The translations under genes were made by a program, and so were the position numbers. Below the pieces are notes generated by a model. That model was not told where the DNA came from, ran no database searches, and saw nothing but the letters and a program-made list of their open reading frames with translations. Positions 1-64,000 of a stretch of DNA of 64,000 nucleotides are shown here, one piece after another. This DNA is from Actinomadura violacea (GTDB lineage Bacteria; Actinomycetota; Actinomycetes; Streptosporangiales; Streptosporangiaceae). The stretch spans positions 186,001-250,000 of the forward strand of contig NZ_JAGEPF010000009.1 of NCBI RefSeq assembly GCF_017573465.1, in the 5' to 3' direction. Numbering within the stretch: position 1 is the first letter of the stretch; each line of letters starts with the position of its first letter.

Positions 1-357
1 CATGCCGGCGAGGGCGCCCGCGAGCGCGTGCCCCAGCCGGACGACCTCGTCCTGCGGCGGGTAGACGGTGACGGCCTTGCCGACGGAGGCCGCGTCGAGG
101 TCGCCGGAGTTGAGCTCGCGCAGCATCTCGGCGGAGCGCGCCGCCTTGAAGTCGCACGGGGTGGCCAGCAGCAGCGGCAGGATGCGTTCGAGCGTCTCCG
201 CGAACGTGCCGGGCCGCGCGGAGACATGCAGTTTCCAACCCTGCCGGGGCATGTCGAAGCCGGGATCGCGCACGCTGATCCAGGTGTCGTCCGACCGGAT
301 TTCCCGGCCGCGCTCACGGACGATCGCAGAAATGAGCCCGAATATCGATGACTCCAT
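1..357 (-). CDS. N-terminal part of a class III/IV lanthipeptide synthetase (LanKC/LanL-like), runs off the left edge
   Basis: Only the first 119 codons are in the window, read on the minus strand from ATG at 357, with a GAAGGG ribosome site about 5 bases upstream. The fragment matches the N-terminal lyase region of LanKC/LanL synthetases. It has a W-x-x-V segment near residue 28, the hallmark QGWKLHVSA near residues 40-48, an FKAARS segment near 70, ELNSG near 82, and a VGKAVTVYP segment (families usually have GKF-TVYP). In this family the enzyme phosphorylates and eliminates Ser/Thr in a precursor peptide and then adds Cys thiols to form (methyl)lanthionine. The kinase and cyclase domains that would tell class III from IV lie outside the window. 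It sits 100 bases downstream of the Cys-rich precursor ORF on the same strand, the expected lanA-lanK order. Family assignment is strong. Product and class are inference. Confidence 0.85.
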   Translation of the reverse strand, partial: MESSIFGLISAIVRERGREIRSDDTWISVRDPGFDMPRQGWKLHVSARPGTFAETLERILPLLLATPCDFKAARSAEMLRELNSGDLDAASVGKAVTVYPPQDEVVRLGHALAGALAGM

Positions 358-403
358 TGTCGCCCTTCGGTCGCGGCCCGTATCCGGCAATGGCGAACGC
401 GCA

Positions 404-438
404 GGAAGAGGCCACCGGTGGGAGCCAATGGCCTTTCC
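404..438 (-). terminator. hairpin between lanthipeptide precursor and synthetase
   Basis: An inverted repeat GGAAGAGGCCA / TGGCCTTTCC (one-base bulge) lies in the 100-base gap between the precursor stop and the synthetase start. Its loop contains the palindrome CCACCGGTGG. There is no T-tract. In lantibiotic operons, hairpins at this place often cause partial termination or stabilise the precursor mRNA, so that peptide is made in excess of enzyme. That role here is inference from position. Confidence 0.5.
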
Positions 439-457
439 CGCGTGCGTTCGGAGAGGG

Positions 458-628
458 TCAGACGATGGACGGGCAGCACGGGTAGCTGCTGCACACCGTG
501 CGCTTGCAGGTGTTCACGCAGGCCTGCGGGCCGTGCAGCAGTTCCAGCAGTTCCATCTCGAAGTCCACGTCGAGGTCTTCCGGGTCGATGACGCCGGCGT
601 CGCGGGGCTCCAGGGCCAGCACGGACAT
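458..628 (-). CDS. candidate lanthipeptide precursor peptide, 56 aa, Cys-rich core
   Basis: This short minus-strand ORF starts at ATG 628 with a GGAAGGAG ribosome site 5-6 bases upstream and ends at TGA 458. Residues 1-31 form an acidic, amphipathic leader with many Asp/Glu and a MELLELL helix at 25-31, like class III/IV leaders. From about residue 33 the composition changes sharply: Cys at 37, 41, 46, 51 and 52, Thr at 40 and 44, Ser at 47, 48 and 54, and a C-terminal IV. Ser/Thr plus Cys in a short C-terminal core next to a LanKC/LanL gene is what a ring-forming precursor should look like. There is no double-Gly or other obvious leader-cleavage site. The core resembles no lanthipeptide I know (SapB, labyrinthopeptin and venezuelin types differ). 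Function is inferred from composition and neighbours. Confidence 0.75.
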   Translation of the reverse strand: MSVLALEPRDAGVIDPEDLDVDFEMELLELLHGPQACVNTCKRTVCSSYPCCPSIV

Positions 629-643
629 GGGGGCTCCTTCCTT

Positions 644-662
644 GGCCGCCGTTCGGGCGGCC
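644..662 (-). promoter_or_regulatory. 5'-leader hairpin just upstream of the precursor ribosome site
   Basis: GGCCGCC / GGCGGCC form a 7-bp perfect stem with a 5-base loop. On the minus strand the stem ends only a few bases before the GGAAGGAG ribosome site of the precursor ORF. A second, larger inverted repeat (GGAGAGCC / GGGCTCTCC, arms at 680-687 and 704-712) lies further upstream. Both would be in the transcribed leader if the promoter at 728-757 is used. They could stabilise the message or gate translation; this is inference. Confidence 0.4.
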
Positions 663-727
663 GCTCGGGATCTGAGCCCGGAGAGCCGGCATCGGGTGCC
701 GCCGGGCTCTCCAGAGCAAACGGACGC

Positions 728-757
728 ATTATGAGCAGATGATCAGCGGGCTGTCCA
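728..757 (-). promoter_or_regulatory. putative promoter of the lanthipeptide precursor/synthetase operon
   Basis: On the minus strand, TGGACA (-35, at 757-752) and CATAAT (-10, at 733-728) are separated by 18 bases, close to the housekeeping sigma consensus. Transcription would start near 721, giving a leader of about 90 bases that includes two hairpins before the precursor ATG at 628. Confidence 0.45.
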
Positions 758-810
758 GACACTCATTCGTCACCGGTACGGCAGCGCGAACGCGGCGCTG
801 GAACGAGGCA

Positions 811-839
811 TTTACAGCCGCCAATCGATGATCTAGGTT
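811..839 (+). promoter_or_regulatory. putative promoter giving a leaderless ABC-transporter transcript
   Basis: TTTACA (811-816), a 17-base spacer and TAGGTT (834-839) fit the actinobacterial -35/-10 pattern (TAGNNT). The -10 ends 6 bases before the GTG at 846, so the message would begin at or next to the start codon. No ribosome site is visible there, which agrees with leaderless translation. The promoter is divergent from that of the precursor operon. Confidence 0.55.
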
Positions 840-845
840 GGCTCT

Positions 846-2744
846 GTGTTCCGACGCTCCCCGGCCCTCGCCGACGACAGGTCGGGGCTCGAAATCACCT
901 ATTGGGAAAGCCGCGACGAGGAACTGCTGAAAGCCGGCCTTCCGGCGATGCTGCGGCGGTTTCCGATGCTGGTCACGGCGGCGGTCCGGCTGGCCTGGCG
1001 GGCGAGCCGGGCGGACACGGCGGTCGCGCTCGGCGGCAACCTCGCGGCCGGGGTCTTCACCGCGTTCGGGCTGCTGGCCACCTCCGACGTGCTGGCGTCG
1101 CTGTTCGCGGCCGGGCCGACGCCCGGCCGGGTCCGCGCCGCGCTGCCCGCGCTGGCGCTGGTGGGCGCGGCGGCGGCGCTGCGCGGCGCGCTGCTGGCCG
1201 CCGCCGGCTGGGCGCAGGCCCGGCTGAAGCCGCAGGTCGAGCGGCAGGCGGAGACGCGGCTGTTCGAGCTGACCACCCGGGTGGAGCTGACCGCGTTCGA
1301 CGACCACGAGTTCCACAACGCGATGCGGCGGGCCCGCGACAACGGCGTGCCCGACACCGCCACCGTCGTCGAGATGACGGTCAGCGCGCTGACCGGCGCG
1401 GTCGGGCTGGCGGCGCCCGCCGTCGCGCTCGGCCTGCTGCACCCGGCGCTGATGCCGCTGCTGCTGGTCACGGCCGTGCCCGCGGGCTGGGCCGCGCTGC
1501 GCACCGCGCGGCTGCGGTACGCGGCGTTCTACCGGCTGTCGGCGGCGCGGCGGCGCAAGTTCATGCTGTCGGACCTGATGGCCGAGCGGCAGCCCGCCGC
1601 CGAGGTCCGCGCGTTCACCCTGCGCGGGTTCCTGCTCGGCGAGTACGACCGGGTCGCGGAGCTCGAGCAGCGCGTCCAGCTGGACGTCGCGCGCCGGCAG
1701 ACCGGCGCCAAGGCGGCCGGCGACCTGCTCACCGGCGCCGCGACCGTGGCCGTCTACGCCGCGCTCGGCGGGCTGCTCGCCGGCGGCGTGATCCCGCTGT
1801 CGGTCGCGGGCGCGGCCGTGCTGGCGATCAGGGCCGGGCAGTCGTCGCTGGCGGCGTGCGTGCTGAGCCTGAACAAGCTGTACGAGGCGGGCCTGTACTT
1901 CGGCGACTACCTGAACTTCCGCGCGCTCGCCGCGGAACGGCTCCCGCCGCCGGACGGCGCCGCCCCGCCCGCCGGGGACTTCGGCCGCGTCACCGCCGAA
2001 GGGGTGACGTTCCGGTACCCGGGCGCCGCCGCGCCGGCGCTCACCGACGTCAGCGTCACGGTGCGGCGCGGCGAGGTGATCGCCCTGGTCGGCGAGAACG
2101 GCTCGGGCAAGACCACCCTGGCCAAGCTGCTCGCCGGGCTGTACCGGCCCGACTCCGGGACGATCCGCTGGGACGACGCCGACCTCGCCGGCCTGGACGG
2201 CGACGCGCTCCGCCGCCGCGTCGCGGTGATCGCCCAGGACCACACGCGCTGGCCGCTCACCGTCCGGGAGAACATCGTGATGGGCCGCCCCCTCGACGAG
2301 GACCGGCTCGCCGGCGCCGCCGCCGCGGCGGGCGCGGACCGGGTGGTCGACGAGCTGCCGGGCGGGTACGACGCGCTGCTGGACCGGCGCTTCCGCGGCG
2401 GCCACGACCTGTCGGGAGGGCAGTGGCAGCGGGTCGCCGCCGCGCGCGGCTTCTACCGGGACGCCGCGCTGGTCATCTTCGACGAGCCGACCTCCGCGCT
2501 CGACGCCCGCGCCGAGCACGCCCTGTTCGAGCGGATCCGGCGGCACGCGGACGGCCGCACGGTGGTGCTGATCACCCACCGGCTGGCCAGCGTCCGCTTC
2601 GCCGACCGCATCTACGTGCTGGACCACGGCCGCGTCGCCGAGAGCGGCGCGCACGCCGACCTGCTCGCCGCGGACGGGCTGTACGCCGAGCTGTACCGGC
2701 TGCAGGCGTCGGCGTTCCAGCCGGACCCGCAGGAGGTCGCGTGA
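846..2744 (+). CDS. ABC transporter, fused permease/ATPase (lanthipeptide exporter candidate)
   Basis: This 632-residue half-transporter has an N-terminal six-helix-type membrane domain (about residues 40-340) followed by an ATPase domain. Walker A is GENGSGKTT near 416, the signature LSGGQ near 521, Walker B VIFDEPTSALD near 543 and the switch His is in ITHR near 575. There is no N-terminal C39 peptidase domain, so leader removal would need another protease. It is divergent from the Cys-rich precursor and is followed by a coupled MauE-thioredoxin gene, so export of the modified peptide is the likely role. The GTG start is chosen because a good -10 box ends 6 bases upstream. It could instead export another amphipathic molecule. 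Confidence 0.85.
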   Translation: MFRRSPALADDRSGLEITYWESRDEELLKAGLPAMLRRFPMLVTAAVRLAWRASRADTAVALGGNLAAGVFTAFGLLATSDVLASLFAAGPTPGRVRAALPALALVGAAAALRGALLAAAGWAQARLKPQVERQAETRLFELTTRVELTAFDDHEFHNAMRRARDNGVPDTATVVEMTVSALTGAVGLAAPAVALGLLHPALMPLLLVTAVPAGWAALRTARLRYAAFYRLSAARRRKFMLSDLMAERQPAAEVRAFTLRGFLLGEYDRVAELEQRVQLDVARRQTGAKAAGDLLTGAATVAVYAALGGLLAGGVIPLSVAGAAVLAIRAGQSSLAACVLSLNKLYEAGLYFGDYLNFRALAAERLPPPDGAAPPAGDFGRVTAEGVTFRYPGAAAPALTDVSVTVRRGEVIALVGENGSGKTTLAKLLAGLYRPDSGTIRWDDADLAGLDGDALRRRVAVIAQDHTRWPLTVRENIVMGRPLDEDRLAGAAAAAGADRVVDELPGGYDALLDRRFRGGHDLSGGQWQRVAAARGFYRDAALVIFDEPTSALDARAEHALFERIRRHADGRTVVLITHRLASVRFADRIYVLDHGRVAESGAHADLLAADGLYAELYRLQASAFQPDPQEVA

Positions 2745-3631
2745 CCGTCCTGGCGTCGGCGTGGCCGGCGCTGATCGCGGTGCTGCTCGTCGCGGCCGGC
2801 GGCAAGGTCCGCGACGTGCGCGGGTTCGCGGCGGCGATCGGCGCCTACCGGGTGCTGCCCGCCCGGCTGACCGGCGCCGCGGCGGTGGCGGTGCTGTCCG
2901 CGGAGGCGGCGGCGGCCGTGCTGCTGGCCGTGCCCGCCACCCGGCGGTGGGGGGCGCTGGCCGCGGCGGCGCTGTTCGCGGCGTTCCTCGGCGCGATGGC
3001 CTCGGTGCTGCGGCGCGGCATGGTGATCGACTGCGGCTGCTTCGGGTCGGCGCGCCGTCCCGCGCCGGTCGGCGCCGCGTCGATGACGCGGACGGCGCTG
3101 CTCCTGCTGCTGGCCGCCATGGCGGCGGTCGCCGGGCCCGCGGCGTACTCGCCGGTGCGGGCGGTGCTCGCGGTGGTCCTCCTCGGCGCGGTCGCGGCGG
3201 TGCCCCGGCCGCGTCCCGGGGTCGCCGAGCCGGAGGCGCCGCCGCCGGCGGGCCCGCGGCCCGGGACGCAGTTCGCGCTGAACTCCGCGATCGGGGCCCC
3301 GACGGTGTTCGCGCTGGTCTCGCCGGCGTGCGGCCTCTGCCGGACCATGCTGCCGGTGTTCGCCGAGGCCGCGTCCGGACGGCGGGTGGTGCTGGTGAGC
3401 GCGGCGGGCGAGGACGCCGTCCGGCGGCACCTGGACGAGCATGGCGCCGCCGGCCTGCCGCTGGTGACCGACCCCGACGTGTACGACGCCAACGGCATCC
3501 CGTGGCCGCCGTACGTCGTCGTCACCGACGCCGCCGGGACCGTGCTGGCGGCGGGCGGCGCGGACACGGCCCCGCGGTTCCGCGCGCTCCTGCAGCGGGC
3601 GGAGTCGGCCGGAGCAAATCCCGCCCGCTGA
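2741..3631 (+). CDS. MauE-type membrane protein fused to a thioredoxin-like domain
   Basis: The GTG start overlaps the transporter stop (GTGA) and is preceded by AGGAGG four bases upstream, so it is translationally coupled. Residues 1-155 form a MauE/DoxX-like four-helix membrane domain with the typical CGCFG motif at 98-102. After a Pro-rich linker, residues 175-290 form a thioredoxin fold with the active-site CGLC at 197-200 and a conserved-looking WPPY segment near 254. MauE/MauD proteins help form disulfides in methylamine dehydrogenase, and such fusions act at the membrane in thiol redox chemistry. Next to a precursor with five Cys it may form or reduce disulfides in the exported peptide, or reduce leaked oxidised Cys. 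Domain calls are firm; substrate is inference. Confidence 0.85.
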   Translation: MTVLASAWPALIAVLLVAAGGKVRDVRGFAAAIGAYRVLPARLTGAAAVAVLSAEAAAAVLLAVPATRRWGALAAAALFAAFLGAMASVLRRGMVIDCGCFGSARRPAPVGAASMTRTALLLLLAAMAAVAGPAAYSPVRAVLAVVLLGAVAAVPRPRPGVAEPEAPPPAGPRPGTQFALNSAIGAPTVFALVSPACGLCRTMLPVFAEAASGRRVVLVSAAGEDAVRRHLDEHGAAGLPLVTDPDVYDANGIPWPPYVVVTDAAGTVLAAGGADTAPRFRALLQRAESAGANPAR

Positions 3632-3648
3632 GCAGGTGGAAGCCGGGC

Positions 3649-4986
3649 TCAGCGGATGCGCATGCGCGCCACCACGCCGGAGTCGTACGTGCCGTCGACG
3701 AACTCGCGGTGTTCGAGCAGCTCCGCCAGGAACGGCAGGTTCGTCGCGATGCCCTCGATGCGGAACGCGCCCAGCGCGGCGCGCGCGCGGGCCAGCGCGT
3801 GCGCGCGGTCGTCGCCGTGCACGCAGAGCTTGGCGAGCAGCGAGTCGTAGTACGGCGTGACGGTGTTGCCCTCGTAGTAGCCGGCGTCGATGCGGATGCC
3901 GTCGCCGACCGGCTCCTCCCACACCTTGATCTCGCCGGCCCCCGGCCGGAAGCCCTGCGGGTCCTCGGCGTGCACGCGGAACTCGATCGCGTGGCCGCGC
4001 GGCGCGGCGGCGGGCGGCGCGACCCGCTCCCCGGCCGCGATCCGGAACTGCTGCTCGACGAGGTCGACGCCGGTGACCATCTCGGTGACGGGATGCTCGA
4101 TCTGCAGCCGGGCCGTCAGCTCCAGGAAGAAGAACTCCTGCGCGACCGGGTCGACCAGGAACTCGACCGTCCCCGCGCCCCGGTACCCGACGGCCTCCCC
4201 CGCGCGGACCGCCGCGGCGAGCATCCGCTCCCGCAGCGCCGCGCCGACGCCCGGCGACGGCGTCTCCTCGGCGACCTTCTGGTACCGCCGCTGGACGGAG
4301 CACTCCCGCTCCCCCAGCGCCACGACGGTGCCGTCCACCAGGCCGAGGATCTGCACCTCGACGTGCCGGACGCCCTCCACGTACCGCTCCAGCAGCACGT
4401 CGCCGTGCCCGAACAGCCGCGTCGCGGCCGTGTGGGCCGCCTCGAACGCGGTGCGCAGCGTCTCCGCGTCGTAGGCCGAGCCCAGCCCGGCTCCGCCCCC
4501 GCCCGCGGCGGGCTTCACCATCACCGGGTAGCCGATCCGCTCGGCCTCCTCCAGCGCGGTCGCCGCGTCCGGGACGGGCTCCCACGCGCCCGGCGACACC
4601 GGGACGCCCGCCTCCTTCATCAGGTTCCGGGCGTTGATCTTGTCGCCCATCCGGGCGACGACCAGCGGCGGCGGGCCGACCCAGACCAGGTCCCGCGCGG
4701 CGACGGCCCGCGCGAACGGGGCGCTCTCGGCGAGGAACCCGTAGCCGGGGTGGACGGCCTGCGCGTTCGTGCGCTGCGCGGCCTCCAGCACCGCCGCCGC
4801 GTTGAGGTAGCTGCGCGCCGGGTCGGCCGGGCCGATCAGCACCGCCTCGTCCGCCTCGGCGACGTAGGGCAGGCCGGCGTCGGCCTCGGAGTACACCGCG
4901 ATCGCCTTCAGGCCCATGGCCTGCGCGGTGCGCACGACCCGGCCGGCGATCTCACCCCGGTTCGCCACCAGCACGGACTCGAACAC
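3649..4986 (-). CDS. biotin carboxylase-like ATP-grasp protein (acyl-CoA carboxylase alpha subunit, biotin-carboxylase part only)
   Basis: The 445-residue protein has the full biotin carboxylase layout: VANRGEIA at the N-terminus, GYGFLAE near 81, a Gly-rich ATP loop at 158-169, the RECSVQRRYQK segment near 227-237 and RLQIEHPVTEM at 293-303. It should carboxylate biotin on a carrier protein using ATP and bicarbonate. There is no biotin-carrier domain, and no carrier or carboxyltransferase gene nearby, so its partners are elsewhere. Two sites differ from the classic enzyme: the usual EMNTR reads ELTAR (the Mg-binding Asn is Thr291), and the Gly-rich loop has GAG where GRG is usual. Some close homologues carry such changes, so lower or altered activity is only a possibility. 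Confidence 0.85.
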   Translation of the reverse strand: MFESVLVANRGEIAGRVVRTAQAMGLKAIAVYSEADAGLPYVAEADEAVLIGPADPARSYLNAAAVLEAAQRTNAQAVHPGYGFLAESAPFARAVAARDLVWVGPPPLVVARMGDKINARNLMKEAGVPVSPGAWEPVPDAATALEEAERIGYPVMVKPAAGGGGAGLGSAYDAETLRTAFEAAHTAATRLFGHGDVLLERYVEGVRHVEVQILGLVDGTVVALGERECSVQRRYQKVAEETPSPGVGAALRERMLAAAVRAGEAVGYRGAGTVEFLVDPVAQEFFFLELTARLQIEHPVTEMVTGVDLVEQQFRIAAGERVAPPAAAPRGHAIEFRVHAEDPQGFRPGAGEIKVWEEPVGDGIRIDAGYYEGNTVTPYYDSLLAKLCVHGDDRAHALARARAALGAFRIEGIATNLPFLAELLEHREFVDGTYDSGVVARMRIR

Positions 4987-5134
4987 CTGCGGACTCCCTC
5001 GGCGAGCTGCGGTCCGCCGGCTGCCCCGGCGGTCCTGACCAGGCCGACACTAGTGCCCGTACCGCCCCCGGTCCGGCGGTACGGCCGACAAATCCCGGCC
5101 GCGGGCCCGGCCGGGGGCGCGGCCGGGGGCGTGG

Positions 5135-6493
5135 TCAGGGGCGGGGGCGGCGGTCGACGACGCGGCTGAGCGCCTCCACGACCGTCGGGTCGTACTCGGC
5201 GGCGGAGTCCAGCCGCAGCCGCTCCAGCACGGCGGCGCCGCGGTCCCGGTCGGCGGAGTCGCCGACCAGGTCGTCGTAGGCGTTGGCGACCTTGATGATG
5301 CGGCCGGCCAGCGGCGGCGCCGGGACCGGCTGCCCGGCCTCCCCGGGCCCGGCGAGCGTCTCCGGGCCCGTCCGGTACGGGTGCGACGACAGCTGGACGA
5401 TGTGCGCGACCCGGTCCAGCACGCCGGTCTGCTTGATGACCTCGGCGCCGAGCTCGGCGATGCGGCGCTGCTCGGCGGGCGAGGCGAGCACCGTCGCGCC
5501 GCCGGGGATCGGGTCGCCGAGCGACAGCTGCCCGATGTCGTGCATCAGCGCCGCGTACTCCAGCTCCAGCAGCTCCTCCTCGGACATGCCGAGCTCGCGG
5601 CCCATCGCCACCGACAGCCGCGACACCCGCCGCGAGTGCCCGGTCTCGACGTACCCGCCGACCTCGGTGACCCGCGACAGCGCCCGGACGGTCTGCAGGT
5701 ACGTCGCGCGGATCCCCGCGTACCGGCGGAACGCGAACTGGGTGACCAGGATCGGCACCGTGAAGATCAGCAGCGCGGCCTCGCCCATCGCCGTGGTCGC
5801 GACCGCGATCAGCATCGCGGTGGCGCTGGTCGCCGCGCACAGCGCCATCTTCGCGTCGATCTCGTCGCGCAGCGCGATCCCGAACCGGGCCCGCACCGCC
5901 TCCGCCCGGATCATCGCGGCGATCAGCACGTCGGTGAAGCAGGACAGCACGACGACCAGGCCCATCACCGCCAGCAGCAGCTGCCAGGGCAGCCCGAGCG
6001 ACAGCATCGGCCGGAAGCACAGCGCCACGACCGCGACGGTGAACAGCCGGCGCGCCATCGCGTCCGGGCGCGGCGACCGGCCGACCATGATGTGCGGCAG
6101 CGAGCCGACCAGCATCCCGACCGACGTCACCGCGACGACCTGCAGCGGCGAGTGCTCGGCGGGGACGACGCCGAGCGGCGCGTCCGGCGGGGCGCCCTCG
6201 GGGCCGATGCCGACCAGCAGCGCGTAGCCCATCGCGCCGGCGCTGGCGATCGGCGCGACCTCGCGGTTGCCCGGCATGACCATCCGGAACAGCTCGCCGA
6301 GCGCGATCAGCACGCCGAAGATGATCGCGACGTTGGGCTGCCGGAGCCCGGCCGCGGCGACCTCGGCGATCGCGACGACGACGAACAGCCCGGCGGTCGC
6401 GATCAGCAGCAGCTGGCCGGAGTCGATGGTCTGCCATGCGGCCCGCTCGCGGCGGGCCCGGATCTGGGTGCTGCTCATGGGGGGTCCGGTCAC
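5135..6493 (-). CDS. membrane HD-domain protein with a degenerate HD-GYP site
   Basis: About nine hydrophobic segments fill residues 25-255, followed by an HD-GYP-like domain (about 265-440). The metal site reads HDIGQ at 318-322 instead of HDxGK, and the HHExxxGxGYP signature is reduced to a short HPYRTG stretch, so c-di-GMP hydrolysis is doubtful. It may sense or bind a signal instead. The GTG start at 6493 overlaps the stop of the upstream HD-GYP gene (GTGA), indicating coupling. An internal ATG at 6478 is an alternative start, but its ribosome site is poorer. The two proteins are probably paralogues, with this one the diverged partner. Confidence 0.75.
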   Translation of the reverse strand: MTGPPMSSTQIRARRERAAWQTIDSGQLLLIATAGLFVVVAIAEVAAAGLRQPNVAIIFGVLIALGELFRMVMPGNREVAPIASAGAMGYALLVGIGPEGAPPDAPLGVVPAEHSPLQVVAVTSVGMLVGSLPHIMVGRSPRPDAMARRLFTVAVVALCFRPMLSLGLPWQLLLAVMGLVVVLSCFTDVLIAAMIRAEAVRARFGIALRDEIDAKMALCAATSATAMLIAVATTAMGEAALLIFTVPILVTQFAFRRYAGIRATYLQTVRALSRVTEVGGYVETGHSRRVSRLSVAMGRELGMSEEELLELEYAALMHDIGQLSLGDPIPGGATVLASPAEQRRIAELGAEVIKQTGVLDRVAHIVQLSSHPYRTGPETLAGPGEAGQPVPAPPLAGRIIKVANAYDDLVGDSADRDRGAAVLERLRLDSAAEYDPTVVEALSRVVDRRPRP

Positions 6494-7836
6494 CGCCGTG
6501 CTTCGTCTCCGGCGACCCGCAGCGGGGCGCTCGGGTCGTCATGGTCCTGCTGGGTGGTCTCGACGACGTCGTCGTCCGGCAGCACGACGGGCCGCGGCGG
6601 CTCCCAGCCGTCCCGGTCCAGCGCGCGCAGGAACGCCTCCACGATCACCGGGTCGAAGTGGTCGCCCATGCCGCGGCGCAGCTCCGCCACGGCCTCCGCC
6701 ACGGTGCGGGCCGCCCGGTAGGAGCGGGTGGAGGTCATCGAGTCGAACGCGTCCGCGACGGAGATGACCCGGGCGAACTCGGGGATCTCGTCGCCGGCCA
6801 GGCCCATCGGGTAGCCGCGGCCGTTCACCTTCTCGTGGTGGTGCATGATCCCGGCGAGCGCCTCGTCCAGGAACCCGATCTCCCGGACGATCTCCAGCCC
6901 GCGCATCGGGTGCAGCTGGATCGCGGCGAACTCCTCCTCGGTGAGCGAGCCGGACTTCTGCAGCACCTTCGTCGGGACGCCGAGCTTGCCGACGTCGTGC
7001 AGCATCCCCGCGTACCGGATCGCCTCGACCCGGTCGGCGCGCATGCCGATCTCCTGCGCGATCATCACCGAGCCGCGGGAGACCCGCTCGGAGTGGCCGC
7101 GGGTGTAGTAGTCCTTGGTCTCGACGGCCTGGCAGAGCGCGGCGAGGGTGGCGGCGTGCGCCTGCTGCTGCGCGTACGCCTGGTCCATCGCCCAGCGGGC
7201 GATGAACAGCGGCAGCAGCACCAGCACGGCGGCGAAGGCGCCGATCCGCGGCCAGAGCCCGGCGATCAGCAGCCCGACCATGCCGTAGCCGAGGCAGCCG
7301 ACGGCGAGCTGGCCGCTCTCGTGCAGCAGCTCGCGGGGCGCGGCCTGCCGGGACAGCAGCAGCACCCCGGCCATCAGCAGCAGGTTGACCAGGACGAAGG
7401 TGACCAGGGCGCCGAGGAACGGGCCGATGACGTTCTCCACCCAGCGGGACTGCTCGGGGTGGAAGCGGTCACCGCCGAGCAGGTCGAAGACCGTGCCGGC
7501 GCAGAAGCCGCTGAGCGCGAACTGCGCGCCGTTGAAGGCGCGCTTCTCGGGCGCGAAGAACCGCTGGCCGGTGACCAGCGCGCTGAGCCCGAGCAGCGCC
7601 GCGCCGGCCGGGCCGAGCAGCACGACCCCCGCCAGGCTGGCGGCGAAGCTGAGCGAGACCCGGGCCCGCTCGACGTTCAGCCGGGCGGGCGCCGAGTCGC
7701 AGATCAGGAACAGCAGGGCCAGCACGGCCAGTTTCGTCCAGTCCACCCCCGTGAAGGACGACGTGGCGATCAGCGCGGCCGCTAGCGCGACCACCCCGCA
7801 CACGTACGCCCAGGCAGCGAGAGGTAGTCCACGCAT
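6490..7836 (-). CDS. membrane HD-GYP phosphodiesterase (c-di-GMP hydrolase candidate)
   Basis: Residues 1-215 hold about eight membrane helices (MASE-like sensor region). The C-terminal half carries an intact HD-GYP domain: GHSERVSR near 247, HDVGKLGVP at 280-288 and HHHEKVNGRGYP at 332-343. This family hydrolyses cyclic di-GMP (or related dinucleotides) at a two- or three-metal centre on the cytoplasmic side. The C-terminal 45 residues are acidic and likely disordered. ATG at 7836 has an AGGGG ribosome site 6 bases upstream. The gene is coupled to the degenerate HD protein downstream and lies 64 bases downstream of a tiny Cys-containing ORF, which may be in the same transcript. Confidence 0.88.
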   Translation of the reverse strand: MRGLPLAAWAYVCGVVALAAALIATSSFTGVDWTKLAVLALLFLICDSAPARLNVERARVSLSFAASLAGVVLLGPAGAALLGLSALVTGQRFFAPEKRAFNGAQFALSGFCAGTVFDLLGGDRFHPEQSRWVENVIGPFLGALVTFVLVNLLLMAGVLLLSRQAAPRELLHESGQLAVGCLGYGMVGLLIAGLWPRIGAFAAVLVLLPLFIARWAMDQAYAQQQAHAATLAALCQAVETKDYYTRGHSERVSRGSVMIAQEIGMRADRVEAIRYAGMLHDVGKLGVPTKVLQKSGSLTEEEFAAIQLHPMRGLEIVREIGFLDEALAGIMHHHEKVNGRGYPMGLAGDEIPEFARVISVADAFDSMTSTRSYRAARTVAEAVAELRRGMGDHFDPVIVEAFLRALDRDGWEPPRPVVLPDDDVVETTQQDHDDPSAPLRVAGDEARR

Positions 7837-7900
7837 TGCCGCCCCTTAGGGAGTGACGAACGAGCGGGCCGCCGCCGGGATCGACCGTGCCTGCCGGCAC

Positions 7901-7996
7901 CTAGACCCAGGAAACGCCCTCGGGCATCATCAGCGACGACGACCCCGTGGCGCCCTGGCACCGGCCGCGTCCGGCCGGACTCTCGCACTTGAGCAT
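7901..7996 (-). CDS. candidate 31-aa peptide upstream of the HD-GYP gene
   Basis: This minus-strand ORF reads ATG 7996 to TAG 7901, with a strong GGGGAGG ribosome site 8 bases upstream. The peptide begins MLKCESPAGRGRCQG, with Cys at 4 and 13 in a basic, Gly-rich turn-like segment, then a Ser run and a hydrophobic end. It has no membrane helix or signal peptide. It precedes the HD-GYP gene on the same strand with a 64-base gap. I do not recognise the family. The ribosome site and biased composition suggest a real small protein, but coding conservation has not been tested. Confidence 0.4.
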   Translation of the reverse strand: MLKCESPAGRGRCQGATGSSSLMMPEGVSWV

Positions 7997-8385
7997 GGCT
8001 TCCGCCTCCCCCCGTTGACCGGGCCCGCCGGCCTCGCGGCCGACTCACCGGAACCGCACGGCCCCGATCTCCAGGTCCCCACATACCCCGAATTCCCGGG
8101 CATGCACGCGTTCCCGTCGCTGATTTCGGCCCAAGCCTAACGCGAACTGCCCAGGTCACACAGGCATGGCGGGAATCGTGAGCAAAGCGTGAAGCAAGGG
8201 TCACTTTAAGTGATCAATTGCCGGGGATAATGCACCGAGCGTACCCGCACAATGCCGCTGCACAATCTCAATGCACGTGCATCCGCAAATGGCATTCCTA
8301 AACCGGGCAGAATCAACCCATCAATGGCACCAAGCCGCATTCCCCGGCTCTCCGGCACGGAACCGGCCCTCCCGGGCGGCCGCGC
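7997..8385 (-). other. 389-base gap of lower GC with several palindromes, no gene seen
   Basis: The gap lies between the epimerase stop and the tiny ORF. It is clearly less GC-rich than its surroundings. It holds the perfect palindromes TCACTTTAAGTGA (8201-8213) and ATGCACGTGCAT (8271-8282). A TAGGCT -10-like box on the minus strand near 8134 could drive the tiny ORF and the HD-GYP genes. No open frame has both a ribosome site and coding-like composition. Confidence 0.4.
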
Positions 8386-9303
8386 TCAGGCGGTGCGCCC
8401 GCGCGCCCACGCGGCCGTCTCGGCCAGCCCGTCGGCGAGGCCCACCCGCGGCTCCCAGCCGAGCGCCTCCCGCGTCGGCCCCGGATCCACCGCCATCGCC
8501 GGCAGGTCGCCCAGCCGCGGCGGCGCGAACTCCGGCTCGTCCGGCGCGCCCACCGCGGCCGCCACGAGCGCGTGCAGGTCCCGGTCGGTCGTCTGCAGGC
8601 CCGTGCCGACGTTGAACCGGCCGCCGCCCCCCGCCTCGCCCGTGGCGCGCGCGAACGCGTCCACGACGTCCAGGACGTACACGTAGTCGCGGGTCTGCTT
8701 GCCGTCCCCGAACACCCGGGTCGGACGGCCCGCCAGCAGCGCGTCGGTGAAGATCGAGATCACGCCGGCCTCGCCCTCCGGCGTCTGCCGCGGCCCGTAC
8801 ACGTTCGCCAGCGTCAGCGTCGTGAAGTCGAGGCCGTGCAGCGCCCGGTACATCCCGGCGTACACCTCGCCCGACACCTTGGACGCCGCGTACGGCGACG
8901 CGGGCCGCAGCGGCGCGTCCGGCGGGACCGGCAGCGCGTCCGGCACCCCGTACACCGCGCAACTGGAGGTGAAGACGACCTTGCGGCTGCCCGCCGCGCG
9001 CGCCGCCTCCAGCACGTTCGCGGTGCCCGTCACGTTCACCCGCGCGTCGTGCAGCGGGTCGGCCACGCTCGCACGCACGCTCACCTGCGCCGCCAGATGG
9101 CAGACGACCTCGGGGCGGCGCGCCGCCATCCGCTCGGCGAGCGCCGGATCGGCCACGTCCATCCGCCACAGCTCGATGGCCGGGTTCTGGTTGGCGCCCG
9201 ACGACAGGTCGTCCACGCCGACGACCTCATGGCCGTCGGCGAGCAGCCGGTCGACGAGATGGGACCCGATGAAGCCGGCCGCGCCGGTGACGAGAGCGAG
9301 CAC
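8386..9303 (-). CDS. NAD-dependent epimerase/dehydratase, UDP-glucose 4-epimerase-like
   Basis: A 305-residue extended short-chain dehydrogenase/reductase. The NAD-binding GAAGFIGSH motif is at 7-15, the active-site Ser/Thr lies in FTSSCAVYG near 110-118, and the catalytic YAASK is near 139-143. An NVYGPRQ segment near 167 and RDYVYVLDV near 205 are typical of the GalE/RmlB group of sugar-nucleotide enzymes. It probably interconverts UDP-glucose and UDP-galactose or a related sugar; exact substrate cannot be told from sequence. The start is GTG at 9303. It stands alone, with no cell-wall or glycan cluster beside it. Confidence 0.85.
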   Translation of the reverse strand: MLALVTGAAGFIGSHLVDRLLADGHEVVGVDDLSSGANQNPAIELWRMDVADPALAERMAARRPEVVCHLAAQVSVRASVADPLHDARVNVTGTANVLEAARAAGSRKVVFTSSCAVYGVPDALPVPPDAPLRPASPYAASKVSGEVYAGMYRALHGLDFTTLTLANVYGPRQTPEGEAGVISIFTDALLAGRPTRVFGDGKQTRDYVYVLDVVDAFARATGEAGGGGRFNVGTGLQTTDRDLHALVAAAVGAPDEPEFAPPRLGDLPAMAVDPGPTREALGWEPRVGLADGLAETAAWARGRTA

Positions 9304-9429
9304 CCCAGCACGATACCCAGCCGGGGCCCCGCCGACCGGCGCCCGCGCCGTCCGGCCCCGGACACGCGGGGGCCGGCGTCAGGCGGACGCGGGCCCTACC
9401 CGGACTCCGCGGTCAAGCGGAATCCGCGG

Positions 9430-9747
9430 TCAGGCGGACTCGGACGCGCCGGTGCCGCCGCCCGCCGCGACGCCGCCGCCGGTCGACTTGATCTCGCCGC
9501 AGATCTCCTCGATCCGGCCGAGCACCTTGGAGCGCAGCTCGGCCGGCGCCTGCTCGCATCCGCAGGACTTGTTCACGATCTTCTTGACGGCCTCTTCCAG
9601 GCCGTACTCGCGCAGGCAGGGCCCGCACTCGTCGAGGTGCTCGCGCACCTCGCCGCAGCCGCCCTGGTCGAGTTCGCCGTCAAGGTAGGTGTAGACGCGC
9701 GCGAGGACCTCTTCGCAGGACGTCTCGTGGTGGTCGCCACAGCTCAT
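9430..9747 (-). CDS. rsrA: mycothiol-system anti-sigma factor RsrA
   Basis: This 105-residue protein matches the zinc-binding thiol-sensing anti-sigma factor that holds SigR inactive. It has the N-terminal MSCGDHHETSC and the zinc site Cys11, His37, Cys41 and Cys44 (HLDECGPC), numbered as in Streptomyces coelicolor RsrA, plus a CGC pair near 62-64. In the known system disulfide stress oxidises the Cys ligands, zinc leaves and SigR is released. It lies 89 bases downstream of sigR on the same strand, the conserved order. The 3' end is slightly repetitive: the stop region (gtcaggcgga-like units) is repeated three times between 9378 and 9445, suggesting small slippage duplications. Confidence 0.95.
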   Translation of the reverse strand: MSCGDHHETSCEEVLARVYTYLDGELDQGGCGEVREHLDECGPCLREYGLEEAVKKIVNKSCGCEQAPAELRSKVLGRIEEICGEIKSTGGGVAAGGGTGASESA

Positions 9748-9836
9748 GGCTCACGCACCCCTCTCGCTCACCGCGCCGCGCCCGGCCGCGGTGTCCGGCA
9801 TGTCGCTCCGTGCTGCGCGTCCGGCGCGTCCCCGGC

Positions 9837-10604
9837 TCATGCCGGCCCCCCGGTGGCGCGCGTCAGGCCGCGGTCCTGAGCGTAGTCCTCCAGCATCCCG
9901 CGCAGCTGCCGCCGTCCCCGGTGCAGCCGCGACATCACCGTGCCGATGGGCGTGCCCATGATGTCGGCGATCTCCTTGTAGGCGAAGCCCTCGACGTCGG
10001 CGAGGTAGACGGCGATGCGGAACTCCTCGGGCAGCTCCTGCAGCGCCCGCTTCACGTCGGAGTCGGGCAGGTGCTCCAGCGCCTCCGCCTCAGCGGACTT
10101 CAGCCCGCTGGAGGTGTGCGACTCGGCGCGCGCGAGCTGCCAGTCCTCGATCTCCTCGGCCGCGGACTGCTGCGGCTGGCGCTGCCGTTTGCGGTAGGAG
10201 TTGATGAACGTGTTGGTCAGGATGCGGTACAGCCACGCCTTGAGGTTGGTGCCTTCCTTGAACTGGTGGAAGGACGCGAACGCCTTGGCGAAGGTCTCCT
10301 GTACGAGATCCTCGGCGTCCGCCGGGTTGCGCGTCATGCGCAGCGCGGCCGAGTACAGCTGGTCCAAGAACGGGAGCACGTCGCGCTGGAACCGCTCCTG
10401 GCGCTGCTCAACGGTCTCCGTGGTGCCCGGTACCTGACCCACCCCCTTGACTGTGGCGCCCTTGGCCTTGGCCGGCCTGGTGGCGTCGTATCCCACAGAC
10501 GATATCGGGCCGCGCTGCCTGATCACGCCCCCGGGGGCGCGCGCGCCGCCGGGCGGGGACACTACCCCCGCGCCGCGCGGGTAATCGGCAACGGCTGTGG
10601 TCAT
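9837..10604 (-). CDS. sigR: ECF sigma factor SigR, oxidative/thiol stress
   Basis: The protein holds sigma region 2 ([16 protein letters not shown], then [11 protein letters not shown]) and region 4 ([26 protein letters not shown]), nearly identical to Streptomyces SigR. It directs RNA polymerase to thiol-stress genes such as thioredoxin and mycothiol genes, and is held by RsrA encoded just downstream. ATG at 10604 has GGAGG 9 bases upstream and gives a disordered, basic N-terminal extension of about 60 residues. Streptomyces makes a long and a short SigR form. A shorter start (GTG at 10442) exists here, but its ribosome site is too close to be convincing. A SigR-type promoter lies about 110 bases upstream. 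Confidence 0.95.
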
Positions 10605-10711
10605 CGGCCTGCACCTCCGCTGTAATCGTCCGTCGCACCGCCCGCGAGCGCGGGGAGTGCGGCCCGTCCGGTCGTGCGACTCCACGTATGCGGACGGTTA
10701 TGAGACGGTGC

Positions 10712-10738
10712 AACGCCGGGACGTGCCCGCCGATTCCC
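10712..10738 (-). promoter_or_regulatory. SigR-dependent promoter upstream of sigR (autoregulation)
   Basis: On the minus strand the sequence reads GGGAAT, 18 bases, GTT. This matches the known SigR promoter consensus (GGGAAT-N18/19-GTT). It sits upstream of sigR and points toward it, so SigR should activate its own operon, as in Streptomyces. Confidence 0.8.
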
Positions 10739-10876
10739 CGACCGGGAGCCGCGCGCGGAAAAGATTCCGGACGTCCCCGTGCGGCCCGGGTCACCCCGCC
10801 CGGCCTGCACGGAGGGTGATGACCGGGCCCTGACGGGGAAAGAACTCACATACACGGCGAGAACAGGAGCAAACCG

Positions 10877-11689
10877 TTGCTACCGGTGCCGGCGCGACCT
10901 CCCGAGCCCACCATCGCCAGCCTGCGCGACTCCCCCACGGAGGGCGACGCTTTGGCGCGCTACTGGAGGTTCTACTGGGCGGTGGCCGACGCGCAGCTGA
11001 CGCGCTGGCTGCCGCGCAGGCCGTCGCGCGTCCTCGACATATCCGGCGACCACGGCCGCTGCGCGGAGCGCGCCGCCGAGGCCGGCCACACCGTCGTCGA
11101 GGTCCGCGACCCCCTGCTGGAGCGCCGCACGCGCGGAGCGCTCGCCGCGGGCGCGTCCGGCGACGGGTCCGCGGCGGCCGGGCCCGCGACGACCAAGGTC
11201 CTCGGCGACTCGGGCTCGCTGGCGTTCCTCGGCGCCGCGTCGATGGACGCCGTCCTCGCCGAGAACCGGGTGCTGTCGCGGCACCTGGCCACCGAGGAGA
11301 CGATCGCGGAGATCGCGCGGGTGCTGCGGCCCGGCGGGCGGGTCCTGCTGTGCGTGGACTCCCTGACGCTCGGGATGGCGCTGCTGGCCGAGCAGAGCCA
11401 CTGGGCGCACCTGTCGGACGTGCCGGCCGCGGAGGTCGTGCTGGTGCCGTGGCCGGACGGGACGATCACCCGCTGCTTCGGCGCCGACCAGCTGCGCGAG
11501 CTGCTCGCCGAGGTCGGCCTGGAGGTGGCGTGGATCAGGCCGCGCACGGCGCTGTCGCCGTCGACGGTGGAGCACGTGCTGGCCTCGTCGCCGGACGCGC
11601 TGCCGCGGCTGGTCCGGACGGAGCTGAACGCCCCGCCCGGGGACGAGTCCCTGGGCTTCCATCTCCTCGCCAGCGCCAAACGGCTCTAG
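10877..11689 (+). CDS. class I SAM-dependent methyltransferase-like protein
   Basis: A 270-residue protein with a Rossmann-type methyltransferase layout. It shows VLDISGDHGRCAERAAEAGH near 51-70 (motif I, slightly atypical), an LAFLGAASMDAVLAEN segment near 112, and VLRPGGRVLLCVD near 150. The substrate is unknown. The TTG start at 10877 has an AGGAG site 7 bases upstream. It is divergent from sigR and shares its intergenic region. Motif I lacks the classic E/DxGxGxG spacing, so weak or no SAM binding is possible. Confidence 0.7.
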   Translation: MLPVPARPPEPTIASLRDSPTEGDALARYWRFYWAVADAQLTRWLPRRPSRVLDISGDHGRCAERAAEAGHTVVEVRDPLLERRTRGALAAGASGDGSAAAGPATTKVLGDSGSLAFLGAASMDAVLAENRVLSRHLATEETIAEIARVLRPGGRVLLCVDSLTLGMALLAEQSHWAHLSDVPAAEVVLVPWPDGTITRCFGADQLRELLAEVGLEVAWIRPRTALSPSTVEHVLASSPDALPRLVRTELNAPPGDESLGFHLLASAKRL

Positions 11690-11711
11690 GACGGCCGCCG
11701 GGGCCCGCGCC

Positions 11712-12044
11712 TCACCGTCCGCGGCGGTCGTGCCGGGCCTGGCAGGGGACGCAGCGAGCGGCGTCGGGACGGGCCTCCAGCCGCCCTTCGGGGACCGGGC
11801 CGCCGCAGCCGACGCAGCGGCCGTAGGTGCCGGCGGCGAGGCGGTCGAGCGCGGCCCGGACGGCGCCGCGGTGCCGGCGCAGGGCGTCGAGCGCGGCCTC
11901 GACGCGGTGGTGCTCGGAAAGGCCCGACCCCGCGTCCGCCGGCGCGTTCTCGCGCTCCGGGCTCTCTCCCCGCAGAATGGCGATGGACCGATCCAAATCC
12001 TCGATCATCGCCTCCAGTCGGGAACGGGCTGCGGCTGCGTCCAC
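11712..12044 (-). CDS. DksA/TraR-family C4 zinc-finger protein
   Basis: With the start at GTG 12044 the protein is 110 residues: an N-terminal helical hairpin (RSRLEAMIEDLDRSIAIL, then the EAALDALRRHRGAVRAAL helix) and a C-terminal zinc finger CVGCGG...CVPCQ. This fits the DksA/TraR family, which acts through the secondary channel of RNA polymerase. A GGAGG lies about 12 bases upstream of this GTG. A longer reading frame to 12203 exists, but its extra 50 residues look like non-coding read-through. Actinobacterial members are poorly characterised, so a transcription role is by family only. Confidence 0.75.
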   Translation of the reverse strand: MDAAAARSRLEAMIEDLDRSIAILRGESPERENAPADAGSGLSEHHRVEAALDALRRHRGAVRAALDRLAAGTYGRCVGCGGPVPEGRLEARPDAARCVPCQARHDRRGR

Positions 12045-12159
12045 GAGGTCCGAACTCCTCCCGGTGGGGGTCTCCGGGCAAAGCCGTCCGGCGCGCGGGA
12101 GGGCCGGTCCCGGCCGCCGGTGCCGGGAGGGGCCGGAAGCGGCGGCGGCCGGAACGCGG

Positions 12160-12954
12160 TCAGAACAGCGAGCCGGAATGATTGCCCGGATTATCCCCAT
12201 CACTGGCGGGTTCTATGAGTTCCGGGCCGTTGTTTTTCACGCTGTTGACCGCCTTCGACACCGGATAGGCGTCCATCGTCCCCGCCATCGCCGGGACGAG
12301 CAGGCCGCGCACCTCGTCCGGGTCGGTCAGCCCGGGGTCGAGCCAGGCGTCCCACTGGTCCGGGCGCACCACCATCGGCATCCGGTCGTGGATGCGGCCG
12401 AGGTCGTCGGGCGCGTCCGTGGTGATCACCGTGCACGTCCAGAGCCAGTCGGCGTCCTCGTCGTCGCGCGGCTTCCACAATTCGTAGAGCCCCGCCATCG
12501 CCATGACGGCGCCGCCCTTCGGGCGGATGAAGAACGGCTGCTTCTGCGGCTTCCTCTTCGCCTTCTTCTCGCCCTCCGCCGGATCGTCGGACTCCTGGAG
12601 CACGTACCACTCGAAGTAGCCGTCGGCGGGCAGCAGGCAGCGCCGCTTCGCGAACGCCCGCCGGTAGGACGGCTTCTCGTGGACGGTCTCGGCCCGCGCG
12701 TTGATCATCCGGGAGCCGATCGACAGGTCCTTGGCCCACGACGGGACGAGCCCCCAGCGCAGCGTGCGGAGCTGCCGCACCGCCTCCTCGCCGTCCGGGG
12801 CGTCCTTCGGGGCCCGGGCGAGGACCGCCGGGACCTGTTTCGTCGGGGCGACGTTGTAGTCGGGCTGGATCTCCCCGCCGGCCGCGTCGACCTGCACCTG
12901 GAACTCGTCCAGCAGCTCCTGACGCGCGCGGGTGGTGGCATATCGACCGCACAT
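12160..12954 (-). CDS. SRAP-domain protein (HMCES/YedK family), abasic-site DNA repair
   Basis: The start at ATG 12954 is set by the family's absolute need for Cys at position 2. The protein begins MCGRYATT, and after Met removal the Cys forms a thiazolidine crosslink with abasic sites in single-stranded DNA. Other hallmarks are YNVAPT near 32, RWGLVPSWAKD near 66, NARAETVHEKPSYRRAF near 85, LLPADGYFEWY near 108, and a His in GRIHDRMP near 199. The 264 residues are slightly long because of a charged insert (KKAKRKPQK) in the middle. It is divergent from the DoxX-like gene with a 52-base gap. Confidence 0.92.
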   Translation of the reverse strand: MCGRYATTRARQELLDEFQVQVDAAGGEIQPDYNVAPTKQVPAVLARAPKDAPDGEEAVRQLRTLRWGLVPSWAKDLSIGSRMINARAETVHEKPSYRRAFAKRRCLLPADGYFEWYVLQESDDPAEGEKKAKRKPQKQPFFIRPKGGAVMAMAGLYELWKPRDDEDADWLWTCTVITTDAPDDLGRIHDRMPMVVRPDQWDAWLDPGLTDPDEVRGLLVPAMAGTMDAYPVSKAVNSVKNNGPELIEPASDGDNPGNHSGSLF

Positions 12955-13006
12955 GGTCCCCATCCTGCCGCGCTTGAGGCGCATCGTGGCGGGCATGTAG
13001 CGGGTC

Positions 13007-14080
13007 ATGCGACCCATCGAGACCCTGGCCCGCCCCATGGTGGCGGCCCCGTTCATCATGACCGGTCTGGAGGCGGTCCGCGATCCGCGCCCGCGCGCCG
13101 AGCAGGTCGGGCCGTCGGTGAAGCCGATCGCCGACCGGATCGACTGGATGCCGAAGGACCCCGAGACCCTCGTCCGCATCGAGGGCGCGATCAGCGTCGG
13201 CACCGGCGCCCTGCTCGTCATGGGCAGGTTCCGGCGGCTGACGACGCTGCTGCTCGCCGCGCAGATGCTGCCCGCGCTGGCGACCGAGCACCGCTACTGG
13301 AGCGAGGACGACCCGGACCGCCGCGCCGAAGAGCGCTCCCACCTGCTGAAGAACGCCGCGCTGTTCGGCGCGCTGCTGATCTCGGCGACCGAGCCGCGGC
13401 GCCCCCCGCGCCTCGCCGAGCTGCGCCGCGTCGCGCGCGAGTCCCAGATCAGGACGGGCGCCGAGGCCAAGGCGATGCGCCGGGAGGCGGCGGCGACGCT
13501 GCGCGAGGCGCGCCGCGAGGCGGCCCGGCAGGCCCGGGTGGCCCGCGCCGAGGGCGGCCGGAAGGCGGCCCGGCAGGCCGCGCGGGCCGCGAAGGCCGGC
13601 AGCGGCGGCGGTGCCGTGCTCGGCGCGAAGCTGGGCAAGGCGTCCGCGAAGGCGGGCAAGGCGTCGGGCAAGGCGTCCGGGATGATGGCGCAGGCCGGCA
13701 AGTCCATCAAGGCGGGCGCCGCGACGCAGGCCGCGAAGGCCGCGAAGACGGGCCGGGGCGGCGGCGCGAAGCTCGGCATGAGGCTCGGCCGGGCCTCCGG
13801 CAAGGCGTCCGGGCGCGGCGGCGCGCTGCTGGGCGGGCTGAAGCTCGGCAAGGCGTCCCGCAAGGGCGGCAGGCTGGGGCTGATGGGCGGCAAGGCCGGG
13901 CTCATGGGCGGCAAGGCCGCGGGGAAGGCCGGCAAGGCGTCCGGGATGGCGTCACAGGCCGGCCGGACCATGAAGGCGCAGACCGCCGCGCAGGCCGCCC
14001 GCGCCGCGAAGGCCGGCCGGACGGTGCAGGCCGGCACGGCGGTGCAGGCGGGCAAGGTGCTGCAGGCCGTCAAGCACTGA
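13007..14080 (+). CDS. DoxX-family membrane protein with a long histone-like Lys/Ala/Gly tail
   Basis: Residues 1-130 form a DoxX-type membrane domain (ARPMVAAPFIMTGLEAV, MLPALATEHRYW near 95). From about 135 to 357 the protein becomes extremely rich in Ala, Lys, Gly and Arg. Loose repeats of about 60 residues carry units such as KAGKASGKASG and QAARAAKAG. Tails of this type in actinobacterial HupS/HU and eukaryotic H1 bind DNA without sequence preference. The tail probably lies in the cytoplasm and could tie DNA or polyanions to the membrane; this is inference. DoxX proteins usually end near residue 150-180, so the tail is an unusual addition. ATG at 13007 follows directly on a divergent promoter region. 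Confidence 0.75.
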   Translation: MRPIETLARPMVAAPFIMTGLEAVRDPRPRAEQVGPSVKPIADRIDWMPKDPETLVRIEGAISVGTGALLVMGRFRRLTTLLLAAQMLPALATEHRYWSEDDPDRRAEERSHLLKNAALFGALLISATEPRRPPRLAELRRVARESQIRTGAEAKAMRREAAATLREARREAARQARVARAEGGRKAARQAARAAKAGSGGGAVLGAKLGKASAKAGKASGKASGMMAQAGKSIKAGAATQAAKAAKTGRGGGAKLGMRLGRASGKASGRGGALLGGLKLGKASRKGGRLGLMGGKAGLMGGKAAGKAGKASGMASQAGRTMKAQTAAQAARAAKAGRTVQAGTAVQAGKVLQAVKH

Positions 14081-14229
14081 GCCGCCGCGGGCGCGGCCGG
14101 GCGGCCGGTTTCCCGAAGCGGGCCTTAACGCGGCCTCAAATCCGTTGAACCGCGCGCCGGGCCGGCCGCGTACTGCCTGGTGACCGCCCGCACACCTGGG
14201 TCCTTCGACCGACACGGAGACGCCCGGCC

Positions 14230-14829
14230 ATGGCAGCACCCGGATCGACCGGCCGGACGGGCGGCCTGCGGAGCCTGCTCCGCAGGCCCGGCCCGGCCGC
14301 CGTTCCGCGCCCGCGCCCCGCGCCCGGCGGCGAGGAACTGGTCGCGCAGCTGTACCGGGAGTACCAGCGGCCGCTGATGTCGTTCGTCCTGCGGCTGACC
14401 GGCGGCGACCGGCAGTGGGCGGAGGACGTGGCGCAGGAGACGATGATCCGGGCGTGGCGCAGCGCCGACCGGCTGGACGTCCGGACGGCCTCGCTGATGC
14501 CCTGGCTGGCCACCGTGGCGCGGCGTATCGTGATCGACGACCGGCGGCACCGCGACGTGCGGCCCCCCGAGGTCGGCGACGCCCCCCTGGAGAACCTCCC
14601 GATGGCGGACGAGATGGACGCCCTGCTGCGCAAGGTCGTCGTGGCCGAGGCGCTGGCCTCGCTGTCACCCGCGCACCGGCAGGCGCTGACCGAGACGGTG
14701 CTGCGCGACCGGACGGTCAACCAGGCGGCCGAGCATCTCGGGATCCCGGTGGGGACGGTGAAGTCCCGGGTGTACTACGCGCTGCGCGCCCTGCGCGTCG
14801 CCTTGGCGGAGAGGGGGGTGACCTCATGA
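14230..14829 (+). CDS. ECF RNA polymerase sigma factor
   Basis: A 199-residue sigma factor with region 2 (LYREYQRPLMSFVLRLTGG, then WAEDVAQETMIRAWR) and region 4 (SPAHRQALTETVLRDRTVNQ, IPVGTVKSRVYYALRAL). It resembles the SigK/SigL-type ECF group. The anti-sigma gene overlaps its stop (ATGA), so the pair is coupled. The 149-base upstream gap contains TGAAC and CGTA boxes that could be an ECF-type self-promoter, but the match is weak. The signal sensed is unknown. Confidence 0.9.
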   Translation: MAAPGSTGRTGGLRSLLRRPGPAAVPRPRPAPGGEELVAQLYREYQRPLMSFVLRLTGGDRQWAEDVAQETMIRAWRSADRLDVRTASLMPWLATVARRIVIDDRRHRDVRPPEVGDAPLENLPMADEMDALLRKVVVAEALASLSPAHRQALTETVLRDRTVNQAAEHLGIPVGTVKSRVYYALRALRVALAERGVTS

Positions 14830-15524
14830 GTTCCCAGGTCGAGCACACCGATGTCGGCGCCTACGCGCTGGGGCTTCTCGAAGCCGGTGACCGGCGGGCC
14901 TTCGAGGCGCATCTGCGGGGGTGCGGGTTCTGCCAGGCCGAGCTGCGGGAGATGGGCTCGATGGCCGAGGCGCTCTCCGGGCTCGACCCGGCGGAGGCCG
15001 AGCCGCCCGGCGAACCCGCGGCGCCGCCCGCTCCGGTGATCGACATGGTGCGGCGCAGGCGGGCGGCGGACCGGCGCAGGCGACGCGTCGCGTACGCGGC
15101 GGGCGCGGCGGCGGCAGCCGCGCTGGTGGCGGTCGGCGTGGGCGTCGGGACGGCGCTCGGCGGCGACGGCGGGAAGCCACAGCAGCCTCCGGCGCAGGCG
15201 ATCGTCGGCGAGCGGCATCAGGCGGCGGACGCGCGGACCGGCGCGTCCGGCACCGTCGGCCTGGTGGACAAGAAGTGGGGCACGCAGGTGAGCTTCGAGC
15301 TCACCGGTGTGAAGGGCCCGCTCAAATGCCATCTGGAGGCGGTGTCGAAGTCGGGGGCGCGGTCGGTCGTCGGCGGATGGCGCGTGCCCGAGCCGGGATA
15401 CGGCGTCCCAGGGTCCCCGAAGCCGCTCGACATGCAGGGCGCGACCGAGCTCTCCCGTGGCGAGATCACCAGCTTCCAGGTGGTCGTGGACGGCGGCGGG
15501 ACGCTGCTCACCATCCCCGTCTGA
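14826..15524 (+). CDS. membrane zinc-finger anti-sigma factor
   Basis: The ATG overlaps the sigma-factor stop. Residues 1-45 hold the zinc-associated anti-sigma motif His29-x3-Cys33-x2-Cys36 (HLRGCGFC), preceded by VGAYALGLLEAGDRRAFEAH, typical of RskA/RslA-like proteins. One membrane helix lies near residues 90-110 after a basic stretch (RRRRAADRRRRR). The extracytoplasmic domain (about 120-232) resembles the RskA-type C-terminal domain. It should hold the ECF sigma factor at the membrane and release it on a cell-surface signal, usually by regulated proteolysis. Confidence 0.88.
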   Translation: MSSQVEHTDVGAYALGLLEAGDRRAFEAHLRGCGFCQAELREMGSMAEALSGLDPAEAEPPGEPAAPPAPVIDMVRRRRAADRRRRRVAYAAGAAAAAALVAVGVGVGTALGGDGGKPQQPPAQAIVGERHQAADARTGASGTVGLVDKKWGTQVSFELTGVKGPLKCHLEAVSKSGARSVVGGWRVPEPGYGVPGSPKPLDMQGATELSRGEITSFQVVVDGGGTLLTIPV

Positions 15525-15574
15525 CCGCCGAAACCGTTCGCGCCGCCCACCGGGCCGCCCGATAACCTTGGGGC

Positions 15575-16867
15575 ATGCCCTCTCCGCACTGGAACGCCCC
15601 GGTCGCCGACGGCCCGGTCGACGCCACCGTCCGGCTGCCCGGCTCCAAGTCGATGACGAACCGGGCGCTGATCCTGGCGGCGCTCGCCGAGGAGCCGGTG
15701 CGCATCGCCCGGCCGCTGCACAGCCGCGACACCGAGCTGATGGCGGACGCGCTGCGCGCGCTCGGCGCGAGCATCGAGGAGGCCGAGGGGGCGTCCTCGG
15801 CGGCGGAGAGCGACTGGCGGACCGTGCCGGGCGGGCTGCGCGGGCCCGCGCGCGTGGACACCGGGCTCGCCGGGACGGTGATGCGGTTCGTGCCGCCCGT
15901 CGCGGCGCTCGCCGCCGGCGACGTCGCGATCGACGGCGACCCCTACGCCCGCAAGCGGCCGATGGGCCCGATCATCGCCGCGCTGCGCGCGCTCGGCGTC
16001 GCGATCGACGACGGCGGGCGCGGCGCGCTGCCGTTCACCGTGCACGGCACCGGCGCCGTCGACGGCGGGCCCGTGACGATCGACGCGTCCGGGTCGTCGC
16101 AGCTGGTGTCCGGGCTGCTGCTGGCCGCGCCGCGGTTCGGCAAGGGCGTGGAGGTGCGGCACGAGGGGCCGCCGGTGCCGTCCGCGCCGCACCTGGAGAT
16201 GACCGTCCGGATGCTCCGCGACCGTGGCGTCGCGGTCGAGACCGAACGGGACGTGTGGCGGGTCGCGCCGGGGCCCGTCCGCGGCGGCGAGTGGACGATC
16301 GAGCCCGACCTGTCGAACGCCGCCCAGTTCCTCGGCGCTGCGCTCGTCACCGGCGGGCGCGTCACGGTCCCGGACTGGCCGGCCGACACCGCGCAGCCCG
16401 GCGACGCGCTGCGCGGCCTGCTCGCCCGGATGGGCGCGGGCGTCGAGCTCGGCCCGGACGGGCTGACCGTCCGCGGGCCCGGCGGGTTCGGCGGGCTGGA
16501 GGCCGACCTGCACGACGTCGGGGAGCTGACCCCGGTGCTCGCGGCGCTCGCCGCGCTCGCGGACTCCCCGTCCCGGCTGACCGGCATCGCGCACCTGCGC
16601 GGCCACGAGACCGACCGGCTGGCGGCGCTCGTCACGGAGATCAACGGGCTCGGCGGGGACGTCCGGGAGCTGCCGGACGGCCTGGAGATCCGGCCGCGCC
16701 CGCTGCACGGCGGCGTCTTCCGCACCTACGACGACCACCGGATGGTGATGGCCGCGGCGGTGCTGGGGCTGGCCGTCCCGGGCGTCGAGGTGGAGAATCC
16801 CGCCACGGTGGGCAAGACACTTCCAGGCTTCACCGAGCTGTGGGCGTCGATGCGGGCGTCCGCCTGA
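15575..16867 (+). CDS. aroA: 3-phosphoshikimate 1-carboxyvinyltransferase (EPSP synthase)
   Basis: The sixth step of the shikimate pathway: it joins phosphoenolpyruvate and shikimate 3-phosphate to give EPSP. The 430-residue protein shows the conserved [16 protein letters not shown] near 18-33, [14 protein letters not shown] near 95, KRPMGPI near 127, [12 protein letters not shown] near 171, and a C-terminal [10 protein letters not shown] near 408. A TAACCT -10-like box ends 6 bases before ATG 15575, so the transcript may be leaderless. The gene is followed closely by rsgA on the same strand, a frequent actinobacterial order. Confidence 0.96.
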
Positions 16868-16918
16868 GAGCGGCGCCCGCCTGAGAGCAGCGCCTGCTCA
16901 AGAACGGAGATCGGACCA

Positions 16919-17926
16919 CTGGCACGACGAGTACAGGACTACGACGAGGACGACGTCCGGGTGCGGCCCGGGCGCCGCGGGTCGCGGCCGCGCACCCGCC
17001 GCCGCCCGGCGCACGAGGACGCCTCGGCCGGGTTCGTGACGGCGGTCGACCGCGGCCGCTACCGCTGCCTGGTGGGCGCCGGGAGCGGCGGCGAGCGGGC
17101 CGTCACCGCGATGCGGGCGCGCGAGCTCGGCCGCAAGGGCGTGGTGGTCGGCGACCGGGTCGCGCTGGTCGGGGACGTGTCCGGCGCGCAGGACACGCTC
17201 GCCCGGATCGTCCGGGTGGAGCCGCGGGCGTCGTCGCTGCGCCGCACCGCCGACGACACCGACCCGTTCGAGCGGATCATCGTCGCGAACGCCGACCAGC
17301 TGGTGATCGTGACGGCGCTGGCCGACCCGGAGCCGCGGCCCCGGATGATCGACCGGCAGCTCGTCGCCGGCTACGACGCGGGGATGGACCCGCTGCTCGT
17401 CCTCACCAAGGCCGACCTCGCCGACCCGGCGGGCCTGGTCGCCGAGTACGCGCCGCTCGGCGTCCCGTACGTGGTGACCCGGCGCGGCGGCGACCTCGAC
17501 GAGCTGCGCGGGCACCTGTCCGGCCGGATGAGCGTGCTCGTCGGGCACTCCGGCGTCGGGAAGTCGACGCTGGTCAACGCGCTGGTCCCGGACGCGGAGC
17601 GGGCCGTCAGCCACGTGAACGCGGTGACCGGCCGGGGCCGGCACACCTCGTCGTCGGCGATCGCGCTGGAGCTGCCCGGCGGCGACGGCTGGATCATCGA
17701 CACCCCGGGGGTGCGCAGCTTCGGGCTCGCGCACGTCGAGCCGGAGAACGTGATCAACGCGTTCGAGGACCTGGCGGAGGGCGCGGCGGAGCGCTGCCCG
17801 CCGCTCTGCGACCACCTGCAGGAGTCCTGCGGCCTGGACGGCTGGGTCGAGGACGGGCACGCCAGCCGGGCCCGGCTGGACTCGCTGCGCCGGCTGCTCG
17901 CCGCCCGCGAGGGCGAGCCGGAGTAG
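16919..17926 (+). CDS. rsgA: ribosome small-subunit-dependent GTPase A, probable CTG start
   Basis: A circularly permuted GTPase that matures the 30S subunit. It has an OB fold at the N-terminus, a GHSGVGKSTL P-loop, DTPGVRSFGL, and a C-terminal zinc site (CPPLCDHLQESCG). No ATG, GTG or TTG gives the conserved N-terminus. Starting at CTG 16919, with GGAG 9 bases upstream, yields a short basic leader and then DYDEDDVRVRPGRRGSRPRT, matching the EDDxRVRP start of relatives. The first standard start (GTG 16961) would remove that conserved block. The frame and identity are certain; the CTG start is inference. It lies 51 bases after aroA. Confidence 0.9.
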   Translation: MARRVQDYDEDDVRVRPGRRGSRPRTRRRPAHEDASAGFVTAVDRGRYRCLVGAGSGGERAVTAMRARELGRKGVVVGDRVALVGDVSGAQDTLARIVRVEPRASSLRRTADDTDPFERIIVANADQLVIVTALADPEPRPRMIDRQLVAGYDAGMDPLLVLTKADLADPAGLVAEYAPLGVPYVVTRRGGDLDELRGHLSGRMSVLVGHSGVGKSTLVNALVPDAERAVSHVNAVTGRGRHTSSSAIALELPGGDGWIIDTPGVRSFGLAHVEPENVINAFEDLAEGAAERCPPLCDHLQESCGLDGWVEDGHASRARLDSLRRLLAAREGEPE

Positions 17927-17959
17927 CCGCCGGCCCGGCGAACCGGGGCGAAATGGCCC

Positions 17960-17987
17960 TTCACTCCGCGTGAGACGTCGGTATCGT
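17960..17987 (+). promoter_or_regulatory. putative promoter of the Ser/Thr kinase gene (leaderless)
   Basis: TTCACT (17960-17965), a 16-base spacer and TATCGT (17982-17987) end 7 bases before ATG 17995. No ribosome site is present, so a leaderless message is likely. Confidence 0.4.
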
Positions 17988-17994
17988 CGCCTGC

Positions 17995-19680
17995 ATGCCG
18001 CGCACGATCCACGATGGCCGCTACGAGCTCCTGGACGAGCTCGGCCGCGGCGGCATGGGCGTGGTCTGGCGCGCCCTCGACACGCTGCTGGGCCGCGAGG
18101 TCGCGGTCAAGGAGGTGACCCCGCCGCGCGGCCTGGACGGGACGCAGGCCGAGCACGTGAACGCGCGGACGATCCGGGAGGCGCGGGCGGCGGCCCGGCT
18201 CCGCCACGCCGGCATCGTGACGGTGCACGACGTCGTCCTGGAGGACGGCCGGCCCTGGATCGTGATGGACCTGGTGCAGGCGCCCGGCCTGGACGCCGTG
18301 ATCAGGCGGGACGGCCCGCTGCCCCCGGACCGGGTCGCGCGGATCGGGCTGGACCTGCTGGACGCGCTGCGGGCGGCGCACAAGGCCGACGTGGTGCACC
18401 GCGACGTCAAGCCGGCGAACGTCCTGCTGGGCGCGGAGCACGCCGTCCTCACCGACTTCGGCGTCGCCACGATGACCGGCGAGGACACGCTCACGCAGAC
18501 CGGCGCGATCGTCGGCTCCCCCGCCTACCTGTCGCCCGAGCAGGCGCGCCGGGAGGACGCCACCCCGGCGTCGGACCTGTGGTCGCTCGGCGCCACCCTC
18601 TACGCGGCGGTCGAGGGCCGCCGCCCGTACGAGCGCCCCGACATCTACGGCCTGATGGGGGCGCTGCTCCAGGACGAGCCGGACCCGCCGCGCCGCGCCG
18701 GACCGCTGCGGCCGGTCCTGCACGGCCTGCTCCGCCGGGACCCGCGCGAGCGGCTCTCCCACGACGAGGCGGAGCGGCTGCTGCGCGCCGCGGCGGCTCC
18801 CCCGGAGCCGCGGCATGAGGGCCACGATCCGACGGTCGACCCGTCGCCGAACCCGTCCCCGGCGCCGGTGCCTCCGGCTCCCGAGCCCCCGGGACCGCCC
18901 CCTGCGGGCCCGCATCCGAACCCGGGGCCGTGGCGGCCCGACAGCACCATCGAGCCGAGCGACCAGAGGACCCTGCCGCCGCACCCCGTCCCGCCGCGTC
19001 CTGATCCGGGGCCGGGGCCTTCACCGTCCCCCGTACCGCCCGCCCCTGGACCCGAGCCCGGACCTCGGCGGCGGCGGTGGGAGCTGATCGTTCCGGCCGG
19101 GATCTTCGCGGCGGCGCTGGTCGCGGCGGCCGTGGTGCTCGCGGTGTTCCTCGACGGCGGCGGGAACGGCGGGCCCGGCCGCACGCCGAGCGCCCGCCCG
19201 TCGGCCGGCGCGGGTTCAGGAGTACCGGCGGGCTACCGGCTGTACCGGGGGTCGGCGTTCCTGGCGGCGGTGCCGGACGGGTGGAAGGCCGACGGCGAGG
19301 GCGACGCGGTCACCTTCACCGCCCCCGAGCAGGGCGCGACGCGCGGCGTGGCCGTGACGCGCGCGAAGCCCGGCCCGTTCGACACCACCGACCCCGGGGA
19401 CGCGCTCGCCGAGGCGGCGAAGTCCTTCGCCGGCAAGGACTCCGGCTACACCGACTACCGCCAGGTGGGATTCGACCGGAACGTGTCCTACCGGGGCGGG
19501 AAGGCGGCCGAGCTCGAGTTCACGTTCACCGAGAACGGCAAGCCCGCCCGGGCGCGGGTGCGCGTGTTCCCGTTCGACGGCGTGCTGTACCAGGTGGTCC
19601 TGGCCGCCGACCAGGCGCACTGGAACGAGACGGTGCCCGCCTACGAGACGCTCCTCGGCACCTTCCGCGCCTCCAGCTGA
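17995..19680 (+). CDS. PknB-type membrane Ser/Thr protein kinase
   Basis: The kinase domain covers residues 10-265: Gly loop LGRGGMGVVW at 16-25, catalytic Lys39 (AVKEV), HRDVKPAN at 135-142, DFG at 154-156, and an activation loop with several Thr ending SPAYLSPE. A Pro-rich linker (about 275-355) precedes one membrane helix near 362-385. The outer domain (about 420-560) is not PASTA but a compact beta-rich domain of unknown ligand. It probably phosphorylates cytoplasmic proteins in response to an outside cue. It stands alone, and its substrate cannot be read from context. Confidence 0.92.
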   Translation: MPRTIHDGRYELLDELGRGGMGVVWRALDTLLGREVAVKEVTPPRGLDGTQAEHVNARTIREARAAARLRHAGIVTVHDVVLEDGRPWIVMDLVQAPGLDAVIRRDGPLPPDRVARIGLDLLDALRAAHKADVVHRDVKPANVLLGAEHAVLTDFGVATMTGEDTLTQTGAIVGSPAYLSPEQARREDATPASDLWSLGATLYAAVEGRRPYERPDIYGLMGALLQDEPDPPRRAGPLRPVLHGLLRRDPRERLSHDEAERLLRAAAAPPEPRHEGHDPTVDPSPNPSPAPVPPAPEPPGPPPAGPHPNPGPWRPDSTIEPSDQRTLPPHPVPPRPDPGPGPSPSPVPPAPGPEPGPRRRRWELIVPAGIFAAALVAAAVVLAVFLDGGGNGGPGRTPSARPSAGAGSGVPAGYRLYRGSAFLAAVPDGWKADGEGDAVTFTAPEQGATRGVAVTRAKPGPFDTTDPGDALAEAAKSFAGKDSGYTDYRQVGFDRNVSYRGGKAAELEFTFTENGKPARARVRVFPFDGVLYQVVLAADQAHWNETVPAYETLLGTFRASS

Positions 19681-19702
19681 GCGACCGCGGCCGGTCCCGG
19701 GC

Positions 19703-20554
19703 TCAGCCGGCCGGCGGCTCGCCGAACAGGCCGCGGGCGCGGGTCTCCGCCTCGTTCAGGGCGCGGACGTGCTCGGGCGCCAGCTCCTCCACGCACCGGG
19801 TCATCTCCTCGGTGACGTGGCTGAACGCGCTCTCCTCGGCGGCGCGCAGCGCGGCCCGCACGCTCGCGGACCGGGCGCCGAGCGCGGCCCACTCCAGCTC
19901 CAGCCGGGCGACGGCCTCCTCGAACGCGCGGGCCGTCCCGGCGCCCGCGTCCTTCAGCTCGTCCGGAATCGGGCCGCGGCCGGACCTGCGGGCCTGCGCG
20001 GACAGCGCGGAGATGCGGCTGGCGAGCGCCAGGCCCTCGCGGGCCAGCGGCAGCACCTCGGTGATCAGGTCGGTGACGGCCCGGGCCAGCTCCTCCACCC
20101 GGGTGAGCAGGGTCTGCGTCGCCTGCTCCAGCGCGGCGGAGGTGCGCGCGGCGACGCGTTCGGCCACGTCCCGGCGGCTGCGCGACAGCACCGGGACGAC
20201 GTCGCTGTCCAGCCGGCGGCGCAGCTCCTCCTCGCGGGCGGCGCGGCCGTCCGGGCCGGTGCGCTCCGCCCAGTCCGCCCAGAGCCGGTCAAGGCGCTCG
20301 TCGCCGGACGCGGCGATCTCCGCGGTGATCTCCTCCATCGCCTCCCCGGCCCGGGCCTTCAGCCGCTCCACCCGCCCGTACAGGGCCTCCCGTTTGAACG
20401 GGTCGTTCAGCTCGTTCAGCTGCGCCTGGAGGCGGCGGGAGACGTCGATGGCGTGCTCGGCCAGGGGGACGAGGCGGTCGGCGAGCTCGTCGAGCGTCCG
20501 CGCGCGGCGCGGATCGGTCAGCTCGGCGACCCACTCGGGCAGTTCGTGGGCCAT
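19703..20554 (-). CDS. conserved hypothetical coiled-coil protein
   Basis: A 283-residue, almost fully helical and highly charged protein with long heptad-like stretches (EREALYGRVERLKARAGEA-type segments, then LTRVEELARAVTDLITEVLP in the middle). No membrane helix, signal peptide or enzyme motif is visible. It begins MAHELPEWVAELTDP at ATG 20554. A GTG at 20587 would add 11 residues of low conservation value. I do not recognise a family. A structural or dynamin-stalk-like role is possible but unsupported. It is divergent from hisN. Confidence 0.65.
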   Translation of the reverse strand: MAHELPEWVAELTDPRRARTLDELADRLVPLAEHAIDVSRRLQAQLNELNDPFKREALYGRVERLKARAGEAMEEITAEIAASGDERLDRLWADWAERTGPDGRAAREEELRRRLDSDVVPVLSRSRRDVAERVAARTSAALEQATQTLLTRVEELARAVTDLITEVLPLAREGLALASRISALSAQARRSGRGPIPDELKDAGAGTARAFEEAVARLELEWAALGARSASVRAALRAAEESAFSHVTEEMTRCVEELAPEHVRALNEAETRARGLFGEPPAG

Positions 20555-20679
20555 GCGCCCATGCTGCCAGGCGCCCGCGCCCGGCACCGGCCGCCGCGCC
20601 TCACGGGCGGGCCGAAAAGCCGTAACGGCCCGGGGTGAGTGTGTCGGTGCGGGCCGTGATCGCGGTAGCGTGGCACGCC

Positions 20680-21483
20680 GTGGCGGGCTATTCCGATGAC
20701 CTGCGTCTCGCGCATGTGCTGGCGGACGGGGCCGACGACATCACGACCAGGCGTTTCCGCGCCCTCGATCTGGACATCGAGACCAAGCCGGACCTGACGC
20801 CGGTCAGCGACGCCGACCGCAGCGTGGAGGAGCAGATCCGCGGCACGCTGAAGCGGGCCCGGCCGCGGGACGCGGTGCTCGGCGAGGAGTACGGCCGGAC
20901 CGGGTACGGCAACCGGTGCTGGATCATCGACCCGATCGACGCCACGAAGAACTTCGTGCGCGGCGTCCCGGTGTGGGCGACGCTGATCGCGCTGATGGAG
21001 AACGACGAGATCGTCGTCGGGGTGGTGTCGGCGCCGTCGCTGAACCGGCGCTGGTGGGCGGCGCGCGGCGGCGGTGCCTGGTCAGGCCGGAGCCTGACCC
21101 GGGCGAGCCGGATGACGGTGTCGGCGGTGGCGGAGATGTCGGACGCGTCGCTGTCGTTCTCCAGCCTGAGCGGCTGGGAGGAGCAGGGCCGGCTGCCGCA
21201 CTTCCTCGACCTGACGCGGCAGGTGTGGCGGACGCGGGCGTTCGGCGACTTCTGGTCGCACATGATGGTGGCCGAGGGCGCTATCGACATCTCCACCGAG
21301 CCCGAGGTGTCGCTGTGGGACCTCGCGGCGCTCCAGGTGATCGTGGAGGAGGCGGGCGGGATGTTCACCGACCTGTCCGGGGTGCCGGGGCCGGACGGCG
21401 GCAGCGTGGTGTGCACCAACGGCCTGCTGCACGCCGAGGTGCTGCGCACCCTCGGCGGCGGGCAGCTGTCCCTGCGCGTCTGA
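20680..21483 (+). CDS. hisN: histidinol-phosphatase, inositol-monophosphatase family
   Basis: It matches actinobacterial HisN, which removes phosphate from L-histidinol phosphate in histidine synthesis. The sequence shows DDLRLAHVLADGAD near 7, TKPDLTPVSDADRSVE near 35, the metal-binding GEEYG near 69, and DPIDATKNFVRG near 84, with a second metal site in WDLAALQVIVEEAGG. GTG at 20680 is chosen because homologues begin just before YSDDLRLAH and because a TAGCGT -10-like box lies 8 bases upstream (leaderless). A longer frame to 20635 exists without support. No other his gene is near. Confidence 0.9.
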   Translation: MAGYSDDLRLAHVLADGADDITTRRFRALDLDIETKPDLTPVSDADRSVEEQIRGTLKRARPRDAVLGEEYGRTGYGNRCWIIDPIDATKNFVRGVPVWATLIALMENDEIVVGVVSAPSLNRRWWAARGGGAWSGRSLTRASRMTVSAVAEMSDASLSFSSLSGWEEQGRLPHFLDLTRQVWRTRAFGDFWSHMMVAEGAIDISTEPEVSLWDLAALQVIVEEAGGMFTDLSGVPGPDGGSVVCTNGLLHAEVLRTLGGGQLSLRV

Positions 21484-21628
21484 CGGCGCCGCCGCGCGTC
21501 TGAGGGCGCCTCCGGCGGCGTCCGGGGCCTCCGATGGCTGGCCTCGCACCCGACTCGCGACATATCGTGGAACAGCGGTCGCGGGACGGCCGTTGTACAG
21601 GTGGGCGGCCCGTAAACGGAGGTAACTG

Positions 21629-21820
21629 ATGTCGACCAAGACCAAGGTAGTGATCGGTGGAGTCGTCGTCGGCTTCCTGACCCTGTTCGTGTTCCCGTGG
21701 TGGCTGAGCGCGCTGATCATCCTGGGCGTGCTCGGCGCGCCGCTCGCCGGCTACCTCATGCTCGACCCGTCGCAGCGCAAGCGGGTCCGCGCGCAGGGCC
21801 GCAAGCGCCTGGGCAGCTGA
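21629..21820 (+). CDS. small membrane protein, 63 aa
   Basis: A 63-residue protein with two closely spaced hydrophobic segments (VVIGGVVVGFLTLFVFPWWL and LIILGVLGAPLAGYLML) and a basic tail (QRKRVRAQGRKRLG). An ideal GGAGG lies 6 bases before ATG 21629, so it is almost surely expressed. Small proteins of this kind are common in actinomycetes, but I cannot name a function. The basic end should face the cytoplasm. Confidence 0.8.
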   Translation: MSTKTKVVIGGVVVGFLTLFVFPWWLSALIILGVLGAPLAGYLMLDPSQRKRVRAQGRKRLGS

Positions 21821-21873
21821 TCGGATCGATCCCCGTCCGGCTCCGCGCGTCCCGTACGCCCTAGCATTCGCCT

Positions 21874-23061
21874 GTGGCGGAGATGCGGATCGGCGTCGTC
21901 GGGGCCGGGATCCTGGGGCTGGCCATCGCGCGGCGGCTGGCGGAGACGCGGCCCGGCGCGCAGGTGACCGTGCTCGACAAGGAGGCCCGCGTCGCGGCCC
22001 ATCAGACGGGCCACAACAGCGGTGTCGCCCACGCGGGCCTCTACTACGCGCCCGGTTCGCTGAAGGCGACCCTGTGCCGCCGCGGCATCGGGCTGCTGAA
22101 GGACTACTGCGCGGAGAAGGGCCTGCCGTACGAGGAGTGCGGCAAGGTCGTCGTGGCGCGGGACGCGGGCGAGCTGGGTCCGCTGGACGAGATCGAGCGC
22201 CGCGCCACCGCCAACGGGGTGCCCGGGCTGCGGCGGCTGACCGGCTCGGAGCTGCGCGAGATCGAGCCGCACGCCGCCGGGGTCGCGGCGCTGCACTCCC
22301 CCACCACCGCCATCGTCGACTTTCCGGCGGTGGCGCGCGCGTTCGCCGCCGACGTCACCGCCGCGGGCGGCGAGGTGCGGCTGGGCTTCGAGGTCGTCCG
22401 GCTGGGCCGGGCGGGCGACCGCGTCCGGGTCGGCTCACCGGACGAGGAACTGCTCTTCGACCGGTTGATCGTGTGCGCGGGCCTGCAGTCCGACCGGGTC
22501 GCGCGGCTGGCGGGCGACGCGTCCGGGCCGGCGATCGTCCCTTTCCGCGGCGAGTACTACCGGCTCGTCCCGTCGCGGACGGACCTGGTCCGCGGGCTGA
22601 TCTACCCGGTGCCCGACCCGCGGTACCCGTTCCTCGGCGTCCACTTCACGCGCCGCGTGGACGGCGGCGTCGACGTCGGCCCGAACGCCGTGCTGGCGCT
22701 CGCCCGGGAGGGCTACCGGCGCCGCGACGTCCGTCCCGCCGACCTGTGGGAGACGCTGCGCTTCCCCGGCTTCCGGCACCTCGCCCGGCGGCACTGGCGG
22801 ACGGGCGCGAAGGAGCTGTACGGGTCGGCGGTCAAGCGGGCGTTCGTCGCGCAGGCGCGCGGGTTCGTGCCGGAGCTGACCGCGGACGACGTCGTCGCCG
22901 CGCCCGCGGGCGTCCGGGCCCAGGCGGTGGACCCGGACGGCTCGCTCGTCGACGACTTCCGCATCGGCCGCGCCGGCCCCGTCGTGACGGTCCGCAACGC
23001 CCCCTCCCCCGCCGCGACCTCCTCGCTGGCGATCGCGGAACACGTCACCGCGCACCTTTGA
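21874..23061 (+). CDS. lhgO: L-2-hydroxyglutarate oxidase
   Basis: A 395-residue FAD-dependent oxidoreductase with the dinucleotide site GVVGAGILGLAIAR near 6-19 and the family signatures HNSGVAHAGLYY near 48 and FRGEYYRL near 224. LhgO oxidises L-2-hydroxyglutarate, a side product of metabolism, to 2-oxoglutarate and feeds electrons to the membrane quinone pool. The GTG start at 21874 follows a TAGCAT -10-like box by 6 bases (leaderless candidate). It converges with the carboxylesterase with a gap of only 4 bases. Confidence 0.9.
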   Translation: MAEMRIGVVGAGILGLAIARRLAETRPGAQVTVLDKEARVAAHQTGHNSGVAHAGLYYAPGSLKATLCRRGIGLLKDYCAEKGLPYEECGKVVVARDAGELGPLDEIERRATANGVPGLRRLTGSELREIEPHAAGVAALHSPTTAIVDFPAVARAFAADVTAAGGEVRLGFEVVRLGRAGDRVRVGSPDEELLFDRLIVCAGLQSDRVARLAGDASGPAIVPFRGEYYRLVPSRTDLVRGLIYPVPDPRYPFLGVHFTRRVDGGVDVGPNAVLALAREGYRRRDVRPADLWETLRFPGFRHLARRHWRTGAKELYGSAVKRAFVAQARGFVPELTADDVVAAPAGVRAQAVDPDGSLVDDFRIGRAGPVVTVRNAPSPAATSSLAIAEHVTAHL

Positions 23062-23065
23062 ACCG

Positions 23066-24538
23066 TCAGGGCCAGAGCTTGCGGTCGTCGCCGCGCGGGT
23101 CGTGGACGATCTCGTCGGACGGGTGGCCGAAGAGCTTCACCGTGCGGGCGGACGCGTCGAAGCGGTCCCAGCCGGGGTCGCCGTCCACCGCGAACGACAC
23201 CCAGGCGCGGTGCATGCGGCCGGCGAGATCCTGCGGCGGGTTCGGGCCGGCGAGGCCATCGGGCTCGCTGGCCAGGTTGTCGAAGACGAAGCCGAGTTCG
23301 AGCGCGTGGCAGGCGCCGAGGTCGTGGTTCGGGGACCGCCAGCCGAACTCGTACATCCACGTCCCGCCGGTGCCGCCGGACGCGGCGTGCCGCTCGGCAA
23401 GCCGGTTCGCCGGGATGCGGAACAGGCTGTCGGTGATGATCGTCGCCATCAGCTCGCCGGGCGTGAGGCCGGGGTGCCGGTCCCGGTAGGCGGCCGACAC
23501 CGCGGTGGGCACGCCCATCCCGGCGGTCGCGGCGAACACCAGATCGTCGGTGAGGGCGGCGGCGATGCCGGTCGGCATCAGGAACAGCCGGAACTCCTCG
23601 GAGGTGTAGCCGGTGAGCAGGTCGACGCCGCGTCCGGCGCCGGCGCCGACGGCGTCCTCGGGCCGCCGCTTGAGCAGTTCGCCGTCCAGCACCGGAGTGA
23701 GGGACATGCCGCCCGCGGCGGTGGTGACGCCCCAGCGGCCCGGGTCGGGCAGCGCGGTGACCTCGGCGGCCACCGCGGACTGCACGGGCATGATCGCGGC
23801 GGGGTCGAGCGCGGCGAACCCCTCGGCGGTCGGTTCGACGCCGAGCCGCGCGGCCATCTCCTTGGTGACGAGCAGGGCGTCCGCCGGGTCCTGCACGATG
23901 GCGCCGGCGCCGCTCTGCGCGATCGCGCGGTGGAACAGGCCGAGGTCGAGGGAGAGCAGCGTGCTGACGCTCATCGCGCCCGCGGACTCCCCGAACACCG
24001 TGACGCGGGCGGGGTCGCCGCCGAACGCGGCGATGTTGTCGCGGACCCATTCCAGCGCGAAGATCTGGTCGAGCAGGCCCCGGTTGGACGGGGCGCCGGG
24101 CAGATACGCGAAGCCCTCGACGCCGAGCCGGTAGTTGATGCTCACGCAGACGACGCCGTCGCGGGCGAAGTTGTGGCCGTTGTAGACGTCGACGCCGCCG
24201 GACCCGTTGCGGAACGCGCCGCCGTGGATCCACACCATGACCGGCAGTCCTGACGCGCCGGGCTCGGGCGTCCAGACGTTCAGGTTGAGGCAGTCGTCGC
24301 CAGGCACGACCGGGTCGGGCAGGAGCCGGTCATAGGGGCGCGGGTAGGGAGGCTTGGGGACGGTGGGGCCGTACTCGGTGGCGTCGCGGACGCCGTCCCA
24401 CGGCTCGTGCGGCTGCGGCGCCCGGAACCTGTTCGGGCCGAACGGCGGCGCCGCGTAGGGAATGCCCAGGAAGGCGGTGACGCCGTCTCTGGTGGTGCCG
24501 CGAACCTCGCCGTACGCCGTCCGAACGACCGCCGCCAT
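23066..24538 (-). CDS. type B carboxylesterase
   Basis: A 490-residue alpha/beta hydrolase of the carboxylesterase/para-nitrobenzyl-esterase family. It has an oxyanion segment MVWIHGGAF near 108, nucleophile Ser in FGESAGAMS near 191, and a likely catalytic Glu in the TSEEFR region and His near HDLGACHALE. EDCLN is replaced by DDCLNLNVW near 81. It has no signal peptide, so it acts in the cytoplasm on esters of unknown type. It lies just downstream of the tetR gene on the same strand (75-base gap) and might belong to the same regulon. Confidence 0.9.
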   Translation of the reverse strand: MAAVVRTAYGEVRGTTRDGVTAFLGIPYAAPPFGPNRFRAPQPHEPWDGVRDATEYGPTVPKPPYPRPYDRLLPDPVVPGDDCLNLNVWTPEPGASGLPVMVWIHGGAFRNGSGGVDVYNGHNFARDGVVCVSINYRLGVEGFAYLPGAPSNRGLLDQIFALEWVRDNIAAFGGDPARVTVFGESAGAMSVSTLLSLDLGLFHRAIAQSGAGAIVQDPADALLVTKEMAARLGVEPTAEGFAALDPAAIMPVQSAVAAEVTALPDPGRWGVTTAAGGMSLTPVLDGELLKRRPEDAVGAGAGRGVDLLTGYTSEEFRLFLMPTGIAAALTDDLVFAATAGMGVPTAVSAAYRDRHPGLTPGELMATIITDSLFRIPANRLAERHAASGGTGGTWMYEFGWRSPNHDLGACHALELGFVFDNLASEPDGLAGPNPPQDLAGRMHRAWVSFAVDGDPGWDRFDASARTVKLFGHPSDEIVHDPRGDDRKLWP

Positions 24539-24613
24539 GCCGCGCCTCCGATTCTAGAACGAAATTCGACAATCAGAGGGTACGGGACGGGCCCCGTGGG
24601 CGGAATGGGCGAT

Positions 24614-25282
24614 TCAGCCGGTCTCGTCCCCGGGCCGCAGCATGCGGGTGAGGTAGCCGCGGGCGAACGCGCGGATGCCGTCCTCGTCGTCCAGCGCGAG
24701 CCCGCCGCCGGGGACGAGCAGCAGCGACACCGCAACGCGCAGCAGCACCTCGGCGACCGCGTTGTGCTCGTCGGCCCGGTCGGGGCGGGCGCGGCGCAGC
24801 CGGTCGGCCAGGATGTCGCGGGCGGCGAGCATCACCGCGCCGCCGTTCATGCTGAGCTGCGGCAGGAACGCCTCCGGCTCGCTCTGCAGGACGCGCGTCA
24901 TCAGCGGGTGCGTGCGGGCGCTCTGCAGGCCGGCGACGAACCCCTCGACCACCGCGTCCTCGGGGGACGCCAGGCCCTCGGTCGCGCGGGCGAGGCCGGT
25001 CAGGAAGCGGCGGCACTCGCGCAGGATCACCGCCTGGAGCAGCTGCTCCTTGTTGGTGAACCGCCGGTAGATGGTGGTGCGGGCGACCCCGGCCCGCTTC
25101 GCGACGTCCTCGACGCTGACCCGGCGCAGCCCGTAGGTCTCGAACTCGGCGAGCGCGGCGTCCAGGATCCGCGCGTCCAGGCCGTCGCCGTCGGCGGCGG
25201 GGTCCGACAGCCGGGCGAGCAGCCCGCCGTCGCCGCGGCCGGCCGGCCCGGCACCGGTCAGGGAGGAGGCGTCCGTGGTCAT
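24614..25282 (-). CDS. TetR-family transcriptional regulator
   Basis: A 222-residue regulator with an N-terminal helix-turn-helix (ARILDAALAEFETYGLRRVS, VEDVAKRAGVARTTIYRRF, then NKEQLL) near residues 37-85 and a helical ligand domain. It is divergent from the MpaB-type oxygenase gene. The 98-base gap between them holds a 29-bp palindrome, and a related palindrome lies upstream of the P450 gene, so it may control the lipid-modifying genes to its right. The ligand is unknown. Confidence 0.9.
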   Translation of the reverse strand: MTTDASSLTGAGPAGRGDGGLLARLSDPAADGDGLDARILDAALAEFETYGLRRVSVEDVAKRAGVARTTIYRRFTNKEQLLQAVILRECRRFLTGLARATEGLASPEDAVVEGFVAGLQSARTHPLMTRVLQSEPEAFLPQLSMNGGAVMLAARDILADRLRRARPDRADEHNAVAEVLLRVAVSLLLVPGGGLALDDEDGIRAFARGYLTRMLRPGDETG

Positions 25283-25329
25283 GGACGCACCCTAACCGCC
25301 CCGGAGGGCCGTTCCGCGACAATCCGCGC

Positions 25330-25358
25330 AACACAGCTACAATTATCGTCGTTCTGTT
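25330..25358 (+). promoter_or_regulatory. candidate operator palindrome, tetR/mpaB intergenic
   Basis: A 29-bp imperfect palindrome with AACA at one end and TGTT at the other, about 10 of 14 positions symmetrical. It lies between the divergent tetR and oxygenase genes. A 29-bp palindrome with the same ends and shared inner positions occurs at 28517-28545 upstream of the P450 gene. Both could be sites for the TetR regulator. Confidence 0.4.
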
Positions 25359-25380
25359 CCATCCTCGTTCCCCCTCGGCG

Positions 25381-26238
25381 GTGCCCATGCCCGACTCCGC
25401 GCCCACCCCCCTCGGCCCCGGCTCGCTGACCTGGCGGTACTTCGGCGACACCCGGATGCTGCTGGTCGGCCCGCGCGCCGCCGTGCTGCAGAACATGCTC
25501 CCGGCGCTCGGCCAGGGCGTCCTGGACCACTCGGTGTTCTTCTCCGAGACGTTCGCGCGACTCAAGCGCTCCGCCGGGCCGATCCTCAACACCGTCTACG
25601 GCGGCGACCGGTCCGCGGAGACGGGACGCGGCGTCCGCGACTTCCACGTCGACATCAAGGGGACGATGCCGGACGGCTCCCGCTACCACGCGCTCGACCC
25701 CGAGACCTACTACTGGGCGCACGCGACCTTCCTCGACAACATGCTCTACGGGATCGAGACGTTCGTCCGGCCCCTCGGCGAGGCGGACAAGCGCCGCATC
25801 TACGAGGAGTCCAAGACCTGGTTCCGGATGTACGGGGTCAGCGACCGGGCCATGCCGGAGGACTGGGAGGCGTTCCAGGCGTACTGGAAGCGGATGCTGG
25901 ACGAGGAGATCGTCGCGCACAAGACCGCCCGGTACGGCGTCGGCTACGTCACCAAGGGCCTGCCCGCGCCGCCGAAGGTCCCGGCGCCGGTGTGGCGGGC
26001 GCTGTCGCCGCCGCTGAACGCGGTCGCCCGGTTCGTCACGGTCGGCGGCCTGCACCCCCGGATGCGCGAGCTGCTGGAGCTGCCCTGGAGCGCGGCCGAC
26101 GAGCGCCGCTACCGCCGGTTCGCCGCGGCCGTCCGCGCCGGGAACCGGCTGTGGCCGCTGCTCCCCGAGGCCGTCCGCTACCTCCCGCAGGCCCGCAAGG
26201 CCTTCCGCCGCGCCCGCGCCACCCGCCCCCCACGTTGA
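25381..26238 (+). CDS. MpaB-type oxygenase (DUF2236 family)
   Basis: A 285-residue protein of the DUF2236/MpaB group, which includes heme-binding oxygenases such as the latex-clearing protein and a fungal mycophenolate lyase. It has GSLTWRYFGDTRMLLVGPRA near 13-32 and the conserved YYWAHATFLDN near 117, whose His is a metal/heme-ligand candidate, as is His51 in DHSVFF. The substrate is probably a lipid or isoprenoid, given the P450, SDR and acyl ligases nearby; this is inference. The start is GTG 25381, with ATG 25387 as an alternative. Its TGA stop lies inside the left arm of the terminator hairpin. Confidence 0.85.
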   Translation: MPMPDSAPTPLGPGSLTWRYFGDTRMLLVGPRAAVLQNMLPALGQGVLDHSVFFSETFARLKRSAGPILNTVYGGDRSAETGRGVRDFHVDIKGTMPDGSRYHALDPETYYWAHATFLDNMLYGIETFVRPLGEADKRRIYEESKTWFRMYGVSDRAMPEDWEAFQAYWKRMLDEEIVAHKTARYGVGYVTKGLPAPPKVPAPVWRALSPPLNAVARFVTVGGLHPRMRELLELPWSAADERRYRRFAAAVRAGNRLWPLLPEAVRYLPQARKAFRRARATRPPR

Positions 26239-26295
26239 CTTGCGGCGTGTCGGCCTTAAAGGGCGCCTCTTAAGGCCGACACGCCGCAAGTCAAC
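26234..26295. terminator. perfect 26-bp hairpin, bidirectional terminator
   Basis: A 26-bp perfect inverted repeat with a 10-base loop (itself containing GGCGCC) lies between the convergent oxygenase and SDR genes. The oxygenase stop codon is in the left arm. There is no T-tract, as is usual for actinobacterial terminators. It should stop transcription from both sides. Confidence 0.8.
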
Positions 26296-26300
26296 GAAAG

Positions 26301-27104
26301 TCATGAGCGGATGCGGGCGTCGTAGGACTTGCGGGCGTCGGGGTCGAAGTCGAGGAAGAGGGTGTCCAGGCCGTAGCGGCGGGAGACGGCCTGGCGCAGC
26401 CGGTCCGGCAGCAGGGCGCCGAGCCTGATCTGCCGGCCCAGCGCCTTCGGCACGACGACCTGCGGGCGCGGGCGTCCGATCACGTCCGCGACGGCGGCGG
26501 CGATCTCCTCCGGTTCGCAGTTGCGCATCCCCTTCGGGCTGCGCGTACCGGCGATCAGCTCGGTGTTGGTGAACGTCGGCAGCACCGCGCTGACGTGCAC
26601 GCCCTTGCCCTGGACCTCCAGCCGCGCCGCCTCGGTGAACGCCACGACCGCGGACTTGCTGGCGTTGTAGAGCGCGAGCCCCGGAGTCGGCAGGACCCCG
26701 GCGACGGACGCGACGTTGATCACGTGGCCGCGGCCGCGCGGGAGCATCCGTGCCAGCGCGAGCTTCGTGCCGAGCATGACGCCGTGGACGTTGATGTCCA
26801 GGCAGCGGCGGGCGTCGGCGTCGCTCTCGCCGGTGACGGACCCGATCGGCATGATCCCGGCGTTGTTCACCAGGACGTCCAGCGGCCCGGCCGCGTCCTC
26901 GGCGGCCTCCAGGAACGCCTCGAACGACTCGCGCGACGTCACGTCCAGCGGGAGCGCGGGGACGCCCAGGGACTCGCCCGCCTCCTTCGCGGCGGACTCG
27001 TCGATGTCGCCGATCACGACGGCGGCGCCGCGGGCCTTCAGCGCGCGCGCGGACGCCAGGCCGATGCCGCGCGCCGCCCCTGTGATCGCGATGACCTTGC
27101 TCAC
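26301..27104 (-). CDS. short-chain dehydrogenase/reductase
   Basis: A 267-residue classical SDR with TGAARGIG cofactor site at 8-15, NNAG near 85, catalytic Ser in NVASVAG near 131, and YNASK near 147-151. It probably oxidises or reduces a hydroxyl/keto group on a lipid-like substrate with NAD(P). The GTG start has AGGAGG four bases upstream. It lies 8 bases from the P450 stop and is surely in one operon with it, so the two may act in series. The C-terminal extension beyond residue 210 (RRYGLDTLFLDFD) is longer than in most SDRs. Confidence 0.9.
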   Translation of the reverse strand: MSKVIAITGAARGIGLASARALKARGAAVVIGDIDESAAKEAGESLGVPALPLDVTSRESFEAFLEAAEDAAGPLDVLVNNAGIMPIGSVTGESDADARRCLDINVHGVMLGTKLALARMLPRGRGHVINVASVAGVLPTPGLALYNASKSAVVAFTEAARLEVQGKGVHVSAVLPTFTNTELIAGTRSPKGMRNCEPEEIAAAVADVIGRPRPQVVVPKALGRQIRLGALLPDRLRQAVSRRYGLDTLFLDFDPDARKSYDARIRS

Positions 27105-27112
27105 GGGGCCTC

Positions 27113-28471
27113 CTAGAGGCGGTCGATGCGGACGGGCAGGCCGTCCTTAGGGGACGGCAGGGACGTGGTGTCCAGCGGCCATTCGTACCGTGCGGGCACG
27201 CTCCACCGGTACCGCTGCAGCACCTGGTGCAGGATCGTCTTCACCTGCATCCCCGCGAAGTACATGCCGATGCACTTGTGCGCGCCGCCGCCGAACGGGG
27301 ACCACGCGTACTTGTGCACCTTGTCCTCGCGGCGCTCGGGCGAGAACCGCTCCGGGTCGAACGTGTCGGGGTCCTTCCACCAGTCGGCCATGTGGTGGTT
27401 GCTGAGCATCGGGACGACGACGGTCGTGCCGGCGGGGATGTGGTAGCCGAGGATCGAGGTGTCCTTGACGACCCGGCGCGGCAGCGCGGGGACGGGCGGC
27501 ACCATCCGCAGCGACTCCTTCATCACCATGTCGATGCCGGTCAGCTCGTCCAGGTCGGCGTACTCCAGCGACGGCCGGCCGAGCCGCTCCGCCAGCGCGA
27601 ACGTCTCGTCGCGGAGCCGCTCCTGCCATTCGGGGTACTTGGCGAGGTAGTACGCCATCGTGGTGAGCGTGATGGTGGTGGTGTCGTGCGCCGCCATCAG
27701 CGCGAAGATCATGTGGTTGACGACGTCCTCGTCGGTGAAGCGCTGCCCGTCGTCGGTCTCCGCCTCGCACAGGGCCGCGAACAGGTCGTCGCCGCCGTTC
27801 CGGCGCTTGTCGGGGAGGTGGTGGTAGAAGAACGCCTCCAGCTCCCTGCGCGCCCGCAGGCCCTTGTTCCAGCGCAGGCCGCGGACGTTGAACCGGACGT
27901 AGGCGGTGCCGGCGCGGACGGCGTCGATGAACGCGCCGTTGACCCGGTCGGCCTCGGCGCGGTCCAGCCCGACGCCCATGAAGACGTCCGTGGCGAGGTC
28001 GAGGGTGAGCTGCTTGACGTGGTCGTAGACCTTGAAGCCGGACCGCGGGTCCCACGCCTCGACGCCCCGGACGATGCCGGGCGCCATCGCCTCCATGTAC
28101 GCCTGCAGCCGGGGCCGGGTGAAGGCCTGCTGCATGATGCGGCGGTGGTGCAGGTGCTCCTCGAAGTCCAGGAGCATGATGCCGCGGCGGAAGAACGGCC
28201 CGATGAAGTAGCTCCAGGCGGGCCCGTTGGCGAACGCCTTGTCCCGGTTGACCAGGACGGCCTCGGCGGCCTCCGGGCCCTGGACGGTGCAGGTCCGCAT
28301 GCCGAGCAGCCAGCCCCAGGCGATGGGGCCGTACTCCTCGTAGCGGCGGCGGGCCATCCCGATCGGGTCGCGCATCACGCTGAGGGTGTTGCCGACGTAC
28401 GGGATCCCGGGGACGCCGGGGACCGCCTTGAGTCCGCTGCCCTCCGGCGGCGGCGCGAGCACGCTCGTCAT
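27113..28471 (-). CDS. cytochrome P450
   Basis: With ATG 28471 (GGAGGG upstream) the protein has 452 residues. It has the oxygen-binding helix AAHDTTT, KESLRM (ExxR) and the heme-thiolate loop FGGGAHKCIGMYF with Cys400. It resembles P450s that act on sterols or long-chain lipids more than the soluble antibiotic P450s, but the family number cannot be given. The upstream open frame continues without stop into the next gene; this is read-through, not a fusion. A 29-bp palindrome sits just upstream. It is followed by the SDR gene at 8 bases. Confidence 0.92.
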   Translation of the reverse strand: MTSVLAPPPEGSGLKAVPGVPGIPYVGNTLSVMRDPIGMARRRYEEYGPIAWGWLLGMRTCTVQGPEAAEAVLVNRDKAFANGPAWSYFIGPFFRRGIMLLDFEEHLHHRRIMQQAFTRPRLQAYMEAMAPGIVRGVEAWDPRSGFKVYDHVKQLTLDLATDVFMGVGLDRAEADRVNGAFIDAVRAGTAYVRFNVRGLRWNKGLRARRELEAFFYHHLPDKRRNGGDDLFAALCEAETDDGQRFTDEDVVNHMIFALMAAHDTTTITLTTMAYYLAKYPEWQERLRDETFALAERLGRPSLEYADLDELTGIDMVMKESLRMVPPVPALPRRVVKDTSILGYHIPAGTTVVVPMLSNHHMADWWKDPDTFDPERFSPERREDKVHKYAWSPFGGGAHKCIGMYFAGMQVKTILHQVLQRYRWSVPARYEWPLDTTSLPSPKDGLPVRIDRL

Positions 28472-28516
28472 GAACCCTCCGGACGCCGCCGCCCGGACCG
28501 GTTCCGGGCGGCGTGC

Positions 28517-28545
28517 AACAAAAGCGCAGTTTCTGTCGCTTTGTT
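28517..28545 (-). promoter_or_regulatory. candidate operator palindrome upstream of the P450-SDR operon
   Basis: A 29-bp imperfect palindrome with AACAAA and TTTGTT-type ends. Its central part differs, but its ends and several inner positions match the palindrome at 25330-25358 (18 of 30 aligned positions when one is read in reverse). It lies about 45 bases before the P450 start codon. Confidence 0.4.
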
Positions 28546-28561
28546 GTAACGCAACGGGCGC

Positions 28562-28581
28562 CCGTAAGTCCAGGCTTACGG
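28562..28581 (-). terminator. hairpin at the end of the hydrolase/ligase fusion gene
   Basis: CCGTAAG / CTTACGG form a 7-bp stem with a 6-base loop. The stop codon of the fusion gene (28576-28578) is inside the stem. It may end the upstream transcript before the P450 promoter region. Confidence 0.45.
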
Positions 28582-31500
28582 CAGGTGAGTTACGCCGCCG
28601 GCCGCGGGCGCGCGCAGCAGCCGCCGCCGCGCCGCCTCCGTCAGCGGCCGGTACGCGCCCACCCGGTCCCGGTAGTACGTCCGCCCGCCCGCCGCCGGCG
28701 GGACGCCCTCCGCGCGCAGCGGCGCCGTCCGCAGCCGCCGCCCCGCCGTGACGGGCACCTCGTCCACCACCCGGACGATCGACGGCCGCAGCCCCGGCTC
28801 GACCCGCAGCAGCGCCTCCGACAGGTCCACCGGCTTCAGCTCGGCCACGCCCCGCAGGCTCACGGCCGCCGCCGCCAGCTCGGTGTCGCCGACCGGGACG
28901 CCGTAGACCGCGACGGTGTCGATGTACGGCAGGTCGCCGAGCGCGTCCCGGATCGGCCCCGGCGGGACGATCCCCTCCGCCGTGCGGATCAGCTCCGCGT
29001 CCCGCCCGACCAGCCAGAAGTCGCCGTCGGCGTCGCGCCGGAACAGGTCGCCGGTGATCGTCCACGCGTCCTCTGGACGGAACACCCCGCGCACCGGCCG
29101 CGCCGCCGACCCGAGCGCCGACGGCCGGACCCGCGCGAGCAGCATGCCGATCTCGCCGGGCTCGCACTCGACCCCGAGGCCGTCCGGGCCCTGCACGAGG
29201 CCGCCGCTCTCCAGGTCGTAGCGGACCAGCCGGACCTCGGCGCTGCCGGGCAGCGGGCGCCCCAGCGAGCCGGGCTTCTTGCCGCTCAGGTTGACCAGGA
29301 CCGCCGCACCCTCGGTCGAGGCGTAGAACTCCAGCACGCGCGCGGGCGCGAACCGGTCCTCGACCCGCCGCCACAGGTTGCGCGGCATCCCCGACCCGAT
29401 GAACAGCCGCACCGCGTGGTGCCGCTCGGCCGGGTCGGGCGGCGCGTTCACCAGGTCGCGCAGCAGCGTCCAGGTGTAGGACGCGACGGTCACGCCGTAG
29501 CGGCGCGCCTCGTCCCAGAACGTCTCGGGGTCGTAGCCGCTGGCGAGCGCGAGCCGCGCGCCGCCCGCGACGGCGCCGCCGAGGCTCATCAGCAGCGCGG
29601 ACGGGTGCTGCAGCGGCGTGATGCTGTAGACGGTGTCGGCCGGGGACAGCGCGGCGGACGAGGCCGTGCCGAACGCCGACAGCGCCCAGCGCCGGTTGGT
29701 GATCCGGTTCGCGCGCAGGTGCTCGCCGTCCCCGCTGAAGATCACGAACGCGAGGTCGCCGGCCCGTCCGGGGTTCGGCCGGTACCAGCGCGGCAGCTCC
29801 ACCGTGTCGGGGTCGATCAGCTCCATGTCGGTCAGCGGCCCGCGCGCGCCCTGCCGCCCATCCTGCTGCCGCCCATCCTGCTGCCGCCCACCCTGCTGCC
29901 GCCCACCCTGCTGCCGGTCGCCGCGTCCCGCGCCGCCGAGCAGGTAGCCGTCGATCCCGTCCAGCCGGGCGGCCCGCGCCGCGTGCTCGGGGTCGGCGAT
30001 CACCCGGGTGACGCCGCCGAGCCGGGCCTCCGCCGCCGGGTCGCCGTCCGGGCGCAGCAGCACCGCGACGGCGCCGAGCCGGCTCAGCGCCGCGACCAGC
30101 GCCAGCGCCGTCGGCCGCGTCCCCATCAGCACGCCCACCGCGTCCCCGTGCCGGACGCCGATGTGGATCAGCCCGCGCACGACCGCGTCGATGCGCCGCT
30201 TCGCCGCGTCGTGGGTGTGCGCACGCCCCTGGTAGAGGAAGAACACCTCGTCGGGCATGTGCCGGGCCTGCTCGTCCAGGAGCAGGCCCATCGACATCCG
30301 CGTGTTGGAGTGGATGCGTTCCAGCCGGGCCAGCCGCGGCAGGTTCTGCGCGGCCTCCCCGCCCAGCTGCCGCGTCCCCTGGACGGCCCGCGCCGCCGTC
30401 CGCAGCGCCGAGCGCGCCGCGCTCGTCCCGATGCCCATCGCCAGCTGGAGCCCGTAGCCCGCGGGCCCGCCGGGCAGGGACGCCGGCGGCACCTCGTCGT
30501 CGCCGGTCACCGGCGCGACGATCTCGGGCAGCTCCCCGTCGCCCTCGCGCCAGCGCACCCACGCCGCGACCGACGGCCACGTCCGCGAGATCGCCATGCT
30601 CCCCACCACGAGCCCGAAGTGCCCGGCCCGCAGGCACGCCTCGTACACCTGGGCGCGCGGCGCGGCCCGCCGGATCCCGCGCACCATCGGCGGCGCCGCG
30701 ATCTCGTCCACCTCGCCGACGAACGTCAGCACCGGGCAGGTGATGTCGGCCAGCGTGACCAGCCGGTCGCCGATGACGAACCCGCCCGTGAGCATCCGGT
30801 TGTGCTGGATGAACTGCCGGATGAACTCCGCGAGCGCCGGGCCGGGCCACGACACCCAGCCCTCCCGCTCCAGGAACCGGCGCTGCCGCTCGCGCGGCGC
30901 GAGCCGCTCCCGGTCGTGCAGCTGCATGATGAACTCGGCCCGCGACCGCACCGACTTCACCGGGCTGAGCAGCTGGAACCCCAGCCGCGTCACCCAGCCG
31001 GGCACAGCGAACCCGCCGAGCATCCAGTCCGGGATCCGCTCGGCGCCCTCCGTCGCGATCCAGCTCGGCAGCCCGAACGGCAGCCCGACGCTGGTGTCGG
31101 ACGGGCTGCCGAACGTCACGATCGACGCGACGCCCTCGCTGCGCCGGTACGCCGCCGCCTGGTAGACGAACATGCCGCCCTGCGAGTACCCGGCGAGGTG
31201 CACGTCCCGCCCGGTGGCCGCGCGGACCCGGTCGACCGCGTCGCTGACCGCCACGACGTGGTCGGTGACGGTCCGCTCCAGCCCGCCGGGTTCGCGCTCG
31301 GGCGCGCCGAAGTCGACCACCCACGGGTCCACGCCGAGGTCCCGCAGCACCCCCACCGCGCTGACCCGCGAGGAGATGTCGTACACCTCCGAGGTGATCA
31401 TCAGCGGCGGGACGAGCAGCATCACCGGCCCGCCCGCCGACTCCGGGAAGTAGTGCCGGAGCCGGTACACGCGCTGCTCGGCCGCCACCTCGAACGGGGA

Positions 31501-31611
31501 GGCGTCCTCCTCGGTGTCGAGGCCGCCGAAACGGGCGACCTCAAGGGCGTTCTGGGCGGTGGAACCCAGGCGGGAACCCAGGCGAAAAAGCGTCGTGGCA
31601 ACAGACGGCAT
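28576..31611 (-). CDS. fusion of a PhaC-like alpha/beta hydrolase with an acyl-CoA/AMP ligase
   Basis: One uninterrupted frame of 1011 residues. Residues 1-365 are an alpha/beta hydrolase of the PHA-synthase-like type, with nucleophile elbow GYSQGGM near 144 (Ser, where true PHA synthases have Cys) and a catalytic-His candidate in AGHFG near 329. Residues 430-1011 are an AMP-binding acyl ligase with an FYASTEG core, a TGDLFRRD motif and DAELIRTAEGIVPP near the C-terminus. The usual phosphate loop (TSGTTGxPK) is degenerate (IFSGDGEH), so adenylation may be weak. A linker near 568-587 is made of five-residue GGRQQ/DGRQQ repeats. It may hydrolyse an ester and activate the acid, or transfer an acyl group. 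The role is inferred. Confidence 0.85.
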   Translation of the reverse strand: MPSVATTLFRLGSRLGSTAQNALEVARFGGLDTEEDASPFEVAAEQRVYRLRHYFPESAGGPVMLLVPPLMITSEVYDISSRVSAVGVLRDLGVDPWVVDFGAPEREPGGLERTVTDHVVAVSDAVDRVRAATGRDVHLAGYSQGGMFVYQAAAYRRSEGVASIVTFGSPSDTSVGLPFGLPSWIATEGAERIPDWMLGGFAVPGWVTRLGFQLLSPVKSVRSRAEFIMQLHDRERLAPRERQRRFLEREGWVSWPGPALAEFIRQFIQHNRMLTGGFVIGDRLVTLADITCPVLTFVGEVDEIAAPPMVRGIRRAAPRAQVYEACLRAGHFGLVVGSMAISRTWPSVAAWVRWREGDGELPEIVAPVTGDDEVPPASLPGGPAGYGLQLAMGIGTSAARSALRTAARAVQGTRQLGGEAAQNLPRLARLERIHSNTRMSMGLLLDEQARHMPDEVFFLYQGRAHTHDAAKRRIDAVVRGLIHIGVRHGDAVGVLMGTRPTALALVAALSRLGAVAVLLRPDGDPAAEARLGGVTRVIADPEHAARAARLDGIDGYLLGGAGRGDRQQGGRQQGGRQQDGRQQDGRQGARGPLTDMELIDPDTVELPRWYRPNPGRAGDLAFVIFSGDGEHLRANRITNRRWALSAFGTASSAALSPADTVYSITPLQHPSALLMSLGGAVAGGARLALASGYDPETFWDEARRYGVTVASYTWTLLRDLVNAPPDPAERHHAVRLFIGSGMPRNLWRRVEDRFAPARVLEFYASTEGAAVLVNLSGKKPGSLGRPLPGSAEVRLVRYDLESGGLVQGPDGLGVECEPGEIGMLLARVRPSALGSAARPVRGVFRPEDAWTITGDLFRRDADGDFWLVGRDAELIRTAEGIVPPGPIRDALGDLPYIDTVAVYGVPVGDTELAAAAVSLRGVAELKPVDLSEALLRVEPGLRPSIVRVVDEVPVTAGRRLRTAPLRAEGVPPAAGGRTYYRDRVGAYRPLTEAARRRLLRAPAAGGVTHLP
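29851..29910. repeat. four tandem 15-bp repeats inside the ligase fusion gene
   Basis: The unit ctgccgcccaYcctg occurs four times head to tail, two with T and two with C at one position. It encodes five-residue GRQQD/GRQQG steps in a flexible linker. A multiple of three, so copy change keeps the frame. Confidence 0.9.
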
Positions 31612-31724
31612 CGTCGACCTCTCAGAGCGTCAACCCATGTTGTCCGTTATCACCGGCTTTAGCAATTGGACGCCCCGTACAGAGGCTCACCTCACAACGG
31701 GGCTCCCCGCCCGCCCGCACGGGC

Positions 31725-33374
31725 TCAGTCCACGACGCGGGCGCCGTCCATCTTGCCGTCCTTCAGCCGCTCCCACATGTACCGGCGGCGGGGCTTGCCG
31801 CTGGACGTGCGCTGGATCAGCCCGGTGCCGACCACGATCGTCACCTCGACGTCCTCGCCGACCCGCCGGCGCAGCGTCTCGCGCACCTCGGGCACCCACG
31901 CGTCGTCGAGGGTCTCGGCGAACAGCGCGAGGCCCTTCTGCCCGGCGCCCGGCACGCCGACGACCACGATGCGGCCCTTGCCGAGCCCGCTCACCTCGGC
32001 GATCTTGGACTCCAGGTCCTCCACGTAGACGGACCGGCCGCGCACCTTGATGCTGTCGCCCATCCGGCCCAGCACGAACAGCTGGCCCTCGTGGAAGAAG
32101 CCCGCGTCGCCGGTGTGGACCTCGCCGTCGATGAACCGCGTCGACTTGGCCTCCGCGCCCGCGTAGTACCCGGGGCACGCCGACGCGCCGCCGACGACGA
32201 TCTCGCCGAGCACGCCCTCGGGCACCTCCCGGCCGCCGTCGTCGACGATCCGGACCGGCACGTCCTCCTCGGGCGTCCCGCAGCCGACGATCCAGCCGGC
32301 CTTCGCGCCGAGCGACTGCGCGCCCAGCGAATGCTGCTCCAGAATCCGCACCGGCTTGCCGAACGACAGCGACTCCGGGTCGGGCCGCACGGCCACCGGG
32401 TCGCGCAGCTCCTTGTCCATGGTGACGAGCAGCGTCGTCTCCGCCATCCCGTACGCCGGGCGGAACGCCGTCCGCGAGAACCCGAACGGCTCCAGCAGTT
32501 CCGCGAACACCTCCAGCGAGTGCGGGTCGATCGGCTCCGCGCCGATCAGCGCCATCTTCCAGCCGGACAGGTCGAGGCCCACCAGCTGCTCCGGCTTCAC
32601 CCGCCGCGCGCAGTACGCGTACGCGAACGGGGGCGCGGCCGTGTGCTGCGCGTCGGCGAAGCACCGGATCCAGCGTGCCGGGTCGCGGATGAAGTGGTCG
32701 GGCCGCATCAGCCGCAGCGCGCCCTGCCGGGCGATCGGGGTGATGAAGCAGCCGATCAGCCCCATGTCGTGGTACAGCGGCAGCCAGGACGCGACGACGT
32801 CGCCCTCCTCGAACCCCGCCGACCGGGCGATCAGCTCGCAGTTGGCCTCGAGGTTGTCCCAGGTGACCATGACTCCGCGCGGCGCGCCGCTGGACCCGGA
32901 GGTGAACTGCAGCAGCGCCAGCTCGCCGGCGGGCTGCACCGGGGCCTCCGTGGCGGCCTGCCGCGGCAGCCACGGCTCGCCCTGCAGGCCGGCCTGCGCC
33001 ATCGCCCGTCCGGCATAGTCCGACAGGTCCTCGGACGCGACGACGAGCACCGGCTCGGCCTGCGAAAGGATCGCCGCGACGTGCGCGACGTAGTCGTCCC
33101 CGTCCTGGAACAGCGGCGGCGTGATCAGGCAGACGGTGGCGCCGGCGGCCCAGACGGCGAAGTAGGTCTCGATGCAAGTGAAGTCCGTGGGCAGGACGAG
33201 GCAGACGACGTCGCCCGGGCGGACGCCCTCCTCGATCAGCGCACCGGCCGTGCGGCGCGCGGCGGAGGCCAGCTCACCGTACCCGCGGAACTCCCACCCG
33301 CCGTCGTCGGCCGCCAGGTGGACGCCGCGTCCGGTGTTCGGCTTGTCCAGCCAGTCCCGCAGCGCAGATGCCAT
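31725..33374 (-). CDS. fatty-acyl-AMP/acyl-CoA ligase, FAAL-like
   Basis: A 549-residue adenylate-forming enzyme with the phosphate loop FTSGSSGAPRGV near 158-169, WLPLYHDMGL near 192, AYGMAETTL near 297, HTGDAGFF near 421 and RTSSGKPRRR near 524. The WLPLYHDMG and YGMAE segments are typical of fatty-acyl-AMP ligases, which load fatty acids onto acyl carriers or make the CoA ester. It is the first gene of the leftward run with the hydrolase/ligase fusion (113-base gap). No polyketide synthase or carrier protein is near, so its partner is unknown. Confidence 0.9.
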   Translation of the reverse strand: MASALRDWLDKPNTGRGVHLAADDGGWEFRGYGELASAARRTAGALIEEGVRPGDVVCLVLPTDFTCIETYFAVWAAGATVCLITPPLFQDGDDYVAHVAAILSQAEPVLVVASEDLSDYAGRAMAQAGLQGEPWLPRQAATEAPVQPAGELALLQFTSGSSGAPRGVMVTWDNLEANCELIARSAGFEEGDVVASWLPLYHDMGLIGCFITPIARQGALRLMRPDHFIRDPARWIRCFADAQHTAAPPFAYAYCARRVKPEQLVGLDLSGWKMALIGAEPIDPHSLEVFAELLEPFGFSRTAFRPAYGMAETTLLVTMDKELRDPVAVRPDPESLSFGKPVRILEQHSLGAQSLGAKAGWIVGCGTPEEDVPVRIVDDGGREVPEGVLGEIVVGGASACPGYYAGAEAKSTRFIDGEVHTGDAGFFHEGQLFVLGRMGDSIKVRGRSVYVEDLESKIAEVSGLGKGRIVVVGVPGAGQKGLALFAETLDDAWVPEVRETLRRRVGEDVEVTIVVGTGLIQRTSSGKPRRRYMWERLKDGKMDGARVVD

Positions 33375-33504
33375 CGTGTCCCCTTCGACATGCTTGCTCG
33401 GTCACCCACGTGACTCGCGGGTAACTTCACCAGCACCGCGCGTCCGGCGTCAACCGGCCCGACCGGCAAACAGACCGCCCGGTCATTTGGAGACATCCGA
33501 CAAC

Positions 33505-33882
33505 TCAGACACGCTCGGGTTTGTCACCCCGGATCGCCACCGCACCCCGCGCGACGCCCCGCCACCCGAGCAGCACCAACCCCAGGAACACGAGCGCGAC
33601 CAGCACGAACGTGAACGCGATCCCCTGCCCGGAGACGACCCGCAGCACCATGCCGACGGCGACCGTCGACAGCCAGACCCCGATCCCCACCGGCACCACC
33701 GCATCGGCCCGCCGCCGCCACGCCCGCAGCGCGACCCAGCCGGCCCCGGTGCCCGCCAGGAACGGCCACGCGGTCGTGAGGAACCCGGTCACGCTCCCCG
33801 CCTCGTCATGCGAGCTGCGCCCGATCGCCACGAACACGAGCACGCAGCAGACATCGAGCACACCCGCCACCAGATTCCTCAT
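33505..33882 (-). CDS. DUF3054 membrane protein
   Basis: A 125-residue protein with four membrane helices. It has the DUF3054 landmarks: FVAIGRSSHDEAG near 18-30, WPFLAGTGAGWVALRAW near 39, an IGVWLSTVAVGMVLR segment near 71, and a final FLGLVLLGWR. The family is actinobacterial and has no known function. ATG at 33882. It diverges from the alpha/beta hydrolase gene. Confidence 0.88.
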   Translation of the reverse strand: MRNLVAGVLDVCCVLVFVAIGRSSHDEAGSVTGFLTTAWPFLAGTGAGWVALRAWRRRADAVVPVGIGVWLSTVAVGMVLRVVSGQGIAFTFVLVALVFLGLVLLGWRGVARGAVAIRGDKPERV

Positions 33883-33947
33883 GCCACCAGGTTATGTCCG
33901 CTGCCGGACCGCCCTACGATGACCCCGTCGCCCACGAGAGGACAGGC

Positions 33948-34619
33948 ATGACGTACGTCCTGGTGCACGGAGCCTGGCACAGCCCCTGGTACTGGCGGGA
34001 GGTGACGCCCCTCCTGAACGCCCCGGCCGTCACCGTCGACCTGCCCAGCTGCGGCCCCGCCCGCGGAGACGCCCACGACGACGCCCAGGCGATCAAACAG
34101 GTGCTGGACGCCCACACCGACGTCACCCTTGTCGCCCACTCCTACGGCGGCATCCCGGCGACCGAGGCGGCCGCCGGCCACCCCGCCGTCCGGCACCTCG
34201 TCTATGTCGCCGCCTACAACGCCGACGAGGGCGAGACCCTCATGGGCTTCGGCGCCCAGGCCGGCGCCGAACCCAACGTCAACCCCCAGGTCGACTGCGA
34301 CTTCACCGAGGACGGCCTGCTCGCCTTCAAGCCCGACCGCGCCGAGCACGTCCTCTTCCACGACTGCCCGAACCCCAGCGAGGCCGCAAGCCATCTCCGC
34401 CCCATGGCCCCGCCCTTCGCCCAGCAGTCACCCAATGCCGTCGCCTGGAAAACGATCCCCTCCACCTACGTGGTCTGCACGCAGGACCGCGCGACCGCCG
34501 TGGGCGTCCAGCGAACCCTGAGCACCCGCGCCACCCACGCACACGAACTGCCTTCCAGCCACTCCGCGTTCCTCTCCCACCCGACCCGCCTGGCGGAGAT
34601 CATCAACAACGCGCACTAG
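33948..34619 (+). CDS. alpha/beta hydrolase, esterase of the MES/salicylate-esterase type
   Basis: With ATG 33948 (GAGAGG upstream) the protein has 223 residues and begins MTYVLVHGAWHSPWYWRE, the typical oxyanion segment. The nucleophile elbow is VAHSYGG near 64, and a final His is in LPSSHSAF near 206. A longer frame from 33894 adds unlikely residues. The substrate is unknown; small esters or lactones are usual. Its TAG stop overlaps by 3 bases the stop of the convergent solute-binding gene, with no room for a terminator. Confidence 0.85.
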   Translation: MTYVLVHGAWHSPWYWREVTPLLNAPAVTVDLPSCGPARGDAHDDAQAIKQVLDAHTDVTLVAHSYGGIPATEAAAGHPAVRHLVYVAAYNADEGETLMGFGAQAGAEPNVNPQVDCDFTEDGLLAFKPDRAEHVLFHDCPNPSEAASHLRPMAPPFAQQSPNAVAWKTIPSTYVVCTQDRATAVGVQRTLSTRATHAHELPSSHSAFLSHPTRLAEIINNAH

Positions 34620-35911
34620 CAGCTGCTGTGCTTGCCCTTCAACGCCGCGGTGAGCACCTTCGCAAGCGTCGCGGCGTCCGGCCGCCGCGCCCCGGGCACG
34701 TGGTTCCCGGCATCGAGCACGTCCTCGACGCACCCGCGGAAGGTCTCGCTGAACTGCGCGTAGTACGGCGTGATCGGACGCGGCTGCGCCTGGAACAGCG
34801 CGGTCCGCAGCGTGTTGGCGAACTCCTTGAACCGCTCAGGCGAAGGCAGCTCGTCGTCGCGGAACTTGGGATCCTTGCACTTGTCCGTGTCCCTCAACGT
34901 GGAGTTCCGCGTCGGCGTGAACCCGCCGCACGCAAAGAGGGTGCCCTGCGCTTCCCTGCCGGTCAGGGTTTTGACCAGTAGCCCCGCCTCGGCCTGGTGC
35001 TTGGACCGCGCCGACACCGCGAGGTCCCAGCCGCCGAGCACCGCGATGCCCGGATACGGCAGGGGCCGGACGTCGAAGCCGTTGCGGATGCGCGGGTCGG
35101 CGGTGAGCGTCCTGAACGCGTACGGCCAGTTGCGCATGAGCGGCTGCCCCGACGCGAACGCCTTCAGGGAGCCGTCCTCCATGGAGTCCCGGGACGCCGC
35201 CAGGGCGGACCCGCCGCCCACGAGGTGGTCGAGGCCGTTGAGAACGACCTGCGCCGTCCCCTCGTCCACCTTGTCGACGTGGTCGCCGCTGAGCACCACC
35301 TTCTGCGAGGCGTTCCAGATGACCTCCAGCGCGTTCGCGGTGAGCCCCTCGTAGTCCGCCAGCTGCGTCGCATATCCGGCCTTGAGCAGCGCGTCGAACG
35401 ACTCCGGGGCCTTCGTGCCCTTCCGCACGTACAGCAGCCCGGCGTCGGTGAACCACGGCACCGCGTACTGCGTGCCCTTCCACTTGCCCGTGTCCAGCGT
35501 GGGTCGCAGGAAGTCGGACCGGTCCTCCATCCAGTCGCCCTTGACCGGCGCGAGGAAGCCACGATGCGCGTACTCCGGCAGCCACGCCACGTCGACGAGC
35601 AGTACGTCGTAAGCGCAGCTCCCCGACTCCAGCGTGGACGCGAGCTGGCTGCGCGTGGTGTCCGTGGACCGCGCCACCTCGATCAGCGTCGCCGGGTCAC
35701 GGGGATGATGCTGGTTCCAGTCCTCGACGAGGGCACGCCGCCGGAAGTCCGGGCTGACGTCGACGTCCGCGGCGATCGTCAGACCCCGGTGCTCGCCGCA
35801 GCCGTGGAACAGCGGGTGATAGGACAGCGACCACCGGATGCCCTGCAGCAGCACCAGCGTCACCGCGAACGCCACGACCGACGCGACGACGCGCCTCCGC
35901 CGCGCGCCCAT
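34616..35911 (-). CDS. extracellular solute-binding protein (family 1 type), membrane-anchored
   Basis: A 431-residue protein with an N-terminal signal/anchor helix (RRRRVVASVVAFAVTLVLLQG) and a periplasmic-binding fold (GLTIAADVDVSPDF, YDVLLVDVAWLPEY, WKGTQYAVPWFTDAGLLYVR). It has no lipobox Cys, so it is anchored by the helix or secreted. There is no ABC permease or ATPase nearby. Its ATG overlaps the stop of the VWA gene (TGATG), so the two are coupled; GTG 35914 is another possible start. It probably works with the VWA protein, which itself carries a similar binding-type domain. Confidence 0.8.
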   Translation of the reverse strand: MGARRRRVVASVVAFAVTLVLLQGIRWSLSYHPLFHGCGEHRGLTIAADVDVSPDFRRRALVEDWNQHHPRDPATLIEVARSTDTTRSQLASTLESGSCAYDVLLVDVAWLPEYAHRGFLAPVKGDWMEDRSDFLRPTLDTGKWKGTQYAVPWFTDAGLLYVRKGTKAPESFDALLKAGYATQLADYEGLTANALEVIWNASQKVVLSGDHVDKVDEGTAQVVLNGLDHLVGGGSALAASRDSMEDGSLKAFASGQPLMRNWPYAFRTLTADPRIRNGFDVRPLPYPGIAVLGGWDLAVSARSKHQAEAGLLVKTLTGREAQGTLFACGGFTPTRNSTLRDTDKCKDPKFRDDELPSPERFKEFANTLRTALFQAQPRPITPYYAQFSETFRGCVEDVLDAGNHVPGARRPDAATLAKVLTAALKGKHSSC

Positions 35912-37983
35912 CACCCGGCGCTCCGGTAGATCTGGGCCGCCACCAGGCTCGTGATCTCATCGACGGTGTCCGCGGACTTGCAGGTGTCCGGGCCGAACGC
36001 CGCGGCGATCGAGGCGACGGGTTCGGCGCGGCAGTCCGACTGCGGGGTGAGCGCGATCAGCAGGGTCAGTTCGGGATAGTCCTTCTTGATCTGCCGGGCG
36101 AGCGCCGCGGCCTGGCCGCCGGCGCCGGAGTTGGTGGACGCGGCCTGCCCGTCGGTCACCAGCACCAGCGTCTGCTTGCCGAGCGGCAGGTGCGGAGCCG
36201 CCTGGGCGATGGCCGACGTGAGCGCCAGGTCCCAGCCCGTCGTGGTGGCCTTCTGGACGGCGGTCTCCACGTCGAGCCGGTCCGACTCGCCGCCCGAGGC
36301 GGCGACCAGCCCGCCGTTCGCCATCCGGTAGTCGGGTTTCGACCTGGGCGGGCGCGAGAACTGGAACAGCGACGTCGGGGCGCTCGGCCGGATGCCGCCC
36401 ATGATGCGCAGCGCCATTTCCTGCGCGAACCCGAGGCGCGGTTCGCTCTGCGGCCCCGAGGGATTCGCCATCGAGCCGGAGACGTCGAGCATCACGCTCA
36501 GCGGAAGCGGCGGCCGGGCGTTCTGGAAGCAATGGAACAGCTCTTCCATCGGCCCGGCGCAGTTCGCGCCGCCCGCCAGCGGACGGGGCGGCACGAGGTC
36601 GGGAACGGAGTGGTCCCCGTTCCGCAGTCCCCCGACCGCGTGGTCGTCGGCCGTCAGCCGTCCCGACGGGGTGCGCAGCCCGTCCCGCGTGAGCGCGTCA
36701 CGCTGGAGCCATTTCCGGAAATCCGCCACGGCCTCATCACGCCGCCCGTCGTCCTGGCCAGGCCAGCGGACGTGCACAAACGGGAAGTCGAGAACGGGGA
36801 GGTCATTGGCGTAGTAGGCGGAGAGCCGCCATTGCTGCGGAGGCCGCCCGCTCGGGCATCCCGGCGCATCGCCGTGGTCATACCTGGCAAGGACGCTCTC
36901 CGGCACGATGACGGCCATCCGATCGGGCGGAGCCGCAGCGCCCTTCTGCAATTCGCAGAGCATCGAGACCGCGTCGCCCGCGGGCGCCTCGGTCTGCGCG
37001 AGGGCCTCCTCCACCTTCGCCGGGTCCCCACCCGATCCCGGCATGACCTGGTACAGCAGCGGCGTCGCGAGCAGCCCGGAGGTGGAGGCGTCCGGGGACG
37101 GGCGGGCGAGGGACCGGACGAGGTCGTCCTGGTAGAACGCGTCCAGCAGCGACTTCAGCCCCTGCTTCCCGGACACCAGGCTCGGCTGGTCGGACCGGGG
37201 GAAGACGCCGAGGACCAGCGGCGACGAGGCCACCGACCCCTGCACGTCGAGGTGGGCCCGCACCAGCACGGGGCTCGCCTTCCCCGAGCACGTCCGCAGC
37301 CCTTCGACGTAGTCCCGCACGCCCCGCGCGATGATCGAGCTGGCGGGTATCCAGACGTCCGGCTGCGCGCCGAGCAGCGTCGCCCGTGGGGGCCGCGACG
37401 AGCAGTCGTCGGGGCTCAGGCCGGTGCCGGGGCTCGTCCATCCGTGCGCGAAGCCCGCCTCGGCCTGCTCGGCCGGCGCGTCCGCGGTGACGTCGACGGT
37501 GACCGTCCGGCAGCCGCCGCCGGACCTGTCCGCCATGTACCTGCGCGCCGCCGCCCCGAGCGGCCCGACGTTCTCCGCGTCGGTGACGACCCGCAGGTCG
37601 ATCGGCTCCCCGCAGGCCCCGCCGGACGTGATCACCGACCAGAGCGGCGGCACGAACATGATCGCCAGCAGAACGACGACGGCGGCCGCGATCCCCGCGA
37701 TCCCGAGCCGGAGGAGCCCCAGCGCCCACCGCGCCACCTCGACGGCCCGCCCCGCGACGGCCTTGATCTTCGTCCAGATCCCCGGCCCCGCCCCGGCGGA
37801 AGTGGTGACGGCGACGATGGCGATGCCCAGCACCACGATGCCGAGGATGACGAGCGCCTGCCCCCACCACGGCATTCGCAGAAGCGGCCCCTCATAGAGG
37901 GTGAGAAGGGTCAGCAGAAGTCCGCAGACCGCGGTGAATTGCTGGACCCTCGCATCCCGCCGACCAGAGGGATCCTCCGACAT
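35911..37983 (-). CDS. membrane protein with binding-type and VWA domains
   Basis: With ATG 37983 (GGGAG upstream) the protein has 690 residues. Three hydrophobic helices lie near residues 18-115. Residues 125-420 look like an extracytoplasmic solute-binding domain (CGEPIDLRVVTDAENVGP, then DVWIPASSI), and residues 490-690 form a von Willebrand A domain with the metal site LDVSGSM. VWA domains bind protein or ligand through a metal ion. Proteins with this substrate-binding plus VWA layout occur widely in actinomycetes, without known function. The overlap with the next gene implies one complex at the cell surface. Confidence 0.82.
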   Translation of the reverse strand: MSEDPSGRRDARVQQFTAVCGLLLTLLTLYEGPLLRMPWWGQALVILGIVVLGIAIVAVTTSAGAGPGIWTKIKAVAGRAVEVARWALGLLRLGIAGIAAAVVVLLAIMFVPPLWSVITSGGACGEPIDLRVVTDAENVGPLGAAARRYMADRSGGGCRTVTVDVTADAPAEQAEAGFAHGWTSPGTGLSPDDCSSRPPRATLLGAQPDVWIPASSIIARGVRDYVEGLRTCSGKASPVLVRAHLDVQGSVASSPLVLGVFPRSDQPSLVSGKQGLKSLLDAFYQDDLVRSLARPSPDASTSGLLATPLLYQVMPGSGGDPAKVEEALAQTEAPAGDAVSMLCELQKGAAAPPDRMAVIVPESVLARYDHGDAPGCPSGRPPQQWRLSAYYANDLPVLDFPFVHVRWPGQDDGRRDEAVADFRKWLQRDALTRDGLRTPSGRLTADDHAVGGLRNGDHSVPDLVPPRPLAGGANCAGPMEELFHCFQNARPPLPLSVMLDVSGSMANPSGPQSEPRLGFAQEMALRIMGGIRPSAPTSLFQFSRPPRSKPDYRMANGGLVAASGGESDRLDVETAVQKATTTGWDLALTSAIAQAAPHLPLGKQTLVLVTDGQAASTNSGAGGQAAALARQIKKDYPELTLLIALTPQSDCRAEPVASIAAAFGPDTCKSADTVDEITSLVAAQIYRSAG

Positions 37984-38161
37984 CCCACTCCCATCGGATG
38001 AGCAAGAATGCACATCCCCCCGCGTGCACCCCCCAGTCTAGGCACCCCGCCCCGCACCGACCGCAACGTATCAGTAACAGTTGATCACCACGCCGACAAC
38101 CGCCCCCCATATCCCGAATTCAGGTCCCCCGAAAATCACCAATTGCAAGCCCCGCCCCCAA

Positions 38162-38459
38162 GACAGAGCGCAGAGCACCAACCCGCACGAAACAACGGGC
38201 GAAGCCCAAGGGGGGCAAGGGGCGAAGCCCCAGAACAGAGCGCAGAGCAGAACCCGCACAAAACACAAGGGGCGAAGCCCCAAAGAGGGCGCAGAGCAAG
38301 AACCCGCACGAACGAAAGCGATGGGCGAAGCCCGAGCCCGGGGGCGTGGGGGCGGAGCCCCCACACCGGGGGGCTCGGGGGGTCGCCCCCCCGATAAACG
38401 GCGAAGGGTCCCCCTGGGGAAAGCGCCGAAGGCGCTGACCAGGAGGACCCTAGGACCCG
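38162..38459 (-). repeat. hairpin-rich repeat tail of tRNA-Met copy 1
   Basis: About 300 bases made of three irregular units that begin gcgcagagca (at 38168, 38240 and 38289) and contain GGGGCGAAGCCCC-type hairpins, then strong stems (GTGGGGGC/GCCCCCAC near 38347-38365 and GGGGGG/CCCCCC). On the minus strand it follows the tRNA gene. A near copy with two units lies at 52170-52415. Short open frames across it (FVRVLxLRPL-like) are shared by both copies but have no ribosome site. The bases 37984-38161 before it hold no gene that I can see. Confidence 0.85.
38422..38436 (-). terminator. terminator of tRNA-Met copy 1
   Basis: AGCGCC / GGCGCT form a 6-bp perfect stem with a TTC loop, followed on the minus strand by TTTCCCC. 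It lies 24 bases after the tRNA 3' end. Confidence 0.65.
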
Positions 38460-38533
38460 TAGCGGGGGCAGGATTTGAACCTGCGACCTCTGGGTTATGA
38501 GCCCAGCGAGCTACCGAACTGCTCCACCCCGCG
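38460..38533 (-). tRNA. initiator tRNA-fMet (CAT), copy 1
   Basis: A 74-base cloverleaf with anticodon CAT and no encoded CCA. Initiator marks are present: an unpaired first position (C1 against T72), the three G:C pairs of the anticodon stem (GGG/CCC), and the T-arm GCAGGTTCAAATCCTGC. The sequence is identical to the copy at 52416-52489. Confidence 0.97.
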
Positions 38534-38544
38534 GTGATGTCTTA

Positions 38545-38573
38545 ACTCTATGGGGCTGGGGGTGCTTGCGCAA
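38545..38573 (-). promoter_or_regulatory. promoter of tRNA-fMet copy 1
   Basis: TTGCGC (-35), 17 bases, TAGAGT (-10) on the minus strand. The -10 ends 11 bases before the mature tRNA 5' end. The -35 begins 5 bases from the stop of the tetR gene. Confidence 0.6.
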
Positions 38574-38578
38574 ACCGG

Positions 38579-39223
38579 TTAGGCGCGGGGGGCGGCGGGG
38601 GTGTGGACGGGGGCTTGCAGGGCGGCGGTGAGCATGGCGGTGAGGTCGGTGACGAAGGCGTCGTGGTCGAGGAGGGTGGGGTCGGGGTGGCCGGGTTCGA
38701 TGCGGCCGGTGCGGTCGGCGAGGGCGGCGGTGAGGAAGGCGATGGCGACGGCGATGCGTTCGAGGGCGCGGGGTTCGGGGAGGCGGGCGCGGCAGGCGGT
38801 CTGGAGGAGGTCGAGCTGGCGGGTGAGGGCGGTGCCGGCGATGACGGGCGGGACGCGGTGGCCGCGGATGCCGGCGCGGCCGGCGAGCTGGGCGGTGATG
38901 CGCAGGAAGTCGCGGCCGTGCGGGGTGCGGAGTTCGGCGGCGGTGGGTTCGACGATGGCGGCGACGATGGCGTGCAGGTCGGCGGGGTCGAGGGCGGGGA
39001 GGGTGGCGGCGCGGGCGGGTTCCATGCGCTGGACGCCGGCGCGGAGGATGGCGTCGAGGAGGCCGGCGCGGGAGCCGAAGTGGTAGGTGATGGCGGAGTC
39101 GTTGCCCTGGCCGGCGAGGGCGACGATGTCGCGGGTGCGGGCGGCGTCGATGCCTTCGGCGGCGAAGAGGCGGGCGCCGGCGCGGATGAGGCGGTCTCGG
39201 GTGGCGCTTGCGTCTCTCGGCAC
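38579..39223 (-). CDS. TetR-family transcriptional regulator
   Basis: A 214-residue regulator with helix-turn-helix at residues 9-58 (RDRLIRAGARLFAAEGIDAA, then SAITYHFGSRAGLL) and a CerR-type C-terminal domain. GTG start at 39223. It is divergent from a P450 gene 65 bases away. Between them lie CGTTA/TAACG palindromes that are good operator candidates, so the P450 is its likely target. The coding strand uses unusually plain GGG/GCG codons, giving a G-rich plus strand. Confidence 0.9.
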   Translation of the reverse strand: MPRDASATRDRLIRAGARLFAAEGIDAARTRDIVALAGQGNDSAITYHFGSRAGLLDAILRAGVQRMEPARAATLPALDPADLHAIVAAIVEPTAAELRTPHGRDFLRITAQLAGRAGIRGHRVPPVIAGTALTRQLDLLQTACRARLPEPRALERIAVAIAFLTAALADRTGRIEPGHPDPTLLDHDAFVTDLTAMLTAALQAPVHTPAAPRA

Positions 39224-39243
39224 GCGGTGATACTAACAGGGGG

Positions 39244-39264
39244 CGTTAATAACGGTGCTCGTTA
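39244..39264 (+). promoter_or_regulatory. candidate TetR operator between tetR and the P450 gene
   Basis: CGTTA-A-TAACG (39244-39254) is a perfect palindrome around one base, and its right arm pairs again with CGTTA at 39260-39264 (TAACG-GTGCT-CGTTA). The overlapping arms sit where both divergent promoters should be. Confidence 0.5.
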
Positions 39265-39287
39265 CAACCTCCCGGAGGGCCCGCGCC

Positions 39288-40490
39288 ATGGTGGACGTCT
39301 ACGACCCGTTCGATCCCGGCTTCCAGGCCGACCCGTACCCCGCGTACCGGCGGCTCCGCGACGAGGACCCCGTCCACCGCCACGACGACCCGCCGTTCTG
39401 GGCGCTGTCGCGGTTCGAGGACATCTGGGCGGCGACGCGCGACGCGGGGGCGTTCTCGTCCGCGCAGGGGCTGACGTTCTACCCGGACGAGATCGGCACG
39501 CTGGGCCTGGCGCCGACGATCGTGATGCTGGATCCGCCGCGCCACACCGTCCTGCGCAGGCTGGTGAGCCACGGGTTCACGCCACGGCGGATCGCGGCGC
39601 TGGAGGACATGCTGCGCGGGTTCGTCCGGGAGAACATCGGGCGGATGGAGCGCAAGGCGGCCGACGGCGAGGTCCCCGACCTGCACCGGGACTTCTCCTC
39701 GCCGCTGCCGACGTTCGCGCTGGCGCACCTGCTCGGCGTCCCGGAGGCGGACCGGGCGCGGTTCGACCCGTGGGTGCGGGCGCTGACGACGCTCCAGGAC
39801 GACGGGTTCGATCTGAAGGCGCTGAAGGACGACGCGGTCGCGGCCGTCGCGGAGATGTTCGAGTACTTCACCGGCGTGATCGAGGCCCGCCGGGCCGATC
39901 CGTCCGAGGATCTGATCAGCGCGCTGACCGCGGCCGAGGTGGACGGGGAGCGCCTCACCGACTGGGACATCCTCGGGTTCTGCTTCGTCATGGTCGCGGG
40001 CGGCAACGACACGACCGGCAACCTGATCTCGCACGGGGTCATGCTGCTGGACACCGATCACGCGCAGCGCGAGCGGCTCGCGTCCGACTTCTCGCTGATC
40101 CCGAACGCGCTGCTGGAGTTCCTGCGGCTGGAGGGCTCGGTGCAGGCGCTCGGCCGGACGACGACGCGGCCGGTCGCGATCGGCGGGGCGGAGATCCCCG
40201 AGGGCCAGAAGGTGATGATGCTGTTCGGGTCCGCGAACCGGGACGAGCGGGAGTTCGGCCCGTCCGCCGGCGACCTCGACATCACCCGGGAGATCCCGCG
40301 CCACCTGGGGTTCTCCAGCGGCGTGCACTTCTGCATCGGCTCGCACCTGGCGAAGCTGCAGGCGCGCGTCGCGCTGGAGGAGCTGCTCCGGGCCCACCCC
40401 GATGTGGGGGTGGACCTGGAGAACGCGCAGCGCATCGCGTCGCCGTTCACCCGCGGCTGGGTCTCGCTCCCGGCGACCGGGCTCGGCTGA
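39288..40490 (+). CDS. cytochrome P450, soluble actinobacterial type
   Basis: A 400-residue P450 with AGGNDTTGNL in the oxygen-binding helix, EFLRLEG (ExxR), and the heme loop FSSGVHFCIGSH with Cys349. ATG 39288 has GGAGG about 9 bases upstream. The GTG at 39255 lies inside the operator palindrome and is unlikely. The sequence is of the CYP105/CYP107-like soluble class. No ferredoxin is adjacent, so redox partners are elsewhere. It is probably induced through the divergent TetR regulator; the substrate is unknown. Confidence 0.92.
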   Translation: MVDVYDPFDPGFQADPYPAYRRLRDEDPVHRHDDPPFWALSRFEDIWAATRDAGAFSSAQGLTFYPDEIGTLGLAPTIVMLDPPRHTVLRRLVSHGFTPRRIAALEDMLRGFVRENIGRMERKAADGEVPDLHRDFSSPLPTFALAHLLGVPEADRARFDPWVRALTTLQDDGFDLKALKDDAVAAVAEMFEYFTGVIEARRADPSEDLISALTAAEVDGERLTDWDILGFCFVMVAGGNDTTGNLISHGVMLLDTDHAQRERLASDFSLIPNALLEFLRLEGSVQALGRTTTRPVAIGGAEIPEGQKVMMLFGSANRDEREFGPSAGDLDITREIPRHLGFSSGVHFCIGSHLAKLQARVALEELLRAHPDVGVDLENAQRIASPFTRGWVSLPATGLG

Positions 40491-40520
40491 GCCGGACGCG
40501 GCGCCCGCCGCCCGGGCGGC

Positions 40521-42062
40521 CTACGGCGCGGGCGAGCCGAACCCGAAGCCGTAGCCGAAGGGGTCCTGGTACTGGCAGCTCACGCTGGCGAACTGCCCCT
40601 CGGCGGAACGTTCCTGGACGACCTTGCCGTCCAGCGAGATGCTGCAGTGGATGCGCCCGGTCTTGATCCCGGTGTTGCCGCCGACGCTCAGGAAGGTGAA
40701 GCGCGACGCCTCGTACTTGGCGCTCCACGGCGGCTTGACCGTCTGGTTGGTCATGCCGCCGCCGGGAGGGAAGATCATGACCGAGACGGGCGAGACGCTG
40801 CCGCTCACCTTGTAGACGATCTTGTGGACCGTCGGCGTGGAGGGGGTCGCCGAGGGTGCGGTCGTGGGCGGGACGGTCGGCGGGGTCGACCCGCTGGTCG
40901 CGCTCGCCGCGCTCGCCCCGCCGTCCGGCGGGGAGGCGAGGAAGACGACGGTGCCGCCGATCACGAGGGCGGCGAGGACGAGCGCCGCGCCCGCCGCGAG
41001 CATCACCCGCACGGCGGGCCGGCCGGCGGCCGCCCGGCCGGGCATCACCACCGTGCCGGGGTTCATCGTCGTACCGGGGTTCATCGTCGTACCGGGGGTC
41101 ATCGCCGTGCCGGGGTTCGTCCCCGGGCCCGGGAGCCCCGGCGCCAGAAGCCCGGCGGGAGGCGGGCCGGGAGGCGGCGCGACCGGCTGCGGGGCCACCG
41201 GCTGCGGTGCAGTCCCCTGGCCCTCCGCCCGGAGGAACGAGGCGACGGCGGCCGCGCTCGCGGGGCGCCGGTCCACCTCCTTCGCGAGGAGGTCGAGGAC
41301 GAGCCGTTCCAGGTGCGGCGGCACGTCCGGGCGGACGGCGCCGACGCGCGGCGGGGGCTCGTTCAGGTGTGCGTACAGCAGGCCGGGCAGTCCGGTGCCG
41401 GAGCGGAACGGGGGGCCGCCGGTGAGGAGTTCGTGGAGGACGCACCCGAACGCGTAGAGGTCGGACCGGGAGTCGGCGGCCTCCCCGCGGAACTGCTCGG
41501 GGGCCATGTAGAGGGGGGTGCCGACGGACCCGCCGTCCTGGGTCAGCCGCGTCGCGGCGTCGGCGAGGCCGGCGATGCCGAAGTCGCACAGCTTGAGGCG
41601 CCCGTCGGCGAGCACGAAGAGGTTCGCGGGCTTGATGTCGCGGTGCACGATCCCGCGCGAGTGGGCCGCGGCGAGGGCGTCCGCGAGCTGGACGGCGAGG
41701 GCGACGGCCTCGCCGACCGGCAGCCCGCCCGGGCTGCGGCGCATGACCGTCTGGAGGTCCTCGCCTTCGAGGAGCTCCATGACCAGGTAGGCGAGGCCGT
41801 CCTCGGTGCGGCCGATGTCGAACACGACGGTGATGCCGGGGTGCTGGAGCGCGGCGGCGGCCTCCGCCTCGCGCTCGAACCGCTCCATCGCGCCCGGCAC
41901 GGCGGCCGGCTCGGCGGGCAGCACCTTGATCGCGACCGGCCGGCGCAGCCTGGTGTCGACCGCGCGCCAGACCTCGCCCATGCCGCCGCGGCCGATCAGG
42001 CCCTCCAGGCGGTACCGGTCGTCGAGCTCGGTTCCGGCGGCGAGCCGCGGCCCGTCCGTCAT
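40521..42062 (-). CDS. membrane Ser/Thr protein kinase
   Basis: With ATG 42062 (GGAGG upstream) the protein has 513 residues. The kinase domain (16-280) has IGRGGMGEVW, Lys46 (VAIKVL), HRDIKPAN at 140-147, DFG at 160-162 and GTPLYMAPEQ. A Pro/Gly linker holds six-residue NPGTTM repeats, then one membrane helix near 355-380 (VMLAAGAALVLAALVIGGTV). The outer domain of about 110 residues is rich in beta strands, with two Cys that may form a disulfide. A long frame reaching 43403 is read-through into the neighbour. The signal and substrates are unknown. Confidence 0.92.
   Translation of the reverse strand: MTDGPRLAAGTELDDRYRLEGLIGRGGMGEVWRAVDTRLRRPVAIKVLPAEPAAVPGAMERFEREAEAAAALQHPGITVVFDIGRTEDGLAYLVMELLEGEDLQTVMRRSPGGLPVGEAVALAVQLADALAAAHSRGIVHRDIKPANLFVLADGRLKLCDFGIAGLADAATRLTQDGGSVGTPLYMAPEQFRGEAADSRSDLYAFGCVLHELLTGGPPFRSGTGLPGLLYAHLNEPPPRVGAVRPDVPPHLERLVLDLLAKEVDRRPASAAAVASFLRAEGQGTAPQPVAPQPVAPPPGPPPAGLLAPGLPGPGTNPGTAMTPGTTMNPGTTMNPGTVVMPGRAAAGRPAVRVMLAAGAALVLAALVIGGTVVFLASPPDGGASAASATSGSTPPTVPPTTAPSATPSTPTVHKIVYKVSGSVSPVSVMIFPPGGGMTNQTVKPPWSAKYEASRFTFLSVGGNTGIKTGRIHCSISLDGKVVQERSAEGQFASVSCQYQDPFGYGFGFGSPAP
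41043..41114. repeat. four tandem 18-bp repeats in the kinase linker
   Basis: An 18-bp unit (gttcatcgtcgtaccggg, with small changes) is repeated four times. It encodes six-residue NPGTTM-like steps between kinase domain and membrane helix. Thr in each unit could be phosphorylated. Confidence 0.85.
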
Positions 42063-42199
42063 GCACGCCTCCCGGCGGCCTGTGCGGTCACGAGCCATGA
42101 TTATGCGAGCAGAAGAACGCAGTTGTCCATCTGACTCGCGGCGCCCGGCCGCACCGGCGCCGCGGCCGGGTGGTGCCCCGGCCGCGGCGCCGCCGGCGG

Positions 42200-43831
42200 T
42201 CAGCCCATGTGCGGGTAGCGGTAGTCCGTCGGCGGGACGAACGTCTCCTTGATCGAGCGCGGGGACGTCCAGCGCAGCAGGTTGAACACCGACCCCGCCT
42301 TGTCGTTGGTGCCGGACGCGCGCGCCCCGCCGAACGGCTGCTGCCCCACGACGGCGCCGGTCGGCTTGTCGTTGACGTAGAAGTTGCCGGCGGCGTAGCG
42401 CAGCACCTCGGCGGCGTGCGCGACCGCGGCGCGGTCCGTCGCGATGACGGCGCCGGTCAGCGCGTAGTCGGCGACCGACTCCATCTGCGCGAGCATCTCC
42501 TCGTACCGGGCGTCGTCGTAGACGTGTACGCCGAGGATCGGCCCGAAGTACTCCTTGGAGAAGATCTCGTTGTCGGGGTCGCCGGACACCAGCACCGTCG
42601 GCCGGACGAAGTACCCGACCGAGTCGTCGTAGGTGCCGCCCGCGACGACCTCGACCGCCGGGTCGTCCTTCGCCCGGTCGATCGCGGCCTTGTTCTTCGC
42701 GAACGCCCGCTCGTCGATCACCGCGCCGATGAAGTTGGACAGGTCGGACACGTCGCCCATGGTGAGGCCCTCGACCTCGTCCGCGAGCCGCTCCTTGAAC
42801 CCGTTCTCCCAGATCGAGCGCGGGATGTAGGCGCGGGACGCGGCGGAGCACTTCTGCCCCTGGTACTCGAACGCGCCGCGCACCAGCACGGTCTTCAGCA
42901 CGTCCGGGTCGGCCGACGGGTGCGCGACCACGAAATCCTTGCCGCCGGTCTCGCCGACGAGCCGCGGGTAGCTCCGGAACTTCTCGATGTTGTTCCCGAC
43001 CGTCTTCCACAGGTGCTGGAACGTCGCGGTCGACCCCGTGAAGTGGATGCCGGCGAGCTCCGGATGGGCCAGCGCGACCTCGGAGACCGCGACCCCGTCC
43101 CCGGTCACGAGGTTGATGACGCCCGGCGGCAGTCCCGCCTCCTCCAGCAGCCGCATGGTCAGCACGGCCGCGTAGGTCTGCGTCGGCGACGGCTTCCACA
43201 CCACGACGTTGCCCATCAGCGCGGGCGCGGTCGGCAGGTTCGCGGCGATCGCGGTGAAGTTGAACGGAGTGATCGCGTAGACGAACCCCTCCAGCGGCCG
43301 CAGGTCGGACCGGTTCCACACGCCGGGGCTGCTGATCGGCTGCTCGGCGAGCAGCCGCCGCGCGTAGCTCACGTTGAACCGCCAGAAGTCGACCAGCTCG
43401 CACGGGCTGTCGATCTCCGCCTGCTGGACGGTCTTGGACTGCCCGAGCATCGTCGCGGCCAGGATCGTCTCACGCCACGGCCCGGCGAGCAGGTCGGCGG
43501 CGCGCAGGAAGACGGCGGCGCGCTCGTCGAACGGCAGCGCCCGCCACGCCGGCGCGGCCTCCAGCGCGGCGCCGATCGCGTCGCGGGCGTCATCGGCCGT
43601 CGCGGTCCCGAACGTCCCGAGCACCGACGCGTGGTCGTGCGGCTGCACGACGGCGACCTTCGCGCCCGCGCCGAGCCGCCGCTCGCCGCCGATCGTCATG
43701 GGCAGGTCGATCGGGGCCTCGGCGGTCAGCTCGGCGAGCCTCGCCTCCAGCCGGGCCCGCTCGGCGCTGCCGGGCGCGTACCCGCGCACCGGCTCGTTCG
43801 CGGGCGTCGGAACGGTGGTCACGGCGTCCAT
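42200..43831 (-). CDS. L-glutamate gamma-semialdehyde dehydrogenase (1-pyrroline-5-carboxylate dehydrogenase)
   Basis: The second step of proline breakdown: it oxidises glutamate semialdehyde to glutamate with NAD. The 543-residue protein shows AITPFNFTAIAANLP, FTGSTATFQHLWK, GETGGKDFVV (catalytic-Glu region) and YQGQKCSAASR (catalytic Cys), and ends in IKETFVPPTDYRYP, typical of this family. ATG 43831 is chosen because AGGAGG lies 9 bases upstream. The longer ATG at 43849 is itself part of that ribosome site. The gene is coupled to the proline dehydrogenase gene, whose stop lies 18 bases upstream of the chosen start. Confidence 0.95.
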   Translation of the reverse strand: MDAVTTVPTPANEPVRGYAPGSAERARLEARLAELTAEAPIDLPMTIGGERRLGAGAKVAVVQPHDHASVLGTFGTATADDARDAIGAALEAAPAWRALPFDERAAVFLRAADLLAGPWRETILAATMLGQSKTVQQAEIDSPCELVDFWRFNVSYARRLLAEQPISSPGVWNRSDLRPLEGFVYAITPFNFTAIAANLPTAPALMGNVVVWKPSPTQTYAAVLTMRLLEEAGLPPGVINLVTGDGVAVSEVALAHPELAGIHFTGSTATFQHLWKTVGNNIEKFRSYPRLVGETGGKDFVVAHPSADPDVLKTVLVRGAFEYQGQKCSAASRAYIPRSIWENGFKERLADEVEGLTMGDVSDLSNFIGAVIDERAFAKNKAAIDRAKDDPAVEVVAGGTYDDSVGYFVRPTVLVSGDPDNEIFSKEYFGPILGVHVYDDARYEEMLAQMESVADYALTGAVIATDRAAVAHAAEVLRYAAGNFYVNDKPTGAVVGQQPFGGARASGTNDKAGSVFNLLRWTSPRSIKETFVPPTDYRYPHMG

Positions 43832-43848
43832 GGAAGGGGGCCTCCTCA

Positions 43849-44763
43849 TCAGCGAGAGACGAACGAACGAAGGAAGAACACGAGGTTGGCGGGCCGTTCG
43901 GCCAGGCGGCGCATGAAGTAGCCGTACCAGTCGCTCCCGTACGGCACGTAGACGCGCATCCGGTGGTCCTGCGCGAGCCGCCGCTGCTCACCGGCCCGGA
44001 TGCCGTACAGCATCTGGAACTCGTACGAGCCGGCGGACCGGTCGTTCACGACGGCCAGCGTCCGCGCGATGTCGATCAGCCGCGGGTCGTGGCTGCCGAC
44101 CATCGGGTACCCGTCGCCCGCCATCAGCACCCGCAGCCCGCGCACGTAAGCCCGGTCGATCTCGGCCTTGCCGTCGAACGCCACCGACGCGGGCTCCGCG
44201 TAGGCGCCCTTGACGAGCCGGACGCGCGACCCCTCGTGCGCCAGGTCGCGCAGGTCGCCCTCCGTCCGGCGCAGCATCGCCTGGATCGCGACGCCCGCCC
44301 ACGGGAAGTCGGCGCGCAGCTTGCCGAGGACCTCCAGCGTGGAGTCCACGGTGGTGTGGTCCTCCATGTCCAGCGTGACCGTCATGCCGGCCCGAGCCGC
44401 CGCCGCGCAGATCTCCCGCGCGTTGTCCAGCGCGAGATCACCGGGCAGCGCCTGCCCCAGCGCGGACAGCTTCACCGACGCGTCCGCGCCCGCCGCGAGC
44501 CCCTGCTCGGCGAAGACCTCGAACATCGCCAGGTAGGCGTCCCGCGTGGCCTCCGCCTGCGCCCGCTCGCGCGTGTACTCGCCCAGGTGGTCCAGCGTGA
44601 CGCGCAGCCCGCCGCCGGTCAGCTCCCGCACGGCCCGGACGGCGGCGTCCAGGTCCTCCCCGGCGACGAACCGGTCGACGACCCGCCGCGTCAGCGGTAC
44701 GGAGGTGACCAGCCCGCGCATGCGATCGCTGCGCGCGGCGGCAAGCAGAACGGGACCGAGCAT
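43849..44763 (-). CDS. proline dehydrogenase
   Basis: A FAD enzyme that oxidises proline to 1-pyrroline-5-carboxylate. The 304-residue monofunctional form has LDHLGEYT near 57, ASVKLSALG near 94, DMEDHTTVD near 130, the RLVKGAYAEP segment near 175, and YVPYGSDWYGYFMRRLAERP near the C-terminus. ATG 44763 has AGGAGG 7 bases upstream. It is the first gene of the put operon and is divergent from a PucR-type regulator, the known order in actinomycetes. It feeds electrons to the quinone pool at the membrane. Confidence 0.95.
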   Translation of the reverse strand: MLGPVLLAAARSDRMRGLVTSVPLTRRVVDRFVAGEDLDAAVRAVRELTGGGLRVTLDHLGEYTRERAQAEATRDAYLAMFEVFAEQGLAAGADASVKLSALGQALPGDLALDNAREICAAAARAGMTVTLDMEDHTTVDSTLEVLGKLRADFPWAGVAIQAMLRRTEGDLRDLAHEGSRVRLVKGAYAEPASVAFDGKAEIDRAYVRGLRVLMAGDGYPMVGSHDPRLIDIARTLAVVNDRSAGSYEFQMLYGIRAGEQRRLAQDHRMRVYVPYGSDWYGYFMRRLAERPANLVFFLRSFVSR

Positions 44764-44864
44764 GAGGCGCCTCCTAACGACACCTCGAAGGTAGGAACCC
44801 CAGCCCCGCACCGCGTATAGTCAGATGCCACTTTCAACCAGCAGAGTCTTCATACAGATGTCCA

Positions 44865-45950
44865 ATGGCCCCTGACCTTCAAGAGATCGTGGAACTCGCC
44901 GCCGACCTCCTCGGCGCCCCGGCGACCCTGGAGGACCGCGACTTCCACCTCGTCGCCTACGCCGCGCACGGCGACACGATCGACCCCGTCCGGATGGACT
45001 CGATCCTGCACCGGCGCGCGACCGAGGCCGTCCGCACCCGCTTCGAGTCCTACGGCATCGCCCGCGCCGCCGGGCCCGTCCGCATCCCCGCCGACCACTC
45101 CCTCGGCCAGCTCGGCCGGCTCTGCCTGCCCGTCCGCTGGAACAACGTCACCTACGGCTACCTCTGGCTGCTGGACGACCAGGAGCGCATCACCGACGCC
45201 GCCCCCGCCATGCCGCTCTGCGAGCGCGCGGGCCTGCTCATGGCCCGCCAGGCCCGTGAGCGCGACGACCTCGGCTGGAAGGTCGCCGACCTCCTGTCGG
45301 CCCAGCCGGACGTCCGCGCCCAGGCCGCCAACGAGCTCGCCGAGGCCGGCGTCCCCGACCCGCCGCTCGCCGTCGCCGTCCTGCGCACCCCGAGCACCGA
45401 CCCGCTCAACCCGTGGCTGCTCCCCCACTCCGTCCTCACCACGGTCTGGCAGCGCGACCACGTCCTGGTGATCCCGGCGTCGGCGTCGCCGCGTACCGTC
45501 GTCGACCGGGCCCGCCGCCTCCTGGAGGAGCGCACCACGCCCGTCCACGCGGGCTTCTACTCCCCCTGCCCCACCCTGGAGACCGTCCACGAGGGCTGGC
45601 TCCGCGCCCGGGTCGCCGCCCGCACGGCCGCCGCCGGCGAGACCCGCGACTGGACGTCCCTCGGCGTCCTGCGCCTCCTGCGCGCCGCGGGCGACGAAGC
45701 GCTGACGCAGACCACCCGAACCCCCGGCACGGAGAACCTCCTCCGCCATCCCGACCTGGCCCTGACGGCCCGCACCTACCTGGACCTGGCGGGCAACGCC
45801 CAGAAGACCGCCCAGGCCCTCAACATCCACCGGCAGACCCTCTACCACCGCCTCCGCCGCATCGAGGAGCTGACGGCCCTGACCCTCACCGACGGCCAGG
45901 ACCGCCTGACCCTCCACCTCGCCCTCACCCTCGCCCCGCACCTGGAATGA
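44865..45950 (+). CDS. PucR-family regulator, probably of proline catabolism
   Basis: A 361-residue regulator whose C-terminus carries the PucR helix-turn-helix (LTARTYLDLAGNAQKTAQAL, NIHRQTLYHRLRRIEELT). The N-terminal part (ILHRRAT, LCLPVRWNNVTYGYLWLLDD) looks like a GAF-type sensor. It is divergent from the proline dehydrogenase/P5C dehydrogenase operon with a 101-base gap containing two direct CAGATG repeats (near 44822 and 44855), so proline-dependent activation is likely. Its stop abuts that of the convergent acyl ligase gene with no gap. Confidence 0.88.
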   Translation: MAPDLQEIVELAADLLGAPATLEDRDFHLVAYAAHGDTIDPVRMDSILHRRATEAVRTRFESYGIARAAGPVRIPADHSLGQLGRLCLPVRWNNVTYGYLWLLDDQERITDAAPAMPLCERAGLLMARQARERDDLGWKVADLLSAQPDVRAQAANELAEAGVPDPPLAVAVLRTPSTDPLNPWLLPHSVLTTVWQRDHVLVIPASASPRTVVDRARRLLEERTTPVHAGFYSPCPTLETVHEGWLRARVAARTAAAGETRDWTSLGVLRLLRAAGDEALTQTTRTPGTENLLRHPDLALTARTYLDLAGNAQKTAQALNIHRQTLYHRLRRIEELTALTLTDGQDRLTLHLALTLAPHLE

Positions 45951-47513
45951 TCAGGACTCCGCCAGCCCGGCGTGCCGGCCCCGCAGCTCGCGCTTGAGGA
46001 TCTTGCCGCTCGGGTTCTTCGGCAGCGACTCCGCCATCACCACGTACTTCGGCCGCTTGTACCCCGCGAGCCGCTCCCGCACGTGCGCGTGCACGTCGTC
46101 GACGGCCAGCGCGGCCCCCGGCTTGGCGACGACGACCGCCGTGACCGCCTCGATCCAGCGCGGATGGGCGATCCCGAAGACGGCGACCTCCGCGACCCCG
46201 TCCAGCTCGTAGATCGCCTCCTCGACCTCCCGGCTGGCGACGTTCTCCCCACCCGTCTTGATCATGTCCTTCTTCCGGTCGACCACCGACAGGTAGCCGT
46301 CCTCGGTCATGACCCCGAGGTCCCCCGAGTGGAACCAGCCGCCGCGGAAGGCGTCCTCGGTCTTCTCCTCGTCGTTGTAGTAGCCGAGAGCCGCGTGCGG
46401 GCTCCGATGCACGATCTCGCCGACCTCGCCGGCCGCCACGGGATTCCCGTCGTCGTCGACGAGCATCGTCTCCACGTTGATCGCCGCCCGCCCGGCGCTC
46501 CCGGCCCGCTCCAGCTGCTCGTCCGGACGCAGGATCGTCGCCAGCGGCGCCATCTCCGTCTGCCCGTAGAAGTTCCACAGCCGCACGTCCGGCAGCCGCC
46601 GCAGCAGCTCCCGCAGCACCTCCACCGGCATCGCGGACGCCCCGTAGTACCCCTTGCGCAGGCTGGACAGGTCCCGCCGCGCGAAATCGGGATGCCGCAG
46701 CAGCGCGATCCACACCGTCGGCGGGCAGAACAGCTTCGTGACCTTCTCCCGCTCGATCGTCTCCAGCAGCAGCGCCGGATCGGGCCCCGGCAGGATCACG
46801 CTGGTCGCGCCCAGATACACATCGACCGAGAAGAAGCAGTCCAGCTGCGCGCAGTGGTACATCGGCAGCGCGTGCACCTCGACGTCATCGGCGGACATCT
46901 CCCCGTCGACGATGCAGCTCACGTACTGGCTGATCAGCGACCGGCTGGTCAGCATCACGCCCTTGGGCCGCGACTCCGTGCCCGAGGTGTACATCAGCCG
47001 CAGCGGATCATCGTCGCCGACCAGCACGTCCGGCGCCGCCGCGGAACCCTCCCGCCACCAGCCGTCGACGTCCTCCCACCCCTCGGACGCCCCGCCGATC
47101 CGTCCCCGCACCCCGCCCTGGACGCCCGCCGCGACCAGGGCCTTCTCGGCCGTGGCCACCAGCGCGTCCTCGGCCACGATCCCGGACGCGCCCGAATGCC
47201 CGAGGATGTAGGCGATCTCGTCCGCGTTCAGCATGAAGTTCACCGGCACCAGCACCACGCCGAGCTTCGCCGTCGCGAACGCCAGCACCGCGTACTGGAA
47301 GCAGTTGTGCGACAGCAGGGCGAGCCGGTCGCCCTTGCGCAGCCCCCGCTCCGCCAGCGCGTTCGCCGCCCGGTTCACCGCCGCGTCGAACTCCGCGTAC
47401 GTGACGCGCAGGTCACCGCTGACCACCGCGAGCTTCCCCGGATACCGCCGGGCCGTCCGATGCAGCAGATCCCCATAAGAGTGCTGCCGTGCCCGCACCA
47501 CCGACGTGGACAT
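45951..47513 (-). CDS. acyl-CoA synthetase (FadD-like)
   Basis: A 520-residue adenylate-forming ligase with MYTSGTESRPKGVMLTSR near 174, LPMYHCAQLD near 215, NFYGQTEMAP near 315, HSGDLG near 392, DRKKDMIKTGGENV near 408 and a C-terminal NPSGKILKREL. All active-site parts are intact, including the last Lys. It should activate a medium/long-chain or aryl acid to its CoA ester. ATG at 47513. It follows the AfsR-like gene on the same strand with a 51-base gap. Confidence 0.92.
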   Translation of the reverse strand: MSTSVVRARQHSYGDLLHRTARRYPGKLAVVSGDLRVTYAEFDAAVNRAANALAERGLRKGDRLALLSHNCFQYAVLAFATAKLGVVLVPVNFMLNADEIAYILGHSGASGIVAEDALVATAEKALVAAGVQGGVRGRIGGASEGWEDVDGWWREGSAAAPDVLVGDDDPLRLMYTSGTESRPKGVMLTSRSLISQYVSCIVDGEMSADDVEVHALPMYHCAQLDCFFSVDVYLGATSVILPGPDPALLLETIEREKVTKLFCPPTVWIALLRHPDFARRDLSSLRKGYYGASAMPVEVLRELLRRLPDVRLWNFYGQTEMAPLATILRPDEQLERAGSAGRAAINVETMLVDDDGNPVAAGEVGEIVHRSPHAALGYYNDEEKTEDAFRGGWFHSGDLGVMTEDGYLSVVDRKKDMIKTGGENVASREVEEAIYELDGVAEVAVFGIAHPRWIEAVTAVVVAKPGAALAVDDVHAHVRERLAGYKRPKYVVMAESLPKNPSGKILKRELRGRHAGLAES

Positions 47514-47555
47514 CGCCCACCCTCCCCTTCCGGACGAACCCGCTGATAGAGCCAG

Positions 47556-47567
47556 TGATCCGGATCA
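47556..47567 (-). promoter_or_regulatory. 12-bp perfect palindrome upstream of fadD-like gene
   Basis: TGATCCGGATCA overlaps the stop codon of the AfsR-like gene and lies 43 bases before the acyl ligase start. It could be an operator for the ligase. No other copy was noticed in the window. Confidence 0.3.
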
Positions 47568-50500
47568 TAACCACACACCGTCGCGGACGGGAGGCACGTC
47601 GGCGCCCCGGCGGCGGCCGTCCTCGAACCCGGCGGCGAACGCCTCGTCCCCCAGCGCCTCGCGCACGGCTGCGGTGATCCGGTCCACGTCGCCCCGCTCG
47701 GCCGGGGGCAGCGGCGCGCCGACCGACGCCCGCAGAGCCGCCGCGGCGCCCAGCAGCCGCGCCGCGCGCTCCGCGTCGCGGCCGGCGAACGCCCCCGCGA
47801 GCCCTTCGAGGGCCAGCGCCTCGGCCCGCGGGTCACCGATCGCACGGGCCGAGGCGAGAGCGTCCCGATGCAGTTTCTCGGCGGCCCCGACATCGCCCCG
47901 CTGCTCGGCGGCGAAGCCCAGCTCGGACAGCACCAGCGCAAGGCCGGGCTCGCCCTCGACCCCCCGCAGCCAGTCCACCCACCCGGCCAGCCGTGCTTCC
48001 GCCACGTCCGGTTCGCCCCGGCGCCGCGCGCTCAGCGCCAGGCCCATCTCGGCGAAGTGCTCCGCGGCCCGGTCGGACTGCTCGACGGCCAGCCGCATCC
48101 CCCGCTCGTGGTGCGCGTCGGCGGCCGTGAGGTCGCCCGTCAGCAGGGCGATCCTGCCGAGCCCCGAGTGCCGGAACGACGCCTCGCTCCACAGCGACAG
48201 CTCCTCGGCCATCCGCAGGCCCTCCCGGTGCAGGCGGGACGCGCCGGCGTGGTCGCCGGCGATCTCGGCCAGCTCGGCGAGGGTGTTGGTGGCCCTTACC
48301 TGCCCCCAGCGGTCGCCGAGCGCCCGGAAGCCCGCATAGCTCTCCTCCGCGTCGCGGCGCGCGGCGGCCAGGTCCCCGCGGACCCGGGCGATCGTCGCCC
48401 GCACACCCAGCGCGGCGGCCACGCCCCAGCGGTCGTCCAGCTCCCGGAAGCCCTCCAGAGCCTCACCGAGCAACCCGGAGGTGACGCTCGGGTCGGTGAA
48501 GCCGCGATGCGCGAAGGCGAGGAACCACACGGCCCTCGCCCGCTCGCGCGGATCGGCGATCTCCCCGTACGGGACGGACGCGTCCGCTCCCCCGCCCATC
48601 AGCAGCGCCACCCCGGTCCGCCAGACGGCGGCGCGGGGGTCGTCCTCCGCGCCCAGTGCCAGGTCCAGCGCGCGCAGGGCCTCGGCCAGCCGGCACCGCA
48701 GAACCCAGTACCAGGTGAGCGCGTTGACGAGACGGGCGGCGCCGCCCGTCCGGACCGCCGTGTCGAGGGCGGTGCGCAGGTTGGCCCATTCCCGGTCGAG
48801 GCGCTCCAGCCATTCCCGCTGGTCCGGGCCCTGGAGGTGCGCGGCGGCGCGTTCGGCGAGCGCGGTGTAGTGGTGCAGGTGGCGGCGGGCGGCCCGGTCG
48901 TGCTCGCCGGCCTCCCGCAGCCGTTCGAGGCAGTACTCCCGGACCGACTCCAGCAGGTGGTAGCGGGGGCCGTCCGCCACGACCACGAGCGAGCGGTCCA
49001 CCAGGCGGGCCAGCACGTCGATCCCGTCCAGGCCGGCGACGTCCTGGGCCGCGGCGAGCGTGAACCCGTCGGAGTGCACGCCGAGCCCGCGCAGGACGGC
49101 CCGCTCCGGCTCGGACAGCAGCTCCCAGCTCCAGTCGATCATCGCCCGCAGCGTGCGCTGGCGGGCCGGCGCGTCGCGCCGGCCCGCGACCAGCACGCCG
49201 AACCGGTCGTCGAGCCGGGCGGCCAGCTCGTGCACCCCCAGCACCCGCACCCGCGCCGCGGCGAGCTCCAGCGCGAGCGGGATCCCGTCCAGGCGCCGGC
49301 AGACGGACGCCACGGCCGCCGCGTTGCCCGGATCGAGCGCGAAGCCCGGCGCAGCCGCCGCGGCCCGCGCCACGAAGAGCTCCACGGCCGCGAACCGCGG
49401 CAGGTCGGCGGCGGACGCCTCCTCCCCCGGAAACTCCAAAGGCGGCACGGTCCACAGCACCTCACCGGGAATGTCGAGGAGCTCCCGGCTCGTCGCGAGG
49501 ACGCGCAGGCCCGGCGCCGCCCGCAGCAGCGTCCCCACCACCGCCGCCGCGGACTCGATCACGTGCTCGCAGTTGTCCAGGACGAGCAGGACGTCCCTCC
49601 TGCTCAGCGCATCCGCCAGCCGCGTGAGCGGATCGCGCGGGACGCCCTCGTCACCCCGGATGCCGAGCGCCGAAGCGACCACCCCCGCCAGAGCGTCACC
49701 GGAGGCACGGTCCAGACCGGCGAGCTCGACCAGCCAGGCGTCACCGAACCCGCGGGCGACCTTGAGCGCGAGCTGCGTCTTGCCCACCCCGCCCGCGCCG
49801 GTGAGCGTGACGAGCCGTCCCGACCCCAGCAGCGCGGTCACCTGCGCCACCGCCTCCGCCCGCCCGACGAGCTCGGTCACGGCCGCGGGCAGGTTCCCGC
49901 GCGGACGCGCCGCCTCCAGCGCCGGATCCTGCCTGAGCATCGCCTCGTGCAGGCCCGCGATCTCGGGACCCGGATCGACACCGAGTTCCTCGGCGAGGCG
50001 CGCACGCAGGTCGGCATGGCTCTCCAGGGCCGCGCCCTGGCGTCCGGCCTGGTAGAGCGCACGCATGTGCAGGCCCCGCAGCCGCTCGCGCAGCGGATGC
50101 CGGGCCACCAGCTCCTCCAGCTCGACGACCACCCGGCCGTGCTCGCCCAGCTCCAGAAGGGCCTCCGCGTGCTCCTCCGCCGCCAGGAGCCGCTGCTCTT
50201 CCAACCGGGCCGCGACCGGCCCGGCGAAATCGAACCCGTCGTACGCCGGCCCCCGCCACAGCGCCAGCGCGTCGCCCAGCAGCCCCGCCCGCTCACGAGC
50301 CCCACCCCGCGCCCGCGCCACCAAAGACCCGAACCGGGCGGCGTCCACGGCCTCCGGTTCCACCCGCAGCAGGTAACCCGGCGGCTGCGACACCACCAGG
50401 CCCCTCCCGCCCGGCTCGGCCTCCTCCAAAGCCCGCCGCAACTGGGAGATCCGCGTCTGCAGGGTCCCGGCGGGATTGCGGGGCAGCCGCTCGCCCCACA

Positions 50501-50651
50501 CCAGATCGATCAGCCGGTCGGCCGACACGACGCGACCCTCGTGCGCGAGCAGTGCAGCGAGCACCGCCCGCACCTTCGCCTCAGGGATCCGCACCGGTGC
50601 GCCGTCGTCCGTCCAGACGGCCAGCGGCCCCAGCACCCCGAAACGCACCAC
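47565..50651 (-). CDS. AfsR/SARP-family regulator with NB-ARC and TPR domains
   Basis: A 1028-residue regulator. Residues 1-95 form the OmpR-like winged helix (RFGVLGPLAVW, GTLQTRISQLRRAL), about 95-245 the bacterial transcriptional activation domain (BTAD), and from about 260 an NB-ARC ATPase with P-loop GAGGVGKT near 285 and VLLVLDNCEHV near 353. The C-terminal third carries TPR-like helix pairs. This is the AfsR layout, which activates secondary-metabolite or regulatory genes in response to phosphorylation and ATP. GTG start at 50651, divergent from the oxidoreductase gene (57-base gap), a possible target. No biosynthetic cluster is adjacent. Confidence 0.92.
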   Translation of the reverse strand: MVRFGVLGPLAVWTDDGAPVRIPEAKVRAVLAALLAHEGRVVSADRLIDLVWGERLPRNPAGTLQTRISQLRRALEEAEPGGRGLVVSQPPGYLLRVEPEAVDAARFGSLVARARGGARERAGLLGDALALWRGPAYDGFDFAGPVAARLEEQRLLAAEEHAEALLELGEHGRVVVELEELVARHPLRERLRGLHMRALYQAGRQGAALESHADLRARLAEELGVDPGPEIAGLHEAMLRQDPALEAARPRGNLPAAVTELVGRAEAVAQVTALLGSGRLVTLTGAGGVGKTQLALKVARGFGDAWLVELAGLDRASGDALAGVVASALGIRGDEGVPRDPLTRLADALSRRDVLLVLDNCEHVIESAAAVVGTLLRAAPGLRVLATSRELLDIPGEVLWTVPPLEFPGEEASAADLPRFAAVELFVARAAAAAPGFALDPGNAAAVASVCRRLDGIPLALELAAARVRVLGVHELAARLDDRFGVLVAGRRDAPARQRTLRAMIDWSWELLSEPERAVLRGLGVHSDGFTLAAAQDVAGLDGIDVLARLVDRSLVVVADGPRYHLLESVREYCLERLREAGEHDRAARRHLHHYTALAERAAAHLQGPDQREWLERLDREWANLRTALDTAVRTGGAARLVNALTWYWVLRCRLAEALRALDLALGAEDDPRAAVWRTGVALLMGGGADASVPYGEIADPRERARAVWFLAFAHRGFTDPSVTSGLLGEALEGFRELDDRWGVAAALGVRATIARVRGDLAAARRDAEESYAGFRALGDRWGQVRATNTLAELAEIAGDHAGASRLHREGLRMAEELSLWSEASFRHSGLGRIALLTGDLTAADAHHERGMRLAVEQSDRAAEHFAEMGLALSARRRGEPDVAEARLAGWVDWLRGVEGEPGLALVLSELGFAAEQRGDVGAAEKLHRDALASARAIGDPRAEALALEGLAGAFAGRDAERAARLLGAAAALRASVGAPLPPAERGDVDRITAAVREALGDEAFAAGFEDGRRRGADVPPVRDGVWL

Positions 50652-50708
50652 GCCAGCCTAAAGCGGATCAACAGAAAACCCGAAGGCGCCCACCGCATCC
50701 TGAGACCC

Positions 50709-51713
50709 ATGAACACCAACCGAGAGATCCGGCTGGCCTCCCGCCCCGCCGGCATGCCCGCCCGCGAGAACTTCACCCTGGCAGAGACCTCCGCGCCAGA
50801 ACCCGCCCCAGGTCAGATCCTGGTCCGCAACACCTGGATGTCAGTGGACCCGTACATGCGCGGCCGAATGGACGACGCCCCGTCCTACATTCCGCCCTTC
50901 CAGCTGGGCGCCGCCTTGGAGGGGAGCGCGATCGGCGAGGTGGTCGCCTCGCGAAGCGAGACCGTCCCCACCGGCGCCACCGTGTCGCACTTCCTCGGCT
51001 GGCGGGAGTACGCCGTCATGGACGCCGCCGACGCCACCGTCGTCGACACCACGATCGCCCGCCCGCAGGACTACCTAGGCGCGCTGGGCACGACCGGCCT
51101 GACCGCCCACCTCGCCGTCACCGAGATCGCGCCGGTCCGGCCCGGCGACGTGGTCTTCGTCTCCGGCGCGGCCGGCGCGGTCGGCAGCGTCGCGGGCCAG
51201 ATCGCCCGCGCGCTCGGCGCCGCCAAGGTGATCGGCTCGGCGGGCGGCCCCCGCAAGGCCGCGAAGGTCGTCGAGACCTTCGGCTTCGATGCCGCGATCG
51301 ACTACCGTGCGGGCTCGCTGCCCGAGCGCCTCGCCGAGCACGCCCCCGACGGCATCGACGTCTACGTCGACAACGTCGGCGGCGACCATCTCGAGGCCGC
51401 CATCGGCGCCCTCAAGGCGCACGGCCGCGCCGCCCTCGTCGGCATGATCAGCCAGTACAACGCGACCGGCCCGGTCCCCGGCCCCCGCAACATCTATGAC
51501 GTGGCCCTCAAGCGGCTCAACCTGCGCGGCGTGCTGGTGACGGACCACCTCGACCGCTTCCCCGACCACATCGCCAAGGCCGCCGCGTGGCTGACCGACG
51601 GAACCCTGCGCACCGAGGAGACGGTCATGGAGGGCCTGGACCGCGCCCCGGACGCCCTCCTCGGTGTCCTCAGCGGCGCCAACACCGGCAAGATGCTCGT
51701 CCACCTGGGGTGA
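50709..51713 (+). CDS. NADP-dependent oxidoreductase (MDR family, CurA/YfmJ-like)
   Basis: A 334-residue zinc-free medium-chain dehydrogenase/reductase. It has SVDPYMRGRM near 47, LGTTGLTAHL near 123, the nucleotide site VFVSGAAGAVGSVAGQIA near 147, and DNVGGDHLEAAI near 218. This group reduces alpha,beta-unsaturated ketones, aldehydes or prostaglandin-like enones with NADPH. It forms a tight pair with the PPOX-type gene 4 bases downstream and diverges from the AfsR-like gene. A role in electrophile detoxification is a reasonable guess. Confidence 0.9.
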   Translation: MNTNREIRLASRPAGMPARENFTLAETSAPEPAPGQILVRNTWMSVDPYMRGRMDDAPSYIPPFQLGAALEGSAIGEVVASRSETVPTGATVSHFLGWREYAVMDAADATVVDTTIARPQDYLGALGTTGLTAHLAVTEIAPVRPGDVVFVSGAAGAVGSVAGQIARALGAAKVIGSAGGPRKAAKVVETFGFDAAIDYRAGSLPERLAEHAPDGIDVYVDNVGGDHLEAAIGALKAHGRAALVGMISQYNATGPVPGPRNIYDVALKRLNLRGVLVTDHLDRFPDHIAKAAAWLTDGTLRTEETVMEGLDRAPDALLGVLSGANTGKMLVHLG

Positions 51714-51717
51714 CACC

Positions 51718-52149
51718 ATGACCACAAGCATGACCAAGGCCGAACGCGAGACGTTCCTGGCGGACACCCGCATCGGCATGCTCAGCGTCCCCGACGGCCG
51801 GGCGCCGCTCCTGGTCCCGATCTGGTACGCCTACGAACCCGGCGGCGACATCAGGATCAGCACACCGTCCACCAGCCGGAAGCTGACCCTCATCAAGCAG
51901 GCCGGCCAGGCGGGCTTCGCCGTCCAGCAGGAGGAGATGCCCTACAAGTTCGTCTCCGTGGACGGCCCCATAACCGGCTACGAACCCACCGACCCGGCCG
52001 AGTACCACCGCTGGTCGATCCGCTACCTGGGCCCCGCCGACGGCGAACGCTTCTTCGCCGCGATCGAGGAGACCCTCCCCCACTGGACCACGATCAGCAT
52101 CCGCCCCACCCGCTGGCGCACCTTCGACTTCAGCAAGGAGTTCGCCTAA
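51718..52149 (+). CDS. pyridoxamine 5'-phosphate oxidase-family protein (FMN or F420 binding)
   Basis: A 143-residue split-barrel protein with FLADTRIGMLSV near 13, APLLVPIWYAYEPGGDI near 29, STSRKLTLIKQAG near 51 and VSVDGPI near 79. This fits the PPOX-like family that binds FMN, F420 or heme. The ATG lies 4 bases after the oxidoreductase stop, so it is coupled. It is not a vitamin B6 PdxH. The repeat tail of tRNA copy 2 starts soon after its stop. Confidence 0.85.
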   Translation: MTTSMTKAERETFLADTRIGMLSVPDGRAPLLVPIWYAYEPGGDIRISTPSTSRKLTLIKQAGQAGFAVQQEEMPYKFVSVDGPITGYEPTDPAEYHRWSIRYLGPADGERFFAAIEETLPHWTTISIRPTRWRTFDFSKEFA

Positions 52150-52169
52150 CACCCCAGAGCAGCGAGCCC

Positions 52170-52415
52170 GCCAAGCAGGGCGCAGAGCACCAACCCGCAC
52201 AAGCAGGGGCGAAAGCCCAAGGGGGCAAGGGGCGAAGCCCCAAAAGAGGGCGCAGAGCAAGAACCCGCACGAACGAAAGCGATGGGCGAAGCCCGAGCCC
52301 GGGGGCGTGGGGGCTGAGCCCCCACACCGGGGGGCTCGGGGGGTCGCCCCCCGGAAAACGGCGAAGGGCCCGTGGGGAAGCGCCGAAGGCGCGACCACAC
52401 GGACCCTAGGACCCG
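52170..52415 (-). repeat. hairpin-rich repeat tail of tRNA-Met copy 2
   Basis: About 250 bases closely matching 38162-38459: two gcgcagagca units (at 52180 and 52250) instead of three, the GTGGGGGC/GCCCCCAC stem (loop TGA instead of GGA), the G-rich stem, and a GCGCC/GGCGC terminator hairpin at 52380-52392. The part 52250-52360 is almost identical to 38289-38400. Confidence 0.85.
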
Positions 52416-52489
52416 TAGCGGGGGCAGGATTTGAACCTGCGACCTCTGGGTTATGAGCCCAGCGAGCTACCGAACTGCTCCACCCCGCG
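52416..52489 (-). tRNA. initiator tRNA-fMet (CAT), copy 2
   Basis: A 74-base cloverleaf identical to copy 1, with C1/T72 unpaired, GGG/CCC in the anticodon stem and no encoded CCA. It has the same orientation as copy 1. Confidence 0.97.
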
Positions 52490-52500
52490 GTGATGACTCA

Positions 52501-52529
52501 ACTGTATTGCATGGCGGGGGTTCGGCCAA
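52501..52529 (-). promoter_or_regulatory. promoter of tRNA-fMet copy 2
   Basis: TTGGCC (-35), 17 bases, TACAGT (-10) on the minus strand. Similarity to copy 1 extends through the -10 region and then stops. Confidence 0.6.
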
Positions 52530-52538
52530 ATCGGCGGG

Positions 52539-53588
52539 TCACTTGGTGCAGGCGGGGACGGCGCCCTTGCCGGTGGTGATGGCGTTGACGGCCTGGATGG
52601 CGGTGTGGAGGGTGTCGGCGCGGACGAGGCGGAGGCCGGCGGGGCGGGCGCCGGCGGCTTCGGAGCAGTTCTTGGCGGGGGTGAGGAAGACGGTGGCGCC
52701 GGCGCGGCGGGCGGCGATCATCTTCTGCTGGATGCCGCCGATGGGGCTGACCTGGCCGTCGGGGTCGATCTCGCCGGTGCCGGCGATGAACTTGCCGGCG
52801 CTGAGGGGGCCGGGGGTGAGCTTGTCGTAGATGGCGAGGGCGAACATGAGGCCGGCGCTGGGGCCGCCGATGTCGCCGACGCTGATGTCGATCTTGAAGG
52901 GGAACTTGTACTGGTCGCCGAGGACGACGCCGACGACGGCGCGCTTGCCGGTGGGGTCGGCGACGGTGGTGAGGGTCTCGGTGGTCTGCTTGCCGCCGCG
53001 CTGGACGGTGAGGGAGACCTTGTCGCCGATCTTGCGCTTGGCCATGCTGCCGGTGACCTGGGCGGTGCTGGTGACCTTGGTGCCGTCGAGGGCGGTGACC
53101 TGGTCGCCGGGCTGGAGCTTGCCGTCGGCGGGGCGGCCCTTCTGGACGCCCTGGACGAGCACCTGGGTCTGCAGGGGGACGCCGAGTTCGTGCAGGGCGG
53201 CGGCTTTGGCGCTCTGCTGGGAGTCCTGCATCTGGCGGGTGTTCTCCTGGTCGACCTGCTTCTGGCTCTCGTCCTTGGGGAAGTAGAGCTCCTCGGGGAC
53301 GATCGCGGTGTCGTGGTCGAGCCAGCCGCGCAGGGCGGTGAGGAGGTCGATGCGCCCGCCGGGGCCGCCGCGGTAGGTGACGGTGGTGAAGTTGAGGTGT
53401 CCCTCGTCGGGGTAGGTCTTGCGGCCGTCGATGGTGATGACCTGCTGACCCTTCTCGTTGGTGCCGAGGGTGTTGCTCGTCGGGCCGGGCATCAGCGCGA
53501 TGTAGGGCACCGGCATGAGGGAGCCGACGAGGGCCAGCGCGAGGACGAGGACGCTCGCGACGGTGAGCGTGGCGGCACGACGAGACAT
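52539..53588 (-). CDS. PDZ-domain Lon-like (S16) membrane protease
   Basis: A 349-residue protein with one N-terminal membrane helix (SVLVLALALVGSLMPVPYIA), a PDZ domain near 125-215 (GRPADGKLQPGDQVTALDGT), and an S16 peptidase domain. The catalytic pair is Ser244 (GGPSAGLMFAL) and Lys289 (IGGIQQKMIAAR). It lacks the Lon AAA+ ATPase part, as in the YlbL family. It acts on the outer face of the membrane. It stands before moaE on the same strand with a 28-base gap. Confidence 0.92.
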   Translation of the reverse strand: MSRRAATLTVASVLVLALALVGSLMPVPYIALMPGPTSNTLGTNEKGQQVITIDGRKTYPDEGHLNFTTVTYRGGPGGRIDLLTALRGWLDHDTAIVPEELYFPKDESQKQVDQENTRQMQDSQQSAKAAALHELGVPLQTQVLVQGVQKGRPADGKLQPGDQVTALDGTKVTSTAQVTGSMAKRKIGDKVSLTVQRGGKQTTETLTTVADPTGKRAVVGVVLGDQYKFPFKIDISVGDIGGPSAGLMFALAIYDKLTPGPLSAGKFIAGTGEIDPDGQVSPIGGIQQKMIAARRAGATVFLTPAKNCSEAAGARPAGLRLVRADTLHTAIQAVNAITTGKGAVPACTK

Positions 53589-53616
53589 GGTCGGAACTCT
53601 ATGCGGACCGGGGGGC

Positions 53617-54063
53617 TCAGCAGGCCCCGACCCACTCGTCGGCGCCGTCGGCGAAGGTCTGGTGCTTCCAGATGGGCACCTGGGCCTTGAGGTCGTCGAT
53701 CAGGCGGCGGCAGGCGTCGAAGGCTTCGGCGCGGTGGGGGCAGGACGCGGCGACGACGACGGCGAGGTCGCCGATGGCCAGGTCGCCGACGCGGTGGACG
53801 GCGGCGAGGGCGCGGACGGGGAAGTCGGCGGCGACCTTCTCCATGACGGCGAGGAGTTCGCGCTGGACGGTGGGGTGGGCACTGTAGGACAGGGCGCTGA
53901 CGTCGCGGGCGTGGTCGTGGTCGCGGACGGTGCCGACGAACAGCGCGACGCCGCCGGCGGCGGGGTCGCCGACGGCGGCGAACACCTCGTCGACGGACAG
54001 GGGGGTGTCGCGGATCTCGGCGAGCCGGATGACGTTCCCGGCGGCGGCGCTGTCTTCGCTCAC
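53617..54063 (-). CDS. moaE: molybdopterin synthase catalytic subunit MoaE
   Basis: A 148-residue protein with FVGTVRDHDHARDV near 43, HRVGDLAIGD near 91, ASCPHRAEAFDACR near 107 and the catalytic PIWKHQTF near 131. With MoaD it converts cyclic pyranopterin monophosphate to molybdopterin. GTG 54063 is the likely start; a longer frame to 54156 adds Ala/Arg-rich read-through. No moaD or other cofactor gene is beside it. Confidence 0.93.
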   Translation of the reverse strand: MSEDSAAAGNVIRLAEIRDTPLSVDEVFAAVGDPAAGGVALFVGTVRDHDHARDVSALSYSAHPTVQRELLAVMEKVAADFPVRALAAVHRVGDLAIGDLAVVVAASCPHRAEAFDACRRLIDDLKAQVPIWKHQTFADGADEWVGAC

Positions 54064-54193
54064 GTCCTGCAATCTACCTTTCTCCGGCGCCGCGGCCGGT
54101 GCCGAGTCCCGCCGATTCCGACCGGGCACCCGGCCGCCGGGGCCGGCACCGGCCACACCGGGCGGCGCCGCCGCGCCGCCGCCGTCCGCCGGG

Positions 54194-54733
54194 CTAGTGC
54201 GCGGCGCCGGGCTCGTCGGGGTCGAAGGTGGCGGCGAGGGCCTCGGCGAGAGCGGGGACGAGGTCGGGCCCGGCGAGGACCTCGTCGTCGGCGGCGTGGC
54301 GGCGCAGCCGCAGCGCGGAGTGCCGGGCGCCGTCCCGCAGCACTCCGACGATCATCCGGACGTCCTCGCGGTCGGGGTGGTTCGCCGCGTACTCGGCGGC
54401 CTCCGCCTCGCCCTCGGGGATCTCCTCCTCGGCCTCGGGGGGCAGCACGACCCGCTCGATCACCAGGGCGCAGCCCTCGACGGTGTCGGGCCAGGCGATG
54501 GCGGCGAGGGCGTCCTCGACGGCCGCCTTGTCGGGGAGGGCGGGCTGCTCCAGGGCGGCGAGGGTGTCGGCGTCGGGGGGCAGGCCGAGCTGGTCGGCGA
54601 GTTCGGGCTCGGCGCGGCGCAGCTCGGTGCTGCGGACGAGGGCGTAGAGGCGGGGCGCGGAGTCCCAGCCCTCCTGCGCGGAGTGGCGTTCGAGGTCCAG
54701 CACGACTTCTTCCAGAAGGCTCACGGGCCCCAT
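54194..54733 (-). CDS. PPA1309-family protein
   Basis: A 179-residue acidic protein of the actinobacterial PPA1309 family, with SLLEEVVLDLERH near 5, GWDSAPRLYALVRS near 22, PDTVEGCALVIERVVLPP near 81, and DVRMIVGVLRDGARHSALRL near 123. No function is known. It diverges from the UPF0182 gene, an arrangement often seen in actinomycetes. Confidence 0.88.
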   Translation of the reverse strand: MGPVSLLEEVVLDLERHSAQEGWDSAPRLYALVRSTELRRAEPELADQLGLPPDADTLAALEQPALPDKAAVEDALAAIAWPDTVEGCALVIERVVLPPEAEEEIPEGEAEAAEYAANHPDREDVRMIVGVLRDGARHSALRLRRHAADDEVLAGPDLVPALAEALAATFDPDEPGAAH

Positions 54734-54843
54734 CTTTCCCCGTCCGGGGCCCGGGAAATGCGGGAACCCCGGGGGTAGTCGGTAAGTTGCTTAGACAGCA
54801 CCGGCCGGCGGCCGGTGGGCCGCGATCTCGATCGGAGGGGCAA

Positions 54844-57783
54844 TTGGCCTTCCGGACTCCCGGTTCGGCGCGCCGGTTCGGCGCCGGCCGCACCCGGCTG
54901 ATGCTGCCGGTACTGCTGGCGCTGGCGTTCCTGCTGGTCGCTTTCCTGGTCTTCACCGCGGTCTACACGAATCTGCTGTGGTACCGCTCGGTGGGCTTCT
55001 CGAAGGTCTACACGACGCAGTTGCGCGCCGAAGCCGTGCTGTTCTTCGGGTCCGGGCTGGTGATGTCGCTGGTCGTGGGCGCGAACGTGGTGGTGGCCTA
55101 CCGGCTGCGCCCGGCGTACCGGCCGCTGTCGGTGGAGCAGCAGGGGCTGGAGCGGTACCGGTCGGTGATCGATCCGCGCAGGCGGCTGGTCTCGTCCGGG
55201 CTGCTGGCGCTGCTGGGCGTGCTGACGGGGTCGTCGGTGGCGGGCCAATGGCAGGTGTGGCTGGCGTTCCTGAACCGCACGCCGTTCGGTGTGAAGGACC
55301 CGCAGTTCCACAAGGACGTGTCGTTCTACGTCTTCACCTATCCGTTCCTGCGGCTGGTACTGGGCGTGGTGTTCGCGACGGTGATCCTGTCGTTCCTGGC
55401 CGCGGTGATGGTGCATTACCTGTACGGCGGGCTGCGGCTTCAGGGGCCGGGCGACAAGGCGAGCCCGCCCGCGCGCGCGCATCTGTCGGTCCTGGTGGGG
55501 CTTTTCGTGCTGCTGAAGGCGGTCGCGTACTGGCTGGACCGCTACGGGCTCGTCCATTCGGAGCGGGGCGTGACGACGGGCGCGTCCTATACGGACGTGA
55601 ACGCGCTGCTACCGGCCAAGACGATCCTGGCCGTCATAGCGCTGCTGTGCGCGGTGATGTTCTTCAGCAACCTGCTGCGGCGCGGCATGATGCTGCCGGG
55701 CGTGGGCTTCACGCTGCTGGTGCTGTCGGCGATCCTGCTGGGCGGCGTGTACCCGCTGCTGATCCAGCAGTTCCAGGTGAAGCCCGACGAGCTGGCCAAG
55801 GAACGCAGGTACATCGAGCGCAACATCGACTTCACGCGGCGCGCGTACGGGGTGGGCGGCGCCCAGGTCGTTCCCTACGGGTCGGCGCCGGTGAGCGACC
55901 CGAAGCAGCTGCAGGCCGAGGCTAACGACCTCGGCGGCGTCCGCGTCCTCGACCCGAACGTGGTGGGCCCGACGTTCGAGCAGCTGCAGCGGATCCGGCC
56001 GTTCTACAAGTTCCCCGACACCCTGGACGTCGACCGGTACCCGGTGGACGGCAAGACCACCGACACGGTGGTGGCGCTGCGGGAGCTGTCGGGCGCGCCG
56101 TCGGGTCAGCGCAGCTGGGTGAAGGACCGGATGGTCTACACGCACGGCTACGGGTTCGTGTCGGCGTACGGCGACCAGATGGCGCAGGGCGGCAACCCCG
56201 ACTTCATCACCCGCGACATGCCGGCCTCCGCCGGCCGGCAGATCCAGGTGGCCAAGCCGGAGATCTACTTCGGCGAGCGGTCGCCGCGCTACTCGGTGGT
56301 CGGCGGGAAGGGCCAGCGGGAGCTGGACTACCCCGACAACAGCCCGGACGACGGCCAGCAGAGCAACACCTACCACGGCAACGGCGGCGTCCCGATCGAC
56401 TCGTTCTTCCACAAGCTGCTGTACTCGGCGAAGTTCCAGGACAAGAACCTGCTGCTGTCCGGCGCGATCAAGCAGGACGCGCAGCTCCTCTACGACCGGT
56501 CGCCGCGCGACCGGGTGCACAAGGCGGCGCCGTGGCTGACGCTGGACGGCGACCCGTACCCGGCGGTCGTGCAGGGCCGCATCCTGTGGATCGTGGACGG
56601 CTACACCACGTCCGGCGGCTACCCGTACTCGGAGCAGACGAGCCTGGGCGAGGCGACCCGCGACACCATCACCGACACGCGCTCGTCGGTGGCGCGGCAG
56701 GCCAACGACCACATCAACTACATGCGGAACTCGGTGAAGGCGACGGTGGACGCCTACAGCGGCGCCGTGCACCTGTACCAGTGGGACACCGAGGACCCGA
56801 TCCTCAAGACGTGGATGAAGGTGTTCCCGAACACCGTCGAGAAGAAGTCGAGCATCAACAACGACCTGATGGCGCACTTCCGCTACCCGCAGGACCTGTT
56901 CAAGGTCCAGCGGCAGATCCTCACCAAGTACCACGTGACGGACCCGTCCGCGTTCTACAACGGCGAGGGCTTCTGGCAGGTGCCGCAGGACCCGACGACC
57001 CGAGGCCGGCTGCAGCCGCCGTACTACCAGAGCCTGAAGATGCCGGCGCCGTTCGGCGGCCCGGCCGCCTTCTCGCTCACGACCGTGTTCAACCCGCGCG
57101 GCAACCCGCAGCTGGCCGCGTTCATGGCGGTCGACTCCGATCCGTCCAGCAAGAACTACGGGCGGATCCAGATCCTGCAGATGCCGCGGGACGCGCAGCC
57201 GCCCGGCCCGGGCCAGGTGCAGAACTCGTTCGAGACGGACGGGCAGGTGAAGGGCGACCTGTTCGCGCTGAGACAGGGCGGGACGAAGACCGTCGCGGGG
57301 AACCTGCTGACGATCCCGTTCGGCGGGAGCCTGCTGTACGTCGAGCCGATGTACACCAAGGCGTCCGGCGGGAAGGAGCAGCAGCCGTACCCGCTGCTCG
57401 GCAAGGTGCTGGTGCAGTACGGCACCCGGATCGCGGCGGCGGGCACGTTCGAGGACGCGCTGAAGCAGGTCCTCGGCGGGACGGGCGCGCCCGCGGTGAC
57501 GGGGTCCGGCTCGGGGGACGGCCGGCTGACCCCGCAGGAGCAGCAGGCGATCAACGACCTCCAGAAGGCCGTGACCGACTACGAGAAGGCCCAGCAGAAG
57601 AACGACTACACCGGCATGGGCGACGCCTGGAAGCGGATCAAGCGGGCGCAGGAGGCGCTGTCGGCGGCGCAGCAGGCCAACGCCAAGAAGCCGGCGCCGT
57701 CCGCGACGCCGACCCCGGACGCGACGGCCTCACCGCCCGCGACCCCGTCCCCGTCCGGCCCCGCCGAGGTCTCCACCGGCTGA
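54844..57783 (+). CDS. UPF0182-family large membrane protein
   Basis: A 979-residue protein starting at TTG 54844, which has GGAGG 6 bases upstream; no better start exists. About seven membrane helices lie in residues 15-310 (LMLPVLLALAFLLVAFLVF and so on). A very large extracytoplasmic part follows (310-890), and a C-terminal acidic/Pro-rich tail contains a helical LTPQEQQAINDLQKAVTDYE segment. UPF0182 proteins are conserved across actinobacteria and their role is unknown; cell-envelope work is a fair guess. Confidence 0.95.
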   Translation: MAFRTPGSARRFGAGRTRLMLPVLLALAFLLVAFLVFTAVYTNLLWYRSVGFSKVYTTQLRAEAVLFFGSGLVMSLVVGANVVVAYRLRPAYRPLSVEQQGLERYRSVIDPRRRLVSSGLLALLGVLTGSSVAGQWQVWLAFLNRTPFGVKDPQFHKDVSFYVFTYPFLRLVLGVVFATVILSFLAAVMVHYLYGGLRLQGPGDKASPPARAHLSVLVGLFVLLKAVAYWLDRYGLVHSERGVTTGASYTDVNALLPAKTILAVIALLCAVMFFSNLLRRGMMLPGVGFTLLVLSAILLGGVYPLLIQQFQVKPDELAKERRYIERNIDFTRRAYGVGGAQVVPYGSAPVSDPKQLQAEANDLGGVRVLDPNVVGPTFEQLQRIRPFYKFPDTLDVDRYPVDGKTTDTVVALRELSGAPSGQRSWVKDRMVYTHGYGFVSAYGDQMAQGGNPDFITRDMPASAGRQIQVAKPEIYFGERSPRYSVVGGKGQRELDYPDNSPDDGQQSNTYHGNGGVPIDSFFHKLLYSAKFQDKNLLLSGAIKQDAQLLYDRSPRDRVHKAAPWLTLDGDPYPAVVQGRILWIVDGYTTSGGYPYSEQTSLGEATRDTITDTRSSVARQANDHINYMRNSVKATVDAYSGAVHLYQWDTEDPILKTWMKVFPNTVEKKSSINNDLMAHFRYPQDLFKVQRQILTKYHVTDPSAFYNGEGFWQVPQDPTTRGRLQPPYYQSLKMPAPFGGPAAFSLTTVFNPRGNPQLAAFMAVDSDPSSKNYGRIQILQMPRDAQPPGPGQVQNSFETDGQVKGDLFALRQGGTKTVAGNLLTIPFGGSLLYVEPMYTKASGGKEQQPYPLLGKVLVQYGTRIAAAGTFEDALKQVLGGTGAPAVTGSGSGDGRLTPQEQQAINDLQKAVTDYEKAQQKNDYTGMGDAWKRIKRAQEALSAAQQANAKKPAPSATPTPDATASPPATPSPSGPAEVSTG

Positions 57784-57853
57784 CGCCCCCGCCGCCGGAC
57801 GCCCGCGCGCCCGGCGGCGGTCCGGCATCACGTCCGGGCCGCCCAGTCGCGGT

Positions 57854-58936
57854 TCAGCGGCGGCGCTTGCGGGCGCGGCGGATCGCGGCGGCGGCGCCGA
57901 TCGCGGCGACGGTCGCGCCGGCCGCGGTCGCCATCGTGGCCTCCTTGCCGCCGACGCGGCGCCCGACCACGGCGTGCCGCCCGGCGGTCTCCTCCATCAC
58001 CGCGCGCAGCGCGGCGGCGTTGTCGTGGCCCGGCTTCCAGCCCGCCGCGCGCAGCCGCGCGCAGTCGACCACCCACGGGTAGGCGACGTAGTGCAGTTCG
58101 GTGGCGGGCGCCGGGGTCATGCCGAGGCGGTGCAGCCGCTGCGCCATCCCGAACGTCAGCGCGGCGGGCAGCTCGAAGCTGCGCTTGCCGGTGATCTCGG
58201 TGACCTCCTCGGGGCCGAGCCAGCCCTCGCAGCCGACCGCGACCGGCCCGGTGATCTCGTCGGCGACGACCAGCTCCAGCGCGGACGCGAGGTCCTCGAT
58301 GTGGCAGAACTGCCAGCCGGGCGTGCTGCCCTTCACCGACAGCAGCCGGGGCGCCTCGAAATGCCGGGTGACCACCGTGTCCACGCCGGGCCCGACCAGC
58401 GCGGCGGGCCGCACGACGGTGATCTCCAGGCCCGGGTGGGTGAGCGGCGCGGTGGCGGCCAGCTCCTCCATCTCCAGGTAGTCGCCCGCGATGCTGACGT
58501 TGGCCTCGGCGAGCAGCGGCGCGTCCTCGGGCAGCGGGACCTCGTTGCCGGGCCCGGCGCCGTACACCATGGCGCTGGTGACCAGCACCACCCGGCGGAC
58601 CCGGGCCGCCGCGGCGGCGGTGACGACGGTCTGCGCGCCGCGCACGTTGTGGGTGCGGCGCTCCTTGGCGCCGACGTCCGGGGAGTGCTCGACGTCCAGG
58701 TTGACGATCACGTCGACGTCGGAGAGCCGGTTGGACAGCAGCGGGTCGCGGATGTCGACGACACGCCACGTGGCGCCGGTCACGTCGCCGCGGTGCCCGT
58801 CGATGGCGACGACCTTGCGGATGTCTTCCCGTTCGGCGAGCCGGGCGGCCAGCAGCCGTCCCGCCCCGGAGGCCGCGCCGGTGACGGCGACGACCGGAGC
58901 CTTGCTACGCCGAGGGCGAACCTTGCCCGTTGCCAC
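57854..58936 (-). CDS. atypical NAD-dependent epimerase/dehydratase-like SDR
   Basis: A 360-residue extended SDR with VTGAASGAGRLLAARL at 18-33 and VLVTSAMVYGAG near 117. The catalytic YxxxK is altered: the matching segment reads DYLEMEEL, with Glu in place of Lys. The final 35 residues form a hydrophobic Ala/Gly helix ending in RRARKRRR, perhaps a membrane anchor. It may bind a nucleotide without the usual catalysis. The GTG start at 58936 follows an AAGGGGG stretch. It diverges from the metalloprotease gene. Confidence 0.85.
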   Translation of the reverse strand: MATGKVRPRRSKAPVVAVTGAASGAGRLLAARLAEREDIRKVVAIDGHRGDVTGATWRVVDIRDPLLSNRLSDVDVIVNLDVEHSPDVGAKERRTHNVRGAQTVVTAAAAARVRRVVLVTSAMVYGAGPGNEVPLPEDAPLLAEANVSIAGDYLEMEELAATAPLTHPGLEITVVRPAALVGPGVDTVVTRHFEAPRLLSVKGSTPGWQFCHIEDLASALELVVADEITGPVAVGCEGWLGPEEVTEITGKRSFELPAALTFGMAQRLHRLGMTPAPATELHYVAYPWVVDCARLRAAGWKPGHDNAAALRAVMEETAGRHAVVGRRVGGKEATMATAAGATVAAIGAAAAIRRARKRRR

Positions 58937-59025
58937 GGAGGTGCCCCCTTCCTTGAGTACGCGACCTCGCCGGGACCGGCTAACGTTGCGGATATGAGCC
59001 CATCATGCATCCCAGGGGCGAACCG

Positions 59026-60444
59026 ATGAGTGACACTCCCTTCGGCTTCAACCGTCCCGGCGACGGAGACGACGATCGTCCCCAGGATCCATTCAAGGGC
59101 ATGGGCGGCGACATGGCGCAGTTCGCCGACATGCTGCACCGGTTCGCGGACATGATCGGCGCGCAGGGGCAGGGCGGCGCGTCCGGCGGCCCGCTGAACT
59201 GGGACCTGGCCAAGAACATCGCCCGCCACCAGGTGGTCGAGCAGGGCGACCCGTCGATCGTGGACGCCGAGCGGCGCCAGGTCGAGGAGGCGCTGCGGCT
59301 CGCCGACCTGTGGCTGGACGAGGGCACGACGCTGCCCGCCGGCATCCGGTCGCCGAAGGCGTGGAGCCGGTCGGAGTGGATCGAGCAGACGCTGCCGGTG
59401 TGGGCGAAGGTCTGCGACCCGATCGCGTCCCGCATGGTCGAGTCGATGGGCGGCGCGCTCGGCGGCGCCGGCGAGATGCCCGCCGAGATGCAGGCGATGG
59501 CCGGCCCGCTGATCGGGATGGTCAAGCAGATGGCGGGCGCGATGGTCGGCGGCCAGGCCGGGCAGGCGCTCGGCGCGCTGGCCCGCGAGGTGACCGGCTC
59601 GGCCGACGTGGGGCTGCCGCTGGCGCCCGACGGCGTCGGCGCGCTGCTGCCCGCCGGGGTCGAGGCGTTCGGCTCGGGCCTGGAGGTCTCCGACGACGAG
59701 GTCCGGCTGTACCTGGCGCTGCGGGAGGCCGCGCACCAGCGGCTGTTCGCGCACGTCCCGTGGCTGCGCGCGCACCTGCTCGGCGCCGTCGAGGAGTACG
59801 CGCGGGGCATCACCGTCGACCTGTCGGGCATCGAGCAGGCCGTGCAGGGGCTCGACCTGAGCAACCCGGAGGCGATCCAGGAGGCGCTGGGCGGCGAGAT
59901 CCAGCTGCAGCCGGAGGAGACGCCCCGGCAGAAGGCGGCGCTGGCCCGGCTGGAGACCACGCTCGCGCTGGTCGAGGGCTGGGTCGACACGGTGGTCAAC
60001 GAGGTGGCGCAGGGCCGGCTCCCGGGCTCGGTGAAGCTGGCCGAGGCGGTGCGGCGGCGCCGCGCGACGGGCGGCCCGGCGGAGCGGACGTTCGCGACGC
60101 TGGTCGGCCTGGAGCTGCGGCCGCGGCGGCTGCGCGAGGCGGCGGCGCTGTGGCGGACGCTGACGGAGGTGCGGGGCGCGGAGGGCCGCGACGCGGTCTG
60201 GGAGCACCCCGACCTGCTGCCGACGGCCGACGACCTCGACGACCCGGACGGCTTCGTGCACGGCCGGGAGATCGAGGGGCTGTCCGACCTCGACCTGACC
60301 AACCTGACCACGGCGGCCGAGGAGGACGCGCCCGCGGACTCCGGCGAGAAGCCCGATGACAAGCCCGGGGACGAGCCGGACGGCAAGCCCGACGACCCCG
60401 GCGAGGGCGGCGCCGGGCCGGGCGGCGAGGGGCCGCGGTCGTGA
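59026..60444 (+). CDS. zinc-dependent metalloprotease, DUF2342 family
   Basis: A 472-residue protein of the actinobacterial DUF2342 family, with LNWDLAKNIARHQV near 60, RLADLWLDEGTTLP near 93, LREAAHQRLFAHVPWLR near 236 (the metal-binding AAHxRLF helix), EGWVDTVV near 316 and an [21 protein letters not shown] segment near 338. The C-terminal 60 residues are acidic, low-complexity KPDDKPGDEPDG-type sequence. Proteolysis is by family name only. ATG 59026 is preferred over 59005 because homologues begin MSDxPFGF. Confidence 0.9.
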   Translation: MSDTPFGFNRPGDGDDDRPQDPFKGMGGDMAQFADMLHRFADMIGAQGQGGASGGPLNWDLAKNIARHQVVEQGDPSIVDAERRQVEEALRLADLWLDEGTTLPAGIRSPKAWSRSEWIEQTLPVWAKVCDPIASRMVESMGGALGGAGEMPAEMQAMAGPLIGMVKQMAGAMVGGQAGQALGALAREVTGSADVGLPLAPDGVGALLPAGVEAFGSGLEVSDDEVRLYLALREAAHQRLFAHVPWLRAHLLGAVEEYARGITVDLSGIEQAVQGLDLSNPEAIQEALGGEIQLQPEETPRQKAALARLETTLALVEGWVDTVVNEVAQGRLPGSVKLAEAVRRRRATGGPAERTFATLVGLELRPRRLREAAALWRTLTEVRGAEGRDAVWEHPDLLPTADDLDDPDGFVHGREIEGLSDLDLTNLTTAAEEDAPADSGEKPDDKPGDEPDGKPDDPGEGGAGPGGEGPRS

Positions 60445-60629
60445 GCGGGACGCGCGTCCCGCACGGCGCGTCCCGGGTGAACGGCTGCCGGTACGAGCCG
60501 GGGTCGTCCACGAACGTGATCCGGCGGCGGGTCGCGCGGGAGAGCCTGTGCTGGCAGCGGCCCGTCGACCAGGAGCGGCGCCGCCGGCATCCGGCCAGCT
60601 CGCCCTACGCGCGCGCCAACCGGACGTGA
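60441..60629 (+). CDS. possible small basic protein, 62 aa, coupled to both neighbours
   Basis: The frame begins at GTG 60441, overlapping the metalloprotease stop (GTGA), and ends at TGA 60629, overlapping the GTG start of the Nudix gene in the same way. A GAGGGG lies 9 bases upstream. The peptide is Arg-rich (VIRRRVARES, DQERRRRHP), with two Cys and no membrane helix. I do not recognise it. The double coupling argues for a real gene; the high-GC frame could also arise by chance. Confidence 0.4.
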   Translation: MSGTRVPHGASRVNGCRYEPGSSTNVIRRRVARESLCWQRPVDQERRRRHPASSPYARANRT

Positions 60630-61183
60630 CGGCACCGCCCGCGGCGGCGCCCCTGTACGCCGACGCCTTCGAGGCGCTGTCGTCGTGGACGGCGCCGGAT
60701 CCGGAGCAGGATCGGCTGCGGCGGGAGTTCCTGCGGCATCTGGAGGGGCATCCGGCGGACGGGGTGTGGCGGGAGTGCGCCGACGGGCACATCACGGCCA
60801 GCGCGGCGGTGCTCGACGCGTCCCGGTCCCGCGTCCTGCTGACGCTGCATTCCAAGGTCAAGGCGTGGCTGCAGCTCGGCGGGCACTGCGAGTCCGGTGA
60901 CGCGACGCTGGCGGGCGCGGCGCTGCGGGAGGCGACGGAGGAGTCCGGCATCCCGGGCCTGCGGCCGCTGCCGGGGCCCGTCCAGCTGGACCGGCACCGG
61001 GTGCGCTGCCACCCGGAGGGCACGTGGCATCTGGACGTCCAGTACGTGATGATCGCGCCGGAGGGCGCCCGGCACGTGGTGTCGGACGAGTCGGACGATC
61101 TGGCCTGGTTCCCCGTGGACGCTCTGCCCGCGGACGCCGACGACGCCCTCCGCCGCCTGGTCGCCCGCGCGGTCGGCCGCTAG
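60626..61183 (+). CDS. Nudix hydrolase
   Basis: A 185-residue Nudix protein. The Nudix box is at about 89-114 (LGGHCESGDATLAGAALREA, then TEESGI). It should cleave a nucleoside diphosphate linked to another group; the substrate is unknown. GTG 60626 gives an N-terminus MTAPPAAAPLYADAFEAL and overlaps the stop of the small ORF before it. A longer in-frame opening to 60356 is read-through. Confidence 0.88.
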   Translation: MTAPPAAAPLYADAFEALSSWTAPDPEQDRLRREFLRHLEGHPADGVWRECADGHITASAAVLDASRSRVLLTLHSKVKAWLQLGGHCESGDATLAGAALREATEESGIPGLRPLPGPVQLDRHRVRCHPEGTWHLDVQYVMIAPEGARHVVSDESDDLAWFPVDALPADADDALRRLVARAVGR

Positions 61184-61196
61184 TCCGGGGCCCGGA

Positions 61197-61850
61197 CTAG
61201 CGGAGCGGGGAGCCTTCCAGCAGGGCTCGCGTGTTCTCCCAGCCTTCCAGGCCGGGATCGAGAAGGCGCAGGTCGGCGGGGGTGCGGAGGCGGTGCCAGC
61301 CGGGTCCCTGCGGGACGAGCCCGGGTCGCGGCGCGGCGGCGCGCAGCCGCGCCAGCCCGTCCGGGACGTCGAGCGGGGCGCCGAGGTCGTCGAGGGCGGC
61401 GGCGAGCCAGCCGGGCAGGGGCAGCCGGGCGGCGAGCGCGACGAGCCCGTGGCCGCCGGCGGCCTGGCACGCGGCGGCGGGCGCGCTGCCGAGCGCGCGG
61501 AACAGCTTGCCGATCAGCAGCGGCGGCAGGTCGGGGGCGTCCGGCGCGATCAGCGCGGCCTCGCGCGCGCCGAGCGCGTGCAGGGCGGCGAACGCGGCGG
61601 CGGGGGCGGCTTCGTGGACGATCGGGGTGCCCGGCCAGGTGATCGTCTCGGCGGCGGCGGGGGTGTCCGGGGCGACGACGAGCGCGGCCGTGACGAACTC
61701 CAGCCCGGCGGCGACCTCGTAGACGTCCTCGAGCAGGGCCAGCCGGAACTCGGCGTCGTCCACCCCGGGGGGAGCGGCGGACGGGCCGGACGGGTCGAAC
61801 GGCAGGACCGCGGCGACGCGGTCACCGGCCGGGGTCCCGGGCAAGGTCAC
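61197..61850 (-). CDS. MobA/CofC-like nucleotidyltransferase homologue, degenerate
   Basis: A 217-residue protein that looks like the TIGR04282/MobA-like nucleotidyltransferase fold: RVAAVLPFDPS near 10 in place of the usual Gly-rich nucleotide loop, VVAPDTPAAAETI near 58, and REAALIAPDAPDLPP near 96, where such enzymes keep an SDxPxL motif. The nucleotide-binding loop is not conserved, so activity is uncertain. GTG 61850 overlaps the stop of the upstream metallopeptidase gene (GTGA). The two genes are coupled but functionally unrelated by sequence. Confidence 0.6.
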   Translation of the reverse strand: MTLPGTPAGDRVAAVLPFDPSGPSAAPPGVDDAEFRLALLEDVYEVAAGLEFVTAALVVAPDTPAAAETITWPGTPIVHEAAPAAAFAALHALGAREAALIAPDAPDLPPLLIGKLFRALGSAPAAACQAAGGHGLVALAARLPLPGWLAAALDDLGAPLDVPDGLARLRAAAPRPGLVPQGPGWHRLRTPADLRLLDPGLEGWENTRALLEGSPLR

Positions 61851-62446
61851 CCGGCGGCCTCGTGGGCGAACCCGTCGCCGTGCAGGCCGTCGCCGTGGTG
61901 CATGCCGTCGTCGAGGGCGGGCTCCTCGTCGGGTGCGTCCGCCTCCATCGGCAGGTGCGCGGCGGCGGCGACGCCCTCGAGGTACCCGCGGGCCCGGTCG
62001 GCCTTGGGGTAGTTGCCGACGAGCTGCCAGAAGTCGCTGCCGTGCCCCGGGATCAGCAGGTGGGCCAGCTCGTGCACCAGCACGTAGTCGACGACCCAGG
62101 ACGGCATGCCCCGCAGCCGGGTGGACAGCCGGATGGTGCCGTCGTCGGGGGTGCACGAGCCCCAGCGGGTGCGCTGGTTGTCGACCCACCGGACGCTGAC
62201 CGGGTCGGCGCGGCCGTCCAGGTAGCGGCGGGACAGCTCGTGGGCGCGCGACTGGAGGGCGGCGTCGGAGGGGCGCCGGCGGCGTTCGCGCTCCTCCAGC
62301 CGTTCCAGGATGGTGGCGATCCACTGCTCCTCTTCGGCCTTGCTGAGCCTGGAGGGCACCATCACCACCACCTTGTCCCCGTCGCGGTAGGCGGACACGG
62401 TCCGGCGGCGCCTGGTGCTGCGGCGGACCTCAACGTTAGGGGGCAC
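61847..62446 (-). CDS. YgjP-like metallopeptidase (DUF45/M48 type)
   Basis: A 199-residue protein with VEVRRSTRRRRTVSAYRDGD at the N-terminus, TRWGSCTPDDGTIRLS near 94-109, and zinc site HELAHLLIPGHGSDFW at 125-140. This matches the YgjP/WLM-like zinc peptidase family, whose substrates are mostly unknown. The C-terminal His/Asp/Gly-rich tail (DDGMHHGDGLHGDG) could bind metal. ATG at 62446. Confidence 0.88.
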   Translation of the reverse strand: MPPNVEVRRSTRRRRTVSAYRDGDKVVVMVPSRLSKAEEEQWIATILERLEERERRRRPSDAALQSRAHELSRRYLDGRADPVSVRWVDNQRTRWGSCTPDDGTIRLSTRLRGMPSWVVDYVLVHELAHLLIPGHGSDFWQLVGNYPKADRARGYLEGVAAAAHLPMEADAPDEEPALDDGMHHGDGLHGDGFAHEAAG

Positions 62447-62552
62447 GGCGCAACCGTACCCAAAATTTTGCGTCCTCCACAGGGGGTGTTTGACGTCAGC
62501 GCAGGTCAGAGCCCATCTTTTGGTGGACGGTCAGGGGCTTTCCACAACCTGC

Positions 62553-63353
62553 TCAAGCGCCGGTGAAGCGGGCGGGACGCTTCTCCCGCTGGGCCGTCAG
62601 CCCTTCGATCATGTCCTCGGACGCCATGGTGACGGGCTGGGCGAGCGATTCCCAGCGCAGCGCGGCGTCCATGTCGGCGTGCCCGCCGCCGGCGAGGGCG
62701 ACCTTGGTGAGCCGGGTGGCGATGGGCGCGTTGGCGGCGATCCGCTCGGCGGTCTTCAGGGTCTCGGCGAGCACGTCCGCGCGCGGGAACGCCTGGTTGA
62801 CCAGGCCGTGCCGTTCGGCCTCGGCGCCGGTGAGGACGCGTCCGGCCAGCAGCATCTCGCGGGCCAGCGGCAACCCGGCGACCTCGGGGAACAGCCAGGT
62901 GGCGGCCATGCCGGGGTGCAGGCCGAGCGCGGTGAACGGGGCGAGCAGCTTGGCGTCGTCGGCGGCGTAGCGCAGGTCGCAGGCGAGGGCGAGGCACAGC
63001 CCGGCGCCGACGGCGTGCCCGTTGACGGCGGCGATGGTGGGGACTTCGAGGCTCCGGATCGTCAGCCACGTCCGGTAGAACTCGAGCATGCGGTCGCGGA
63101 GCGCGGGGACGGCGACGGCGTTGGTGTCGGCCAGCCAGGAGAGGTCGCCGCCGGAACTGAACGCGGTGCCGGCGCCGGTGAGCACCACGCAGCGCAGCCC
63201 GGTGTCGCCGCGCAGGTCCGCGATGGCCTGCTTGTACGCGGCGGTCATCTCGTCGGACATCGCGTTGCGCCGGCCGGGGTCGTTCAGCGTCAGGACGGCG
63301 ACCCCGTCGGGACGGCGCTCGACCCGCAGCACCTCGGACTGTTCTCCGGACAT
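62553..63353 (-). CDS. enoyl-CoA hydratase/isomerase (crotonase family)
   Basis: A 266-residue crotonase-fold enzyme with oxyanion segments FSSGGDLSW near 66-74 and NGHAVGAGLCLALACDLRYA near 111-130. The typical catalytic Glu positions read MAATWLFPEVAG (Glu near 158), so hydratase chemistry is possible. It acts on acyl-CoA in fatty-acid or aromatic breakdown. ATG at 63353. It is alone on this strand, with no beta-oxidation operon around it. Confidence 0.9.
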   Translation of the reverse strand: MSGEQSEVLRVERRPDGVAVLTLNDPGRRNAMSDEMTAAYKQAIADLRGDTGLRCVVLTGAGTAFSSGGDLSWLADTNAVAVPALRDRMLEFYRTWLTIRSLEVPTIAAVNGHAVGAGLCLALACDLRYAADDAKLLAPFTALGLHPGMAATWLFPEVAGLPLAREMLLAGRVLTGAEAERHGLVNQAFPRADVLAETLKTAERIAANAPIATRLTKVALAGGGHADMDAALRWESLAQPVTMASEDMIEGLTAQREKRPARFTGA

Positions 63354-63563
63354 GGCTCCGCACCGTACCGTGCGGCGCCCCCGCCGCGTCCACGCGCCCC
63401 CTCCAGGGGCCGGATCTCGGCTGTGCCGGGCCGCGCGAAACGCGTGAGAAAGCGCACACTTACCACGGAAGTGCAGGTCACAGCGTCCTGTTCCGCCGCG
63501 AGTCGGGATTTGCTTCCCGGTCGTTGTGGCGCGAACGACAGCGGATCACCGACAATGGTCCGC

Positions 63564-64000
63564 GTGAGCGATCTTCCCCGCCGCGCGGTGACGCGGTCAG
63601 CAAAGCTGGCGTCCCTCCCCCTCGGCTTCGCGGGGCGCACCGCCCTCGGCATCGGGAAGCGGACCATCGGCCGGCCCGCCGAGGCCGTCGCCATGGAGAT
63701 CCAGACGCGCACCGCCGAGCAGCTGTTCAAGGTGCTCGGCGAGCTCAAGGGCGGCGCGATGAAGCTCGGCCAGATGCTGTCGATCTTCGAGGCGGCGCTG
63801 CCGCCGGAGATCGCCGGGCCGTACCGCGCCACCCTCACCCGGCTGCAGGAGGCCGCTCCCCCGCTGCCCGCCTCGGCCGTCCACAAGGTCCTCGCCGAGG
63901 CGCTCGGCGAGGACTGGCGCGACGGCTTCGAGTCGTTCGACGACAAGCCGGCCGCCGCCGCGTCCATCGGCCAGGTGCACCGCGCCGTGTGGTCCGACGG
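63564..64000 (+). CDS. N-terminal part of a UbiB/ABC1 (AarF) atypical kinase, runs off the right edge
   Basis: The first 145 codons of an ABC1/UbiB-family kinase. It begins MSDLPRRAVTRSAKLASLPL like Streptomyces relatives and has the family hallmark KxGQ (KGGAMKLGQMLSIFE near 62-76) and the Ala-rich nucleotide loop AAASIGQVH near 132. UbiB-family proteins have atypical kinase/ATPase activity linked to lipid or quinone metabolism. GTG 63564 is preferred over the ATG at 63555 by homologue length. The catalytic part is outside the window. Confidence 0.92.
   Translation, partial: MSDLPRRAVTRSAKLASLPLGFAGRTALGIGKRTIGRPAEAVAMEIQTRTAEQLFKVLGELKGGAMKLGQMLSIFEAALPPEIAGPYRATLTRLQEAAPPLPASAVHKVLAEALGEDWRDGFESFDDKPAAAASIGQVHRAVWSD

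Follow-up and report, generated by a model that had tools for sequence, protein, structure and literature searches.

A conserved class IV lanthipeptide gene cassette with a MauE-thioredoxin fusion in Actinomadura violacea

What peptide is made by a lanthipeptide gene set that carries its own membrane thiol-redox protein, and what would that protein do? The question is raised by four genes at the left end of the 64,000-nucleotide stretch of Actinomadura violacea DNA analysed here (the window). Class IV is described as the least studied lanthipeptide group in a 2023 review (PMC10676316), and Walker et al. 2020 knew of no reported secondary modification of a class IV product (PMC7268733). On balance, we favour the view that the locus is a complete four-gene class IV cassette arranged as a divergon, in which the synthetase LanL would form thioethers, the MauE-thioredoxin fusion would handle left-over cysteines and the ABC protein would export the peptide. 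If the prediction of a mixed thioether-disulfide peptide is true, a secondary modification would be seen for the first time in a class IV product.

Gene content and class of the synthetase

The original prediction had placed the truncated synthetase at the window edge in class III or IV. Leftward extension gave a full-length protein of 842 aa in which lyase, kinase and cyclase domains were all present, with matches to PF25816 (RamC_N), PF00069 (kinase) and PF05147 (LANC_like) over their cut-offs. The LanL equivalog model NF038150 scored 743.9 bits (cut-off 650), and 719.6, 736.7 and 780.4 bits on three LanL orthologs from other copies of the cassette. The best relative in the PDB was 8car, which we take to be SgbL, aligned over residues 12-840 with 630 bits. 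Cyclase residues C710, C756 and C757 (P0001 numbering), invariant in 10 LanL proteins, align with the CQG and CCG motifs of 8car and, as predicted zinc ligands, would fit the class IV cyclase zinc motif; this Cys-Cys-His/Cys motif is given as absent from class III in the portion of the review that treats it (PMC10676316). A class III synthetase (LanKC) was rejected on these three cysteines and on a score of 330.7 bits against the NF038151 cut-off of 575. LanL was thereby confirmed as a class IV enzyme, and the class III half of the prediction fell away. Class IV synthetases being already known, the claim of novelty holds for the variant and not for the class.

Table 1 Features of the cassette in the window
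Feature	Position	Strand	Remarks
LanL N-terminus	1..357	-	ATG at 357; runs off left window edge, remainder at L009:9829-12000
Precursor peptide gene	458..628	-	56 aa
Promoter-like TGGACA-18-CATAAT	728..757	-	facing precursor and LanL genes
Promoter-like TTTACA-17-TAGGTT	811..839	+	facing ABC gene, 6 bases before ABC GTG
ABC exporter half-transporter gene	846..2744	+	632 aa
MauE-thioredoxin fusion gene	2741..3631	+	296 aa
MauE CGC motif codons	3032..3040	+	invariant in 16 fusion rows and two canonical MauE proteins
Thioredoxin CxxC motif codons	3329..3340	+	neither Cys varies across the 16 fusion rows

The small open frame between the LanL and ABC genes had been described as precursor-like with five cysteines in its last 20 residues, and these were found at positions 37, 41, 46, 51 and 52. 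The leader probably spans about residues 1-33 and the core about 34-56. The SflA-family model NF038148 matched residues 1-51 with 17.1 bits (E 0.0039) and, in a genome-wide search, scored the precursor at 15.7 bits, with weak sub-cut-off matches also in 4 of 14 control genomes. Membership of the SflA family was rejected because these scores lie under the curated cut-off of 25, leaving the precursor as a possible relative only. A DLLK/DLLQ motif scan of the collected loci for SflA's own sequence gave two unrelated matches only.

The ABC protein carries a PF00005 ATPase domain (113.7 bits), and its N-terminal part is presumably the membrane domain. NHLM_micro_ABC2 matched residues 48-620 with 204.7 bits, well short of the 709.4 that the model requires. 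As anticipated for an exporter without a protease domain, no C39 peptidase was among the Pfam matches at E 0.1, which sets the protein apart from peptidase-containing exporters (PCAT/LanT). No leader protease was found among the conserved frames of the cassette; five peptidase M1 stretches occur elsewhere in the genome.

The predicted fusion was borne out by a match to Pfam MauE (PF07291) at residues 10-129 (89.7 bits, gathering score 27) and by a GTG start that overlaps the ABC stop codon (GTGA), so the two genes are probably co-expressed. The MauD model TIGR02661 matched residues 181-287 with 33.8 bits, below its cut-off of 188.6. The protein has five membrane helices, CGC at residues 98-100 and a thioredoxin-domain CxxC at residues 197-200; in a 16-row alignment (14 intact loci and 2 broken), the only invariant cysteines were 98, 100, 197 and 200. 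A structure model (pLDDT 87.2) was consistent with a thioredoxin fold bearing the CxxC motif, and placement near the TlpA/ResA subgroup holds at the level of the fold only. The thioredoxin part was matched by Foldseek to a thiol peroxidase (4.5e-4), DsbE (5.2e-4), CcmG (5.5e-4) and ResA (1.1e-3). DsbE, CcmG and ResA are reductants. For the MauE domain, the best PDB fold match was no better than E 1.8.

Distribution, conservation and expression signals

Nineteen distinct intact loci, in Actinomadura, Nonomuraea, Saccharopolyspora and one MAG, were found to contain the precursor, LanL, ABC and MauE plus thioredoxin, so the open frame of 56 aa is retained in homologous loci. The fusion is present in 18 of them; in the remaining one, L050, MauE and thioredoxin are two overlapping genes. 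Across the remaining 18 intact loci, the ABC orthologs are 69-95% identical. A MauE-thioredoxin match at E 0.01 or better was present in 13 of 80 LanL loci (11 intact, 2 broken) and in 0 of the 67 others. Broken loci occur in A. rudentiformis and N. montanisoli, where either a real deletion or an assembly error may be the cause. Conversely, among 150 genomes of the order, a fusion at 55% identity or more occurred in eight, in every case beside LanL and ABC and in seven with the precursor. No precursor was found when searched for in LanL loci L042, L054 and L060. The 14 cassette rows among the 86 of the LanL tree formed one group (SH-aLRT 100, one change); with one phylogenetic origin, the co-occurrence counts as one event that was kept, not as many. 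When open frames of 100 aa or longer around four reference loci were compared, other neighbours were common to at most 2 of the 18 other loci. The combination had been put forward as an unrecognised one, and no description of LanL, precursor, ABC and MauE-thioredoxin together was found in the literature searched.

The core of 23 residues is nearly invariant, with all five cysteines retained in 19 of 19 intact loci, and it is under stronger constraint than the leader (pN/pS 0.167 vs 0.336, 15 loci). An AGGAG-type site precedes the precursor start in all 15 distinct loci whose upstream DNA was inspected. The promoter-like site facing the precursor agrees with the consensus at 10 of 12 positions (0.1 sites expected); its exact pattern was present in 12 of 15 distinct aligned loci (missing in L050, L051 and L052) and recurs at a single further place in the window, 42100-42129. 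Of the 15 upstream regions aligned, 13 retain the first hexamer of the site facing the ABC gene; this site is taken to be the weaker one because it was absent from the consensus-scan output. The ABC mRNA is possibly leaderless.

Core cysteines and the role of the fusion

Judged from its family and conserved residues, LanL would phosphorylate core Ser/Thr and eliminate the phosphate, and its cyclase would add core cysteines to the dehydrated residues. The predicted fully bridged arrangement has three thioethers among C46, C51 and C52, together with a single disulfide for which C37-C41 is the simplest pairing. For a core taken to begin at P34, the calculated monoisotopic mass is 2458.094 unmodified, 2404.062 after three dehydrations and 2402.046 when a disulfide is added to these. 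The MauE-thioredoxin fusion would then be a membrane thiol-disulfide protein dedicated to the left-over cysteines, setting their state either by making or rearranging the disulfide or by holding them reduced until export. In the favoured explanation, its CGC and CxxC lie on the same membrane face. The ABC half-transporter would export the peptide, and the leader would be removed by an enzyme encoded outside the cassette.

That the genes lie together by chance, a view for which nothing speaks apart from the small size of the open frame, is extremely improbable and already contradicted by the 19 intact loci in differing surroundings, the constraint on the core and the retained promoter. Another reading takes all or nearly all cysteines into thioethers, including a ring from C37 onto a downstream residue, and makes the fusion a bystander carried with the exporter. 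Consistent with this, Ser/Thr and Cys are equal in number, at five each, in 18 of the 19 cores, the published description of SflA gives it two separate rings (PMC8358304), and relatives L053 and L056 contain just two cysteines apiece. One of these is at the position equivalent to C37 and may be in a ring, which weakens the case for C37-C41 as the disulfide; the idea that C37 is never in a thioether, having no core Ser/Thr before it, was dropped given these relatives. Against complete thioether formation, L049 has four core Ser/Thr for five cysteines and no Ser/Thr at leader residues 10-33, so not every cysteine is in a thioether there; this argument rests on one locus, and full bridging of its core would take a disulfide in addition to three thioethers. 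In addition, no cysteine follows S54, T40 adjoins C41, and MauE and thioredoxin are retained in every intact locus. This all-thioether arrangement is regarded as quite unlikely. Spare cysteines are not exclusive to the fusion-bearing cassette: L040 (one Ser/Thr vs two Cys) and L041 (two vs three) lack the fusion, as does L085 with five Cys, and the idea that MauE-thioredoxin tracks high cysteine number or spare cysteines was set aside as not clean.

The fusion might instead serve export or self-protection as a partner of the ABC protein, holding the peptide or the transporter in a redox state suited to transport, with any disulfide forming spontaneously. The gene overlap and the proximity of the thioredoxin part to reductants, behind a thiol peroxidase, point this way, as do lasso peptide knock-outs: deletion of SviF kept the disulfides and confined the peptide to the mycelium, and deletions of mslE or mslF merely lowered yield (PMC9266682). 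We consider this somewhat unlikely, since the cysteines of CGC and CxxC do not vary in any of the 16 rows, which argues that redox chemistry has been retained, and related LanL loci apparently manage without a fusion. Should the fusion face the cytoplasm, it could act before export by holding core cysteines in the reduced form, or by releasing them from low-molecular thiols, so that LanL could cyclise them. In each of the 16 rows, Lys and Arg are more numerous in loops 1 and 3 and the thioredoxin start, taken as one set, than in loops 2 and 4 plus the N-terminus, and the membrane anchor of the separate L050 thioredoxin has Arg on the thioredoxin side only; this pattern would place CGC and thioredoxin in the cytoplasm and counts against disulfide formation outside. 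Canonical MauE/MauD pairs, however, are held to act outside, and two of them show this charge pattern by eye, so the charges are not decisive for membrane side. The cytoplasm is moreover already reducing, and other LanL loci lack the fusion, making a cytoplasmic role unlikely. The more specific form of the preferred reading, class IV enzymology coupled to a transmembrane thiol-redox relay, with about three thioethers and MauE-thioredoxin acting alongside the exporter to control a conserved left-over cysteine pair, is offered tentatively, at somewhat less than an even chance.

Comparison with known systems

Among class IV systems, the SflA-type is related through LanL, which belongs to the same NF038150 equivalog, and more weakly through the precursor. 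The RDAG leader motif and a core beginning Q-A-C are common to this precursor and that of L053, a S. melanogenes locus. The L053 precursor scores 90.2 bits against NF038148; L053 and L056 have two cysteines in place of five, and their loci gave no MauE-thioredoxin match. Homology to globisporin/venezuelin-type 8car extends over full-length LanL, including the shared cyclase motifs. Labyrinthopeptins and roseocin alpha are other lanthipeptides in which a disulfide accompanies thioether or labionin rings, but the former are class III and the latter comes from a two-component system made by LanM, and MauE-thioredoxin is not mentioned in the parts of the review that cover them (PMC10676316).

The mauE/mauD genes of methylamine dehydrogenase maturation likewise encode MauE with CGC and a MauD-like thioredoxin, in the order E then D, but as separate proteins with a different client. 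In decRiPPter candidate families from Streptomyces, MauE homologs lie next to putative RiPP precursors that are rich in cysteine; the precursors of the mauE/mauD families have at least eight cysteines, no lanthionine synthetase is named for them in that account, and a role of MauE in disulfide formation is put forward there as speculation (PMC7794033). Closest in arrangement are SviE/SviF and MslE/MslF of class I lasso clusters, where a DoxX-type membrane protein and a CXXC thioredoxin lie downstream of transporter genes in disulfide-containing RiPP clusters (PMC9266682); these are two proteins in lasso pathways, whereas the cassette has one fusion, split only in L050, in a lanthipeptide pathway. 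For such pairs the lasso knock-outs pointed, unexpectedly, to export instead of disulfides, with SviF dispensable for the disulfides of sviceucin (PMC9266682), and by analogy this precedent counts partly against a thioether-disulfide role for the fusion. The cassette bears on what MauE/DoxX-thioredoxin pairs do beside Cys-rich RiPPs and, if the proposal is true, would be a tractable model for their role in RiPP pathways, its compact, repeatedly retained gene set and nearly fixed core making it an easy expression target.

A complete and conserved class IV cassette

The completed synthetase (LanL; coordinates are collected in the table below) was found by domain search to contain RamC_N, kinase and LanC-like domains, as the original prediction expected beyond the left edge of the window. 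The score was 743.9 bits against the class IV equivalog (cut-off 650) and 330.7 bits against the class III model (cut-off 575), which narrows the earlier class III/IV assignment to class IV. The closest solved structure by sequence is 8car, in an alignment that spans residues 12-840 and includes the CQG and CCG cyclase motifs. C710, C756 and C757, together with the kinase residues K244, D342, N347 and D360, were invariant among ten aligned LanLs and are presumed to have catalytic roles.

The 56-aa precursor ORF shares the LanL strand, its start codon lying 271 bp upstream of that of LanL, and is preceded by an AGGAG site. The family model of the class IV lanthipeptide SflA matched residues 1-51 with 17.1 bits (E 0.0039; cut-off 25), and a genome-wide search with this model returned the same place at 15.7 bits; since sub-cut-off matches were also seen in 4 of 14 control genomes, the link to the SflA family is weak. 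Cys 37, 41, 46, 51 and 52, T40, T44 and S54 were invariant in all 19 precursors compared, which comprise eight distinct cores; position 47 was Ser or Thr, and position 48 was Ser, Thr or, in locus L049, Arg. Invariant columns made up 16 of 23 core and 14 of 33 leader positions (core approximately residues 34-56, the border being inferred). Pooled over pairs from 15 loci, leaving aside the four found late, pN/pS was 0.065/0.392 = 0.167 in the core and 0.163/0.486 = 0.336 in the leader.

The comparison took open frames of 100 aa or more, plus the precursor as the sole short frame, from four reference loci (L009, L047, L051 and L172). LanL and the ABC exporter were present in 18 of 18 other loci wherever the frame was retained in the reference list, as were the precursor (reference L051) and the MauE-thioredoxin fusion (references L047 and L172). 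All other frames recurred in 0-2 of the 18 loci, so the conserved set consists of these four genes in differing surroundings; it included no regulator and no protease among the frames compared. A promoter-like TGGACA-18-CATAAT upstream of the precursor was exact in 12 of 15 distinct aligned loci (absent in L050, L051 and L052), and a TTTACA in the opposite direction was retained in 13 of the 15 rows. The TGGACA-18-CATAAT pattern is not cassette-specific, given a second copy in the window.

Features of the cassette and related observations (G000, A. violacea genome; C, its contigs; L, fetched loci, L009 including DNA left of the window)
Feature	Location	Strand	Remarks
Window	G000:C73:186001-250000
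LanL, 842 aa	L009:9829-12357	minus	DNA left of the window completes the gene truncated at its edge
MauE-thioredoxin fusion, 296 aa	window 2741-3631	plus	CGC 98-100, CxxC 197-200
Second LanL/LanKC-like gene	G000:C11:331909-334494		36% identical to cassette LanL
LanL of A. macrotermitis	L085:8679-12678		open frame 1226 aa, usual 840
Paralog of cassette ABC exporter	L010:7947-9926 (G000:C36)		60% identical; no LanL match in 16 kb around; similar exporter (57%) next to a fusion-free LanL in L042
Lasso-like locus	L011:4822-8700 (G000:C3:155000-170000)		MauE in a second RiPP-type setting; consecutive genes for asparagine synthase, transglutaminase-like protein, separate MauE (61.8 bits), ABC ATPase
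Second exact TGGACA-18-CATAAT	window 42100-42129	minus	shuffle expectation none
Biotin carboxylase gene, then two long minus-strand proteins with phosphohydrolase-like HD motifs (by eye)	window 3649-7836		such neighbours also in L032 and L033, among the loci listed
Internal deletion, A. rudentiformis	L057 (= L036), near 9001-9039		also a stop codon between two LanL halves
Internal deletion, N. montanisoli	L063 (= L171), near 9001		differs from that in L057

Distribution of the cassette

A LanL search of 59 genomes, including that of A. violacea, led to 11 fetched loci; four (L032-L035) encoded the precursor at 87-98% identity, and no MauE-thioredoxin match was found in L037-L042. From a LanL scan of GTDB genome contigs, the best 80 of at least 568 loci were used. 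Eleven of these carried the precursor (75-98%), exporter and fusion, and two (L057 and L063) retained the exporter and MauE-thioredoxin as remnants or copies without the precursor. The other 67 gave no MauE-thioredoxin match at E 0.01, an absence that is weak for those on short contigs; one of them, L085, aligned with precursor residues 1-41 at 50%, and its core unit T-C-V-x-G-x-T-x-x-C-D-G is present twice. With four more loci reached through fusion searches and duplicates counted once, at least 19 distinct intact loci keep the 56-aa ORF, as originally predicted of homologous loci, and two are broken; L089 is counted as intact though a contig edge falls inside its LanL.

MauE and thioredoxin form one gene in 18 intact loci. 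In L050, from an Actinomycetota MAG, they are two overlapping genes directly after the ABC gene, an arrangement that may be ancestral to the fusion or have arisen by splitting it. Both broken loci have lost the precursor and the intergenic region along with the N-terminal portions of LanL and ABC, and keep MauE-thioredoxin; the cause could be genuine decay or misassembly of a divergent, GC-rich stretch.

In a LanL tree of 86 rows, built by a quick method, the 14 cassette rows formed one group (SH-aLRT 100) that needs one change. The tree omitted L033 and L055 (duplicates of L062 and L039), the broken L036, L057 and L063, the partial L089, the four later-fetched cassettes and those lower-scoring matches from the 59-genome search whose loci had not been extended. 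The larger clade also held fourteen fusion-free rows, with a precursor found for eleven and none found for L042, L054 and L060. A search with the fusion across 150 genomes of the order gave matches at E 1e-8 in 35, eight of them at 55% identity or more. Each of the eight adjoins LanL and ABC, and seven also have the precursor, the exception being the broken N. montanisoli locus. The remaining 27 were only 28-44% identical, mostly over the MauE part, and no LanL match was found around the two whose surroundings were examined.

The five-cysteine core and the fusion protein

In the L049 precursor, residues 34-56 contain five Cys against four Ser/Thr, and leader residues 10-33 contain no Ser/Thr, so in this one locus, from one assembly, some Cys must lie outside thioethers. 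If every Cys is bridged there, the number of thioethers is odd and at most four: three with one disulfide, or one with two. T40 is adjacent to C41, C37 is preceded by no core Ser/Thr, and lanthipeptide rings usually run N-to-C. On these grounds C46, C51 and C52 would be the thioether acceptors and T40, T44 and S/T47 the donors, leaving C37 and C41 over. This assignment is only a proposal, because reverse rings occur in lanthipeptides and the relatives L053 and L056 have two Cys each, one at the C37 position; SflA itself is also reported with two separate rings (PMC8358304).

The model of the MauE-thioredoxin fusion (pLDDT 87.2, pTM 0.59) combines a thioredoxin fold with five long hydrophobic helices. 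In 16 rows (14 intact loci and two broken) the only invariant cysteines are those of the MauE CGC and the thioredoxin CxxC. The CGC is also present in MauE of one Paracoccus and one Methylobacterium mau cluster. The best Foldseek matches, a thiol peroxidase, DsbE, CcmG and ResA, all fell in the thioredoxin part; for the MauE part modelled by itself (pLDDT 90.2), no solved structure matched. With five helices, the thioredoxin part and the CGC-bearing loop 3 come to lie on the same side of the membrane. In 16 of 16 rows that side, taken as loops 1 and 3 plus the linker, carried more Lys/Arg overall than the opposite one, and by the positive-inside rule the CGC side would be cytoplasmic; this is not decisive, since the same distribution is visible by eye in two canonical MauE/MauD pairs.

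Several observations weigh against a simple account. L085 has five Cys without a fusion, and in L040 and L041, also fusion-free, Cys outnumber Ser/Thr. For the nearest tested analogues, SviE/SviF and MslE/MslF, disulfides are reported to form without these proteins, with SviF required for release (PMC9266682). The proposed mechanism is a plausible prediction, open to sharp testing.

Relation to described systems

The gene combination, unrecognized in the original prediction, was not found described in the literature searched, nor was a class IV lanthipeptide together with thioredoxin or any of the five stretches of the precursor core looked for; mining surveys may list the precursors uncommented, as supplementary tables and most subscription journals lay outside the search. 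For lanthipeptide with MauE the relevant paper was that on decRiPPter (PMC7794033); for lanthipeptide with DoxX, the contexts looked into were lasso (PMC9266682) and bufferin. The cassette is a real, complete and conserved variant of the class IV lanthipeptide system. Class IV as such has been described before, and the novelty lies in the dedicated redox fusion and the fixed five-Cys core.
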